Assembly: GCA_902500755.1 (NCBI GenBank)
Contig: CABVRV010000020.1
Span: 1 to 48,353, forward strand
Direction: 5' to 3'
Length of the DNA: 48,353 bases
Source of the DNA: an uncultured Nitrospira sp.
GTDB lineage: Bacteria > Nitrospirota > Nitrospiria > Nitrospirales > Nitrospiraceae
Under the pieces are notes generated by a model that saw nothing but the letters and a program-made list of their open reading frames with translations, had not been told where the DNA came from and did not search any database. Every line of letters starts with the position of its first letter. The stretch's first letter is position 1. The position numbers and the translations under genes were made by a program. This document shows, in pieces, positions 1 to 48,353 of the stretch.

Positions 1-69
1 CCGAAGGACCACGGTATTCGGATCGTGCGTGTCCTACACCAACGCATGGACGTGAAGAGGTATGTGTAG
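1..69 (+). CDS. C-terminal end of a RelE/ParE-type toxin (partial, 5' end outside window)
   Basis: Reading frame 1 is open from the first base to TAG at 67-69 and gives 22 residues with the pattern D-H-G-I-R-I-V-R-V-L-H-Q-R-M-D. This resembles the C-terminal strand of RelE/ParE superfamily toxins (consensus roughly 'GIEIxRVLHxxRD'). In that family this strand carries the last conserved arginine/histidine region. The antitoxin would be expected just upstream, outside the window. The fragment is short, so the family call rests on this pattern alone. Confidence 0.55.
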   Translation, partial: PKDHGIRIVRVLHQRMDVKRYV

Positions 70-541
70 CAACAGGCGAGTGGAGCGTCGGTAGGCCAAA
101 CATGAACATACACTCCTCCTTCCAGGAGCAACTCTGGAGGTTGGAGAGGCAACGGAACAGAGCGTACGATTAGGATGTGGTCGTTCAGACTCAACCTGGC
201 CCCAGCCTGCTCGTAAACCAACCCGGTGGCGGCGCACTAAATTTCTCGCCAGAGATCGCAGGTGTTGTCGAGCCTCAGGCTCGAGGTGTGAAACGATCGG
301 CTTTCATGCCAGCTCAAGAACAGATGCATGCTCAAAAGGAGCCGCATCGATACATTGCGTACGAACGATGAATCCTACATGGGACTATGTGTGCCACTCG
401 TTGAACTGACGATAATGACGCCGTATAGTTTAGGAAGATCGGCGACGTGTTGTACGAATAGAAATTGGCAGATCCGGCTCTTCTGTGGATCGGCCTAAGC
501 GCTGGTAGGCGCTTTAGTGGTAACTCGGGGAAAGGGGAAAC
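70..541. other. Intergenic stretch without a supported gene
   Basis: 472 bases between the toxin tail and the cupin gene. The short open frames on both strands have no ribosome-binding site or recognisable protein pattern. A purine-rich ribosome-binding site (ggggaaaggggaaac) lies directly before the cupin start. I see no RNA gene or clear repeat. Confidence 0.6.
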
Positions 542-970
542 ATGGTGCGTGCCTCGAAAGCCAAAGCCCGAACGCCTATCGTCCTGGCTCCTGGGCAAGG
601 TCGCGCGTATCCGATGGGCCGTATCAGTGCTCTGTTCAAGGCGGATGGGCCAGAGACCAAGTCACGTTATTCGGTGTCTGAATGGTGGCTTGAACCACGC
701 ACCCAGGGCCCAGGGGCGCACGCTCATCCGGAAGACGACCTGTTCTACGTCATCGAGGGAACCATGAGTATTCTGATCGATGAAAAATGGTTCGAGGCTG
801 CCAAGGGCTCGTTTGTGCTTGTACCTGGAGGCGTCACGCATGATTTCGAAAACCGTGGAGGCGTTCGCGCTGGGGTTCTCAATTTCTCAGTGCCTGGTCC
901 ATTCGAGCCTGAAATGCCAAGCATTGCTAAATGGTTCGCCAAGAATCCGCCTAAAGACACAGGCACGTAA
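542..970 (+). CDS. Single-domain cupin protein
   Basis: 142-aa small beta-barrel cupin. Cupin motif 1 is visible as H-A-H-P-E-D-D-L-F-Y-V-I-E-G (about residues 60-73) with the two histidines and the glutamate that normally bind a divalent metal. Motif 2 is G-S-F-V-L-V-P-G-G-V-T-H-D-F-E-N with the fourth ligand histidine. The ATG is preceded by a strong purine-rich Shine-Dalgarno stretch. The metal site is complete, so an active dioxygenase, isomerase or small-molecule binding role is possible, but the substrate cannot be told from sequence. It stands alone: the next gene is convergent. A stem-loop follows the stop. Confidence 0.85.
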   Translation: MVRASKAKARTPIVLAPGQGRAYPMGRISALFKADGPETKSRYSVSEWWLEPRTQGPGAHAHPEDDLFYVIEGTMSILIDEKWFEAAKGSFVLVPGGVTHDFENRGGVRAGVLNFSVPGPFEPEMPSIAKWFAKNPPKDTGT

Positions 971-980
971 CATTTCCTTC

Positions 981-1006
981 CACGGGACTGCCTGCGGCAA
1001 CCCGTG
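981..1006 (+). terminator. Stem-loop after the cupin gene
   Basis: CACGGG (981-986) pairs with CCCGTG (1001-1006), with a nested GCC/GGC pair inside the loop, 11 bases after the cupin stop. There is no T-run, so it may be a weak or factor-assisted terminator or an mRNA 3' stabiliser. Confidence 0.4.
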
Positions 1007-1160
1007 AAACCTACGTTCATGCGGCAGGGCTGAGGACCGCTTTATGGCGGTGAGGTTTCGGTGCTGAACTTCCACACTTGGCCGGGAGCGGACTTTAACG
1101 AGGCATGAGTTCGATTGAATGGTCTATCCAATGAAGTGACGATGAATACAAATGAGATGA

Positions 1161-2870
1161 CTACCCCTTGGATTTCTCCGCCGCGGCTAGGATGGGCTGG
1201 AACATCGGATCGGCATCGAGCACGGCCTTCAGTCCATCACTCGCGAGGAAATACCGCCAGACCTGGTCGTCTTTTCCAGGTATCTCATCAAACCAGCGTT
1301 TGGCCTCAGTCAGGTGTTGGAGCATTTGGTTTTTGTCACCGTAATCCGGCATGAACACCATGCTGTAAGCCATGGTGTATTGCGCGAGAAACTTGTCGAT
1401 CGGCAGTTCGGCGAGGGCTGCCGATGCGAGCGCGTCTTCGTACGCACGGACGCTGTCGGGATCGTGCAGGATCCGATTCCAGGCCACCTTGTTGATGCGG
1501 GACCACGCAAGCTGGAGGAGTGCCTCGGCTTTGGGAGTCTTTCGGTCAGCCGGAACGTCCTTGACCAAGGCCTCAAAGGTTTCGACCATCGGACCTTGGT
1601 CATTGTTCCACCGATAGGCCATGCCCAGCCGAAATCGGTTATCCAGCTGTTCCGGATGAGTTCTCGCAAGGGTCTGCAGCGCGGGTAAGAGCCGGTACAG
1701 GAGATCCGCCGGTGTCGGTTGAGAAAGTCCCCCCACTTCCATTCCCATCGAGAGATCTAGGCGATCGGAAGCGGCAGCGGTCGTCCAATAAAACTCGTTG
1801 ACTGTGAGAGAGAGCGTGGGGTCCTTGACGATCAGTTTGTGGTTTTGTGCGGCTTCCCGAAGCAAGACGGCATAGAGATTTCTGGTCAGGACCCTCAGCG
1901 CGTCCACGTGGTTCGGATCGATGATGAGAATGCGGTTGAGCAAGGCGACTCGATCGCGCAGTTCGGGAAATGCGGCAGCGCGGGCTGCCGCGGCAGTCAG
2001 CGTGCCAGGTTGATCGTCGGGCCCCCACCAAACAATGGAGTCGGGAAGGGCGCGACTGGCTTCGGTGGTAAACGGTATCGATTCAGGAACCATGCCCGGT
2101 GCTTCAGGCGTGGTCTTCACCGGGAGATGAAAGACGGCAGTGTCACGTGGGAACCCATGCCGCCTAAGTCCGTCGAAAACCACCCATTGCGTGGTGATGG
2201 ACTTCACGGCGCGGCGTTCACGTTTGACGGTACTTGTCCACTGGACGGTGTCTGGCCCATAGGTTACCGGCGAAGTGAGCGGGTCATGATAATGGACGAT
2301 CAGCTCGACCAGTGTGGTCGGAACCCCGATGACTTTTCCATTCGCTGTGAGTCGGAAGGATCCATTCGGAATCGACCGACTCTTTGTGACAGACAGATGA
2401 AGGCCTGTTCCGGGCGGTGCGATCCCAAGGGTATCCATCACAAAGACAGAGGCGGGAGCACGGGACAGGTCATCTCCATAAAATACGAGCGGACCGGCAC
2501 TGGGCCAGAGGACATTCATCCCCATATCCGATCGTTTCATGAACGAGGCATGACTTGCAGTCAGCGCCTGCCAACAATCGTCATGCGAGGACTCGACTGT
2601 CGCAGGTGGCTTTTGTTCCACTGAGGGATCCGTCACCTGGTTATACTGGCAGGCAAAGTCCAGCTGCCCAGCCGCGACCTTGTCGCCATGGGCAATGGCG
2701 TCGGCATAGCGAAGGGCCGTCTCGACGGCAGCTTTACGAGCCGTCCCGCTGGACTTCGCCTGAGGAGGGGCCTTGGACGCAGAAGCGGCGAGACTCGGCA
2801 AGGTCGTATCAGGAATTGTGAACAATCCTGAGAGGATGAGAATTCCAAGCAATGGGTTCATAGTCATCAT
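1161..2870 (-). CDS. Secreted protein of unknown function, last gene of the ECF sigma operon
   Basis: 569 aa. A hydrophobic stretch at residues 6-31 followed by Ala-x-Ala looks like a Sec signal peptide, so the protein is probably periplasmic or secreted. The middle part (about 40-280) has no motif I recognise. The second half (about 290-560) is helical and rich in aromatic/alanine heptads resembling degenerate TPR-type repeats (L-N-R-I-L-I-I-D-P-N-H-V-D-A-L-R-V-L near residue 315). It starts 24 bases after the anti-sigma stop and is probably co-transcribed with the sigma/anti-sigma pair. That makes it either the regulated output or a component of the signal pathway. The start is one of three clustered ATGs; no strong ribosome-binding site separates them. 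Confidence 0.75.
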   Translation of the reverse strand: MMTMNPLLGILILSGLFTIPDTTLPSLAASASKAPPQAKSSGTARKAAVETALRYADAIAHGDKVAAGQLDFACQYNQVTDPSVEQKPPATVESSHDDCWQALTASHASFMKRSDMGMNVLWPSAGPLVFYGDDLSRAPASVFVMDTLGIAPPGTGLHLSVTKSRSIPNGSFRLTANGKVIGVPTTLVELIVHYHDPLTSPVTYGPDTVQWTSTVKRERRAVKSITTQWVVFDGLRRHGFPRDTAVFHLPVKTTPEAPGMVPESIPFTTEASRALPDSIVWWGPDDQPGTLTAAAARAAAFPELRDRVALLNRILIIDPNHVDALRVLTRNLYAVLLREAAQNHKLIVKDPTLSLTVNEFYWTTAAASDRLDLSMGMEVGGLSQPTPADLLYRLLPALQTLARTHPEQLDNRFRLGMAYRWNNDQGPMVETFEALVKDVPADRKTPKAEALLQLAWSRINKVAWNRILHDPDSVRAYEDALASAALAELPIDKFLAQYTMAYSMVFMPDYGDKNQMLQHLTEAKRWFDEIPGKDDQVWRYFLASDGLKAVLDADPMFQPILAAAEKSKG

Positions 2871-2894
2871 GAAATGGCATTGAGATGGTGTGGG

Positions 2895-3200
2895 TTATCG
2901 AATCTGCGCGGCTTTCAAGATTTTCTGGCGCATTAAGGCCCGATCGACAGTCGACAAGCTTGGAACCGGACTATGCCGGCAGAGCGAGACGGTCTGACGA
3001 AGGGATGCAACGAAGACCTCGCAGTTGGGACAAGCGCCCAAGTGCCGGCGAATTTCCCGGCAAATATCTCCTGCGAGTTCATCGTCGATATAGGCGGACA
3101 GCTGACGGAGAATGCCCAGGCATCTGCTCTTCCCATGGTCATGCTGATGCCCAGTCGTAGAAGCGCGTGCTCGCTGTCCGGAAGTGTGGCGCTTTGCCAT
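2895..3200 (-). CDS. Zinc-finger anti-sigma factor (zf-HC2 / ZAS type)
   Basis: 101 aa. The HxxxCxxC signature of zinc-binding anti-sigma factors is visible as H-L-G-A-C-P-N-C, preceded by the typical L-S-A-Y-I-D-D-E-L helix that contacts sigma region 2. No transmembrane helix is evident, so this is a soluble sensor. I chose the ATG at 3200 because GGAGG lies 10 bases upstream; a TTG at 3224 overlapping the sigma stop would add eight residues. It lies directly behind the sigma gene. The N-terminus is basic and His-rich, which could bind metal or nucleic acid; that is speculation. Confidence 0.85.
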   Translation of the reverse strand: MAKRHTSGQRARASTTGHQHDHGKSRCLGILRQLSAYIDDELAGDICREIRRHLGACPNCEVFVASLRQTVSLCRHSPVPSLSTVDRALMRQKILKAAQIR

Positions 3201-3216
3201 GGAACGGTTTCCTCCG

Positions 3217-3846
3217 CTATCCAAGTAGAGCGTGTTCGTGATCAGGCTCGGCCTGGCCGAGCCCTTGAGCGCTCAGTTGACGACGCACAAACAGTCGGGC
3301 GCGGTGCAGGCGTGATTTCACCGCTCGTTCATTCAAACCCATAATGGTTCCGACTTCCTTTGCGCTCAAGCCTTCCATGTCTCGAAGAACTAAGACCATC
3401 TTGTACTTCTTCGGTAACTGATCGATAGCGGCGTCGAGTGCGCGCCGCAATTCCTTGTTCTGGAGCGCTTCTTCGGGACTGAGGCCATCGATCGGAATCT
3501 GCAGGTGAAATTCGCCATCAGACGTGGGGATGAATTCCTCCAGGGACAGCTCCCGATCCGGGGCTCCCTTTCGTTTTCGCCTCATGCGCAAGCAGGCCCG
3601 CGAGGCGATGGTATACAGCCATGTTGAAATTTGAGCGTCACCGCGGAATCTCTCGAAGCCTCGGTAGGCATTCAGAAACGTGTCCTGCACCAAATCTTTT
3701 GCGGCTTCCGGCTCGCCGCACAAGCGATGCGCGAATCGGTAAATCAGGTCCACATGATCTCTGTAAAGCTTATCAAATGCCTTCCCAGTTTGTGAAGGAG
3801 TCATGGACGAAGCGGGAGAATGACGACTCGTGACAGGTGCGCGCAT
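3217..3846 (-). CDS. ECF-family RNA polymerase sigma factor
   Basis: 209 aa. Region 2 spans roughly residues 25-95, with the core-binding helix D-L-V-Q-D-T-F-L-N-A-Y and the -10 recognition part F-R-G-D-A-Q-I-S-T-W-L-Y-T-I-A. Region 4 spans about 140-195, with the helix-turn-helix L-S-A-K-E-V-G-T-I-M-G-L-N-E-R-A-V-K-S-R-L-H. The linker has an extended insert around residues 95-130. The start used is the ATG at 3846; an internal ATG at 3804 is possible and neither has a clear Shine-Dalgarno. The anti-sigma gene follows at once, giving the standard ECF regulatory pair. I see no obvious autoregulated promoter in the short upstream gap. Confidence 0.92.
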   Translation of the reverse strand: MRAPVTSRHSPASSMTPSQTGKAFDKLYRDHVDLIYRFAHRLCGEPEAAKDLVQDTFLNAYRGFERFRGDAQISTWLYTIASRACLRMRRKRKGAPDRELSLEEFIPTSDGEFHLQIPIDGLSPEEALQNKELRRALDAAIDQLPKKYKMVLVLRDMEGLSAKEVGTIMGLNERAVKSRLHRARLFVRRQLSAQGLGQAEPDHEHALLG

Positions 3847-3908
3847 AGACCGGGGAGTCTACGGCGGGATCGAAAAGAGAGTCAAGACGAAGCTAAAGGT
3901 CTTGGAAA

Positions 3909-5096
3909 CTACTTAATCCGGTGGAATCCGACGACGTCGCCTTGCCCATTGAGTTCAATCGTGATCGGTGTTCCTTCTCTCGTGCCGTTCAGCGTGCCTT
4001 TCCCCAGATCCGTCGGGTAGGTCTGTTCACCCTCTGGAGTCCAGAGCTTGACACTCGCCCGATCCGGGGCCGCGAATTCTAAAGGACCAGTCACGAATCG
4101 CCGGTCAGGAACGGAGTCATTTGAGCGGAAGAGGTCGGCGACGACGTAGTGGTCATGCATGCGCAAGGTCATCGTCTGCCCAACTTTGGCATTCTTGATG
4201 CCGATCTTGGCGTTGACGTTGACGATGCCGATCGGAGTCCGAAAGAAAATGAAATTGGATTTGAGTTTAGCGATGGTACCGGTCAACAAGAGGTGGGCTT
4301 GGGACCCGCGGGTTGCGATCTGCCCGATCTGAAGGTCGAACTGCAGATCATGAACACCGATGACGGTATTGGTATCGTCTACCTCGATGGTGATGGAATC
4401 ACCCTCCCTCCGGCTCGAGAGCGCTCGTGCGTGGTTGCCCATGTGGAAGGCCTGTTCGCCCTCCGGCGTCCATCCGATCAGCTGCGTGTCATCTTCGTCG
4501 CTTCGCTTGAACGGCCCACTGAGATAGCGATGGGCGAGCGTCCCATCCATTCGTTTCACAAGATCGACCACGAGATGGTCATCATGGATCATAAAGGACA
4601 CTTCCTGTGAAGCCGGTATGGTCTTGAGCGTGGTTTTCGAACTCAATGACAAGAGCCCGACCGGTGTTTTGAGGAAGACGATCCCTGGCTTTGCTCGCCA
4701 GACGCGCCCTGTCAGCATGATCGAGGGGTTGGCCTCACTGATGGGAACAGAAGGCTCGGGCTCAAGTTCCACTGTCGTGTCGGGTTCAACCGAGGAGTCC
4801 GGTTCAGGCGATTCTTCTGCGTGGTCAAGGATCTCCGACTCATGTGGTGGCTGGAGCTCGGAGGACGAGTCTGGTTGAGCAGGTGTTTCTGGATCAGGTG
4901 GCACGCGGGGTTCATTGGGTGCCCCGGCTTGGCCAAGTGCCGGGTTGAATGGATCCGGAAAGACTCTCTCCTCCGCCAAGCTCGCGGTTCCAACAGTCAG
5001 TGTCCCAACCAGGAAGAGTGTGCAGAAAATTCGGAAGATTGGTGATGGTCGAATCATCGTCAAGAATTTCAACTCTGATTTGGTAGTGTTCGCCAT
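3909..5096 (-). CDS. Secreted protein with a tandemly duplicated ~130-aa beta domain
   Basis: 395 aa. An N-terminal signal peptide (hydrophobic core about residues 20-38, ending before A-E-E-R) is followed by a Pro/Glu/Asp-rich low-complexity linker (about 45-120). Two homologous domains follow (about 127-255 and 270-395). The duplication is clear from the paired blocks L-T-G-R-V / L-T-G-T-I, F-L-K-T-P-V-G / F-F-R-T-P-I-G, M-I-H-D-D-H / M-R-M-H-D-H-like, W-T-P-E-G-E-Q in both, and the closing I-T-I-E-x-(N/D)-x-x-x-V-x-G. I do not recognise the domain family. An alternative start at ATG 5057 gives a more usual signal peptide length. The gene is monocistronic between sigma and der. Confidence 0.75.
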   Translation of the reverse strand: MANTTKSELKFLTMIRPSPIFRIFCTLFLVGTLTVGTASLAEERVFPDPFNPALGQAGAPNEPRVPPDPETPAQPDSSSELQPPHESEILDHAEESPEPDSSVEPDTTVELEPEPSVPISEANPSIMLTGRVWRAKPGIVFLKTPVGLLSLSSKTTLKTIPASQEVSFMIHDDHLVVDLVKRMDGTLAHRYLSGPFKRSDEDDTQLIGWTPEGEQAFHMGNHARALSSRREGDSITIEVDDTNTVIGVHDLQFDLQIGQIATRGSQAHLLLTGTIAKLKSNFIFFRTPIGIVNVNAKIGIKNAKVGQTMTLRMHDHYVVADLFRSNDSVPDRRFVTGPLEFAAPDRASVKLWTPEGEQTYPTDLGKGTLNGTREGTPITIELNGQGDVVGFHRIK

Positions 5097-5212
5097 TGGT
5101 GGTTGCGATTACCCCAAACCATACTCAATTATGCGAATAACATGTGCTTCTTATAGAGTCAACCCGAAAGCGGCTTTGTCAGAAAAGATGCAAATAAGGA
5201 TGGTGGCGCTGA

Positions 5213-6595
5213 TTATTTCTTTCGAACGAGAAGACGGAGCGGCGTGCCGGTGAATCCATATGTTTCGCGCAGTTGATTCTCCAAGTACCGGAGATATGCG
5301 GGCGTGATGTCCTCTGGATGACCGACAAACAAGGCGAAGACCGGCGGTTTGGTGGCCACCTGCGTGATAAAGGCCGCTTTCGTCATCGCCGACGGCTTGT
5401 GCTTTCGAGCCGGCAATGGATGGATGGCGAGAATCTTCTGAAGCCAGGCATTCAATGTTCCGGTAGGGATGCGTCTGGTAAACATGGTGTGCACGTCGTT
5501 AAGAAGGGGGAACAGACGGCGAAGGGATTCGGGTTTGATGGCGGAGCCATACAGGATCGGAGCCCATGTCAGAAAAGGAAATCGGCGGCGGAACTCGAGT
5601 TCGTACTCTTCTCGAGCCTGCTCATCCCCGGCGCGCAAGTCCCATTTGTTGATCAACAGAATGCAGGCGCGTCCTTGCTTAAGAATAGCTCCGGCAATCT
5701 TGGTATCTTGTTCCGTAACGCCTTCCAAACCATCTAAGAGTAGGATCGCAATGTCGGACCGACCGATGGCACGGAGCGAACGGAGCACACTATAGCCTTC
5801 CACCCCGCGATCGACCTTGCCGCGTCGCCTGATGCCGGCTGTGTCGGTGAAGACGTAACGTTGATCCTGGTGGGTGACCAGTGAGTCGATGGGATCACGT
5901 GTCGTGCCCGGAATATCGCTGACGACGACCCGTTCTTCTCCCAGCAGTGCGTTCACGAGCGTGGATTTTCCGACGTTCGGGCGTCCCGCAACGGCAATGC
6001 GGGGCAGTTGTTGCAGCTGATCGGATTCGTCCGCCGACGGAAGAAGTGGATAGATGGCATCCAGCAACTCAGCAACTCCGAGGCCATGTTCGGCGGACAC
6101 GGGGTAGAGCTGGTCGGTGCCCAATTGGTAGAAGTCGGCGAGCAAGGGCTCTGATTTTGGCGTGTCGATCTTGTTGATGGCATAGAAGAGCGGCTTCGTG
6201 ACGCCGCGCAGGAGCCGCACGACTTCATGGTCCGGGGGGGTCAACCCTGAACGCCCGTCCAGGAGAGTGATGAGGATATCGGCCTCGGCAATCGCCAGTT
6301 CCGACTGTCGTCGAATCAAGGTCAACATGCTGTCCGATGCGGAGAGATCAAGCCCCCCCGTATCGACCAGCCGAAACTTTCGATTGCGGTAGGTGGCGTC
6401 GGCATAGTTGCGGTCGCGTGTGACGCCGGGGACATCGTCCACAATGGCGATTTTCGCGCCTAAGATCTTGTTGAACAATGTCGACTTTCCCACGTTCGGT
6501 CTGCCGATGATGGCGACGAGGGGAGGCGGGACGCCTTCTTGCGGCAGCACCGGCAGGGTCGGTTCCTGGTGGAGGTCGGATTTTGCGCGCGGCAT
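5213..6595 (-). CDS. der: Ribosome biogenesis GTPase Der (EngA)
   Basis: 460 aa, the normal size for Der. There are two tandem TRAFAC GTPase domains: Walker A G-R-P-N-V-G-K-S-T at residues 31-39 and again near residue 202. Each is followed by the D-x-P-G-x-T-R-D switch I pattern, and N-K-x-D G4 motifs are visible (I-N-K-I-D and I-N-K-W-D). A C-terminal KH-like domain of about 100 residues ends in a basic tail (R-L-L-V-R-K-K). Der acts in 50S subunit maturation. The first ~25 residues extend beyond most homologues, but the ATG at 6595 is the only start upstream of the first P-loop. Confidence 0.96.
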   Translation of the reverse strand: MPRAKSDLHQEPTLPVLPQEGVPPPLVAIIGRPNVGKSTLFNKILGAKIAIVDDVPGVTRDRNYADATYRNRKFRLVDTGGLDLSASDSMLTLIRRQSELAIAEADILITLLDGRSGLTPPDHEVVRLLRGVTKPLFYAINKIDTPKSEPLLADFYQLGTDQLYPVSAEHGLGVAELLDAIYPLLPSADESDQLQQLPRIAVAGRPNVGKSTLVNALLGEERVVVSDIPGTTRDPIDSLVTHQDQRYVFTDTAGIRRRGKVDRGVEGYSVLRSLRAIGRSDIAILLLDGLEGVTEQDTKIAGAILKQGRACILLINKWDLRAGDEQAREEYELEFRRRFPFLTWAPILYGSAIKPESLRRLFPLLNDVHTMFTRRIPTGTLNAWLQKILAIHPLPARKHKPSAMTKAAFITQVATKPPVFALFVGHPEDITPAYLRYLENQLRETYGFTGTPLRLLVRKK

Positions 6596-6678
6596 GATTC
6601 GCCGGACCGTAACATAGGGTTTTTCTCAAACACAACTCGTCTCGTCTTCCCACCGGTCGTTCGGCTATACTTCGCGCA

Positions 6679-7356
6679 ATGACTCAGCACGCTCCCGACT
6701 GGTCCCGCATTGATGATGTGCTGCTCGATATGGACGGCACGTTGCTGGATCGCCATTTCGACAACTTCTTTTTCGAAGAAGAGCTACCGCGTCGATACGC
6801 AACGCTCCACGCCATCTCGTTTGAGGAAGCCCGTAATCGACTGATGTCGATGTACCGGTCGGTTGAAGGCGAGCTGGCCTGGACCGATCTCCATTACTGG
6901 ACGAAACAGGTCGGGATCGATGTGGTGGCGATGCACAAAGAGCTCGATCACATGATCGGCTTTCTGTCCGGTGCAGAGGAGTTTCTACGGTACCTCCGGA
7001 AGCTAGGGAAACGCGTCACTATTGTGACGAATGCCCATGAAGCCGGAGTATCGGTCAAAGTTGCCAAGACTGGTCTGGATCGGTATGTGGATCGGATTGT
7101 GGATGCGTTTGAGGTCGGCTATCTCAAAATGCGACCGGAGTATTGGCCGAATTGCCAACGATTGCTGAGCTTTGACCCGGCGCGCTCGTTGTTCATGGAT
7201 GACGACAAAGACTGTCTCATGGCTGCGAAAGCATTCGGGGTGGCGCATTTGGTTCACAGCGCCAAGTCGAGTTCGAAACTGCCTCCAGCTCCGCTTCCTC
7301 AGTTTCTTTCCATCACGGGTTTTTCGTCGCTTATGAACGGACGTCCATCCGCCTAA
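6679..7356 (+). CDS. HAD-superfamily hydrolase, YrfG-like (GMP/IMP nucleotidase family)
   Basis: 225 aa. HAD motif I is D-M-D-G-T-L-L-D (nucleophile D17, acid D19), motif II is T-N-A-H after I-V, the motif III lysine is in G-Y-L-K, and motif IV is F-M-D-D-D. The N-terminal pattern D-V-L-L-D-M-D-G-T-L-L-D-x-x-F-D-N and L-D-Y/H-W closely follow E. coli YrfG as I remember it, which dephosphorylates GMP and IMP. That makes purine nucleotidase the best guess. It is divergent from der (83 bp apart) and convergent with the methyltransferase, whose stop codon overlaps this one. Confidence 0.85.
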   Translation: MTQHAPDWSRIDDVLLDMDGTLLDRHFDNFFFEEELPRRYATLHAISFEEARNRLMSMYRSVEGELAWTDLHYWTKQVGIDVVAMHKELDHMIGFLSGAEEFLRYLRKLGKRVTIVTNAHEAGVSVKVAKTGLDRYVDRIVDAFEVGYLKMRPEYWPNCQRLLSFDPARSLFMDDDKDCLMAAKAFGVAHLVHSAKSSSKLPPAPLPQFLSITGFSSLMNGRPSA

Positions 7357-7973
7357 TTCTCCTTGACCGCCGTGCCTCGATACATCTCGCCGGCTAATCT
7401 TGGTAGGCTCGGCATGCTGAATCGATCAAGGTGAGCGATCTTGAGGTCCGATTGGGTGATCAGCTGATCGATCTGCCTGTTGAGATTGCACCCGCACCCG
7501 AGCACGTTCTGAATGGGGTTCAATCGGTCCTGCCACACAGCGATCTTGTGGTCGTCGCTCCGGCCATGTTCCAAGAATAGAAATCTACCCCTCGGCTTGA
7601 GGACCCGTCCCACTTCTCGCAGCGCGAGTACTGGATCGGGAATGGTGCAGAGCGTCCAGGTGCTGACGACGGTATCGAATGTCTGGTCCCCATAGGGAAG
7701 CCGTTCGGCTTCTTGATGGGTAATCTCCACCGGAAACTGGACAGCCGCACGACGTTCCGCGACACGTGCGGAGAGCATGGAAGCGGGATCGACGGCGCGT
7801 ACTCGCGATACATTGGGGCCATAGTGAGCAAGATTAAGCCCAGTCCCAATCCCGATTTCCAGCACCTCGCCAGACACCTGCTGCAGTAGCTCCCTCCGTA
7901 ATCGCTGAAACTCCTCGCCGCGCATAACATAGTCCATGAGGCGAGGGAAGATATAAGAGGCATAGAGTCCCAT
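7353..7973 (-). CDS. Class I SAM-dependent methyltransferase
   Basis: 206 aa from the ATG at 7973. Motif I (SAM-binding glycine loop) is V-L-E-I-G-I-G-T-G-L-N near residues 37-47. The acidic motif II is R-A-V-D-P, the post-I region D-T-V-V-S-T-W-T-L-C-T-I resembles UbiE/COQ5-type enzymes, and L-K-P-R-G-R-F-L-F-L-E-H-G is motif III. The C-terminal N-x-x-Q-N-V-x-G-C-G-C-N region resembles METTL7-like thiol/lipid methyltransferases. The substrate is unknown. A GTG/ATG further upstream (7997) is possible; the later ATG fits the family better. The gene faces the HAD gene tail to tail with overlapping stops and is divergent from leuS. Confidence 0.85.
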   Translation of the reverse strand: MGLYASYIFPRLMDYVMRGEEFQRLRRELLQQVSGEVLEIGIGTGLNLAHYGPNVSRVRAVDPASMLSARVAERRAAVQFPVEITHQEAERLPYGDQTFDTVVSTWTLCTIPDPVLALREVGRVLKPRGRFLFLEHGRSDDHKIAVWQDRLNPIQNVLGCGCNLNRQIDQLITQSDLKIAHLDRFSMPSLPRLAGEMYRGTAVKEN

Positions 7974-8016
7974 CAGCGGTGCAGTATAGCAAACCACAGC
8001 CGGTTGGAAATCTTGT

Positions 8017-8030
8017 GACCCCCGGGGGTC
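8017..8030. promoter_or_regulatory. Perfect 14-bp palindrome GACCCCCGGGGGTC
   Basis: A perfect inverted repeat in the 106-bp divergent intergenic region between the methyltransferase and leuS. The flanking bases TTGTG/TGTGTT extend the symmetry imperfectly. A TATACT hexamer lies between the palindrome and the methyltransferase start. It could be an operator or a G/C-rich hairpin; the sequence alone cannot decide. Confidence 0.35.
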
Positions 8031-8079
8031 TGTGTTAGAGTCCTTCGTCTTTTTTAATGCTCGAAAAGATCAGCCGACG

Positions 8080-10515
<2,436 letters not shown>

Positions 10516-10605
10516 GAGTGCTGAGTGCTGAGTGATGAGAAGAGCGGGAATCATGAGCGAAGCGAGCCGTTCGTTTTTATCCTCAGCACCTTCCTCTCAG
10601 CACTC
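10516..10605. repeat. GTGCTGA tandem repeats with an inverted partner spanning the leuS-lptE junction
   Basis: GAGTGCTGAG occurs at 10516-10525 and again, overlapping, at 10523-10532, followed by the variant GAGTGATGAG. Its exact inverse CTCAGCACTC lies at 10596-10605. The element begins 1 base after the leuS stop and covers the first codons and signal-peptide region of lptE. It looks like a short repetitive palindromic element, or a hairpin able to mask the lptE start. Confidence 0.5.
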
Positions 10606-11166
10606 ATTGCCTCGACACTCGTCGCGTGCGGCTATCAGTTCAGGGTCGACGGAGCCGGCCCGACCATCGGAGGGGCTGCTGCCTCGACCTCGAATGAACC
10701 GCCACCACGCCTCATCATCCGGACGTTGCTCAACAACAGCTTCGAGCCGAACCTCGAAATGCGATACACCAATTACTTTCGCGATGAATTTTCCGCCGGG
10801 AGCGGAGCGCGGGTCGTTCCAGAATCCGAAGCCGCGGATCTCGTGCTGACCGGGCAGATCCTGTCGGTCATTGTGCCGACGCTCAGTTTTTCTCAAACGG
10901 CGACGTTAGAAAGTCGGACTGAAGTAGTGGTCTTGGTCCAGGTCGAAGACGTTCGGTCCAGGAAAGTGGTCTGGAGACAACTGGCAAAAGGAGCGTCGGA
11001 GTTCTTTGTGACGCCCGACCTTCAATTCAATCGCGCGCTGCAAAACCGGGCGGTGGAGCAGGCGGGTCGCTTGGTGGCGGCCGACCTGGCGGCGCGATTT
11101 CTGCTGCAGCTCGAGACCGGGGCGCTGACAAAACAAGCGTCCGTACCGGATCCTGAGCCTCAATAG
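10525..11166 (+). CDS. lptE: LPS-assembly lipoprotein LptE
   Basis: 213 aa with a GTG start. A hydrophobic stretch (about residues 17-34) ends in the lipobox L-V-A-C with G-Y-Q-F after the cysteine, the hallmark of LptE (C-G-Y-x-L/F-R/H). The family plugs the LptD barrel in the outer membrane and helps insert LPS; lpxC is also present in this window. The mature part shows the usual alternating-strand pattern (V-L-T-G-Q-I, S-R-T-E-V-V-V-L-V-Q-V). The n-region before the hydrophobic core is unusually long and charged (16 residues, encoded by the GTGCTGA repeat), so the true start is uncertain. No better in-frame ATG exists. Ends 18 bp before holA. Confidence 0.8.
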   Translation: MLSDEKSGNHERSEPFVFILSTFLSALIASTLVACGYQFRVDGAGPTIGGAAASTSNEPPPRLIIRTLLNNSFEPNLEMRYTNYFRDEFSAGSGARVVPESEAADLVLTGQILSVIVPTLSFSQTATLESRTEVVVLVQVEDVRSRKVVWRQLAKGASEFFVTPDLQFNRALQNRAVEQAGRLVAADLAARFLLQLETGALTKQASVPDPEPQ

Positions 11167-11184
11167 CATGATAGGTGTTGGTCG

Positions 11185-12297
11185 ATGGCCTCGTCGGTAA
11201 ACCATGTGCAACTGGAGGCGGCGCTCAAACAGCAGGCGCCGGGATCGCTCTATCTTGTCGTTGGGGAAGAAGACCTGTTGAGAGATTATGCGATCGCGGC
11301 TCTCAAGCGCGCAGTGCTTGGAAGCGACGGAGACGAATTCAATTACGAACTATTTTATGGCGATGAAGCGAGCGGAAGCGATATTCAAAACAGTGTGGCG
11401 GCCGTCCCTGTCTTTGCCCCACGGCGGTTGGTCGTGGTCAAGTCAGCGGAAAAACTGACGGCCCGAGAAGGTGATCTACTGCTCGACTGTGTGCAGAATC
11501 CGGTGGAGTCCACGACGCTGGTATTTGTAAGCCCGAAATTGGACGGCCGACTGAAATTCTCCCAAGCCCTCACGCGGGCGGCGGTTGTCGTCGATTGTTC
11601 ACCGCTCCGTGAGGCTCAGTTGCTTCCCTGGATTATGCGAGAAGCAGAACGGGTGGACTTGCGGCTTGAGGAGCGTGTGGCTCAAGCGCTGCAGGAAGCC
11701 TGTGGAGCATCTCTCTATGGACTACGACGCGAATTGGAGAAGCTGGCTTCGTACGTGTCGTCCGATCGTTCAGTCGCGGTCGCCGATGTCCACCTGCTCC
11801 GTGGCGTCGATCCTGGCGCGTCCGTGTTTGATTTGACGCTGGCGATCGCCGAAGGCGATCGAGGACGAGTTCTCTCGATCTTAGCGCGCAATCTTGAAGC
11901 GGGGGAAGCTCCTCTTCGCATCCTTGGATCCCTGGTGTGGCAGTATCGACGGCTCTGGAAAGTCCACGAGTCGCTGGCCAATGGCGGTCGGGAAGGGGAG
12001 GCAGCTAGGAGTTTGCGCATGGATCCACGGAAGGTGCGCCCCTTTCTCGATCGGTTTTCTGAGGCGCACCTTCAGCAAGCACTGAGGCTCTTTCTCGATA
12101 CCGATGCCAAACTCAAAGGAGGGAGCGGTAGTCGTCCGCGAGTGGTGCTGGAAGGCCTGCTGTTGAAACTCTGTGAGGAGAACGCGAACAGGCATGGCAA
12201 AGCGCCTACGCTGTACCAGGCTCCACCGAAACGAGCGCTCACGCGTGTGGTGTCGAACGTTCGAACGATTAAGAGCCGGAACCCGACAGCGCGTTGA
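11185..12297 (+). CDS. holA: DNA polymerase III delta subunit
   Basis: 370 aa. The N-terminal AAA+-like fold without a functional P-loop is recognisable from L-Y-L-V-V-G-E-E-D-L-L-R-D-Y (residues ~22-35), V-F-A-P-R-R-L-V-V-V-K and the strand T-T-L-V-F-V-S. The C-terminal collar region contains I-L-G-S-L-V-W-Q-Y-R-R-L-W-K, typical for HolA. It opens the beta clamp within the clamp loader. It follows lptE, the gene order seen in E. coli (leuS-lptE-holA). Its last 29 bases overlap the convergent rpsT gene. Confidence 0.93.
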   Translation: MASSVNHVQLEAALKQQAPGSLYLVVGEEDLLRDYAIAALKRAVLGSDGDEFNYELFYGDEASGSDIQNSVAAVPVFAPRRLVVVKSAEKLTAREGDLLLDCVQNPVESTTLVFVSPKLDGRLKFSQALTRAAVVVDCSPLREAQLLPWIMREAERVDLRLEERVAQALQEACGASLYGLRRELEKLASYVSSDRSVAVADVHLLRGVDPGASVFDLTLAIAEGDRGRVLSILARNLEAGEAPLRILGSLVWQYRRLWKVHESLANGGREGEAARSLRMDPRKVRPFLDRFSEAHLQQALRLFLDTDAKLKGGSGSRPRVVLEGLLLKLCEENANRHGKAPTLYQAPPKRALTRVVSNVRTIKSRNPTAR

Positions 12298-12547
12298 CAC
12301 GATGAGTCAGACGAGAAATCCGGCGGGATGCAGTATTCCGATGAAGCACGCCTTTCGAGACAGCTTTTCCAATCGCCGACGTGGCTGCCTGCAGGTTGAC
12401 CTTGGCTTCCTCCGCCTTTTTGCCGTCCACGGCGGACTGGACCTTCTTGATGAGCGTCTTCACCGCGTTAACGGTGGCCTGATTTCGCTCATGTCGTCGC
12501 TCAGTTTGGCGAGCTCGTCGGATGGTCGATTTATGGGTCTGAGGCAT
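12269..12547 (-). CDS. rpsT: 30S ribosomal protein S20
   Basis: 92 aa from the ATG at 12547, with AGGAG seven bases upstream; an upstream in-frame extension lacks support. Basic helical protein with the S20 pattern H-K-S-T-I-R-R-A-R-Q, A-V-K-T-L-I-K-K and the C-terminal S-K-G-V-L-H-R-N-T-A-S-R-R-I-S-R-L. It binds 16S rRNA. Its 3' end overlaps holA on the other strand by 29 bp. Confidence 0.95.
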   Translation of the reverse strand: MPQTHKSTIRRARQTERRHERNQATVNAVKTLIKKVQSAVDGKKAEEAKVNLQAATSAIGKAVSKGVLHRNTASRRISRLTHRVNALSGSGS

Positions 12548-12631
12548 TGAATACTCCTGTAAAAAAGAGGTTGACTTGTACCATAAGGCTTTGCCGATCG
12601 TCAAGGATCGGCCTGAAGAAGGAGCATGGGC

Positions 12632-13345
12632 ATGGTGAAGATTGCAGCACGTGACCGACTGATCTTTGCGTTGGATGTGCCTTCCACGGCAGAAGCGGAT
12701 GGGCTGTTAGACCGGCTTCAAGGACACATCTCCTTTGTCAAAGTCGGCCTTGAGCTCTACACCGCAGCAGGTCCCGACATGATCAAGCGGATTATTGAGC
12801 GGGGCATGCGCGTGTTTCTGGACCTGAAATTTCTCGATATCGAGGAGACGGTCCGTCGAGCGACGAGCCGGGTTGCGGCGATGGGAGTGGATTTCTTAAC
12901 AATCCATGCGAATCGTAAGGCGCTCACAGCTGCCGTGCAAGGGCGGGAGGGCTCATCGCTCAAGCTGCTCGCTGTGACGGTGCTCACGAATTTCGATGGG
13001 CAGGATCTCCGCGAAATGGGGATTCAGCGGACGGTCCAAGACCTCGTCACTGCGAGGGCACTGCTGGCCTCCGACGTAGGCTGTGATGGTGTTGTGGCGT
13101 CCGGTGAAGAAGCTTCGGCCATCCGGCAGAAGGTTGAGCCGCGCTTCGCGATCGTGACGCCGGGCGTCCGACCGACCGGCAAAGGAGTTGATGACCATGC
13201 TAGGGCCACCACTCCCACGCAAACGATCGCGTCCGGCGCGGACTATCTCGTGATCGGCCGTCCCATTCGTGATGCAGCCGACCCGTCGGCGACCGTCGCC
13301 GCCATTCTTGGAGAAATGCAGGCCGCCTTCGATGCCAGAGGGTGA
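12632..13345 (+). CDS. pyrF: Orotidine 5'-phosphate decarboxylase
   Basis: 237 aa from the ATG at 12632; AAGGAG is 7 bases upstream, whereas the ATG at 12626 sits only one base from it. Active-site pattern F-L-D-L-K-F-L-D-I-E-E-T gives D64, K66 and D69 as the catalytic charged network; the usual histidine before the second aspartate is leucine here. The phosphate-binding end is T-P-G-V-R-P at about residue 180 and V-I-G-R-P-I near 210. Catalyses the last step of UMP synthesis. Confidence 0.95.
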   Translation: MVKIAARDRLIFALDVPSTAEADGLLDRLQGHISFVKVGLELYTAAGPDMIKRIIERGMRVFLDLKFLDIEETVRRATSRVAAMGVDFLTIHANRKALTAAVQGREGSSLKLLAVTVLTNFDGQDLREMGIQRTVQDLVTARALLASDVGCDGVVASGEEASAIRQKVEPRFAIVTPGVRPTGKGVDDHARATTPTQTIASGADYLVIGRPIRDAADPSATVAAILGEMQAAFDARG

Positions 13346-13407
13346 CACAAGTTGGTTGCGGCGACAATCAGCCCTTTGTTAATATCACTATTCCTCAAAT
13401 CCCTCGT

Positions 13408-13485
13408 GGTGGGTGTAGCTCAGTTGGTTAGAGCGCCGGATTGTGGATCCGGAGGTCGCGGGTTCGAAACCCGTCATCCACCCCA
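13408..13485 (+). tRNA. tRNA-His (anticodon GTG), CCA encoded
   Basis: Full cloverleaf by eye. The acceptor GTGGGTG (13409-13415) pairs with CATCCAC (13475-13481). The discriminator is C13482, opposite an encoded G-1 (13408) as required for tRNA-His, and CCA is at 13483-13485. The D-arm is AGCTCAGTTGGTTAGAGC. The anticodon stem CCGGA/TCCGG frames loop TTGTGGA with GTG at 13443-13445, and the T-arm is GCGGGTTCGAAACCCGT. A gene-poor stretch follows, which fits a tRNA used as an integration site, although no integrase is visible. Confidence 0.97.
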
Positions 13486-13880
13486 TGAAGCCCGTTATCC
13501 TTCTTCCCCGGCCATCTTTCCTACGTTCGTCTCGATATTTCAGGAATCATGACATGCGCGGTGCAGGATCATTCTGACCGACTTCAACGCGGTGCAGAAA
13601 TACTCCCACACCGTTGTCAGTCCGCATGTACAATACAAGATCCTGCCCATGTTCTTTTCGTTCGATGCGCGATCCACACCCGTCATTGCGTCGCGGTCTC
13701 GTTTAAGATAGACAAAGTGGTTCGTCTTGCTTAGTACTGTCGATCGTGCGATGATTGAACTTGTTATCTTAGCGATGATGGCAATAATGACCTTGACCAT
13801 ACACGTTGAACCCAACACCTTGGCGCATTCTTTTTGTTCGGCATAGCCGCATGTTACAAAGTGACTCGACTCTAGAGCTC
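13486..13880. other. Gene-poor stretch behind tRNA-His
   Basis: 395 bases without a convincing gene. It contains the first copy of a diverged repeat (about 13609-13660) whose second copy is near 14352-14400. A minus-strand open frame (13540-13818) reads through this copy, but its partner copy has stop codons in the same frame, so it is more likely a decayed or non-coding element. Confidence 0.5.
13609..13660. repeat. Diverged direct repeat, copy 1
   Basis: Begins CCGTTGTCAGTCCGCATGTA and continues through ATCCTGCCCATGTTCT. It matches the copy at 14352-14400 with small gaps. On the minus strand both copies conserve an E/K-N-M-G ... L-T-T pattern, so they may derive from a coding element; the second copy has stops. 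Confidence 0.5.
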
Positions 13881-14159
13881 ATGACAGAGCAACAATTTAT
13901 TAAGAAGAATCTTACTGTCATTAGAGCCTATCTCAAGAGCAAATTTCCCGGCTGCGTCATCACAGAAGAATCTAATCCGAGTCTGTATCACACCTTCACC
14001 GTGAAGGATGAGAAGCGGCACCACAACTACAAGTTAAAAGTAGGCTGGCCACGACTTTCAGATCGTGGTAACACGCAGGAGAAAACGAAAACCGAGTTGG
14101 GCCGGGTCGACGTGGCCCGTTGTATGATTCAAGCAGCGGACGACTGGTTTTACTGGTGA
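13881..14159 (+). CDS. Orphan hypothetical protein between diverged repeats
   Basis: 92 aa from the ATG at 13881. The sequence is credible as a protein (evenly mixed, K/R-rich, aromatic C-terminus A-D-D-W-F-Y-W), but I recognise no family. The N-terminal half looks like two amphipathic helices followed by a short beta region around the H-T-F-T-V segment. Base composition is more A+T-rich than the housekeeping genes around it, and it is flanked by the two diverged repeat copies (13609 and 14352). That fits acquired DNA next to tRNA-His. An in-frame TTG at 13806 would lengthen it with implausible sequence. Confidence 0.6.
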   Translation: MTEQQFIKKNLTVIRAYLKSKFPGCVITEESNPSLYHTFTVKDEKRHHNYKLKVGWPRLSDRGNTQEKTKTELGRVDVARCMIQAADDWFYW

Positions 14160-14351
14160 AGGTTTCGCCTTCTGTTTCTGCTTATCCACTTTTTCATTTC
14201 ATCCTGATCGTTTACGGAAATGGCTGCCAAACAGCGCAAGCCATATCAGACACTCATTTCAAGAGTTGCTGGAGAAAAGGGCTTTCATGAGCAACACAAG
14301 TTGAACCCCCCATTAGAGAAGACTTCCGATCACATTTGACTTTCTCAAGCC

Positions 14352-14400
14352 GTTGTCAGCCGGTATGCACAACAATCCTACCCCATATTCTCTGCGCAAA
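14352..14400. repeat. Diverged direct repeat, copy 2
   Basis: Begins CCGTTGTCAGCCGGTATGCA and continues ACAATCCTACCCCATATTCT. It is in the same orientation as copy 1 at 13609. The minus-strand frame carries two stops where copy 1 is open. Located 50 bp beyond the glycosyltransferase stop. Confidence 0.5.
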
Positions 14401-14450
14401 ACCGCCGAACCGCGCTTGCATCCCGATCACTGTTGCAGCGGCATGGAACT

Positions 14451-15515
14451 TTAGGTGTCCATGCGTAACTGTGAGGAGGAGACGGTGTGGTTGTCGCGCA
14501 CCACTTCCCCGTAAATCCTCAAGTAGTCGGTCACCATCCGTTTCGCGGTGAAACGGAGATCAAATGACTCGCGGCAGGCCCGACGATCAATCGTCCTCAA
14601 GTTGGTCACCGAGGAAATCATCTCTTCGAGAGTCTCACTGATGAACCCAGTGACTCCGGGCTCGATAATTTCAGGGATCGATCCGCGACGATACGCGAGC
14701 ACCGGCGTGGCGCACGCCAGTGCTTCGATCAGCACGATGCCGAAGGGTTCAGGCCAATCGTACGGACACACCAGCGCAATCGCCTTACCGATAAACTCAT
14801 CTTTTTCTTCATCTGTAATTTCGCCCACGAACTCGATCAAGGGATGGCGCATCATCGGCTCGATCTCGGCACGGAAGTACGCTTCATCGGCTGGATCGAC
14901 CTTCGCCGCCATCTTGAGTGGAATCCCCACGCGTTTAGCCAGGGTAATCGCATGATCCGGGCGCTTTTCCGGAGAGATACGGCCGAGATAGGCCAGGTAT
15001 TGGCCTGGTTCGTAATGCGGACGATAGAGGTCCGGCAAGCCATGGTGCACAGTTCCCACCCAGTTGGCGAAGGGAAGTGGGCGGCGCTGGGATTCCGAGA
15101 TTGAGACCAACGGCATCTCGGAAAATTCACGAAAAATTGGTACTAGTTCCGGGAGGTCCAACCGCCCGTGTAAGGTGGTTACCACCGGCGTCCCACACCG
15201 TCGCGCAGTCGAGAACCCGAGGAAATCCAAGTGCGAATGGATCAGATCGAATTCTTTCGCCATGGCCCCGAATGCCCATTCCTGTAACAGCACCTGTGGG
15301 GCATCGCGGTTGAAGATTCCATTATTCAGGCGCAGGGCCTGGGGACACACTGCTTTCAGACGCGCGGCGGTTACGGAGTCACCGCTGGCGAACAAGGTTA
15401 CATCGTGGCCCTGACGTACGAGCTCCTCCGTGATGTAGGAAACGATCCGTTCTGTTCCTCCATAACGCTGCGGCGGCACACTTTCCCATAATGGTGCGAT
15501 CTGTGCGATCTTCAT
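14451..15515 (-). CDS. Glycosyltransferase, GT4 family (GT-B fold)
   Basis: 354 aa. N-terminal acceptor domain begins M-K-I-A-Q-I-A-P-L-W and includes Y-G-G-T-E-R-I-V, a loop typical of GT4 enzymes. The C-terminal nucleotide-sugar domain has Y-L-G-R-I-S-P-E-K-R-P-D and the E-x7-E motif E-P-F-G-I-V-L-I-E-A-L-A, followed by C-A-T-P-V-L-A-Y. It probably transfers a sugar from a retained nucleotide donor to a cell-envelope or storage glycan; donor and acceptor cannot be told. AGGAG lies five bases upstream of the ATG. It stands alone within the accessory stretch behind tRNA-His. Confidence 0.9.
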   Translation of the reverse strand: MKIAQIAPLWESVPPQRYGGTERIVSYITEELVRQGHDVTLFASGDSVTAARLKAVCPQALRLNNGIFNRDAPQVLLQEWAFGAMAKEFDLIHSHLDFLGFSTARRCGTPVVTTLHGRLDLPELVPIFREFSEMPLVSISESQRRPLPFANWVGTVHHGLPDLYRPHYEPGQYLAYLGRISPEKRPDHAITLAKRVGIPLKMAAKVDPADEAYFRAEIEPMMRHPLIEFVGEITDEEKDEFIGKAIALVCPYDWPEPFGIVLIEALACATPVLAYRRGSIPEIIEPGVTGFISETLEEMISSVTNLRTIDRRACRESFDLRFTAKRMVTDYLRIYGEVVRDNHTVSSSQLRMDT

Positions 15516-16226
15516 GCATGCTCCTGTTCAGTGAATCGTGATTGGCAGTTGAATGTTGTCGAACAAGCTGGACTCTCGATGACAAAGAGTTGCGTCGGTA
15601 TGGTGGCAATAGATACTGTTACTGCACGAGCCATATATGTGCTCAATGCAGGAGGCGTTCCACTTCTAAAAACGAAAGAGATCTAATCTGTGTTTAAGGC
15701 CGACCATCACTAAACGAGGGGAATGAGGGGAGAAGCCACTGAAAAATCAGAGGCAAAGAACATTAGAAATCATTCCTGGCGAACTTTGGAAAAACGCCCC
15801 ATCTTCACGTGAGTGGGGCCAGATGGGCCTCACTTTTGGACAACGGCCGCAACCGGGTTTTCCTGCCGAACGGTCTCAATCGAGAGCCCAAGCCATCATT
15901 TCGAGATCCGTAGCCTGCCCACCGCCTTCAATCTATGGCCACCGCGGATCCAGGTTCATTGATCCCAGAATGACTTTGAGCGCAACGAACTCCAGGAGTG
16001 TCAGCCTGTAAGCCGAGTTCTTCCTGATTGCGATGCGGCAGAATTCGATGTAGCGGGAGACAAAAGATATGTTGCGGACGGCGTTTGGCTCAGCCAGGAT
16101 CTCACCGCGATGCTTGTGGCGGACCTCCCAGAGTCGGGCACGTTGACTCGCAGCGAGGCGCCCCCGCTTGATTTCTCAGGCAGTTGCTGACCCTCTGACT
16201 ACTTGTTGCCTCTTCCTACCGGACTC
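15516..16226. other. 711-bp stretch with a decayed coding segment only
   Basis: No intact gene is supported. The minus strand holds an 80-codon coding-like run (15933-16175) without a start. The remainder (15516-15930) holds short A+T-rich patches that may include the glycosyltransferase promoter and a GCCCCA/TGGGGC-like inverted pair near 15799-15818. TGTAAGCCGAGTTC at 16007 recalls the 3' end of RNase P RNA but is not supported by its surroundings. Confidence 0.5.
15933..16175 (-). pseudogene. Coding-like remnant without start codon
   Basis: The minus strand is open for 80 codons from the TGA at 16176-16178 to the TAG at 15933-15935. Third codon positions are strongly G/C-biased (for example ATC-GAA-TTC-TGC-CGC-ATC), as in real genes here, and the peptide reads plausibly (N-I-S-F-V-S-R-Y-I-E-F-C-R, then L-T-L-L-E-F-V-A-L-K-V-I-L-G). 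There is no usable start codon, so it looks like the C-terminal part of a gene whose 5' end is lost or frameshifted. I do not recognise the family. Confidence 0.35.
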
Positions 16227-16418
16227 TTACTGCCCGGGGCGAACGTAGAGCGCCTCGTCTGCCCAGGCTTTCTTGAGCTGCGCGGCGTGCATCGCTTCGT
16301 CATGGGTTACCGGAGCCGTGCAGTACGCCTCGCCACGACAGATCACGTAGGGCTTGTTCGTACAGCCTAGGAGTCCGGCACCGAAAATCAGTATACAGCC
16401 TACTAAGAAAAGCCTCAT
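16227..16418 (-). CDS. Small lipoprotein
   Basis: 63 aa from the ATG at 16418, with GGAGG six bases upstream. The signal peptide ends in lipobox L-L-G-C (Cys at about residue 18). The short mature part has two further cysteines in V-I-C-R-G-E-A-Y-C and a helical H-D-E-A-M-H-A-A-Q-L-K-K-A-W-A-D-E-A segment. Function unknown. An outer- or inner-membrane anchored peptide is likely, since residue +2 after Cys is Thr rather than Asp. Confidence 0.75.
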   Translation of the reverse strand: MRLFLVGCILIFGAGLLGCTNKPYVICRGEAYCTAPVTHDEAMHAAQLKKAWADEALYVRPGQ

Positions 16419-16484
16419 GCCACACCTCCATTTGTGGGGAGCCCGCTGCAATGCCCAACAAGGTCACAAGCTAGCTCGCAAACC

Positions 16485-16595
16485 CTGTAGAGCACCATCC
16501 TACGTTGGAGGAAATACCCCGCTCTACCGGGCAGGGCACTCACATGCCGGCGTTTCACAAATCAGATCGGCAAGCTAAAGCAGGTGTAGGATGGT
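16485..16595. other. Possible structured RNA element closed by a 10-bp inverted repeat
   Basis: ACCATCCTAC (16494-16503) is the exact inverse of GTAGGATGGT (16586-16595); the enclosed ~80 bases are G/C-rich with further short pairings (GCCGG.../...TCGGC). The first arm belongs to a 19-mer (16485-16503) that recurs with 3 mismatches at 46432-46450, upstream of the large surface-protein gene. It lies between the small lipoprotein (minus) and the gene at 16670 (plus), so it could be a 5' leader of either. Confidence 0.35.
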
Positions 16596-16669
16596 TTAAG
16601 GTAAGTTTTCTCGTGTGAACACTTCCTGCAATCATCTAACTTGACTTTATGGCATCAGAGGTGTAGCCA

Positions 16670-17035
16670 TTGGTTACCATGATAACTCGCGAGGACATTG
16701 CCCTCGGCGTCTATCTCAGGGAAACCATCGGCGACCGTATGGGCATTATTGCCGTCGTTCACCGAGTTGGTATTAGCTTGTCCGGCGAATGGTTCTTCCA
16801 GTTACGTTACCTGGGTCGGCCGGCGGGAACGAGGGGAAGAGCCGTTTCAGAATGGAGTTTGAATCTCCGAGAGAAGGACCTAGCCAATTTTTACCTGATC
16901 GGCACATGGCTCTCCGCACAAGCCTTGCTGGCAGCCGGTCCGTCTGCTCGCAAGCCAAAGAAAGAGCCAAGGGGTCAGGCTTGGATGCGCGCGATAGAAC
17001 GTCCGAAACAGCTGCGACTGTTTGAAGATTGCTAA
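16670..17035 (+). CDS. Hypothetical soluble protein
   Basis: 121 aa using the TTG at 16670, chosen because AGAGGTG ends six bases upstream; the ATG at 16679 is 15 bases from it. The first ~75 residues look like a compact beta-rich domain (I-A-V-V-H-R-V-G-I-S, G-E-W-F-F-Q-L-R-Y-L-G-R-P), then a helix and a basic, proline-rich tail ending R-P-K-Q-L-R-L-F-E-D-C. There is no signal or membrane segment. Unknown family. It stands alone among small envelope genes. Confidence 0.65.
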   Translation: MVTMITREDIALGVYLRETIGDRMGIIAVVHRVGISLSGEWFFQLRYLGRPAGTRGRAVSEWSLNLREKDLANFYLIGTWLSAQALLAAGPSARKPKKEPRGQAWMRAIERPKQLRLFEDC

Positions 17036-17096
17036 TTCCCATTCGGTAGCTCATGGGGCGTTGACGTTCGTGAAGAGATTGTTAAGTGTAGCTGGG

Positions 17097-17318
17097 CTAC
17101 TCCCGCCGAAGTGCAAGTAAGAGCCCTGCGGCCATGACGAGCGCGCCGACGATCACCAAAAAAGAGGACGTGTCCGGCAGATTGGCTTCCTGTGGCGCGG
17201 GCCAGTCGATTAAGAGGCCGAGGCCGATCAGGATGCCGCCCAAGACCTGTAACACCTTCCAGCGTAACGAAATCTTTCGGTCTGTTTCATGAACTTCTTC
17301 CGTCTGCTTCTCTCGCAT
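17097..17318 (-). CDS. Small two-helix membrane protein
   Basis: 73 aa from the ATG at 17318. A charged N-terminus (R-E-K-Q-T-E-E-V) is followed by two hydrophobic segments (about residues 21-38, L-G-G-I-L-I-G-L-G-L-L-I, and 52-69, F-L-V-I-V-G-A-L-V-M-A-A-G) separated by a short polar loop, ending in R-R-E. This predicts an inner-membrane hairpin. The longer frame to 17423 is unlikely. Function unknown. Confidence 0.6.
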   Translation of the reverse strand: MREKQTEEVHETDRKISLRWKVLQVLGGILIGLGLLIDWPAPQEANLPDTSSFLVIVGALVMAAGLLLALRRE

Positions 17319-17562
17319 ACACCTCTTTGATCCGATCCATGGTAAGCATGGTGGTTGAGTGTGGCTACGGTCAAGGAGAATCCGTGCAACGAGACGAGAT
17401 CGCGCGATTCTGCAGTAGGCCACAATAAATGCTCGTCATGCGGTGCGGTGCATAACCGGCCACCATCTTGATAGAATCACGGTGCGTGTCAGCGCCGGGT
17501 ACGCCCATCCACAAATATTCTGCTTGGTTGGGCGTCCCCCTCTCTATAGCAAAAGAGGAAAC

Positions 17563-17862
17563 ATGGCTATGAGGCGACTCATACGACACATGCTAATCGG
17601 TGTATTTCTTCTGACGATCGCCTTCAGTCCGCCCAATTCTGCTCGTTCATCCACGTCGACCCCAATTCAGGGGGTCGTGGTTACGGTTACGACCGGTATT
17701 CCGGGAACGATGGTCATTCGAGATGAGAAGGGGCAGCTGCATATTCTGAAGCTCACGCAACAAACCCAACTGAGTGCTCAATTTAAGTCGGGGGACAAGG
17801 TGCTGGCCTTCACCAGTCCGTATGGCGTAAGCGCAGTCCAACTGCAGACAGGGACTCCATAA
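17563..17862 (+). CDS. Small secreted protein
   Basis: 99 aa from the ATG at 17563 (GAGG about six bases upstream). Signal peptide with hydrophobic core I-G-V-F-L-L-T-I-A-F (residues ~12-21). The mature part is a small beta-rich domain: G-V-V-V-T-V-T-T-G-I-P-G-T-M-V-I-R-D, then G-Q-L-H-I-L-K-L and G-D-K-V-L-A-F-T-S-P-Y-G. That pattern resembles small OB- or SH3-like barrels and is loosely like the repeated domain of the protein at 3909-5096. No known family. Confidence 0.7.
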   Translation: MAMRRLIRHMLIGVFLLTIAFSPPNSARSSTSTPIQGVVVTVTTGIPGTMVIRDEKGQLHILKLTQQTQLSAQFKSGDKVLAFTSPYGVSAVQLQTGTP

Positions 17863-18166
17863 TCGGGCACTACTTCCTTCGGCTCTTCGACGCAATCGGT
17901 TACCTCGCCGTTCACACGCCTCCACATTCGCCTGAATCGAGCAACGAGATCCTCGCGTAGAGTCCTAGAAATGTGTTTGTGGTGAGTTCGCCGAATCGTG
18001 AGCGTAACTGCCCGAAAGGACACGCTCTTTAACCGGCGAAGGACGAATGGATTGCGGTAAGCGCTTTCGGGCACCCCACTGACACGGCACGAACATGGTT
18101 GTCGAGGGTTCCTCGAAGGGCGTAAGGTTATGTATCGAAAAAGGTCAAATCCTTGGTGGGGAGTCG
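17863..18166. other. Intergenic stretch without a supported gene
   Basis: 304 bases between the small secreted protein and the membrane-anchored protein. Open frames on both strands lack ribosome-binding sites. GGGGAG at 18158-18163 probably serves the next start. Confidence 0.5.
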
Positions 18167-18991
18167 ATGAGAGTTCTGAGAAAATGCTGGAACTGGTTCT
18201 GGGGCCAGTCTGTCTTCAACAAGGTGGCGATTATCGGGCTGTTTGCCGCGTTTGTTCCATTTGTACTCCCTACGATTGTAGCCTGGTTCAGACCGACAAT
18301 GATTCATGTCGGAGTGTCGTTCTACACATATGAACGGGGGGTCCAGGCACAGGGCATGAACACGCTGTACTTCTTCGAACGGCGGAATTTGGTGTCCGAC
18401 TGCAGCATTCGCCGGGAGGAACAATCGGTCCCAAACGGTCGAGCGAAGGCACCCGACCCGCAGAGCTGGGTATTGATCAAGTTGTTGCTTGAAAATATGT
18501 CTGATCGCGACATCACGAGTCTTCGGGTCGGTGTGCGGTCTCCCGCCATCAATCAGACAACCCGCTTCTTGACTGCCCCGAGTTTAGTCGCTACCGGAAA
18601 CAAGGAAGCACCGCCCGACGTGAAGCCCTTGTATGTCATCTCGATTGAGACGCTGCCCGCGGAGAGCTCGACGGTCGTCACCTTGAAGACACCGATTGAC
18701 GACTATCTCCGGGATTTTATCTATGTCAAACGGCGTCCTGTGACCATCCAAATTCCCTATGTGTCGGCTGACCAATTCAGACAGTACCCACCGATCGTCT
18801 CGCGCACGAATGCGGTCAAAATGTTGAATCGGGAGGGAGTCCTGCGGACTCAGGACGAGGGTGTCGCTGATGAAAAGCTCCGTGTGACGATGTTGTCCTC
18901 AGAGGAGTCGAAGAGGGAAGAAGCGGAGGCGTCGTATCGAGCCCTTCCAAAGGCAAAGGCTTGTTCGGAGATAGAAGCGGGGGTGTGGTGA
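18167..18991 (+). CDS. Membrane-anchored hypothetical protein
   Basis: 274 aa from the ATG at 18167 (upstream ATG 18095 lacks a ribosome-binding site). One transmembrane helix near residues 18-40 (V-A-I-I-G-L-F-A-A-F-V-P-F-V-L-P) puts the rest outside or inside the membrane. The main domain is beta-rich with a conserved-looking R-D-I-T-S-L-R-V-G-V-R and L-P-A-E-S-S-T-V-V-T-L-K-T-P, a pattern typical of immunoglobulin-like sandwiches. The C-terminus is Glu/Lys-rich. I do not recognise the family. Confidence 0.65.
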   Translation: MRVLRKCWNWFWGQSVFNKVAIIGLFAAFVPFVLPTIVAWFRPTMIHVGVSFYTYERGVQAQGMNTLYFFERRNLVSDCSIRREEQSVPNGRAKAPDPQSWVLIKLLLENMSDRDITSLRVGVRSPAINQTTRFLTAPSLVATGNKEAPPDVKPLYVISIETLPAESSTVVTLKTPIDDYLRDFIYVKRRPVTIQIPYVSADQFRQYPPIVSRTNAVKMLNREGVLRTQDEGVADEKLRVTMLSSEESKREEAEASYRALPKAKACSEIEAGVW

Positions 18992-19042
18992 TTGTCGAAT
19001 CGGAGGAATCGGAGCGATCACGACGACAACCCAACGCGGCTC

Positions 19043-20368
19043 TCATGGGTTACGCGATGCGATGTCCTCGGCACGAAGACTCCGCGCGGCTGACTGTCCT
19101 GCCAACCACCCAGTCGTCCAAGCCCATTGAAAATTGAACCCACCGATACGCCCATCGCAATCGAGTATCTCCCCGGTCAGATACAGGCCCGGAGCCACCT
19201 TCGATTCCATGGTGCGATAATCGATTTCATCCAACGGCACGCCGCCGGCGGTGACTTCAGCAAAGTTCCATCCTCGATCTCGCTCAACAGGAAATTGAAA
19301 CTTGGTGAGTGCGTCGAGTAATCGATTTCGATCGATGCGCGAGACCTGAGCGATGGTCTTCTGCGGGGCACACGAACAATACAGACAGAGGGCATGGGCA
19401 AATCGTTCTGGGACCAGCAGCGTCAGCGTTCTTGCCAGGGAACGCTTCGGGTGTTCGGTGGCTTGAACGGTGAACCATGCCTTCAATTTGTCAGGCGTCC
19501 GACTTGGCACGAAGTTGCCGTAGAGGTCAGCTTGTGCGCCTCGATTCGTCGCCAAGGTCCAGAAGCGGCTGACGTCCATGACGACCGGACCACTGATTCC
19601 GAAATGGGTCCAGAGCAGACTCCCTGTGCGTCGATCAGCTCCTCGGCCTTCCACCACGGTCGTCAATTCCACCTCATGCGACAGGCCCGAGAGCGTCGCG
19701 TGAAACATGGACTGCTCCAGGACGAGTGGGACCAACGCCGGTGCGGTCGGCGTTACGCGATGGCCAAGAGCATGAACCAGCCGGTATCCCAATCCATCGC
19801 TTCCCGTTCTTGGTAACGACTGTCCCCCGGTGGCAAGAATAACGCGAGCGACGTGAATCGGGCCATGGGTGTGATGCACTCGGTATCCTGATCCTGACCG
19901 TGAGATCTCGCCCACGCGATGATCCGGACAGATCGTGACCCCGACGTGTCGGGCGCGGTTGAGTAATGCGTTCAGTACCGTACGTGCCCTATCGGTAGTG
20001 GGAAACAGTTTGCCGGTTGGCTCACGCTTCAGGTCGACACCTAACGATCCAAACCAGGCGATTGTGTGTTGGACTGGAAACGCGGCCAGAACATTTCGGA
20101 TGATGTTTCGATTCCCAAAGAAATCCTTCGGCATGACGACGTCATGGGTGACATTGCAACGCCCGCCGCCGGATACGAGAATCTTGGCTCCTATGTGCGT
20201 CGCGCCATCCAGCAGGATCACCCGGCCGGGTGCCTCCTCCTTTGACAACGTGTCCGCAGCGGCGATGGCTGCCGTCAGTCCTGCCGCGCCGGCTCCCACG
20301 ACGGCCACGCTCACTTCGTCGTCATTGAGGCGTTGGGATTGAGGTAACAATTGATTGCCGGAGGCCAT
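19043..20368 (-). CDS. HI0933/YhiN-family FAD-dependent oxidoreductase
   Basis: 441 aa. Rossmann dinucleotide-binding motif V-A-V-V-G-A-G-A-A-G-L-T-A-A at residues ~20-33. Family hallmark V-S-G-G-G-R-C-N-V-T-H around residue 65, and the C-terminal G-G-F-N-F-Q-W-A-W-T-T-G FAD-closing motif. Members bind FAD through the N- and C-terminal parts with an inserted middle domain; the best-studied relative is the bile-acid-related BaiN, but most are uncharacterised. The enzyme role here is unknown. The gene is isolated. Confidence 0.9.
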   Translation of the reverse strand: MASGNQLLPQSQRLNDDEVSVAVVGAGAAGLTAAIAAADTLSKEEAPGRVILLDGATHIGAKILVSGGGRCNVTHDVVMPKDFFGNRNIIRNVLAAFPVQHTIAWFGSLGVDLKREPTGKLFPTTDRARTVLNALLNRARHVGVTICPDHRVGEISRSGSGYRVHHTHGPIHVARVILATGGQSLPRTGSDGLGYRLVHALGHRVTPTAPALVPLVLEQSMFHATLSGLSHEVELTTVVEGRGADRRTGSLLWTHFGISGPVVMDVSRFWTLATNRGAQADLYGNFVPSRTPDKLKAWFTVQATEHPKRSLARTLTLLVPERFAHALCLYCSCAPQKTIAQVSRIDRNRLLDALTKFQFPVERDRGWNFAEVTAGGVPLDEIDYRTMESKVAPGLYLTGEILDCDGRIGGFNFQWAWTTGWLAGQSAARSLRAEDIASRNP

Positions 20369-20412
20369 AGGGGGTCAGTGAACAGGTGATGACATGAGAA
20401 TATTAGATAGTT

Positions 20413-20452
20413 TTAACTGGCTGTTAACACGAAGTTAATGTTGCGATGTTAA
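20413..20452. promoter_or_regulatory. Three TTAA direct repeats with exact 11-bp period
   Basis: TTAA occurs at 20413, 20424 and 20435, exactly one helical turn apart, with a fourth at 20449. The units read TTTAACTG, GTTAACAC and GTTAATGT separated by three bases each. This layout resembles PhoB/SphR-type response-regulator boxes (direct repeats every 11 bp). It lies in the 121-bp divergent region between the flavoprotein gene and the zinc-ribbon gene. Confidence 0.4.
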
Positions 20453-20489
20453 ATCAATGCCGTTCGCTGGTCTTAGCAGGAGGAACTCA

Positions 20490-20645
20490 ATGACCTGTCA
20501 AAAATGCAAAGGCTTGATGATTTCAGAACGTCAACCGGCGGTATCGTCCAGTACCATCGTCCTTCGTTGTCTCAATTGTGGCCTGATCATCGACCCGTTG
20601 ATCGAGCAGAATCGTAGCAACTACATGCGGGCGAAGGCGGCTTAG
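20490..20645 (+). CDS. 51-aa zinc-ribbon protein
   Basis: Starts at the ATG 20490, with AGGAGG seven bases upstream. Two CxxC knuckles are visible (C-Q-K-C near residue 3-6 and C-L-N-C near 28-31), 22 residues apart, which is a classic four-cysteine zinc ribbon. The rest is short and polar. Such small ribbons often bind nucleic acid or protein partners; no specific role can be given. The preceding region carries the three 11-bp-spaced TTAA repeats. Confidence 0.8.
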   Translation: MTCQKCKGLMISERQPAVSSSTIVLRCLNCGLIIDPLIEQNRSNYMRAKAA

Positions 20646-20710
20646 AAAACGAGCAGCTGGTCGGTCCGACGGATCTCTCTGATCGGATGGATTGGACGTT
20701 GCGTACGCGG

Positions 20711-21484
20711 TCAGATCGAAAACTCTGCCCACAAGAAAGTATGGTCCGAAGGTTCTTTCGCTCGCCGCGGCTCGACGTCCACATCCGCCTTGATACACTT
20801 GCCCGCGAGCGGTGCCGTCGCCATCATATGATCGATGCGCCAGCCTTTGTTGGCTGCCAGTGAACTCGGGGCACGATAGTCCCAGAACGTATATTGCTGG
20901 CGTGTCGGGTACAGTCTTACGAACACATCCTGAAATCCCCACGCGACCGTCTGCTCGTAAGCCTTGCGGGCTGCTTCATGATAACAAACATGAGTGAGAT
21001 GCTTCTCTGGACTATGAACGTCCATAGGCCTGGGAGCGACGTTCATATCACCGCACCAAATAGCCGGCGCCTGAGGAGAAAGATGTTCATCAAAATAACG
21101 GCGTAACCGTTCATACCAGGCAAGCTTGTAGGCATATTTGGGCGAATTGATCTCAAATCCTTGCGGCACGTAGGTGTTGACGATAGGAATTCCGTCGATG
21201 ACAACTCTGAGCAAGCGAGAGTCTTCCGGGTCTCCGCCATCATCGAATCCATGCGAGACGGCTTCCGGTTTTTTTCGGCTGAGGATCGCTACCCCGTTAT
21301 AGGACTTCATCCCTCGAAAGGTCGTCTCGTATCCGCTGGGAGTCAGGGCGAGCAACGGGAACTCGCTATCCTGGACTTTGGTTTCTTGAAGGCACAGGAC
21401 ATCCGGCTTGTGCCGATCGAGCCATTCGAGCACGATCGGCAAGCGCTTCCGCAATGAATTGACGTTGAATGTGGCGATCTTCAT
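20711..21484 (-). CDS. xth: Exodeoxyribonuclease III
   Basis: 257 aa from the ATG at 21484; upstream frame (to 21679) overlaps oxyR and lacks family similarity. Endonuclease/exonuclease/phosphatase fold with M-K-I-A-T-F-N-V-N-S, the metal ligand in C-L-Q-E-T-K, Y-N-G-V-A-I-L-S-R, the catalytic D-M-N in C-G-D-M-N-V-A-P, W-R-I-D-H, and the final S-D-H-T-F histidine. It cleaves at AP sites and trims damaged 3' ends in base-excision repair. It sits 98 bp behind oxyR in the same direction, so it may share the oxidative-stress control. Confidence 0.95.
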   Translation of the reverse strand: MKIATFNVNSLRKRLPIVLEWLDRHKPDVLCLQETKVQDSEFPLLALTPSGYETTFRGMKSYNGVAILSRKKPEAVSHGFDDGGDPEDSRLLRVVIDGIPIVNTYVPQGFEINSPKYAYKLAWYERLRRYFDEHLSPQAPAIWCGDMNVAPRPMDVHSPEKHLTHVCYHEAARKAYEQTVAWGFQDVFVRLYPTRQQYTFWDYRAPSSLAANKGWRIDHMMATAPLAGKCIKADVDVEPRRAKEPSDHTFLWAEFSI

Positions 21485-21582
21485 CCTAAGCCTGCTCCGA
21501 TCAATTCGGCGCATCCTAACAAAAGCCGTCCGAGGCAACAAGCGCCCGTATGAAACGTCGGGAGCTGTCCTGCCGATCAGTG

Positions 21583-22491
21583 TTAGGCCGTCACCATACT
21601 CAGTCCCGGCACCTTCAGCGCATGGACGGCGTCCCGGATCACATCGATAACCTGTGGTCTGGTGAACCCACGGCGCCATGCGAGTCCGATGCGACGACTC
21701 GGCACCGGTTTCGCCAGGTCGATGGCGATCAATCGCCTGTTTGCGTATTTCGGCGTGAGAGCGCTGCAGGGCAACACGGTGATGCCGAATCCAGATGCCA
21801 CCATCTGCCGAATGGTTTCCAGAGAATTCCCGTGCCAGCCTTCGGTATCCGACCGACTCAGTTCAGGGCAGGCATCGATGACGTGTTGACGGAAACAGTG
21901 CCCTGCATGCGGAAGGAGGACCTTCTCGGATCCCAGTTGGCGGGAATCGATTTGTTTCTTTTTCTGCCACGGGTGGCCGACTGCGACCAAGGCTTTAAAC
22001 GGTTCATCATACAAGGGGGTCGTCATAACCGCCGGTTCATCAAAAGGGAGAGCGATCATGATCACATCCAGTTTTCCATTCTTTAGCATTGCGGCCAGGT
22101 TGAGCGTGAGGTTTTCTTCTAGCTCCAACGGCATCTTTGGCGCACGAGTGTTCAGCAATGGAACCAGATCGGGAAGGATGTATGGCCCCACGGTGGCGAT
22201 GACGCCGAGCCGCAACAGTCCGTTCAATTGATCTTTACCTTGAGCCGCAAGGATCTTGATGTAATCCGCTGCCTCGATCACGCGCTGAGCCTGATGAATG
22301 ATCTGTTCTCCGAGCGTGGTCGGTTCGATACGGTTCTGGTGCCGATCGAAAATCGTCACGCCCAATTCTTCCTCCAGTTTCTTGATCGCGAGGCTCAATG
22401 CCGGTTGAGTGACGAAGGCGCGCTCAGCGGCTCGACCGAAATGGCGCTCTTGGGCCACGGCGACGATATATTGGAGTTCCGTTAATGTCAT
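21583..22491 (-). CDS. oxyR: LysR-type peroxide sensor OxyR
   Basis: 302 aa. N-terminal LysR winged helix (E-L-Q-Y-I-V-A-V-A-Q, F-V-T-Q-P-A-L-S-L-A-I-K-K-L-E). In the regulatory domain the motif G-H-C-F-R-Q-H-V-I-D-A-C places cysteines at residues 199 and 208, the same numbering as the redox pair of E. coli OxyR, so peroxide sensing by disulfide formation is likely. It is divergent from the small secreted protein and catalase, with an ATC-N9-GAT inverted repeat in the shared region. xth lies downstream. Confidence 0.95.
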   Translation of the reverse strand: MTLTELQYIVAVAQERHFGRAAERAFVTQPALSLAIKKLEEELGVTIFDRHQNRIEPTTLGEQIIHQAQRVIEAADYIKILAAQGKDQLNGLLRLGVIATVGPYILPDLVPLLNTRAPKMPLELEENLTLNLAAMLKNGKLDVIMIALPFDEPAVMTTPLYDEPFKALVAVGHPWQKKKQIDSRQLGSEKVLLPHAGHCFRQHVIDACPELSRSDTEGWHGNSLETIRQMVASGFGITVLPCSALTPKYANRRLIAIDLAKPVPSRRIGLAWRRGFTRPQVIDVIRDAVHALKVPGLSMVTA

Positions 22492-22535
22492 CGATCGGTT
22501 TCTGTATAAGTTATTCTTATCGTAGGTCTATATAT

Positions 22536-22552
22536 TATCAATTTGACTGATA
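22536..22552. promoter_or_regulatory. LysR-type operator candidate, TATCA-N7-TGATA
   Basis: Inverted repeat TATCA (22536-22540) and TGATA (22548-22552), containing ATC-N9-GAT, the usual LysR-family box. It is 45 bp upstream of oxyR and 75 bp upstream of the divergent gene, surrounded by A+T-rich sequence. Probably the OxyR autoregulatory and activation site. Confidence 0.55.
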
Positions 22553-22626
22553 GTCAAGGTCCCGGTACCTTGTACTCAAGAACGCGGGAAAATCCGTGGA
22601 ACATGTCTAACCATAAGGAGGATGTC

Positions 22627-22944
22627 ATGAGAGTGAAAGGTATGTTGGCAGTCGGATTCTTGGCCGTCATGGCGGTAACCGGAGCTGCAACTGCTCCCAA
22701 CAGTTTGGCCGATGCCCGGCGGGTGGACGTCATCCGGAACACAAATGGGATGGTGACGCAACTGGACAGCAACGTTCGACACAATACCTATGCCGATGCC
22801 CGGCTTGCAGATGTTAACGAGAATACTGAAGGGATGGTGATGCAGTTGGACAGCGTGGAGAGGCAGAAGGGGAGGGTAGACGTCATCGACAGCATTAGGC
22901 CCGGAGGCGCTCGGTATCTCTACACCATGCCGATGAGCCATTGA
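22627..22944 (+). CDS. Small secreted protein with two ~28-aa repeats, between oxyR and catalase
   Basis: 105 aa from the ATG at 22627 (AAGGAGG five bases upstream). Signal peptide residues 1-28 with core M-L-A-V-G-F-L-A-V-M-A-V-T-G. The mature protein has two clear tandem units beginning A-D-A-R-R-V-D-V and A-D-A-R-L-A-D-V, each containing N-T-(N/E)-G-M-V-x-Q-L-D-S. A partial third unit (R-V-D-V-I-D-S) follows. Unknown family. The position beside the OxyR operator, ahead of catalase and followed by a strong hairpin, suggests peroxide control. Confidence 0.75.
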   Translation: MRVKGMLAVGFLAVMAVTGAATAPNSLADARRVDVIRNTNGMVTQLDSNVRHNTYADARLADVNENTEGMVMQLDSVERQKGRVDVIDSIRPGGARYLYTMPMSH

Positions 22945-22956
22945 TGTTCGAATGTG

Positions 22957-22998
22957 GAAGCGACTGAGAAGGGTAATCCATCCCTCCTCAGTCGCTTC
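22957..22998 (+). terminator. Strong stem-loop between the repeat protein and catalase
   Basis: GAAGCGACTGAG (22957-22968) pairs perfectly with CTCAGTCGCTTC (22987-22998), extended inside by AGGG/CCCT. No T-run follows. It probably ends or stabilises the short upstream transcript. Confidence 0.6.
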
Positions 22999-23207
22999 AA
23001 GATAGTGTGAGAGCGTATGAAGCATGGGGAAAGGATGGCCGAAGCCTATCCTTATGACCGCGATTTCGTGATTGCCTGCCAATTGAATCGTAAACACGAG
23101 TCTTGAGCTTCGGGCGGCAGTCTGTGATTGGGCTGAAAGCGTTTCTGAAATGACGTATTGTAAATGTGCACACAGTGATCCACATCTGAGAAGAGAAGGG
23201 AGACATC

Positions 23208-24665
23208 ATGAGTGATGAGAAGAAGCTGACCACTAATGCCGGTTGTCCAGTCGCCGACAATCAAAACGTGATGACCGCCGGGCCACGTGGCCCGCAATTG
23301 TTACAAGACGTGTGGTTCCTGGAAAAACTCGCGCACTTCGACCGTGAGGTGATCCCTGAGCGGCGCATGCATGCCAAGGGCTCCGGTGCCTACGGCGTGT
23401 TTACGGTCACGCACGACCTCACGAAGTACACACGCGCCAAGATCTTCAGTCAAGTCGGTAAGAAGACCGAGCTGTTTGCTCGCTTCACCACTGTGGCGGG
23501 TGAGCGCGGCGCCGCCGATGCCGAGCGTGATATCCGCGGCTTCGCCGTCAAGTTCTATACCGATGAGGGCAACTGGGATATGGTCGGCAACAACACTCCG
23601 GTGTTCTTCCTTCGTGACCCACTCAAATTCCCTGACCTTAACCACGCGGTCAAGCGAGACCCACGCACAAACCTGCGGAGCGCGACGAGCAACTGGGACT
23701 TCTGGACCTCGTTGCCCGAAGCCCTGCATCAAGTCACGATCGTCATGAGCGATCGCGGCATTCCGGCAACCTACCGCCATATGCACGGGTTTGGAAGTCA
23801 TACCTTCAGCTTCATTAACGCAAAGAACGAACGCCACTGGGTCAAGTTTCACTTCATATCGCAGCAGGGCATCCGGAACCTGACGGATGCCGAAGCGGAA
23901 GCGATCATTGGGAAGGATCGCGAAAGCCACCAGCGTGATCTGTACGAAACGATCGAAAAAGGGGAGTTCCCGAAGTGGACACTGAAGGTTCAAATCATGC
24001 CGGAAGCCGACGCCGCGAGGGTACCCTACAATCCGTTCGATCTGACCAAGATCTGGCCGCACAAGGATTATCCTCTGATCGAAGTCGGCGTGATGGAGCT
24101 CAGCCGCAACCCTGAGAACTTCTTCGCCGAAGTCGAACAGTCCGCGTTCAACCCGGCGAATGTCGTACCGGGTATCGGGTTTTCACCTGACAAGATGCTG
24201 CAAGGACGCCTCTTCAGCTACGGCGACACGCAGCGCTATCGCCTCGGCGTCAACCACCACCTTATCCCGGTGAATGCTCCTCGCTGCCCCGCGCACAGCT
24301 ACCACCGCGACGGCGCCATGCGCATCGACGGCAACCACGGAAGCACGCTCGGCTACGAGCCGAATAGCTCAGGCGAATGGAAGGAGCAGCCGGATTTCCG
24401 AGAGCCGCCACTGTCGCTCGAAGGCGCGGCCGACCACTGGAACCATCGAGAAGACACGGACTACTACTCGCAGCCCGGCGCGCTGTTCCGTTTGATGACG
24501 ACGGCACAGCGGCAACAGTTGTTCGAAAACACGGCCCGTTCAATCGGTGGGGTCCCACGGGAAATCAAAATTCGGCATATCCGTAACTGCTTGAAAGCCG
24601 ATCCAGCGTACGGCAAGGGCGTTGCGGATGCTTTAGGTATTGCATTGACCGGTATGTCGGCTTGA
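23208..24665 (+). CDS. katA: Monofunctional haem catalase (small-subunit type)
   Basis: 485 aa, right for small-subunit clade 3 catalases. Active-site histidine in R-R-M-H-A-K-G-S-G (H55), distal asparagine in [12 protein letters not shown], and the proximal haem tyrosine in [14 protein letters not shown]. It disproportionates hydrogen peroxide in the cytoplasm (no signal peptide). GGGAG precedes the ATG. It belongs to the oxidative-stress island with oxyR, xth, dps and the di-haem peroxidase. The symbol is by family and could equally be katB or katE locally. Confidence 0.95.
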
Positions 24666-24965
24666 TAGAACGACTGCCGCTTGGGTCTAAGGGCGAAGGA
24701 TGGTCTTGTTCATCGCTCGAGTGCCAATACGCTCGATGGCTCAGGAGGTTTTGGCCGCTCTCGTTTGAGAGTGCCTAAGAAGATGCTTAGGCTTGAAGCA
24801 AGTGGATAGGAGCGAACGGTCTTGGGCGCATAGCCTGTAACTGGTCCGGAGATAACGCCGCGTCCTGTGGATCAGGCTCCGATGGTAGTTCGGCAATTGA
24901 GTAGACAGTACGAGTCATGATATGACAGGCCCGGCTGCTAGGCCTGTCACTGAGGGAGGGATGCT
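24666..24965. other. Intergenic stretch with two hairpins between catalase and dps
   Basis: 300 bases with no gene. A 7-bp hairpin GCCTAAG/CTTAGGC lies at 24773-24792, and a 9-bp hairpin at 24923-24949 just before the dps ribosome-binding site. Dps probably has its own promoter here. Confidence 0.5.
24923..24949 (+). promoter_or_regulatory. 9-bp stem-loop directly upstream of the dps ribosome-binding site
   Basis: TGACAGGCC (24923-24931) and GGCCTGTCA (24941-24949) enclose a 9-base loop. GAGGGAGGG, the dps Shine-Dalgarno, begins two bases later. It may be a terminator from upstream, an operator, or a 5' mRNA stem influencing dps translation. Confidence 0.45.
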
Positions 24966-25478
24966 ATGGAAAAAGCTGAAACTCGGGAAAGCGCACCGCG
25001 CCGTAAGGGGCCACAGATTGATCTCGGAATAGAGCCCTCGCAGCGAAAGGCTATCGCAGAAGGGTTGGCCAAAGTCCTGGCGGATACCTACACCCTCTAT
25101 CTCAAGACGCATAACTTCCATTGGAACGTTACGGGGCCGATGTTCCAGACGCTCCACCTGATGTTTGAACAGCAATACAACGAGCTGGCACTGGCGGTCG
25201 ACCTGGTGGCGGAACGCATTCGGGCGCTGGGGCATCCTGCGCCGGGGAGTTACGCCCAGTTTTCGAAGCTGTCGTCTATCGCTGAAGCCACGGGCGTGCC
25301 CAAGGCGGAAGATATGATTTGCCAGCTGGTTGAAGGGCAGGAAGCGCTGGTACGAACGGCACGGAAAGTCTTTGTAACGGCCGAAAAGGCTTCCGATCAG
25401 GTGACGATCGATCTCTTGACTCAGCGCATGCAGGTGCATGAGAAGACAGCGTGGATGCTCCGAAGCCTGCTAGAGTAG
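24966..25478 (+). CDS. dps: Dps-family ferritin-like DNA-protection protein
   Basis: 170 aa. Ferroxidase-site signature [10 protein letters not shown] (H49, H52), then [20 protein letters not shown] with the acidic ligands. The four-helix pattern and length fit a Dps dodecamer that oxidises Fe(II) with peroxide and stores it. The N-terminal tail is short and Lys/Arg-rich (E-S-A-P-R-R-K-G), as in DNA-binding Dps proteins. It is part of the oxidative-stress island. Confidence 0.94.
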
Positions 25479-25778
25479 GGGCACCGTACCAAGGACTTGA
25501 GCCGGTCGATGCATGGGATGGTGAGACAACTCAAGCGATGGATGCCAATGCGCGAGGGTCTGCTGGTCACTCGGAGAGGAGCAGGCCCTCGACTCTGCGG
25601 TGTCAGCTCGGCTCGACTTCGCAGGTGTTTGTGTGTGGCCTGTCACACTGACTCGTTATCGGCGAGCATCTTCAATTCTGGAATCGTGGAAGAATCGTCG
25701 ATCCAGTCGTTGATTCGCTATTATAATGATTTTATGCAGAATGATATTTCGGTCAGTGCATAATGAAAGGAGCCAACG
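25479..25778. other. Intergenic stretch upstream of the di-haem peroxidase
   Basis: 300 bases with no supported gene. The last ~60 bases are A+T-rich (ttcgctattataatgatttt) and may hold the peroxidase promoter; TATAAT is at 25721-25726 with no ideal -35. Confidence 0.45.
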
Positions 25779-26831
25779 ATGAAGAGGCGGAAGCTAATGG
25801 TTTCAATGTCTGCGCGAGTGTGTATGGTGTTGGGACTGTTGTTGGGATTCTCTTTAGGCGATGCGCAAGCGGAGGAGTACACGCTCAAGATCCCTTTCGG
25901 TCTTGAAGAGACTGCGGTGGCTATACCGGCAGATAATCCGCTGACGAAAGAGAAGGTTGAGTTAGGCCGGGTGATGTTCTTTGACAAGCGGCTGTCGCAG
26001 GACAATACGATCGCGTGCGCGAGTTGCCATCTCGCAAAATTTGCGTTCACGGACGGCAAGCCGGTCTCTACGGGTATCCGAGGGCAGAAGGGCGGTCGCA
26101 GCGCGCCGGCATCCTTCAACCGGGTGTTCAGCAGCACACAATTCTGGGACGGCCGTGCCCCGACATTGGAAGCTCAGTCGGTCGGTCCGTTTACCAATCC
26201 GATCGAGCACGGTTTTGCCAACTACGATGTGATGAACGCGAAGATGATGAAAATCCCAGGCTACCGGAAACTCTTCAAGCAAGTTTTCGGGGATGACACC
26301 ATCACGACGGAAAGGGTGGGGATGGCCATCGCCAGTTTCCAACGCACCGTTCTCTCCGGCAACAGCCCGGCAGACCGGTTCGATCAGGGCGGGGAAGAAG
26401 GGGCCATTCCGGAAGCTGCTCAGAGGGGCCTCATCCTGTTCAGGGATAAGGGGCGCTGCACCAAGTGCCACTCCGGGTTCAATTTTACCGACGAAAAGTT
26501 TCACAACCTCGGCATCGGCTGGGACGACAACAAGGTGGATCTCGGTCGTTATATGGTGACCGGCAACACCGAAGAAATCGGCGCGTTTAAGACCCCGACT
26601 TTGAGGGAGATCGCTCGAAGCGCTCCATATATGCACGACGGGCGCTTCAAGACCCTTCAAGAAGTCGTCGATTTCTACAACAAGGGTGGTGTCAAGAATC
26701 CCCACCAGGATAATCTCGTGATTCCACTAGAGCTGACGGATCAAGAAAAGCATGATCTGGTGGAATTTCTCCATACGCTCAACGGCGAAGGCTGGCAACA
26801 CGTCTCCGCGCCAAAGTCGTTTCCGAAGTAA
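25779..26831 (+). CDS. Di-haem cytochrome c peroxidase (MauG/CcpA family)
   Basis: 350 aa. Signal peptide residues ~1-31 (cleavage after A-Q-A). Two CxxCH haem sites: C-A-S-C-H at 80-84 and C-T-K-C-H at 227-231. G-Q-K-G-G-R-S-A-P-A, F-W-D-G-R-A and Y-M-H-D-G-R-F are characteristic of bacterial di-haem peroxidases. It reduces H2O2 in the periplasm with electrons from cytochrome c. AAAGGAG is seven bases before the ATG. It complements cytoplasmic catalase and Dps. A MauG-like cofactor-maturation role is the alternative, but its usual partners are absent. Confidence 0.92.
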   Translation: MKRRKLMVSMSARVCMVLGLLLGFSLGDAQAEEYTLKIPFGLEETAVAIPADNPLTKEKVELGRVMFFDKRLSQDNTIACASCHLAKFAFTDGKPVSTGIRGQKGGRSAPASFNRVFSSTQFWDGRAPTLEAQSVGPFTNPIEHGFANYDVMNAKMMKIPGYRKLFKQVFGDDTITTERVGMAIASFQRTVLSGNSPADRFDQGGEEGAIPEAAQRGLILFRDKGRCTKCHSGFNFTDEKFHNLGIGWDDNKVDLGRYMVTGNTEEIGAFKTPTLREIARSAPYMHDGRFKTLQEVVDFYNKGGVKNPHQDNLVIPLELTDQEKHDLVEFLHTLNGEGWQHVSAPKSFPK

Positions 26832-26862
26832 TTCGGCAATCGTATCGAGCGAGTCGAAGCGA

Positions 26863-26896
26863 GGGCCTTCCGTCGACCATCAGTCGAAGAAGGCCC
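26863..26896. terminator. Terminator hairpin between convergent genes
   Basis: GGGCCTTC (26863-26870) pairs with GAAGGCCC (26889-26896), followed on the plus strand by the T-rich CCTTTCATTTCT. It serves the peroxidase gene and perhaps the convergent mscS-like gene. Confidence 0.7.
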
Positions 26897-26907
26897 CCTT
26901 TCATTTC

Positions 26908-27750
26908 TCAGGACGGCAAAGAGGAAACGACGGATTGTGAAAGGTAGCGACGTAGAATAGCTTGTTCGATGCGCGAGCGCCCACGATCCGGAGCCGGGAA
27001 TCGAAGGACGAGATGCATCTTGCCTGATTCCGGTAATTGAATCGTGATGCGTGGTTCAGGGGAGGGGGCTTCCAACAGATTGGCCTGCTCGAGGAGCTTC
27101 ATCTGCCGAACCGCTTCGCCCATGAACGGGGCGCATTCGTGCTTGGCCGATTCCAGAAGGGCCCGCTCCGCTCGCTGCCAATCTTCCTCGCTCTTGATCG
27201 GAACGGTCAATGTGTAGAGCCCGTATTCCTGCTGAGGATTCTCTTTGACCAACGGGTTGGTGAACAACAAGCTGTTCGGGAAAATTGTCACGCGTCCCGT
27301 GTACAGATGGGCGGATTGACCAGGGCCGATCTCCAGTAACTTCGTTGCAAAGACGTCGTAGTCCAGCACCACGCCGCGGTGGCCCGCGATTTGAATTCGA
27401 TCACCGACGGTGTAGACTTTGCCGCCGACGCGAAGCGCCGCGCCGCTCCAACACAGGATCAGCTCTTTCGTGGCTAAGACCAAGGCGGCGGCCAACGCGA
27501 CGATCGAGACTGCAAAGGCCTGCAGCTCGTGTGCCCAGATGATCATCAGTCCCAGGAGAAATGCAAAGACGACGGAGTTCCTCGTTGCGACCACCCAACG
27601 ACGTTTCGACTCCATCGAGAGAGTTGAATTGTTGGCCAGCCCGCTTACGAGGATCTTTCTGACGATGAGGAGGACCAGCAGCAGGATGAGCGACTTCACA
27701 CCGTCGAGGGCCACCGAGCTGTCGATTGAAAACCATCCGTCTGATGTCAC
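26908..27750 (-). CDS. MscS-family mechanosensitive channel
   Basis: 280 aa. Three hydrophobic segments: about residues 20-34, 58-74 and 77-110. The last is the glycine/alanine-rich pore helix region A-V-S-I-V-A-L-A-A-A-L-V-L-A-T-K. The MscS beta domain follows, with V-G-D-R-I-Q-I-A-G-H-R-G-V-V and the V-T-I-F-P-N-S motif. It should open under hypo-osmotic shock; it is smaller than many MscS proteins and has a ~100-residue cytoplasmic C-terminal part. A lipoprotein gene sits 9 bp upstream in the same direction, so the two are probably co-transcribed. Confidence 0.88.
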   Translation of the reverse strand: MTSDGWFSIDSSVALDGVKSLILLLVLLIVRKILVSGLANNSTLSMESKRRWVVATRNSVVFAFLLGLMIIWAHELQAFAVSIVALAAALVLATKELILCWSGAALRVGGKVYTVGDRIQIAGHRGVVLDYDVFATKLLEIGPGQSAHLYTGRVTIFPNSLLFTNPLVKENPQQEYGLYTLTVPIKSEEDWQRAERALLESAKHECAPFMGEAVRQMKLLEQANLLEAPSPEPRITIQLPESGKMHLVLRFPAPDRGRSRIEQAILRRYLSQSVVSSLPS

Positions 27751-27759
27751 GGTCGTCTC

Positions 27760-28209
27760 TTATTTCGCTGTCAGCGTGTCGCGGGTACCCGGAACGCATT
27801 CCTCTCGCTTCCATTGCTTGAGGATCTTCTCTTCGGAGAACGTCAACAGATATCGGTAGCAGTACAACGTTGGTTTGGCCACTCCCTCTACTCCCTTGCC
27901 CATCAAGCTCGTGACTGAATTGGAGGCATCCGCGACGAAAGTGGGATTCCAAGTTGTAAGGTCCTGTTCGCTGAGCGCAAACCGATAGGTCCAGAGGCTA
28001 TCTCCGCCGAGGGCCGGGGTCTTGGCCGTATGGGGCGATCCCAATCTCTCACGGACGTCCTCCTGCGTCAGTCGACCGACCCCTTTCTTGAGATAGGTAT
28101 CTCGCCAGGGGCCTCCGCACCCGGAGAAGCTGATTGCCAACGCGATGAGGAGTACACCCGCTGTAATGGAAAACGATTGGTTGATCGCGCACGACATCGA
28201 GGACGGCAT
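27760..28209 (-). CDS. Lipoprotein, SmpA/BamE-like N-terminal region
   Basis: 149 aa from the ATG at 28209. Signal peptide with lipobox F-S-G-C near residue 31. The mature start has the pattern L-T-Q-E-D-V-R-E-R-L-G-S-P-H, typical of the SmpA/BamE-like alpha-beta fold, then W-T-Y-R-F and a Tyr-rich strand. True BamE is smaller and differs at its interaction motif, so I call only the fold. It is followed at 9 bp by the mscS-like gene. The ribosome-binding site is poor; ATG 28197 is an alternative. Confidence 0.75.
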   Translation of the reverse strand: MPSSMSCAINQSFSITAGVLLIALAISFSGCGGPWRDTYLKKGVGRLTQEDVRERLGSPHTAKTPALGGDSLWTYRFALSEQDLTTWNPTFVADASNSVTSLMGKGVEGVAKPTLYCYRYLLTFSEEKILKQWKREECVPGTRDTLTAK

Positions 28210-28378
28210 GGTGTGGCATACGCTACACCGGACGACCGGTAAGTGCAACTCTACGAGCCCTTCCGAACAATCCTTCTTCTGCTCGATTGGCCGGTGTTGT
28301 GAGAGCCTGGAAGGGTATGCCTGGGCAGGCTGGATTTAGCCACGCGTTTTCGGTACCCTACTTCACGAGGCAAAGATT

Positions 28379-29356
28379 ATGGCTGTTCGACGAATTCTTG
28401 CTGTATTGCTCGCAGGTTTCTGTGCGCTGTCTCCTACGGACGGGTTGACATCGGCGCCCGAAAGCCGAACAGCGAAACCTGAATCGCCTCCGACGAACCC
28501 GGTGAAGCCCGATGCGTCCTCCACCTCCGAGAAACCGCTCCGCTCTCCTCAGGGCGACAGCAAGAGTACCGATAAGATCAAGCCGGGAACAAACGTGATC
28601 GCCCAGACGGCCCACACCGAGTCGTCTGCCCATGAATATGTCGGAAAAGACGGCGCCCCGATGGTGCTGGTGCCGGAAGGCGATTTTATCATGGGCAGCG
28701 ATAAGGGCGATGAAGACGAAGCGCCCGCGCATCGCGTCCATCTCAACACATTCTATATGGATAAGTTCGAAGTGACGAACGGACGATTTGCCAAGTATGT
28801 CGTTGCGATTCAGAGTGAGCCTCCTTGGGGATTTTCGGATAAGGAAACGCCTGTGATCTACGCGGATCGTCCGGTGCGATGGGTGAGCTGGATGGATGCG
28901 ATGGGGTACTGTCTGTGGGTCGGCAAGCGGCTTCCCACTGAGGCGGAATGGGAAAAAGCCGCGCGTGGGACCGACGAGCGGATGTACCCTTGGGGTAATG
29001 ATCTGCCGACGCCGGTCCATGCCGTCTATGGGCTGAAGGAAGGCGGCGCGGAGACGGTGTCGGTCATCGGGAATCACCATATGGGACAGAGTCCGTACGG
29101 CGCACAGGATCTGGCCGGCAATCTATATGAATGGGTGATGGACTGGTATGCTGAAGACTTTTATTCGACCTTTATCAATAGTCCCGCGATCAATCCACAT
29201 GGACCGACCGAAGGGACGGCCAAGGTTCAGCGTGGAGGATCGTATATCAACACACCGTATAGGCTGCGGACGTCGTTTCGCACAAAAGCCGATCCAGCCG
29301 AGCAGGATCCCAACGTCGGTTTCCGGTGCGCGCAAGATGTGCCGAAACAACCATAG
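28379..29356 (+). CDS. SUMF1/FGE-fold secreted protein
   Basis: 325 aa. Signal peptide (residues 1-25), a Pro/Ser/Lys-rich linker (about 28-90), then a formylglycine-generating-enzyme-fold domain: M-V-L-V-P-E-G-D-F-I-M-G-S, F-Y-M-D-K-F-E-V-T-N, R-L-P-T-E-A-E-W-E-K-A-A-R-G, Y-P-W-G-N, D-L-A-G-N-L-Y-E-W-V and the closing V-G-F-R-C. In the R-G-G-S-Y segment, where copper-dependent FGEs carry catalytic cysteines, I see no cysteine. It is therefore more likely a structural or non-FGE member (PvdO/EgtB-like family). Substrate unknown. Confidence 0.88.
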   Translation: MAVRRILAVLLAGFCALSPTDGLTSAPESRTAKPESPPTNPVKPDASSTSEKPLRSPQGDSKSTDKIKPGTNVIAQTAHTESSAHEYVGKDGAPMVLVPEGDFIMGSDKGDEDEAPAHRVHLNTFYMDKFEVTNGRFAKYVVAIQSEPPWGFSDKETPVIYADRPVRWVSWMDAMGYCLWVGKRLPTEAEWEKAARGTDERMYPWGNDLPTPVHAVYGLKEGGAETVSVIGNHHMGQSPYGAQDLAGNLYEWVMDWYAEDFYSTFINSPAINPHGPTEGTAKVQRGGSYINTPYRLRTSFRTKADPAEQDPNVGFRCAQDVPKQP

Positions 29357-29547
29357 CCCGCACCATTTATCGGCTCCGCGTATCGTCTCGCATGACATCT
29401 CGCTGCCTCGTCACGAACCGTCATGAATAATGCGGGCTAACGACGGGAGCGATTCACCCGTACCTTCTCATCACTTGAGTACCAGCATGGGGGCCTTGGG
29501 GCCATCACGTCGTGGCGTTCCTCACCCGATGACGAAGGAGGCATTCA

Positions 29548-30366
29548 GTGAAACAATACCGTGTGAAGCTCGGTGTAAAACTGTCGCTGAAGCAGTATGA
29601 CCCGGACGAAACGGGGGAGTATAAAAAGAGCGCGCAGGGGAAGAATCGCGCCAAAGCGGAGACGGCCAAACTTATTGCAAAGCTCGACGGACTGCAAGAG
29701 CGGCTGTATGCCAATGCAACACGTTCACTGCTTATCGTACTGCAGGGAATGGATACCAGCGGGAAAGACGGGACGATCAAGGGTGTCATGTCGGGAGTCA
29801 ATCCGCAAGGGTGCAAAGTCGTGGCCTTTAAGGCGCCGTCCGACCATGAACTGGGGCACGACTTTCTGTGGCGTGTCCATCGTGAAGTTCCGCGCAGGGG
29901 ACAGATCGGCATTTTCAACCGGTCGCACTATGAGGACGTGCTCATCACGCGTGTCCACGGGTGGGTCTCCGATAAAGTCGCCAAGCGCCGCTTCAACCAA
30001 ATTAAGGAATTCGAAGAACTATTGACCGAAAACGGGACGGCTATTCTGAAGTTTTTTCTCCATATCTCCAAGGATGAGCAGAAAGAGCGATTGCAAGCCC
30101 GTATCGCTGATCCAGAAAAGCGTTGGAAATGGAGTTCCGGGGATCTTGAGGAGCGCAAACTGTGGGACGACTATCAGAAAGCCTTCGAAGATGTCATCTC
30201 TGCGACAAGCACCATCTGCGCGCCCTGGTACATCGTGCCGGCCAATCGGAAGTGGTACCGCAATCTGGTCGTTGCCGATCGCGTCGTCAATGCCTTGGAA
30301 GACATGAAACTCAAGACGCCGCCTGCGCCGGAGGGTGTGGATTTTGCCAAACTGAAGATCGTCTAG
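29548..30366 (+). CDS. ppk2: Polyphosphate kinase 2 family protein
   Basis: 272 aa with GTG start, AAGGAGG seven bases upstream. Walker A G-M-D-T-S-G-K-D-G at residues 67-75, Walker B region N-R-S-H-Y-E-D-V-L, and the lid arginines in A-K-R-R-F-N-Q-I. It is the one-domain form that uses polyphosphate to phosphorylate nucleoside mono- or diphosphates. The short length and G-x-x-P-Q-G motif fit class III or I members; I cannot assign the class. It stands alone between the SUMF1-fold and MauE-like genes. Confidence 0.93.
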   Translation: MKQYRVKLGVKLSLKQYDPDETGEYKKSAQGKNRAKAETAKLIAKLDGLQERLYANATRSLLIVLQGMDTSGKDGTIKGVMSGVNPQGCKVVAFKAPSDHELGHDFLWRVHREVPRRGQIGIFNRSHYEDVLITRVHGWVSDKVAKRRFNQIKEFEELLTENGTAILKFFLHISKDEQKERLQARIADPEKRWKWSSGDLEERKLWDDYQKAFEDVISATSTICAPWYIVPANRKWYRNLVVADRVVNALEDMKLKTPPAPEGVDFAKLKIV

Positions 30367-30489
30367 CGTTGGTTCGATCAGCACTGTCCGGTCTGCGAAG
30401 AGTTTGCCGGCGCGTTATGTGGTGCAATCGGGAAGGAGGAGAGCGGGTGAAAACCTCGCTCCTCCTTCTTGCTTGTGCGTAAGGTCCCC

Positions 30490-30933
30490 ATGAACTGGAC
30501 GGTGGTGACTTGGTGCTGTCGCCTGTTGATCGGAGGGGTGCTCCTCGCCTCTGCGCTTGGCAAATCGCTGGCTCTCCAAGGATTCGTCGATGTGCTGGTC
30601 ACCTATCGTCTTTTCCCAGACTGGTCACTGTGGCCACTGGCACTCGGGATCACTGGGATCGAGTGGGTGCTGGCCGCGTGGATTCTTGTCGGCCGGCAAC
30701 TTTCGACCGGGGCTCTCATCGCGCTGAGCCTCAACGGGCTGTATGCCATCGGGCTTATCATCACCCTGCTCCGTGGTCTCGATCTTCCGAACTGCGGTTG
30801 CTACGGCGTGTTCTTCCCTCAACCGTTGCGGTGGTATTCCCCGCTCGAAGATCTCGTCCTCGTCGGGATCTGCGCACTGTTGCGAATCGGAGCGAATAGA
30901 TCCGACAGACCCCTTGACAAGATGGCTCAATGA
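30490..30933 (+). CDS. MauE/DoxX-like membrane protein
   Basis: 147 aa from the ATG at 30490. Four hydrophobic segments (about residues 8-27, 44-64, 70-90 and 112-130) and a conserved C-G-C-Y-G near residue 96. This is the layout of the MauE/DoxX family, in which such cysteines take part in redox chemistry at the membrane. In methylamine metabolism MauE helps form cofactor disulfides, but no mau genes are visible here, so the role is open (quinone/thiol redox is possible). Confidence 0.8.
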   Translation: MNWTVVTWCCRLLIGGVLLASALGKSLALQGFVDVLVTYRLFPDWSLWPLALGITGIEWVLAAWILVGRQLSTGALIALSLNGLYAIGLIITLLRGLDLPNCGCYGVFFPQPLRWYSPLEDLVLVGICALLRIGANRSDRPLDKMAQ

Positions 30934-31434
30934 GCGTACGGAAGAAACTGCGGCCCATCTTTTTAACGGAAGTTCGGGAGATCGGGTAGACCGCGCGGCT
31001 GCCATCCAGGTCTCTCGGTGACTTCATCGTGAGAGGAGGGTGGATATGGACGACTCGACGCCACCTGGCCCATCAGGCCCACCGATATCAGGGTGGGTTT
31101 CTCGTCGGTCACGCTGACCGGTTCTTCGCTGGCCGTGCCATGTTGGCACAAACAGCCCTTCGCAACTGGAGGGGCGGAAGCCGCGTAAGCGGAGATAGCT
31201 TCGGGAGCGTGAGGAACACAGGCACCCGGGATTGACGTGGTCTCCCCCGACTGGAAACCTGGATCACCAGTATCGCGTGGGTCTCTTGGGCCGCGACAAC
31301 AGAAATTATCATCTTCCGGCGTCCTAAGCGCCAACACGGGCGACCTCCCACCACAGTGCAGGGTCGCCCGTGCTATATCAGAGTACCTCCCAACCGTATA
31401 ATTGACGCTACCCATAGGTCTCGTTCGTCGTTTC
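30934..31434. other. 501-bp stretch without a supported gene, containing a strong hairpin
   Basis: G/C-rich. A minus-strand frame (30963-31475) is open but overlaps GDPD, is proline/serine-biased and has no ribosome-binding site. An 11-bp hairpin CACGGGCGACC/GGTCGCCCGTG (31335-31345 and 31362-31372) lies near the GDPD 3' end. The tetraloop CCGC-GTAA-GCGG near 31181-31192 suggests local RNA structure. I see no known RNA family. Confidence 0.5.
31335..31372. terminator. 11-bp stem-loop downstream of GDPD
   Basis: CACGGGCGACC (31335-31345) and GGTCGCCCGTG (31362-31372) with a 16-base loop, 63 bp beyond the minus-strand GDPD stop. No T-run, so efficiency is uncertain. Confidence 0.5.
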
Positions 31435-32124
31435 TCATACACGGTCTGGAAAGTCGGAGATGACGCCGTCCACACCGAGCATTTTCACCCGTTTGATCGC
31501 GGCCGGTTTGTCGATGGTGTAGACGAACACAAGCAGGTGTGCGTTATGGAGGCGATGCACGAGAGGTTTAGTGACAGTATCGATGCGTATCCCGACATGG
31601 GTGGCCTGGAGACTGATGGCTGTGGCACCAGCATCCTCGGGCAGCCGTTTGAACAACGCCAACGTCTGAGCCTTTGGATCAATCCTTCGCACGTGTTGGA
31701 GTTCTTCGTAGAGAAACGAGGCGTAGATCACAGATCCGTTGAAGCCGCTGCCACGGACCGTTGCGCAGGCATCGTACGTCAGGCCCGGCACCTTCAATTC
31801 CAAGATCAATCCGATCCGACCGCTGGCTATGGCGAGGGTCTCTTCGAGAGTCGGGACTTTCTGGCCGCTCCCGGCGTCTAACTTTTGGGCGTCCTCGACC
31901 GTGAGGTCGGCGATGTATCCTCGCCCGTCCGTCGTACGATTGACCTGTTCATCATGCAGGAGAACGAGCATTCCGTCGGCAGTCCGCCGGACATCGACTT
32001 CCGTGAAGTGGCAGCGAAGATTGATCGCATGCTCGATCGACGCCAGAGTGTTTTCTGGCCGGTAACCGCAGGCTCCCCGGTGTCCGATGCGAAGGACTTC
32101 GCGGTGAGGGCTTTCTTTTGTCAT
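31435..32124 (-). CDS. Glycerophosphodiester phosphodiesterase
   Basis: 229 aa. The GDPD signature is complete: I-G-H-R-G-A with P-E-N-T-L-A-S-I (catalytic His and the E/N metal ligands, residues ~13-30), T-E-V-D-V-R-R-T-A-D-G at ~41-51 and L-L-H-D (second catalytic His). No signal peptide, so cytoplasmic. It releases glycerol-3-phosphate from deacylated phospholipids. Its ATG (32122-32124) shares the CATG palindrome with the ATG of the divergent ParB-like gene, so the two coding regions overlap by 2 bp. Confidence 0.93.
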   Translation of the reverse strand: MTKESPHREVLRIGHRGACGYRPENTLASIEHAINLRCHFTEVDVRRTADGMLVLLHDEQVNRTTDGRGYIADLTVEDAQKLDAGSGQKVPTLEETLAIASGRIGLILELKVPGLTYDACATVRGSGFNGSVIYASFLYEELQHVRRIDPKAQTLALFKRLPEDAGATAISLQATHVGIRIDTVTKPLVHRLHNAHLLVFVYTIDKPAAIKRVKMLGVDGVISDFPDRV

Positions 32125-33145
32125 GGCGCTGTCCTACCATATCTCGGTGGTCGAAAAGAAATCGAAAAAATCTCCGTTGCCTAAAGGCGCCAGACAACGT
32201 CGCAAACCGGTCGGAGTCTCTACCGGTTTGGCCGCGGTCGAATTACAAGCTGCTGCGCCGCCTGGCCCAGTGGCAGAGCTGCATCATGCCATTGAACAGG
32301 ACGATGGGAAAGTCCTATCAGTGTATCGCGAACCCTATGGTGGGCACTGGGTCACGCTCGCTGCCTTGCCGATTGAGTTGGTCGAGCCGACACCCTATCA
32401 ACGGAATATCTCCGACACGCATGTTCGAAAGTTGGAAGGGGTCATCGGAAAAATCGGTCGTTTTCTCGATCCCATCATTGCCGTGCGGATCGTGAAGCCC
32501 GACCATGCGGCGAAGTATTGGACCCCGAACGGCAACCATCGCCTATCGGCCATGCGGACGCTGGGGGCAAAGAGCATCATCGCCATCGTTGTTCCCGAAT
32601 CGGCTGCCGCTTATCAGATTCTCGCGCTGAATACAGAGAAGGCGCACAATCTACGAGAGAAAGCGTTGGAAGTCATCCGCATGTATCGGGAACTCGCGCA
32701 ACTCGATGGCGCTACGGAAGACACGTACGCCTTGGAGTTCGAAGAGCCGGCGCTGATCACCCTGGGGCTCTGTTACGAAGAGCGGCCGCGATTCAGCGGC
32801 GGCGCCTATCACCCGGTATTGAAACGGGTAGACGAATTTCAGAAGAAACCGATGCACGCCGCTCTGAGCGTCCGTCAGCAGCGGGCGAAGACCGTCCTTG
32901 GGCTGGATGATCTCATCGTCAAACAAGTCGACGCGCTCAAGGCCAAGGGGCTGACCAGTCCCTATCTGAAGAGCTTCGTGGTGGCTCGTGTGAATCCTAT
33001 TCGGTTTCGTTCCAAAGATGCCCCCGCCTTGTCATTCGATGACGCGCTTGACCGCATGACGCAGGCTGTCGCTAAATTCAACCCGGACAAGGTCAAGATG
33101 GACGATCTCGCGAAGTCCGGCGGAGCGCCGGACGAGAGCGAGTAA
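32123..33145 (+). CDS. Orphan ParB N-terminal-domain protein
   Basis: 340 aa. A basic, disordered N-terminus (K-K-S-K-K-S-P-L-P-K-G-A-R-Q-R-R-K-P) is followed by a ParB/sulfiredoxin-like domain at about 80-165: P-Y-Q-R-N-I-S-D-T-H-V-R-K-L-E and the nucleotide-binding box G-N-H-R-L-S-A-M-R-T-L-G (residues ~137-148). A long helical C-terminal half follows without the standard ParB HTH. No parA or parS-like repeats are seen, so this is not the chromosomal ParB; CTP/ATP-dependent switching is possible by family. A GTG at 32150 is an alternative start that avoids the overlap with GDPD. Confidence 0.8.
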   Translation: MALSYHISVVEKKSKKSPLPKGARQRRKPVGVSTGLAAVELQAAAPPGPVAELHHAIEQDDGKVLSVYREPYGGHWVTLAALPIELVEPTPYQRNISDTHVRKLEGVIGKIGRFLDPIIAVRIVKPDHAAKYWTPNGNHRLSAMRTLGAKSIIAIVVPESAAAYQILALNTEKAHNLREKALEVIRMYRELAQLDGATEDTYALEFEEPALITLGLCYEERPRFSGGAYHPVLKRVDEFQKKPMHAALSVRQQRAKTVLGLDDLIVKQVDALKAKGLTSPYLKSFVVARVNPIRFRSKDAPALSFDDALDRMTQAVAKFNPDKVKMDDLAKSGGAPDESE

Positions 33146-33229
33146 TCGGTCGTTCCCATCCTCCAGCTTGTTTCCCGACTGAATGCACCTTTACAATGTT
33201 TGAGTGGGTTTTTTAGAGAGGAGGACATT

Positions 33230-33577
33230 ATGGGTCTTGCTGACAATGCATGTGTGCCTTGCCGTGGTGGAGTGCCGCCGGTGCCGAATGATCGTGCGCA
33301 AGCCTTACTGAAGGAATTGGGCCGAGGGTGGTCATTGAATGCCCAGGGTCATCTGGAGCGTCTCTACACGTTCAAGGATTTTGCGCAGGCATTAGATTAT
33401 GTAAACAAGGTTGGCGCAATCGCCGAGGCCGAGGGCCATCATCCGGATCTCTATCTCGCCTGGGGCAAGTGCAAAGTCGAGATTTGGACGCACAAGATCA
33501 ACGGCCTGACCGAAAGTGATTTCTATCTGGCGGCCAAGGCGGATCGGGAATTTGAACCGTTCAGGGCAGGAGCCTAA
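33230..33577 (+). CDS. phhB: Pterin-4a-carbinolamine dehydratase
   Basis: 115 aa from the ATG at 33230 (GAGGAGG six bases upstream). Family pattern L-Y-T-F-K-D-F-A-Q-A-L-D-Y-V-N-K, catalytic E-G-H-H-P-D-L and V-E-I-W-T-H are all present. It recycles 4a-hydroxytetrahydrobiopterin to the quinonoid dihydropterin after aromatic amino acid hydroxylation; no phhA is visible nearby. It could instead support a pterin pathway of molybdenum or folate metabolism. The N-terminus has C-V-P-C, common in short PCDs. Confidence 0.93.
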   Translation: MGLADNACVPCRGGVPPVPNDRAQALLKELGRGWSLNAQGHLERLYTFKDFAQALDYVNKVGAIAEAEGHHPDLYLAWGKCKVEIWTHKINGLTESDFYLAAKADREFEPFRAGA

Positions 33578-33580
33578 CCC

Positions 33581-33706
33581 GCAGGATGTTCAAAAAGGCC
33601 TTTCAGCGAGGCCACAGCGAGCGAAGGGGCGAGGTATACCCTGTCCTGTATGTTGAGCCTCTGAGCGATGCGAGAACGAAGCTGAAGGAGTTTTTCAACG
33701 TCCTGC
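33581..33706. repeat. 126-bp element with terminal inverted repeats (MITE/REP-like)
   Basis: GCAGGATGTTCAAAAA (33581-33596) is the near-exact inverse of TTTTTCAACGTCCTGC (33691-33706). The interior is a further imperfect palindrome (AGCGAGGCCACAGCGAGCGA and TTGAGCCTCTGAGCGATGCG). It starts 4 bp after the dehydratase stop and ends 14 bp before the radical SAM gene. I recall closely similar elements repeated many times in Nitrospira genomes; not verified here. Confidence 0.7.
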
Positions 33707-33719
33707 TACGAGGCAGTAG

Positions 33720-35570
33720 ATGAGCGAAGGAACCCAGATTGCGCTCGTCAACATGCCGTTCAGCTACGCCAAGTATCCGTCCATTCAACTCGGCACGCTC
33801 TCCGCGCTCCTGAAATCCAACGACATTCCCGTCGATTGCCACCATTTGAACGTCAGATTTGCCCACCTAATTGGTGTCGAGTTGCACGAGAGCATTTGCG
33901 AGAAGCGGGCGCTGTTCGGTGAGTGGCTCTTCTCCTCTCTTCTGTTTGGAGAGAATCCGAAACGGTCCGAGTATCCACAAATATTCAAGCCGGTTTTCGA
34001 ACAGATCGCTCAGGAGAGTGGGAAGCCGATTGGCTATTTCGAAGAGATGGCGTCACGTATTGCGCCACAGTTCCTGACCTGGGCGCTGCGGTCGATCAAT
34101 TGGGGACAGTATAAGTTGGTCGGCTTTACCTCGACGTTCGATCAGAACGTTGCGAGCCTCACGATGGCCAAGCTCATCAAGGATCTATATCCGGAGGTGA
34201 CGATCGTCTTTGGTGGAGCCAACTTCGACGGCGAGATGGGGCTGGAGAACTTCAGGGCGTTTCCCTTCATCGATCACGTCGTGGTCGGGGAGGGGGAGGA
34301 AAACTTTTTGCCATTAGTCCGCCAGGTTCTGGCAGGCCAGAAGGACAATTATCCGAACGGCGTGACCTATCGGCAGGGCGAGAAGATCGTCCTTACCCAG
34401 ACTGCGGCTCTCTTTTCTGATTTTGCCAAGACCGGCCCACCCGATTACGACGATTACTATCACCTGCTCGCTAAGCTGGGCGACAAGGCACAGGGGCTCG
34501 ATCGCATTCTGTTGTACGAGGGTTCACGGGGATGTTGGTGGGGCGAGAAACATCATTGTACGTTTTGCGGGCTCAATGCCCAGAGTATGAAGTTCCGGGC
34601 CAAGGCACCCGAGCAAGTACTAAAAGAAATTGGCGATCTCTCGCAGCGCTACGATGCGGTCCGATTTCGTCTCGTCGATAACATTATCGACATGGGCTAT
34701 ATCGAAAACCTCTTCGGTAAGCTGGCCGAAGACCATTGCGACCTGGATGTGTTTATCGAGACCAAGAGCAACCTGCAGAAGCGCCAGATCAAGACCCTGG
34801 CAGCGGGTGGGGTAAAGTGCATGCAGCCGGGTTTGGAAAGCCTGAGTATCAACCAACTGCGCGCGATGGACAAGGGCGTCACGCCGATGCAGAACATCAT
34901 CTGCCTCAAGTGGAGCCTCTACTATCACGTGATGGTGTCGTGGAATATCTTGCTGGGATTTCCCGGTGAGATCAACGAGGATTATCAGCGCCAACTCGAC
35001 CTGATTCCGTCACTCCTCCATCTTCAACCGCCTGAAGCAACAGGCAAGTTTTGGCTGCAGCGCTTCAGCCCTTACTTTACTAGGCCCCATGAGTACGGCA
35101 TCCGCATCACCGGACCGGGAACAGCTTATGAATATGTGTACGACGCGCGGCAGGTAGATTTGAAAAAAATCGCCTACGATTTCGAGTATGAACTCGACAA
35201 CTGGCCGGTGGATCCGCACCTGTATCAAGAGCTGGTTGCCGCGATTGAAAGCTGGCAGCGGATGCATAAGTCTGCAGACCGGCCGTTTCTGTATTACTCC
35301 AAAGCCCCGAACTACGTGACGATCTATGATGGGCGAAGTCCCACCGCACCGACACGCCGACGGTATGAAGGTTTGGCGGCGCTGGTCATTGAAACCTGTA
35401 ACGAGTCAGCGAAGGGCGCAGAGCAAATCCGAGCAGCCGTCGCGGAACGAGCCGATTGCAGCGATGCAGTCTTGTCGCCTATCCTCAACGACCTCACAGC
35501 ACAGCGGGTCTTGTACGAAGAGCGGGGCAAGTATTTCACCCTGGCGATTCCGGAGAATCCCTATCTGTAG
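33720..35570 (+). CDS. Cobalamin-type radical SAM RiPP maturation enzyme (RiPP maturation radical SAM protein 1-like)
   Basis: 616 aa. N-terminal B12-binding-like domain (about 5-190, with V-F-G-G-A-N and V-V-V-G-E-G-E-E-N-F). The radical SAM core has an unusual CX7CX2C cluster motif: C272, C280, C283 in G-C-W-W-G-E-K-H-H-C-T-F-C-G-L-N. This motif and the following M-K-F-R-A-K-A-P-E fit the class of cobalamin-dependent C-methyltransferases acting on ribosomal peptides. The C-terminal 130 residues look like a winged-helix/substrate domain (Y-E-G-L-A-A-L, I-L-N-D-L-T-A-Q-R-V-L-Y). GAGG is six bases before the ATG. No obvious precursor or transporter gene is adjacent. Confidence 0.88.
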   Translation: MSEGTQIALVNMPFSYAKYPSIQLGTLSALLKSNDIPVDCHHLNVRFAHLIGVELHESICEKRALFGEWLFSSLLFGENPKRSEYPQIFKPVFEQIAQESGKPIGYFEEMASRIAPQFLTWALRSINWGQYKLVGFTSTFDQNVASLTMAKLIKDLYPEVTIVFGGANFDGEMGLENFRAFPFIDHVVVGEGEENFLPLVRQVLAGQKDNYPNGVTYRQGEKIVLTQTAALFSDFAKTGPPDYDDYYHLLAKLGDKAQGLDRILLYEGSRGCWWGEKHHCTFCGLNAQSMKFRAKAPEQVLKEIGDLSQRYDAVRFRLVDNIIDMGYIENLFGKLAEDHCDLDVFIETKSNLQKRQIKTLAAGGVKCMQPGLESLSINQLRAMDKGVTPMQNIICLKWSLYYHVMVSWNILLGFPGEINEDYQRQLDLIPSLLHLQPPEATGKFWLQRFSPYFTRPHEYGIRITGPGTAYEYVYDARQVDLKKIAYDFEYELDNWPVDPHLYQELVAAIESWQRMHKSADRPFLYYSKAPNYVTIYDGRSPTAPTRRRYEGLAALVIETCNESAKGAEQIRAAVAERADCSDAVLSPILNDLTAQRVLYEERGKYFTLAIPENPYL

Positions 35571-35630
35571 CCCTCATTGTATATGTTCGTGGTGAGCCTG
35601 TCGAACCATGCACGGATTTCGAGTATGCTC

Positions 35631-35963
35631 CTACATCGACAGCTTCTCCGCCACGTTTCGCATCTGCACGCCATGAACCAGTGAGGCGCCGCCGCGGATG
35701 GCACAGGCCACATGGACGGCTTCGGTCATCTCTTCGACGTTTGATCCTTTCTCCAGTGACGCTTGCGTGTAGGCATCGATGCAGTAGGGACATTGCACGG
35801 TGTGGGCGACGGCCAATGCGATGAGCGTTTTCTCTCGTTCGGTCAATGCGCCCTCAGCAAACACCGCATCATAGTAGCCCTTGAACTTCTCCCACAGCTG
35901 TTTGTTGCCTTTCCCGATATCCGCAAACTTGTTCAAATCATGGGCGTGATAGTACGAGTCCAT
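35631..35963 (-). CDS. Carboxymuconolactone decarboxylase/AhpD-like protein, arsenosugar-cluster type
   Basis: 110 aa with GGAGGAG six bases before the ATG. The CxxC redox pair is in V-Q-C-P-Y-C-I-D-A-Y-T-Q-A-S, with A-V-H-V-A, matching CMD-fold alkylhydroperoxidases. The start M-D-x-Y-Y and the end R-G-G-A-S-L-V-H-G-V-Q-M-R-N closely resemble the peroxidase-like partner of the radical SAM protein ArsS as I remember it. ArsS itself is not in the window. The gene is convergent with the radical SAM RiPP enzyme. Confidence 0.88.
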   Translation of the reverse strand: MDSYYHAHDLNKFADIGKGNKQLWEKFKGYYDAVFAEGALTEREKTLIALAVAHTVQCPYCIDAYTQASLEKGSNVEEMTEAVHVACAIRGGASLVHGVQMRNVAEKLSM

Positions 35964-36020
35964 AAGGGTCTCCTCCAGTGATTTGTTGAGGGGAAGATAA
36001 AGAGAAGAACGGTGGAACGA

Positions 36021-36302
36021 TCAGGCATTGCCCGGTGGCATTGGGTCGATGTTCTCCAGGGCTTTGGAAAAGCGATCGCCGACGATGGCCGTGACCTTGC
36101 CCATGAGATCCATCACGTCTTGCCATTCGTTGGGCAGCAAGTCCTGCTTCAGCTGCGGATGGATTGCCCACTGAGCTTCAACCTGCGTCCCTTTCCGGCT
36201 GACGAGGACGCGAAGCAACTCGACGTCCCAGGCCGGGTCAAGGGCATTGTCATCGGAAAGACCGCCGTTTGCTTGTTCAGAGGGGGGAACGGCGCGTGCC
36301 AT
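36021..36302 (-). CDS. Hypothetical small protein
   Basis: 93 aa; GAGG six bases before the ATG. Soluble, mildly acidic, one predicted helix-strand domain (W-D-V-E-L-L-R-V-L-V-S-R, then L-M-G-K-V-T-A-I-V-G-D-R-F). It lies upstream of the CMD-like gene in the same direction (57 bp apart) and may be co-transcribed with it. No family recognised. Confidence 0.65.
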   Translation of the reverse strand: MARAVPPSEQANGGLSDDNALDPAWDVELLRVLVSRKGTQVEAQWAIHPQLKQDLLPNEWQDVMDLMGKVTAIVGDRFSKALENIDPMPPGNA

Positions 36303-36396
36303 AGAAGACCTCGGTTAATTCTGCTCATAAGATAGCGCATCCTCGGTCCTGTTGTACATCTGCAGCCATGCTCAGCAATGTGGATTCCTTGGTGTC

Positions 36397-37227
36397 CTAT
36401 GCTTGGGGAGACTCTTGATTCAAAACCGTGAGCATGGCTTCGTGGATCTGTCCATTACTGGCCACAAGCTCTTGGCCGTAGATTGAGAGGTCCTTCCCGC
36501 TGAAATCGGTCAGCCGCCCTCCGGCTTCTCGTACGATCACAGATCCCGCCGCCATATCCCAAGGATTGAGTCGAACTTCCCAGAACCCGTCGAATCTCCC
36601 CGCCGCTACGTAGCAGAGATCCAACGCGGCGGATCCTGTTCGTCTGAGTCCCTGAGCCTTCACGGCAAATTTGCAGAAATGATCAAGGTTATTTCGCGGT
36701 GTTTCCCGGATGTCATAGGCGAAGCCTGTGACCAAGAGGCTATTGTCGAGAGTCATTGTCTCCGATACGTGGATAGATCGGCCGTTCAACTGCACGCCCC
36801 TCTGCTCGATGGCAGTGAACAGCTCATTTCGCGAGGGATCATAGATCACGCCGAGGATGCAGCGCCCCTTGTACTCGAGTCCGATGGACACGCAGTAGGC
36901 GGGGTAGCCATGCGTGAAGTTGGTGGTCCCATCCAATGGATCGATGATCCACAGATAGGGCGAGGGGGTTGGCTCAACACTGCCGCGCTCCTCGGCCAAA
37001 AAGCGATGGGAGGGGAAACGGCCTCGAATATGGTCGATGACACATTGTTCTGCGGCATGGTCTGCCTCTGTCACCAGATTGATTGGATTCTTGTACTCGA
37101 TGCGGAAGCCGTCGGCGGTATATTGAAGAAGAAGCGCTCCAGCCTTTCGACCAGCGGTGATGGCAGTTTCTAGGAGCGCGTCCTCGGGGAGTGGTTCATG
37201 AGGAATTGGCACACGCGATTGTAGCAT
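36397..37227 (-). CDS. suhB: Inositol-monophosphatase family protein
   Basis: 276 aa. Metal-binding motifs are intact: E near residue 80 in A-E-E-R, W-I-I-D-P-L-D-G-T-T-N-F at ~92-103, and W-D-M-A-A-G-S-V-I-V-R-E-A-G-G in the C-terminal part. It hydrolyses inositol-1-phosphate or a related small phosphoester with Mg2+; SuhB also acts in rRNA transcription in enterobacteria, so the biochemical role here is uncertain. No clear ribosome-binding site upstream of the ATG. Confidence 0.9.
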   Translation of the reverse strand: MLQSRVPIPHEPLPEDALLETAITAGRKAGALLLQYTADGFRIEYKNPINLVTEADHAAEQCVIDHIRGRFPSHRFLAEERGSVEPTPSPYLWIIDPLDGTTNFTHGYPAYCVSIGLEYKGRCILGVIYDPSRNELFTAIEQRGVQLNGRSIHVSETMTLDNSLLVTGFAYDIRETPRNNLDHFCKFAVKAQGLRRTGSAALDLCYVAAGRFDGFWEVRLNPWDMAAGSVIVREAGGRLTDFSGKDLSIYGQELVASNGQIHEAMLTVLNQESPQA

Positions 37228-37358
37228 GACCCGGCTGGCAGCTTACAAGAATTGTGCTAATCTTGCCATCACAAGCCTTATCATCAGTAGTGGTTCAAGG
37301 ATTACTTGCTTACAAAAAGACTAACCTAATCGACAATGTATTATTCAAATATAAAGTA

Positions 37359-37387
37359 TTGACAAGGATTACAAGCAATGCTATAAA
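37359..37387 (+). promoter_or_regulatory. Consensus sigma-70 promoter of the HARE-HTH gene
   Basis: -35 TTGACA (37359-37364), 17-base spacer, -10 TATAAA (37382-37387). A+T-rich upstream sequence may act as an UP element. Transcription would start near 37394, 30 bases before the GTG start. Confidence 0.8.
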
Positions 37388-37389
37388 GC

Positions 37390-37399
37390 AAGCATGCTT
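37390..37399 (+). promoter_or_regulatory. Palindrome AAGCATGCTT across the predicted transcription start
   Basis: 10-bp perfect palindrome directly downstream of the -10 box, a usual place for a repressor operator. It could bind the HARE-HTH protein encoded next, which would be autoregulation; not shown. Confidence 0.45.
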
Positions 37400-37424
37400 T
37401 GATTGAGTAGCGAGCGGGACGATT

Positions 37425-37940
37425 GTGGAAGAATTAAAGGACATTCTCGTTGGCTTGGAGCAACGGATCAACGCGTATAAGAGCCGGTTTCAGGACTTAG
37501 AGAAAAAGCGTCGTCGATTGGACGACGAAATCGCGACCATTAAGAAGTATCTTGAGCTTGCGGAAACCCTCTACCGTGTTGAAGCCGACAAGGCCAAGCT
37601 CGCCAGCCTATCCAATCAGATCATTCCAGCCGATGACTCCAAGGGAATTCGGCCTCCGCAGGTGATGGATGTGACCGATCAATCCCGAGAGATTCTCCTT
37701 GGGCGGAGTAAGTATGTCGGGAAAAGCGTTCCTCAAGCCGCTTACGAAATACTCCGGGAATCTAATCGAGCGATGCATGCGAAGGAACTCGTCCATCGAT
37801 TGATCGAAGGCGGATTGCAGATCAAAGGGAAAACACCGCTGACATCCATTGCGACGTCGCTCAAGCGTGACAAGCGGTTCAAGAAGGTCGGTCCCAATAC
37901 GTTTGAGGCTGTCGACGACATGCTGATTCAGGCAGTGTAG
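37425..37940 (+). CDS. Coiled-coil protein with C-terminal HARE-HTH winged helix
   Basis: 171 aa with GTG start. Residues ~1-65 form a charged coiled coil (L-E-Q-R-I-N-A-Y-K-S-R-F, L-E-K-K-R-R-R-L-D-D-E-I), then a linker. The HB1/ASXL/restriction-endonuclease HTH fold covers about 100-168: S-V-P-Q-A-A-Y-E-I-L-R-E-S, M-H-A-K-E-L-V-H-R-L-I-E-G-G, T-S-I-A-T-S-L-K-R-D-K-R-F. This fold occurs in RNA polymerase delta and many DNA-associated proteins. A regulator or DNA-bridging role is likely. A consensus promoter and palindrome precede it. Confidence 0.82.
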   Translation: MEELKDILVGLEQRINAYKSRFQDLEKKRRRLDDEIATIKKYLELAETLYRVEADKAKLASLSNQIIPADDSKGIRPPQVMDVTDQSREILLGRSKYVGKSVPQAAYEILRESNRAMHAKELVHRLIEGGLQIKGKTPLTSIATSLKRDKRFKKVGPNTFEAVDDMLIQAV

Positions 37941-37958
37941 GTTGGTCCTAACTTGAAA

Positions 37959-38018
37959 ATGCGAAGGGGGGTGAGACTCTTGGCAACAAAGAAGGCAGCA
38001 AAGAAGAAGAAGAAGTAA
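37959..38018 (+). CDS. Possible Lys/Ala-rich micropeptide
   Basis: Either 19 aa from ATG 37959 or 12 aa from TTG 37980, ending A-A-K-K-K-K-K before TAA at 38016-38018. A purine-rich stretch (GAAGGGGGGTGAG) lies before the TTG. Histone-H1-like Lys/Ala tails of this type exist in bacteria, but this may be the chance remnant of a longer gene. Confidence 0.25.
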   Translation: MRRGVRLLATKKAAKKKKK

Positions 38019-38159
38019 TCCCCGCTATTGATGTGATGCGTCGGAGGTAAGTCCACTTGTCTCCGGCGCACCATCGTCCGCTTTACTGGAAGGCGTAAAT
38101 AAGACTCTCCCCATTCAAGAAAGAATCCAATCCAGAAGTCAGTGAGAAGGGCCTTGGAA

Positions 38160-39092
38160 TTAGGACGCGGCCTGAAGCGCAACAGCCGGCTGAAAGCGTG
38201 ACCGGTGAGCGGTCGCCCGCGCTCCTTCGACCGTCGGCTCCGCGTTCAGCAGTACCCACTTCTCCGGCTGCTTGAGGATCTGTTGGACGAGCCGTGTGTG
38301 GAGCGCGTGTCCAGAACGGTTGGCGATAATATGACCAATAAAGGACATCCCAAGGAGAGAGAAGTCACCGATCAGATCGAGAATTTTGTGACGGACAAAC
38401 TCGTTGTCGAATCGAAGACCGGAGTCATTGACGATGCCGTCACCCGATAGCACGACCGTGTTATCTAACGTGCCACCCTTCCCAAGTCCGCGAGCCCACA
38501 ACGCCTGAACTTCCTGCAAAAACCCGAAGGTTCTTGCTTCGGCAATCTCGCTTTCAAACGCGCTGACGGAACAGTCATGCTCGTACGTCTGGGTCTTGAT
38601 GAGAGGGTGCTCATAGTGAATCGAATAGGTGACGCGTGGGGTGGAGGACGGTTCAATCCGCACCTGCTTTGATCCCTCGGTCACTTCGATGGGCGCCGTA
38701 ATTTTAAGAAAAGGCTGCTTCCGATTTTGTGGGACGATTCCTGCGGCTTGAATCAATCGGACAAACGGCGCAGCGCTCCCATCCATGACCGGAACTTCGC
38801 TAGCCGTTACATCGATAAACACATTGTCGACATGAAGCCCTGCCAGCGCCGCCAGCAAATGCTCAATGGTTTGGACCTGGAACCCGCCGCCGCTGATGGC
38901 GGTGCAGAGTTCAGTGGGAATCCGATGTTCGATGGAGACGGGGAGATACGCATCGGCATCTCCTTGACGGCTGACAAAAACGACTCCCGTATCAGGTGGA
39001 GCCGGCCGTAGTGTAATGCTCGCGGATTGTCCTGAGTGAAGTCCAACACCGGAACACGTGATCGTCGATGCTAAGGTTTGTTGATTGCGCAC
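38160..39092 (-). CDS. lpxC: UDP-3-O-acyl-N-acetylglucosamine deacetylase
   Basis: 310 aa from the GTG at 39092, which is preceded by GGAGGATCT; the frame upstream to 39161 does not fit the family. Zinc ligand H78 in T-I-E-H-L-L-A-A-L, the H/D pair in F-V-R-H-K-I-L-D-L-I-G-D, and the H-A-L-H-T-R end are present. Catalyses the committed step of lipid A synthesis, consistent with an LPS-bearing outer membrane. It stands apart from other lpx genes. Confidence 0.95.
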   Translation of the reverse strand: MRNQQTLASTITCSGVGLHSGQSASITLRPAPPDTGVVFVSRQGDADAYLPVSIEHRIPTELCTAISGGGFQVQTIEHLLAALAGLHVDNVFIDVTASEVPVMDGSAAPFVRLIQAAGIVPQNRKQPFLKITAPIEVTEGSKQVRIEPSSTPRVTYSIHYEHPLIKTQTYEHDCSVSAFESEIAEARTFGFLQEVQALWARGLGKGGTLDNTVVLSGDGIVNDSGLRFDNEFVRHKILDLIGDFSLLGMSFIGHIIANRSGHALHTRLVQQILKQPEKWVLLNAEPTVEGARATAHRSRFQPAVALQAAS

Positions 39093-39673
39093 AGATCCTC
39101 CATCGTGATAATCAGCCTGTAATCGACAAAAGCAAGGCTTGTGCCAAAAAATATACATCATAAGACATTGTTAGTATTAACAAATATTCTATCGTATCAG
39201 AATTATTACTGTATCCAAAAGGACACAAGTGTGTATTTCAGAAATCCTAACGGAAGGGAAAGAACCGATTTTGATTTGAGATATTGATAAATTTTATGAA
39301 CGAATGCAAAGCTCATGTGCGTATGCTGTTGAGGTACCTTCGTCATGTAAAGCAGACTTTCCTCGCCTCCCAAAAAATTTCGAGGTAGGACTCCAACGAG
39401 AATTCATAAAATTCTCCCATCGTCCCAGCTCTCACCCATAGATCGCCACTAACTCTGGTCGCTCGCCTCATTGATAGAAGACAGCAGCAAAAGTGAAAAA
39501 ATGATGACAAACGAGAAGAGTTGCGTACCCTTGTATCTACGGTGCGCACTATCATGTGGGTGCTACCCGATTGTAGCGGGAAAACCCTGCTCGAAACCAG
39601 GAAACGAATTTCCTCCATTAAACGAAGGATCGCGCGTGTTGTGAAAAAGAAGAGCGATGCTTCAACTGGGCGG
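39093..39673. other. A+T-rich regulatory gap between lpxC and the export operon
   Basis: 581 bases. The first part is A+T-rich (attgttagtattaacaaata) and probably holds the lpxC promoter. Further on is a 7-bp palindromic hairpin (39398-39416) and CCTCG/CGAGG repeats (39361-39365, 39381-39385). Short frames have no support. Long upstream regions like this suggest regulated expression of the export operon. Confidence 0.5.
39398..39416. promoter_or_regulatory. Inverted repeat GAGAATT-CATAA-AATTCTC upstream of the export operon
   Basis: Seven-base arms (39398-39404, 39410-39416) separated by five bases, 258 bp before the tolC-like start. Candidate operator of the export operon. Confidence 0.4.
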
Positions 39674-41179
39674 ATGTATTGCGTGAGCCGGACTCTCCCG
39701 GTGGCCCTGACGATCGTGGCCGTCGTCGGCGGGAACGGCTGTGCCATCAAGCCGATACCGTTGACGGAAGGCGAGGTCCAGGTGCGGGTGAACGAGGATC
39801 GAGCCGTTCTGACGAAAGATCAAGAGCCGATCAATGGCCCGGTGGATCTCTACGAAGCCATGGCGCGAGCGTTGAAATACAACCTCGACGCCCGCGTCGA
39901 GCTGATGCACAAGATGTTGGCGCAGACGCAGCTTGATCTCTCACACTACGCGATGTTGCCCCGTCTGGCGGCGAACGCGGGATTTGACGGACGGAACAAT
40001 TTCCCCGGCGGTGTTGCACAGTCCCTGCTCACCGGGCGGCAGGTGCTCGAACCCTTTACTTCCGCCGAACGAAACATTTTCTCGGCCGATCTGTCGTTGA
40101 GCTGGAACGTCTTGGATTTCGGGTTGTCCTATATCCGGGCCAAGCAAGCCGCGGACGATGTCTTGATTGCCGAGGAAGAACGGCGGCGAGTGGCCAATCG
40201 AATCATGCAGGATGTGCGTATCGCCTACTGGCGAGCTGTCAGCGCGGAACGAATTCTTCCTTCCCTTCGGCAGCTGGATGAGTGGGTGAATCGTGCACTT
40301 GAGAAGGCGCAGGCGGTCCAAGATGAGCGGCTGAGCACGCCGCTGGTTCCCTTACAATACAAGCTCGATCTCCTCAATACCCAACGGTACATTCAACAGC
40401 TGTTCAGAGAACTGAATACCGCTAAGCTTCAGTTGACCGCGCTGATCAATCTGCCGCCGGGGCAGGAGAAAGATCTCGTCCTTCTCGTCCCTGAGCGAGA
40501 GGCTCAAACCCTGAATCTCCCGTCCGAGATGATGGCGCTGGAAGATCGAGCTTTGCAGGCGCGCCCTGAGCTCCGGATGATCGATTATCGTCGTCGGATC
40601 AACGCACGCGAGGCCAAAGCGGCAATTTTAGAAATGTTGCCCAGCCTGAATCTCCAAGTCGGAGGCAACTACAGCAGCAATACCTTCCTCTTTAACAATC
40701 ACTGGGCCGCCTACGCGGCACGCACAAGTTGGAATTTACTCAACCTCTTGCGGTATCCCGCGCGGGCCAAGACCATCGAGGCGCAAGATAAAGTGCTTCA
40801 CACGCAGAACTTGGCGTTGACCATGGCGGTGATGTCGCAAGTCCATGTGAGCGTGGCGCAGGTGGCGCATGCGAAGAAAGAGGTATCGACCGCGGCCCTG
40901 TATTACGACACGCAATCACAAATCGCCGAACAGACGCGGGTGGCCTGGCGCAGCGCCAAACTGAGCGAACAATCGGTATTGCGTGAGCGAGTGGCTCAAG
41001 TGGCGGCCCAGCTCCGCTATGACGCCGTGGAAGCCGAGGCGCAAACCGCCTGGGCGGCGCTGCTCGCCGCCGTCGGGGAAGATGTGCTCCCTCATCATCT
41101 GACCAGCGAGCAAAGCCTGTCGGATCTGTCTCTCCAACTGCGCGCGCGGTGGACGAAAAGCAAGGAGTTGCTCAAGTGA
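39674..41179 (+). CDS. TolC-like outer-membrane export lipoprotein (first gene of M50/HlyD operon)
   Basis: 501 aa from the ATG at 39674; the longer frame (from 39521) has an implausible basic N-terminus. Signal peptide with lipobox G-G-N-G-C (Cys23), so a lipid-anchored outer-membrane factor. The body shows the two-fold TolC layout of long helices: V-D-L-Y-E-A-M-A-R-A-L-K-Y-N-L near residue 55, L-S-W-N-V-L-D-F-G-L-S-Y near 145, and the second repeat N-L-L-N-L-L-R-Y-P-A-R near 355. It would form the channel-tunnel across the outer membrane. The stop TGA overlaps the next gene's GTG (GTGA), indicating translational coupling. Confidence 0.88.
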   Translation: MYCVSRTLPVALTIVAVVGGNGCAIKPIPLTEGEVQVRVNEDRAVLTKDQEPINGPVDLYEAMARALKYNLDARVELMHKMLAQTQLDLSHYAMLPRLAANAGFDGRNNFPGGVAQSLLTGRQVLEPFTSAERNIFSADLSLSWNVLDFGLSYIRAKQAADDVLIAEEERRRVANRIMQDVRIAYWRAVSAERILPSLRQLDEWVNRALEKAQAVQDERLSTPLVPLQYKLDLLNTQRYIQQLFRELNTAKLQLTALINLPPGQEKDLVLLVPEREAQTLNLPSEMMALEDRALQARPELRMIDYRRRINAREAKAAILEMLPSLNLQVGGNYSSNTFLFNNHWAAYAARTSWNLLNLLRYPARAKTIEAQDKVLHTQNLALTMAVMSQVHVSVAQVAHAKKEVSTAALYYDTQSQIAEQTRVAWRSAKLSEQSVLRERVAQVAAQLRYDAVEAEAQTAWAALLAAVGEDVLPHHLTSEQSLSDLSLQLRARWTKSKELLK

Positions 41180-41964
41180 GTCGTGGCGGTCTGATGGGTG
41201 GTGGGTCTCTCATCGGGATATATCTGGTGTGCACCATGATCGAGCCGGCACGCGCCACGACGCCACTCGATGCGAAACCGGCAAGCAACTCGGCTGAACT
41301 CGCCACCATCCGAGGAGTGGTCAAGGCGACCGCGCAGGCAACCTTGGCCAGCCAGGTCCAAGGCCGAATCAGCCGACTACCCGTGAAAGAAGGACAACGG
41401 TTCAAGAAAGGCGCGCTGTTGGTGGCGCTCGACTGCTCCAAATACGAGGCAGAACTAGCGAGCGCCCAAGCCGAGTATCGCGGCAAAAAGAAAACGTATG
41501 AGAACAATCTCCGTCTGTCCAAACATCAGGCGGTGGGGCAACTCGAACTGGAAGTGTCCGAGGCGGACGCGGAGAAGGCAGTCGCTGCCGTGAAGGCCGC
41601 GCAGGTCAATGTCAGCGGCTGTACGGTGCGGGCACCTTTCCCCGGTCGTGTCGTCAAGACCATCGTCAATGAGCACGAGAACGTATTTCCCAATGATCAA
41701 CTGATCAGCCTCTTGGACGACAGTCAGCTCGAAATCGAGCTGATTCTGCCCTCCAAATCCCTGGCGTGGCTTATGGTCGGACTCCCCTTTGAGTATGCGG
41801 TGGATGAGACGGGACTCCGGTATCCCGCCGTCGTGGAGGATATCGGAGCGAATGTTGATCCTGCCAGCCAGACAGTCAAAGTCAAAGGTCTGTTTCGGGC
41901 CAAGCCCGACAAGGTTCTCGCCGGGATGAGCGGCATTGCGTCGTTTGCTGAAGGCCCACACTGA
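41176..41964 (+). CDS. HlyD-type periplasmic adaptor
   Basis: 262 aa. GTG at 41176 chosen: AAGGAG lies 8 bases upstream and GTGA overlaps the tolC-like stop. N-terminal membrane anchor/signal (L-I-G-I-Y-L-V-C-T-M-I near residue 13), then the lipoyl-like hairpin halves (V-Q-G-R-I-S-R-L-P-V-K-E-G-Q and V-R-A-P-F-P-G-R-V-V-K) flanking a coiled coil, and a beta-barrel with P-A-S-Q-T-V-K-V-K. The domain set is that of RND/type I secretion adaptors. It is the first of three adaptor-type domains in the operon. Confidence 0.88.
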   Translation: MSRGGLMGGGSLIGIYLVCTMIEPARATTPLDAKPASNSAELATIRGVVKATAQATLASQVQGRISRLPVKEGQRFKKGALLVALDCSKYEAELASAQAEYRGKKKTYENNLRLSKHQAVGQLELEVSEADAEKAVAAVKAAQVNVSGCTVRAPFPGRVVKTIVNEHENVFPNDQLISLLDDSQLEIELILPSKSLAWLMVGLPFEYAVDETGLRYPAVVEDIGANVDPASQTVKVKGLFRAKPDKVLAGMSGIASFAEGPH

Positions 41965-41974
41965 CCACGTCGAC

Positions 41975-43342
41975 ATGGTCGCAGCACAAGCCACACCCCA
42001 CAGCTCGCCACCGAAAAATACTCCGTGGGCCACTCTCTTACAATTGGAAAGAATGGTTCGCGCTGCCGCCACTCAGCAAGAGCTGCAATTTCTCATTGTC
42101 AACGAAACGCGTCGGTTGGTGTCGTACAGACAGGCGATTTTGCTGATTCCGTCCTCGGCGGCTGCGTCGAAATATGATGTGCGGGCCGCTTCGAGTGTGC
42201 CCGTCGTCGACCGTACGGTACCGGTGATGCAATGGACCGAGCGGCTGATCCAGAGTCTGCGCGACACTTCGAACAGCCACGACATCCAGCAGGTTAAAGA
42301 GGCCGATTGTCCTCCCGAACTTCAGTCAGAGTGGAATGAATTCAGCACTGGTCATGGCCTGTGGTGTCCGCTGAGACATCCAGACGGACAGATGCTGGGC
42401 GGTCTGTGGCTCACGCGCGATCAACCATGGCCGGAGCACGAAATCACGGTGCTTCAACGACTCAGCGAGGCCTATGCCTACGCCTGGCGCGCGGTCGGTC
42501 CATCCAAGAACCTCCGATGGCGCTGGGGCCTGAGTCGGACGACGACCTGTCTGCTTGCCGGAGCGGTGGTGAGCGCGCTGATCGTTCCTGTCCCCATGTC
42601 GACCGTGGCTCCCGCCAAGATTGTGGCCAAGAATCCGTTGATTGTCAGCGCGCCGATCGACGGGGTCATCGCGGACATTGCCGTGCTGCCGAATACCGAG
42701 GTCACACAAGGAGAGCTGTTATTCCGGTACGAGGATACGACCTTCCGCAGCGACTATCAGATCGCGGAACGCAACCTGGATGTGGCGATGGCGCAGTATC
42801 GCCGGGCGGCTCAGGGGGCGTTTGTGGAGGCCGACCAAAAGGCCGATGTGCCGCTGTTGAAGGCGGAAGTGGAGTTGCGGGAAACGGAGCGGAACTATAC
42901 TTATGAACGATTGGCCAAAGTGGAGGTCAAGGCAGAACAGGCAGGGCTGGTTCTGTACAGCGATAAGTCCGATTGGATCGGAAAACCGGTCGTCGTCGGC
43001 CAGCGCATGATGGAACTGGCGAACCCTCGGCAGGTGGAAGTCAGAATCGATCTCCCGGTCGACGATGCCATCGTGCTGCGCGAGGGGGCAGCGGTGTCGT
43101 TATTTCTCAACGCCCATCCGTTATCCAGCGTGTCGGCCACGCTGAGTCATGCGAGCTACCATGCCGAAGTCCTGCCGAACAACACCTTGGCCTATCGTGT
43201 CACGGCCCAGCTTGGAGAAGGGGCGCCGGAATTGCGGATCGGGTGGCAGGGCAGCGCAAAGATTTACGGAGCGAACGTGTCGCTGTTCACCTATCTGTTC
43301 CGCCGTCCGATGTCCGCGCTCAGGCCGTGGATTGGGCTGTGA
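41975..43342 (+). CDS. GAF domain - transmembrane helix - HlyD adaptor fusion
   Basis: 455 aa from ATG 41975, 11 bp after the previous stop; TTG 41936 would overlap it. Residues ~20-165 form a GAF-like sensor domain (L-E-R-M-V-R-A-A-A-T-Q-Q-E-L, L-W-C-P-L-R-H-P-D-G-Q, G-G-L-W-L-T-R-D). A single transmembrane helix (about 189-207) follows, then a periplasmic HlyD region with V-S-A-P-I-D-G-V-I-A-D-I and a coiled coil. The topology puts GAF in the cytoplasm. GAF fused to an adaptor is unusual; it may sense a small molecule or dock the partner protease. Overlaps the next gene by 4 bp if the GTG at 43339 is used. Confidence 0.85.
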   Translation: MVAAQATPHSSPPKNTPWATLLQLERMVRAAATQQELQFLIVNETRRLVSYRQAILLIPSSAAASKYDVRAASSVPVVDRTVPVMQWTERLIQSLRDTSNSHDIQQVKEADCPPELQSEWNEFSTGHGLWCPLRHPDGQMLGGLWLTRDQPWPEHEITVLQRLSEAYAYAWRAVGPSKNLRWRWGLSRTTTCLLAGAVVSALIVPVPMSTVAPAKIVAKNPLIVSAPIDGVIADIAVLPNTEVTQGELLFRYEDTTFRSDYQIAERNLDVAMAQYRRAAQGAFVEADQKADVPLLKAEVELRETERNYTYERLAKVEVKAEQAGLVLYSDKSDWIGKPVVVGQRMMELANPRQVEVRIDLPVDDAIVLREGAAVSLFLNAHPLSSVSATLSHASYHAEVLPNNTLAYRVTAQLGEGAPELRIGWQGSAKIYGANVSLFTYLFRRPMSALRPWIGL

Positions 43343-43350
43343 AATCACCA

Positions 43351-45471
43351 ATGGATCAGCAGCGTGAATCCATCTTGCCGCCGTTGCGGGAGGATCTCCA
43401 GCTGCTGCCCGGAGCCCCAGCTCCTGATGGGTCGCCGATCTGGGTTCTGGTAGACCAGCTTCGTGGCAAGTATTTCCAGATCAGCTGGCCGGCCTACCAG
43501 ATGCTCTCGCGCTGGAAGGGCCGGTCAGCGGAAGCCATCCTGTCGGCGATTCATGCTGAGACGACCTGTCGCGTCACGGCTCAGGATATCGACGAGTTTC
43601 TGCGGTTCTTGTCCAAGAACTATCTCATGCGCGATCCGCCGCAGGGAGGGTATCGAACCTATCTCGCCCAAGCAGAAGCGGCCAAGCCACAGTGGCTGAC
43701 GTGGTTGGCCCACCACTATCTGTTCTTCCAAGTGCCGTTGGTCCGGCCGGATCGATTTCTTCATGCGACGCTTCCGTTTGTTGAATGGCTCTTTGCCCCA
43801 GCCGTGGCATGGATCATTGGACTGGTCGGGCTGATCGGGATCTATCTCGTCTCCCGTCAGTGGGACACATTTTCCGCCACCATGTTGCATTTCTTCACGC
43901 CGCGTGGGTTTGCGTTGTACGTGCTCTGTCTGGTCATCGTCAAGATCTTTCATGAACTCGGGCATGCCTATACCGCGACACGCTACGGCTGCCGCGTGTC
44001 GACCATGGGTGTCGCCGCGATCTTACTCGTCCCGATGCTGTACTCCGACACCTCCGATGCCTGGAAATTGACCTCCCGACGTCAGCGTGCCGCCATTGGG
44101 GCTGCCGGGATGATTGTGGAATGTGCAGTGGCGGCACTCGCGATCTTCGCGTGGAGCTTTCTGGACGACGGGGTGGGAAGAAGCCTGGCATTTCTCATGG
44201 CGACGACCAGCTTGGCGTTGGGAGCGGCGATTAACCTGAACCCGTTCATGCGGTTCGATGGCTATTACGTACTCTCCGACTTACTCGGCATCCCAAATCT
44301 GCATGAGCGGGCCTTTGCGTTCGGCCAGTGGCAGATCCGACGAATCCTGTTTGGGCTGGATACGCCGATGCCAGAGCCGGTGTCTGCGGCGCGGCGACGC
44401 TTCTTGGTTGGGTTCGCCTGGGCCACGTGGGCGTACCGGTTCTTGCTGTTTCTGGGGATCGCCTTGGTGGTCTATCACTTCTTCTTCAAGTTGCTGGGAC
44501 TCATCCTGTTCGCCTTCGAAATCGGCTGGTTCATCGTGCTGCCGATTATGCGTGAACTCAAGGCCTGGTGGATGTTACGCGCGGCGGTTCGCGAACAGCG
44601 ACGAATATGGATCACCGCCGGCGCAGTGGGTGTCCTCACGGCTGTGCTGTTCGTCCCGTGGTCGGATCGAATCACCCTCCCGGCTGTGTTGGAATCGATG
44701 CCCCATGCCACGATCTATGCACCGGCTCCGGGCAGAATCGTCGAGCTGACCTTAGCGGAAGGCCGTCACGTGGACAAAGGCACCGGACTCATTACCCTGG
44801 AATCCCCGGTACTGGAAAAAGAGGTGGCGTTAACGCAGAAGCGGATCGAGGTTGAACAGTTGAGAGGACGGCGCCAGTTCGTGGATCAACAAGAACTGTC
44901 AAAACATCAGGTCACGATCGAAGCGCTGAAGGCACGGCTCTCGCAGCTTGAGGGTCTTGTGCAACAACAGCAGACGCTCTCGCTCGTATCGCCGATCTCA
45001 GGACGAGTCACCGACCGTGCAGAGGCGTTGCATGTGGGACGCTGGATTAATAAGGAACTACCGCTTGCCTATGTCGTGGACCCAGCAGGCGAAGAGGTGC
45101 ATGCGGTCGCGCCAGAAACTGACGTCGGCTATCTCCAATCAGGCCAGTCGGCTCGATTCATTCCCGACGGCGCCGAGCGGCCGAGCGTGAGAGCGCAGGT
45201 GATAGAGATTCGGGATATCGATGAGTACAGCTTCACGGTTCCCTATCTGGCCTCCCTCTACGGCGGCGAGGTGCCGGTGCGGGAAGATGCCAATCATCGG
45301 CTGCGGCCTGAGACCTCCGTCTATCGGATCACCCTCCGTCTCGCCGAGCCGGCTCCCCGATGGAACCAAGCCGTGCGGGGCACCGTGTTGGTGGATGGCC
45401 CTCGCATCAGTTTTGCTCAACGGGCCTGGGAGAAGGGCGTTCGGGTCCTGATCCGCGAAAGCGGGGCCTGA
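43351..45471 (+). CDS. Multi-pass M50 metalloprotease with PqqD-like N-terminus and HlyD-like C-terminus
   Basis: 706 aa. N-terminal ~15-95 (W-V-L-V-D-Q-L-R-G-K-Y-F-Q-I-S, then D-I-D-E-F-L-R-F-L) looks like a PqqD/RRE-type domain. The membrane part contains the zinc motif H-E-L-G-H (residues 201-205) and N-L-N-P-F-M-R-F-D-G-Y-Y with D303, the site-2-protease third ligand, within about six to eight helices. The C-terminal ~480-700 is an HlyD-type adaptor (V-L-E-S-M-P-H-A-T, P-A-P-G-R-I-V-E-L, coiled coil, S-P-I-S-G-R-V-T). ATG used; GTG 43339 would overlap the previous stop. No ABC ATPase is encoded nearby. Confidence 0.88.
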   Translation: MDQQRESILPPLREDLQLLPGAPAPDGSPIWVLVDQLRGKYFQISWPAYQMLSRWKGRSAEAILSAIHAETTCRVTAQDIDEFLRFLSKNYLMRDPPQGGYRTYLAQAEAAKPQWLTWLAHHYLFFQVPLVRPDRFLHATLPFVEWLFAPAVAWIIGLVGLIGIYLVSRQWDTFSATMLHFFTPRGFALYVLCLVIVKIFHELGHAYTATRYGCRVSTMGVAAILLVPMLYSDTSDAWKLTSRRQRAAIGAAGMIVECAVAALAIFAWSFLDDGVGRSLAFLMATTSLALGAAINLNPFMRFDGYYVLSDLLGIPNLHERAFAFGQWQIRRILFGLDTPMPEPVSAARRRFLVGFAWATWAYRFLLFLGIALVVYHFFFKLLGLILFAFEIGWFIVLPIMRELKAWWMLRAAVREQRRIWITAGAVGVLTAVLFVPWSDRITLPAVLESMPHATIYAPAPGRIVELTLAEGRHVDKGTGLITLESPVLEKEVALTQKRIEVEQLRGRRQFVDQQELSKHQVTIEALKARLSQLEGLVQQQQTLSLVSPISGRVTDRAEALHVGRWINKELPLAYVVDPAGEEVHAVAPETDVGYLQSGQSARFIPDGAERPSVRAQVIEIRDIDEYSFTVPYLASLYGGEVPVREDANHRLRPETSVYRITLRLAEPAPRWNQAVRGTVLVDGPRISFAQRAWEKGVRVLIRESGA

Positions 45472-45511
45472 TGAGGGTGTTGAGGCGCGTCAAGCGGGGT
45501 TACGGGTTTCA

Positions 45512-45568
45512 AGTTTCAGGTTCTTGGCTTCTGCACAACGCGACACGTTGAACGTGAAACCTGAAACT
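45512..45568. repeat. REP-like inverted repeat after the M50 gene
   Basis: AGTTTCAGGTT (45512-45522) pairs with AACCTGAAACT (45558-45568); inside lies CACGTTGAACGTG. It is 40 bp after the M50 stop and probably acts as a transcript end or belongs to a dispersed repeat family. Confidence 0.6.
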
Positions 45569-45667
45569 CAGGATCGAAGGAGCGAGATACGGCGGTGTGC
45601 TTGGCGACGTTCTTCAATACGACCGCCGAATTCTGGATGAATCTCCAGATCAGTTGGAAGCGGTCGA

Positions 45668-45862
45668 TTAAGCAATCGCGTATTCGACGGATTTCGGATT
45701 CTGCACCCGCTTTGAGGCGTTGAGGATTTCAATGCCGACGATGTTCCCCTCCTTGTCATAGTCCAGAATGACACCGGGCTTGTCCTCGTCACTCTCCTCC
45801 ACAGGAGCATCACTGAATTCGATCGTCAACACATCCACTTCTTCGTCATATTTCACCTTCAT
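45668..45862 (-). CDS. DUF2283-family protein (antitoxin-like)
   Basis: 64 aa from the ATG at 45862, with GGAGG five bases upstream; ATGA overlaps the stop of the preceding DUF4258 gene. Pattern M-K-V-K-Y-D-E-E-V-D-V-L-T-I-E-F-S, then G-V-I-L-D-Y-D-K-E-G-N-I-V-G-I-E-I-L-N-A-S is typical of DUF2283, which is repeatedly found beside DUF4258 or RelE-like proteins. Likely role: partner or antitoxin of the upstream protein. Confidence 0.85.
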   Translation of the reverse strand: MKVKYDEEVDVLTIEFSDAPVEESDEDKPGVILDYDKEGNIVGIEILNASKRVQNPKSVEYAIA

Positions 45863-46116
45863 GGCTTCCTCCAATACTTACTGACCTTGCTGGTGCGATA
45901 CACGGTGACCACGATGGCTGGATCCATCGTTTCGTTGACCATCACGCGCAACAAGTATGCCTTCCCGTTGATCTCCACTCGCGACTGGTAGCACGTAATG
46001 CCGTTGACTTCCTGGACCTTTTGCTCTGGATTATAGAGAGCTTGTTCCACAAGCCTCTGCGGGATTTTACGCTTTTCCAGTTCTTGGAGCACGTGCTTAG
46101 AGAATTGAAACTTCAT
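45859..46116 (-). CDS. DUF4258-family protein (toxin-like)
   Basis: 85 aa. Begins M-K-F-Q-F-S-K-H-V-L-Q-E-L-E-K-R-K-I and contains the beta-strand block L-L-R-V-M-V-N-E-T and V-V-T-V-Y-R-T-S-K-V-S-K-Y-W, as in the RelE-like DUF4258 family. Its TGA overlaps the ATG of the DUF2283 gene, a classic tightly coupled pair. The pair sits between the M50 gene and the large surface protein, on the opposite strand. Toxicity is an inference from the family context. Confidence 0.8.
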   Translation of the reverse strand: MKFQFSKHVLQELEKRKIPQRLVEQALYNPEQKVQEVNGITCYQSRVEINGKAYLLRVMVNETMDPAIVVTVYRTSKVSKYWRKP

Positions 46117-46543
46117 CGCGTTGGACTCTTCTCGGTCAGTTCCAACTCAAGCCTCTGCTGGCCAGGCCGAGGCGGGGCCTTCGTCTGCCACACGCTGCAC
46201 TCCTCTTAGGTGTCCGGAGCTTACCCGTTTCCTCTTGAGAAAGCACGTCTTGGCTTGGGAATTGTTGGGCCTGCCCTGCCTGTCCTGTGCCAGATGAGGA
46301 CTCACCACGAACAGACTTCTGGGGCAGCACACGAGGACCAGAGCGCGGGGTAGGACCGAGAGCCCTCCCTCCGAAGCATTTGGCTAGCAACGGGCGTCCT
46401 TCGTCACATTCAGTATTCACGATAAATCGTCCTGCAGAGCACCATCTAACTCCCCTGTCAGAAAGGGGAATTTGCTTCGGGAAGTGGCACCGGCTTGCTA
46501 AATTATTCCTGGTAAATCGGAGAACTCCGTTCTTCTCGCTACC
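46117..46543. other. Upstream region of the large surface protein
   Basis: 427 bases without a supported gene. The 19-mer shared with 16485-16503 is at 46432-46450, directly followed by a hairpin TCCCCT/AGGGGA at 46451-46469. There is no good Shine-Dalgarno before the next ATG. The central part (46160-46430) is G/C-rich with short antisense frames that look like chance. Confidence 0.45.
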
Positions 46544-48353
46544 ATGAGAATCCTACGTCGACGCAAGAAGACTGCAGCAAAATCAGCTTGCGGTCATCAG
46601 CGGACTTCCGTGCAGGTGGCCGCGCCTTTTTCCTCTTACAGTGCCTCCTGGTTCGCGCTCGAATCGCGGATCATGTTCGATGGGGCGGGTGTCGCGACGC
46701 TCAGCACCGTTGCCATCGAGCCACTCGCCCAGAGTCAAGCTGAAGCGCTCTCGTCGCCTGAGGACGTGACCGCTAGCGATGCCCTGCCTGGTCCGGCACC
46801 GACGGGTGAGCCGCAGTTCAACGCCAGCGACCAGGCGTTGTTTGATGCTCTGGCGGCGTACGATATGTCAGCAGCTCGTCAGGAAATCGTCTTTCTTTCT
46901 TCCAGCGTTCGCGACTACCAACAACTGCTCGATGGCATCAGCCACAACGTCGAAGTGATCATCCTCGATCCTGCCCGCGACGGCGTCACACAGATGGCGG
47001 AGGTGCTAGCCGGTCGGACGGGCATCGACGCGATCCACCTGATCGGCGAAGGGACCGAAGCCGAGTTGCATCTCGGTGTCAGCTTCCTGACACAAGAGTC
47101 GATCAGCACGACTTACGCACAACACTTCCAGCAAATTGGTCAAAGTCTCTCGGCAGATGCCGACGTCCTGATCTACGGCTGTAACTTCGGCCGCGGCGAG
47201 ACAGGACAATTGGCCATGAACACGCTCGCCACGCTGACCGGCGCCGATGTGGCAGCAAGTAGCGACCGGACCGGCCATGTAACAGAGTTTGGCGACTGGC
47301 AGCTTGAAGCCTCGATCGGTGCGATCGAAGCGTCAATCGCGATCGGGCAGGACGCGCAGGCCCAATGGGAACATGCACTGGCAACTTATACAGTGACAAA
47401 TACGAACAACTCAGGCGCCGGATCGTTGCGACAGGCAATTTTAGATGCCAATGCCAATGCCGGTGCAGACACCATTGTGTTCAGCATCGGCAGCGGGGGC
47501 CAGCGCATCCGGCCCACTTCAGCCTTGCCGACAATCACTGACACCGTGACCATCGACGGCTGGACCCAGCCCGGATTCACCGGCACGCCGCTCATCGAGC
47601 TGCGGGGCGACAATGCTGGAGCAGGCGTCGATGGGCTTACGTTCTCGAGCACCAGTGACGGCAGCGTGGCGCGCGGCCTTGTGATCTACGACTACACGCG
47701 CGACGGCATTTTGATCCAGGCTGGTGCCGACAACATTACAATCCGTGGGAACTGGATCGGCACCACCGGTACCGGTACAACCGGCGACGGCAACGGCGAT
47801 GATGGGATCGAAATTGCCGGTTCCGGTGCCATCATTGGTGGCACCGGAACAAACGATCGGAACGTCATCACTAATAACGCCGATGAGGGCATCACGATCG
47901 TCGGTTCAGGCGTGACCGGGCATTTGATCCAAAGCAACTATATTGGCGTGGATCCAGACGGCTCGACCGGAGGCGGGAATGCTGATGTGGGCATCGCCAT
48001 TATCTCAGGAACCGGCAACACGATCGGTGGCACCACTGCCGCCTCCCGCAACGTGATTTCAAGAAACGTCGAAGGCATTGAAATCAATACCTCCAACAAC
48101 ATCGCGCAAGGCAACTATATCGGTGTTGCTGCGGACGGCACGACAGCCAAAGGCAACCAATCCGGCAATGGCGTCCAGATCCAGGGTAGCTCCACGGGAA
48201 ACCTTATCGGCGGCACTGCAGTCGGGGCCGGTAATGTGATTGCTTACAATGCCAACAACGGCGTGGATGTGGTGAATGGTACCGGCCACGCCGTGCTTGG
48301 CAACCAAATCCACTCGAACACGGCACTTGGGATCAACCTAGACGCGGCCGGTG
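46544..48353 (+). CDS. Large DUF4347 / parallel beta-helix surface protein with LESRIMFDGA leader motif (5' part, runs off window)
   Basis: At least 603 codons open to the window end, ATG at 46544. The basic N-terminus (M-R-I-L-R-R-R-K-K) has no hydrophobic Sec core. Residues 39-48 read L-E-S-R-I-M-F-D-G-A, a variant of the LEPR-type motif found near the N-terminus of giant DUF4347 proteins. DUF4347 covers about 114-274 (E-I-V-F-L-S-S-S-V-R-D-Y, V-I-I-L-D-P-A-R-D-G, Y-G-C-N-F-G-R-G-E-T-G). From ~285 on come G-S-L-R-Q-A-I-L-D-A-N and repeated N-x-I-G-G-T/N-Y-I-G-V units of a right-handed beta-helix. Probably an adhesin or exopolymer-active protein exported by the upstream M50/HlyD/TolC system. 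A poor ribosome-binding site is notable. Confidence 0.88.
   Translation, partial: MRILRRRKKTAAKSACGHQRTSVQVAAPFSSYSASWFALESRIMFDGAGVATLSTVAIEPLAQSQAEALSSPEDVTASDALPGPAPTGEPQFNASDQALFDALAAYDMSAARQEIVFLSSSVRDYQQLLDGISHNVEVIILDPARDGVTQMAEVLAGRTGIDAIHLIGEGTEAELHLGVSFLTQESISTTYAQHFQQIGQSLSADADVLIYGCNFGRGETGQLAMNTLATLTGADVAASSDRTGHVTEFGDWQLEASIGAIEASIAIGQDAQAQWEHALATYTVTNTNNSGAGSLRQAILDANANAGADTIVFSIGSGGQRIRPTSALPTITDTVTIDGWTQPGFTGTPLIELRGDNAGAGVDGLTFSSTSDGSVARGLVIYDYTRDGILIQAGADNITIRGNWIGTTGTGTTGDGNGDDGIEIAGSGAIIGGTGTNDRNVITNNADEGITIVGSGVTGHLIQSNYIGVDPDGSTGGGNADVGIAIISGTGNTIGGTTAASRNVISRNVEGIEINTSNNIAQGNYIGVAADGTTAKGNQSGNGVQIQGSSTGNLIGGTAVGAGNVIAYNANNGVDVVNGTGHAVLGNQIHSNTALGINLDAAG

Follow-up and report, generated by a model that had tools for sequence, protein, structure and literature searches.

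Considering that classic type I secretion needs an ABC ATPase, a gene cluster from an uncultured Nitrospira sp., in which a TolC-family channel and three adaptors accompany the start of a giant protein, raises the question of how such a protein would be exported and of what would power its export. The window analysed here is an entire contig of 48,353 nucleotides, and no match to PF00005 (ABC ATPase) was found anywhere on it, in agreement with the initial annotation, which had described the cluster as being without such an ATPase.

The cluster lies on the forward strand and starts with a TolC-family outer membrane channel (39674..41179; Pfam OEP, 1.5e-32) with a lipobox-like start as judged by eye, followed by a short periplasmic adaptor of the RND-MFP/HlyD type (41194..41964; HlyD_3, 1.1e-17; TIGR01730, 122.3 bits, above cut-off), a GAF-TM-HlyD adaptor (41975..43342; HlyD_3, 4e-12; GAF, 0.0012, below its cut-off) and a protein in which a PqqD-like segment, an M50 (site-2 protease) domain and a HlyD adaptor are fused (43351..45471; Peptidase_M50, 1.7e-8; HlyD_3, 4.7e-13). 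The ATGs at 39674, 41194, 41975 and 43351 are the likely starts, which leaves these four genes spaced 8-14 bp apart. The giant cargo protein is represented by its 5’ part, an open reading frame of 603 aa (46544..48353) which ends with the contig at 48353 and therefore lacks its C-terminus. Reading frames, gene order and Pfam matches all agree with the succession of genes proposed earlier, and the packing of the first four holds; the picture is refined by a gap of 1071 bp between the M50 gene and the giant, occupied by a DUF4258/DUF2283 pair on the opposite strand. Of the domains named in that annotation, M50, HlyD, TolC (as OEP) and DUF4347 were confirmed, the PqqD-like segment (43441..43620), which is proposed to bind the leader of the cargo, being a weak match to PF05402 (E 0.0078, 17 bits versus a cut-off of 23.4).

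The fusion protein carries the hallmarks of an M50 site-2 protease within its membrane domain, namely HExxH and a downstream P-x(4)-DG. The former is present as HELGH (43951..43965), in which H, E and H are invariant in 49/49 aligned homologues, and the latter within NPFMRFDG (44239..44262), in which P, R, D and G are likewise invariant in all 49, the first N being replaced by Ser in several of them. PF05402 was matched in 6 of 35 homologues. In the predicted model the PqqD-like segment is composed of three strands followed by three helices, and several long helices surround the site-2-protease core. A sequence search of the PDB with the alignment of this segment matched no PqqD structure and nothing else of relevance, and a structure search performed with the M50-HlyD model returned mostly adaptor domains.

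Near its N-terminus the giant contains the leader motif LESRIMFDGA (46658..46687), of which L, E, R and D are invariant in 24/24 aligned cargos and for which the consensus is LExRxxFD[AG], or LExRxxFD[AG]A in extended form. The highest hydropathy over 15 residues, from the first Met to just past the motif, ranges from 0.52 to 1.70 across 41 cargos, and the cargo appears to be devoid of an evident Sec signal peptide. The motif is followed by a DUF4347 domain with a clan-CD-like fold (46886..47380; Pfam, 1.2e-50), in which the catalytic His is replaced by Glu (GEG) and the Cys is retained; both His and Cys are present in 50 of 58 aligned copies. The analysis supports a fold of the clan CD cysteine peptidase type (caspase/legumain/CHAT) for a domain termed uncharacterised in a passage of a 2021 paper (PMC8262886). 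Matches of the DUF4347 alignment to designed TIM barrels were taken as being due to chance or composition.

The cluster recurs widely. The best-scoring 80 loci were taken from a profile search of genome contigs, and locus tallies refer to 86 loci (group 1). Among the 66 with at least 6 kb upstream, profiles place GAF-HlyD beside M50-HlyD in 66/66, the short MFP in 59/66 and an adjacent TolC in 51/66, the latter two thus being absent from some loci. The order TolC, short MFP, GAF-HlyD, M50-HlyD with an adjoining large repeat-protein gene recurs in many loci, among them those of Azospirillum, Variovorax, Burkholderia and an E. coli plasmid. The module is carried by Nitrospira and, going by the titles of the records, by members of the Alpha-, Beta-, Gamma- and Zetaproteobacteria as well as by desulfo-type bacteria. 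The neighbourhood survey suggested at the outset thus finds M50-HlyD, GAF-HlyD and a giant cargo together in both Nitrospira and Proteobacteria. Across 59 genomes of the genus and order of the window, 23 hold DUF4347 and all 23 of these (fragments in G001 and G023 included) hold this M50 subfamily, two hold M50 only and 34 neither (Fisher p 2e-14, relatedness ignored); the two genes lie no more than 2 kb apart in 19 of the 23, among the places listed. A tagged cargo is in view at 39 of the 86 loci, many of the remaining ones being truncated where the locus or contig stops, and the tag is absent from three module-side reading frames with a visible start (L068, L106 and L128). PADLOC gave no match for three of the proteins, and a defence system was rejected as an explanation. 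The surveys of loci and genomes support the view that the genes constitute a single conserved module, which is accompanied by a giant cargo and contains no ABC ATPase.

Which feature of the cargo is tied to the module was addressed in 241 alphaproteobacterial genomes, which are mutually non-independent. An M50 gene is present in 12/12 genomes with a motif-bearing DUF4347 protein (including G311, in which the M50 and TolC genes are interrupted by stops) and in 0/7 with motif-less DUF4347 (Fisher p 2e-5, relatedness ignored), the motif-less class resting on a subset of DUF4347 places, of which G167 and G112 hold further ones. One of the seven, G319, has a partial DUF4347 domain and the motif in no frame of its 3.3-kb locus; without it the count is 0/6 (p 5e-5). 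No M50 gene at E 1e-30 was found in six unclassed genomes with weak DUF4347 matches (G176, G200, G212, G226, G260 and G284). Four alphaproteobacteria possess the M50 gene and no DUF4347; a tagged cargo is present in one of these, two have contigs which are too short, and in G199 none was found within 8.7 kb. DUF4347 alone was rejected as a marker of the route, since in Phaeobacter, cyanobacterial plasmid loci and the seven alphaproteobacterial genomes DUF4347 proteins devoid of the motif have no module in view. Giant DUF4347 proteins apart from M50/HlyD fusions, which the initial annotation had regarded as evidence against its proposal, therefore exist where the domain alone is considered and are not seen for motif-bearing cargos. 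As judged from these sequences, it is the N-terminal LExRxxFD motif of the cargo, and not DUF4347, with which the module is partnered.

GGxGxD (RTX) repeats were counted in both kinds of protein. None of 21 C-complete motif cargos (relatives, the C-terminus of the window’s giant lying beyond the contig) holds at least two GGxGxD repeats, whereas 5/7 complete motif-less DUF4347 reading frames hold 8-23, the other two being of 212 and 234 aa. Among C-truncated sequences, one tagged cargo (L079) contains five such repeats, and the motif-less frames contain none (L245 and L248), ten (L246) and one (L251). Motif-less multidomain DUF4347 proteins are mostly RTX-bearing, as in classic type I secretion. 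A C-terminal tail motif, described by a regular expression built after viewing the tails and hence post hoc, occurs in 31 of 39 giants, these being what is left of 42 upon exclusion of a duplicate E. coli giant, a second frame at L096 and an out-of-place frame at L120; for about half of the 39 the N-terminus lies outside view. In held-out checks it was recovered in 8/11 complete alphaproteobacterial tails (near-identical pairs L260/L261 and L258/L267 included) and in 1/9 complete Nitrospira tails.

These data bear on the alternative, which we regard as unlikely, that the giant is exported by an ordinary type I ABC transporter whose gene lies elsewhere, the M50 protein, TolC and the adaptors of the cluster serving only to replace or supplement its conduit and to trim the cargo. 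It is favoured by the presence of a PrtD-, LssB- or HlyB-type ABC above curated cut-off in 27 of 31 module genomes, including that of the window, in which a HlyB-type transporter is encoded on a different contig, and by the tail motif in most non-Nitrospira giants, as might suit C-terminal type I signals; the same motif would also fit C-terminus-first export. It is disfavoured by the four module genomes without an above-cut-off transporter of these types, among them Nitrospira UBC2 (G060), a metagenome-assembled genome recorded as one chromosome, which has both module and cargo and in which the matches, below cut-off, also fail to cover the N-terminal portion of the HlyB and LssB models; in G062 and G082, two others of the four, there are full-length matches which stay under the cut-offs. 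RTX repeats are common, not universal, in type I cargo, and their lack in C-complete motif cargos, together with their frequency in motif-less DUF4347 proteins which have no module, also argues against this alternative. Finally, none of the 86 loci surveyed has an ABC profile match between module genes, so that an ABC ATPase routinely encoded within the cluster, earlier considered as contrary evidence, is not seen. ABC-profile matches occur somewhere in 16/86 loci, and within 3 kb in five of the 48 loci with 5 kb on both sides. The nearest (L089, at 122 bp) is an AAA_15-type ATPase and a further candidate (L100, 1.3 kb downstream) has an ABC_tran domain without an exporter membrane domain (both by Pfam), and these were rejected as serving the module.

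A hint as to a possible energy source is provided by a sister module which the initial annotation had missed. A SecA-like gene is located beside the M50 gene in 9/9 Nitrospira sister loci and in one N. defluvii locus, and the corresponding Nitrospira M50 proteins form a separate clade (support 1.0) with 27-31% identity to that of the window. All four sister-module cargos with a visible tagged start carry LExR[VI]LLAxDL. No SecA-like reading frame was found in the 86 group-1 loci surveyed; genomes whose only module is of the group-1 kind have one full SecA, and the genome of the window has one SecA. Since the sister module, whose cargo tag is related, carries its own SecA-like ATPase, housekeeping SecA is the leading candidate for a motor which would not be encoded in the locus. 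A SecA_DEAD/M50/HlyD/GAF locus has been published by Kamneva et al. 2015, who proposed SecA as the ATPase and M50 as the pore (PMC4452313); the terms ‘lepr’ and ‘duf4347’ are absent from the main text of that paper, and no naming of a cargo was found there.

We consider it probable that the five genes together specify a giant surface protein and an exporter dedicated to it, which would be leader-dependent and ABC-less, most likely with housekeeping SecA as its motor. In this proposal, which we infer from sequence as regards the action of the genes as one exporter or complex, tag recognition, cleavage, motor and direction of transport, the cargo, having no evident Sec signal peptide, would be synthesised in the cytoplasm, and the cytoplasmic PqqD-like domain of M50-HlyD would recognise its N-terminal tag. 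The site-2-protease core may then gate the passage and/or trim the tag within the inner membrane, and the cargo would traverse a conduit of the short MFP, GAF-HlyD and M50-HlyD adaptors and TolC, the energy being supplied from outside the locus, presumably by housekeeping SecA. A reading in which M50-HlyD is itself the channel for translocation is less likely still than export by a distant ABC transporter; no nucleotide motor would then be involved, and either the proton-motive force or folding of the cargo once outside the cell would provide the drive. The long helices predicted around the protease core, the lack of any gene for an ABC or a SecA-like protein among those of the module and the pore already proposed for M50 in the SecA-linked locus (PMC4452313) are compatible with such a channel. 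The dedicated SecA-like ATPase of the sister module speaks against it. Moreover, no site-2 protease is known to conduct proteins. It is highly improbable that the locus is a system for sensing and regulated proteolysis, in which sensing and cleavage would be the tasks of GAF-HlyD and M50 and transport by the adaptors would have been lost: a weak GAF domain is indeed joined to an adaptor and regulated intramembrane proteolysis is a known role of site-2 proteases (PMC10202637), but three adaptors and TolC adjoin a giant surface-type protein.

Beyond the leader-dependent exporter proposed for this locus, we tentatively suggest, with slightly less than even confidence, a distinct Gram-negative export class, in which a leader-binding site-2 protease fused to an adaptor replaces the ABC of a TolC conduit. 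Its two tag dialects, LExRxxFD[AG]A and LExR[VI]LLAxDL, would match two machine clades, the former using the SecA of the cell or no nucleotide motor and the latter its own SecA-like ATPase, and DUF4347 proteins would be divided between this route, when tagged and free of RTX, and classic type I, when RTX-bearing and untagged. If true, this would define a route which depends on TolC and has no ABC pump, and with the sorting tag many giant proteins with cadherin, Ig or ELWxxDGT repeats could be assigned to an export route from sequence alone. The SecA-linked locus is already in print (PMC4452313), and the naming of a likely cargo and signal makes the 2015 proposal of a SecA motor and an M50 pore testable.

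Several known systems resemble parts of this module. Tce1 (PA0256; 9QPE) is a T6SS effector which also carries DUF4347 (PMC13323088, PMC8262886), being a small T6SS cargo, while the copy in the window is without the catalytic His. The Daptide and YydH/LiaK M50 proteases (NF041824 and NF058609) are named for peptide maturation; the M50 protein of the window matches NF041824 with 166.6 bits (residues 36-402 of the given frame), far under the equivalog cut-offs of 300 and 225 bits, and unlike these it is fused to a HlyD adaptor and has a giant-protein gene nearby. The LEPR-XLL domain NF012209 (LEPR-8K), a 24-position profile reported at the N-terminus of a Vibrio protein of ~8000 aa (PMC10868602), scores 14.2-16.3 bits with 4/6 group-1 cargos and 16.4 bits with a sister-module cargo, all under the 17-bit cut-off, and does not match the cargos of the window and L072; in group-1 cargos the LL part is replaced by FD[AG]A. 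The Kamneva locus (PMC4452313) shares GAF-HlyD, M50-HlyD, a HlyD adaptor, sometimes TolC, and the lack of an ABC with the module of the window, which differs in having no secondary SecA_DEAD protein. Type I secretion (HlyB-HlyD-TolC, giant RTX adhesins) has in common with this module HlyD-type adaptors, TolC and giant repeat proteins without an evident Sec signal; the module differs from it in being without an ABC ATPase, in having C-complete cargos devoid of RTX, and in that the conserved tag of these cargos is N-terminal.

ORF and domain searches at the right end of the window (39674-48353), for which the initial annotation had proposed an M50/HlyD/TolC export cluster devoid of an ABC ATPase, identified four closely spaced genes and the 5' part of a fifth. 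Their order bears out the proposed arrangement: a TolC-family channel, a short RND/HlyD-type adaptor, a GAF-TM-HlyD adaptor, an M50-HlyD fusion and a DUF4347 giant truncated by the contig end. The absence of an ABC ATPase had also been correctly noted, the domain search returning none on the contig (G000:C20), all of which is covered by the window, and 50 matches in the whole genome, which is a draft (203 contigs, 94% complete). The DUF4347 domain of the giant (46886-47380) belongs to a family with a clan-CD-like fold, the His of which is lost in eight Nitrospirota copies, including that of the window, with Glu or Asp in its place; in a relative (locus L069) an intact copy comes after a degenerate one. 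Small DUF2283 and DUF4258 genes on the minus strand (45668-46116), a pair which we take to be toxin-antitoxin-like, separate the giant from the M50 gene, and in five close relatives the open frame of the giant starts roughly 50-400 bp beyond the M50 frame. The sole tRNA gene of the window encodes tRNA-His (13409-13485).

Conservation of this module was assessed in 86 loci, comprising the window, five loci on plasmids and the best 80 from a scan in which each species was represented by a single genome; the profiles of the module genes were built from six seeds and then broadened. In all 66 loci that extend 6 kb or more upstream, the GAF-HlyD gene adjoins the M50-HlyD gene; 59 of them have a short adaptor and 51 an adjacent TolC gene. 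In most loci a giant or other long ORF lies immediately up- or downstream of the module; none is in view in 25 of the 86, many of these 25 being short. Profile searches for a nearby ABC ATPase, with which all six known exporters used as positive control were recovered, yielded matches in 16 of the 86 loci, none of them between module genes, and within 3 kb in five of the 48 loci having 5 kb on both flanks. An E. coli plasmid (L067, NZ_CP081687.1) carries this same module together with an Ig-like giant; of 5426 complete E. coli genomes 24 have its M50 gene, which lies on a plasmid at 21 of 25 places. In Variovorax (L065, 10736-25909) a gsp cluster for type II secretion lies beside the module, and the giant is encoded by a gene of 48.7 kb. 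In the alphaproteobacterium G311 (L256, 8072-13571) the M50 and TolC genes are broken into several ORFs by stops, apparently representing a decaying copy, beside which a tag-bearing cargo ORF is still present.

This tag, common to the cargos (the giant or repeat proteins encoded next to the module), has the typical form [AS]LE[PSQ]R[ILMF]xFD[AG]A, is located 15-143 residues from the open-frame start, and has its L, E, R and D invariant in 24 of 24 aligned cargos. The pattern LExRxx[FLMY]D matched 44 times in 7,097 ORFs, 41 of these being cargo-type and three other ORFs. A tagged cargo is in view at 39 of the 86 loci, and the tag also occurs in the E. coli-plasmid giant (annotated Ig-like) and the Variovorax giant (annotated tandem-95). 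It is lacking from an ELWxxDGT ORF beside a Magnetospirillum module (L068) and from two long ORFs near modules whose start is visible (L106, L128).

The genus and order of the window were represented by 59 genomes, of which 23 have DUF4347; all 23 carry this M50 subfamily, some of whose matches are contig-end fragments, while two genomes have M50 only and 34 have neither. DUF4347 was found in 25 of 241 alphaproteobacterial genomes sampled evenly across the class: the M50 gene is present in 12 of the 12 genomes with tagged DUF4347 and in none of the seven whose DUF4347 is tagless at the loci examined (one a partial domain), nor in six genomes with weak matches that were left unclassed. Four M50-positive alphaproteobacterial genomes have no DUF4347; one carries two tagged ORFs of another kind beside the module, two are represented by contigs of about 5 kb, and in the fourth (G199) a stretch of 15.7 kb contains no tagged ORF. 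DUF4347 is also encoded without the tag at plasmid loci of Phaeobacter and cyanobacteria, where the stretch viewed has no annotated module gene. A Qingshengfaniella DUF4347 protein has the tag at residue 2, with no module in the stretch viewed and the chromosome outside that view.

GGxGxD repeats differ between the two kinds of DUF4347 protein: at least two are found in none of 21 C-complete tagged cargos, whereas five of seven complete tagless DUF4347 ORFs contain 8-23, the other two being 212 and 234 aa long. The C-truncated tagged cargo of L079 has five, and the Phaeobacter, tagless Halotia and tagged Qingshengfaniella proteins have 13, one and two, respectively. Because of this difference we read the DUF4347 proteins as probably split over two alternative export routes. 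Type I ABC transporters occur elsewhere in 27 of 31 module genomes, including the window's, judged by PrtD, LssB or HlyB cut-offs, with the HlyB model run only on the eight genomes that neither PrtD nor LssB had matched; no match to these models exceeds cut-off in G060 (Nitrospira UBC2), G062, G073 and G082, full-length ABC matches lying below it in G062 and G082. Many non-Nitrospira giants have a short C-terminal tail containing [LF]xxQ[LIVF], found in 31 of 39 overall by a post hoc count versus 4.7% of internal windows, and in 8 of 11 complete alphaproteobacterial tails in a held-out check. PAWxxxDPxxx follows a hydrophobic stretch in five of nine complete tails from Nitrospira and in one from an alphaproteobacterium (L262); the succession of hydrophobic stretch, PAWxxxDP and charged tail (L262, L270-L272, L276, L278) is possibly a membrane anchor.

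Divergent M50-HlyD genes form part of a sister module with its own SecA-like ATPase (L281, 3429-15068; also L280, L282-L288 and L298). At the nine Nitrospira sister loci the M50 and SecA-like genes are always neighbours and GAF-HlyD lies upstream; an adaptor follows in eight, and TolC is in view in five. Where the tagged cargo start is visible (L281, L283, L284, L298) the tag reads LExR[VI]LLAxDL; other giants at these loci are truncated by a contig end, and a 2210-aa ORF upstream of a sister module in G005 is untagged within its frame. In a tree of 61, the ten SecA-linked M50 proteins group together in a single clade (support 1.0). Two distant M50-HlyD homologues from the window's order (L289 in G051, 836 aa; L290 in G044, 770 aa) have no SecA, TolC or adaptor profile match nearby. 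N. defluvii also carries the sister module, and both kinds occur together there, in Nitrospira G005, G011 and G025, and in G059. Genomes with only the window's kind have one SecA, and sister-module genomes two or three, matching the number of sister modules found, further extra entries being weak matches (<33 bits).

The safest claim is that the module is conserved and has a cognate tag at the N-terminus of its cargo. The association of the two supports well that the tag is a putative export signal, which would be read by the M50-HlyD protein. No SecA-like ORF is present in the 86 loci of the window's kind, and by analogy with the sister module the housekeeping SecA is our first choice as candidate motor. 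Cleavage of the tag is predicted and plausible, since the catalytic residues are invariant and the NCBIfam relatives of the protease (daptide, YydH/LiaK) are assigned to peptide maturation.
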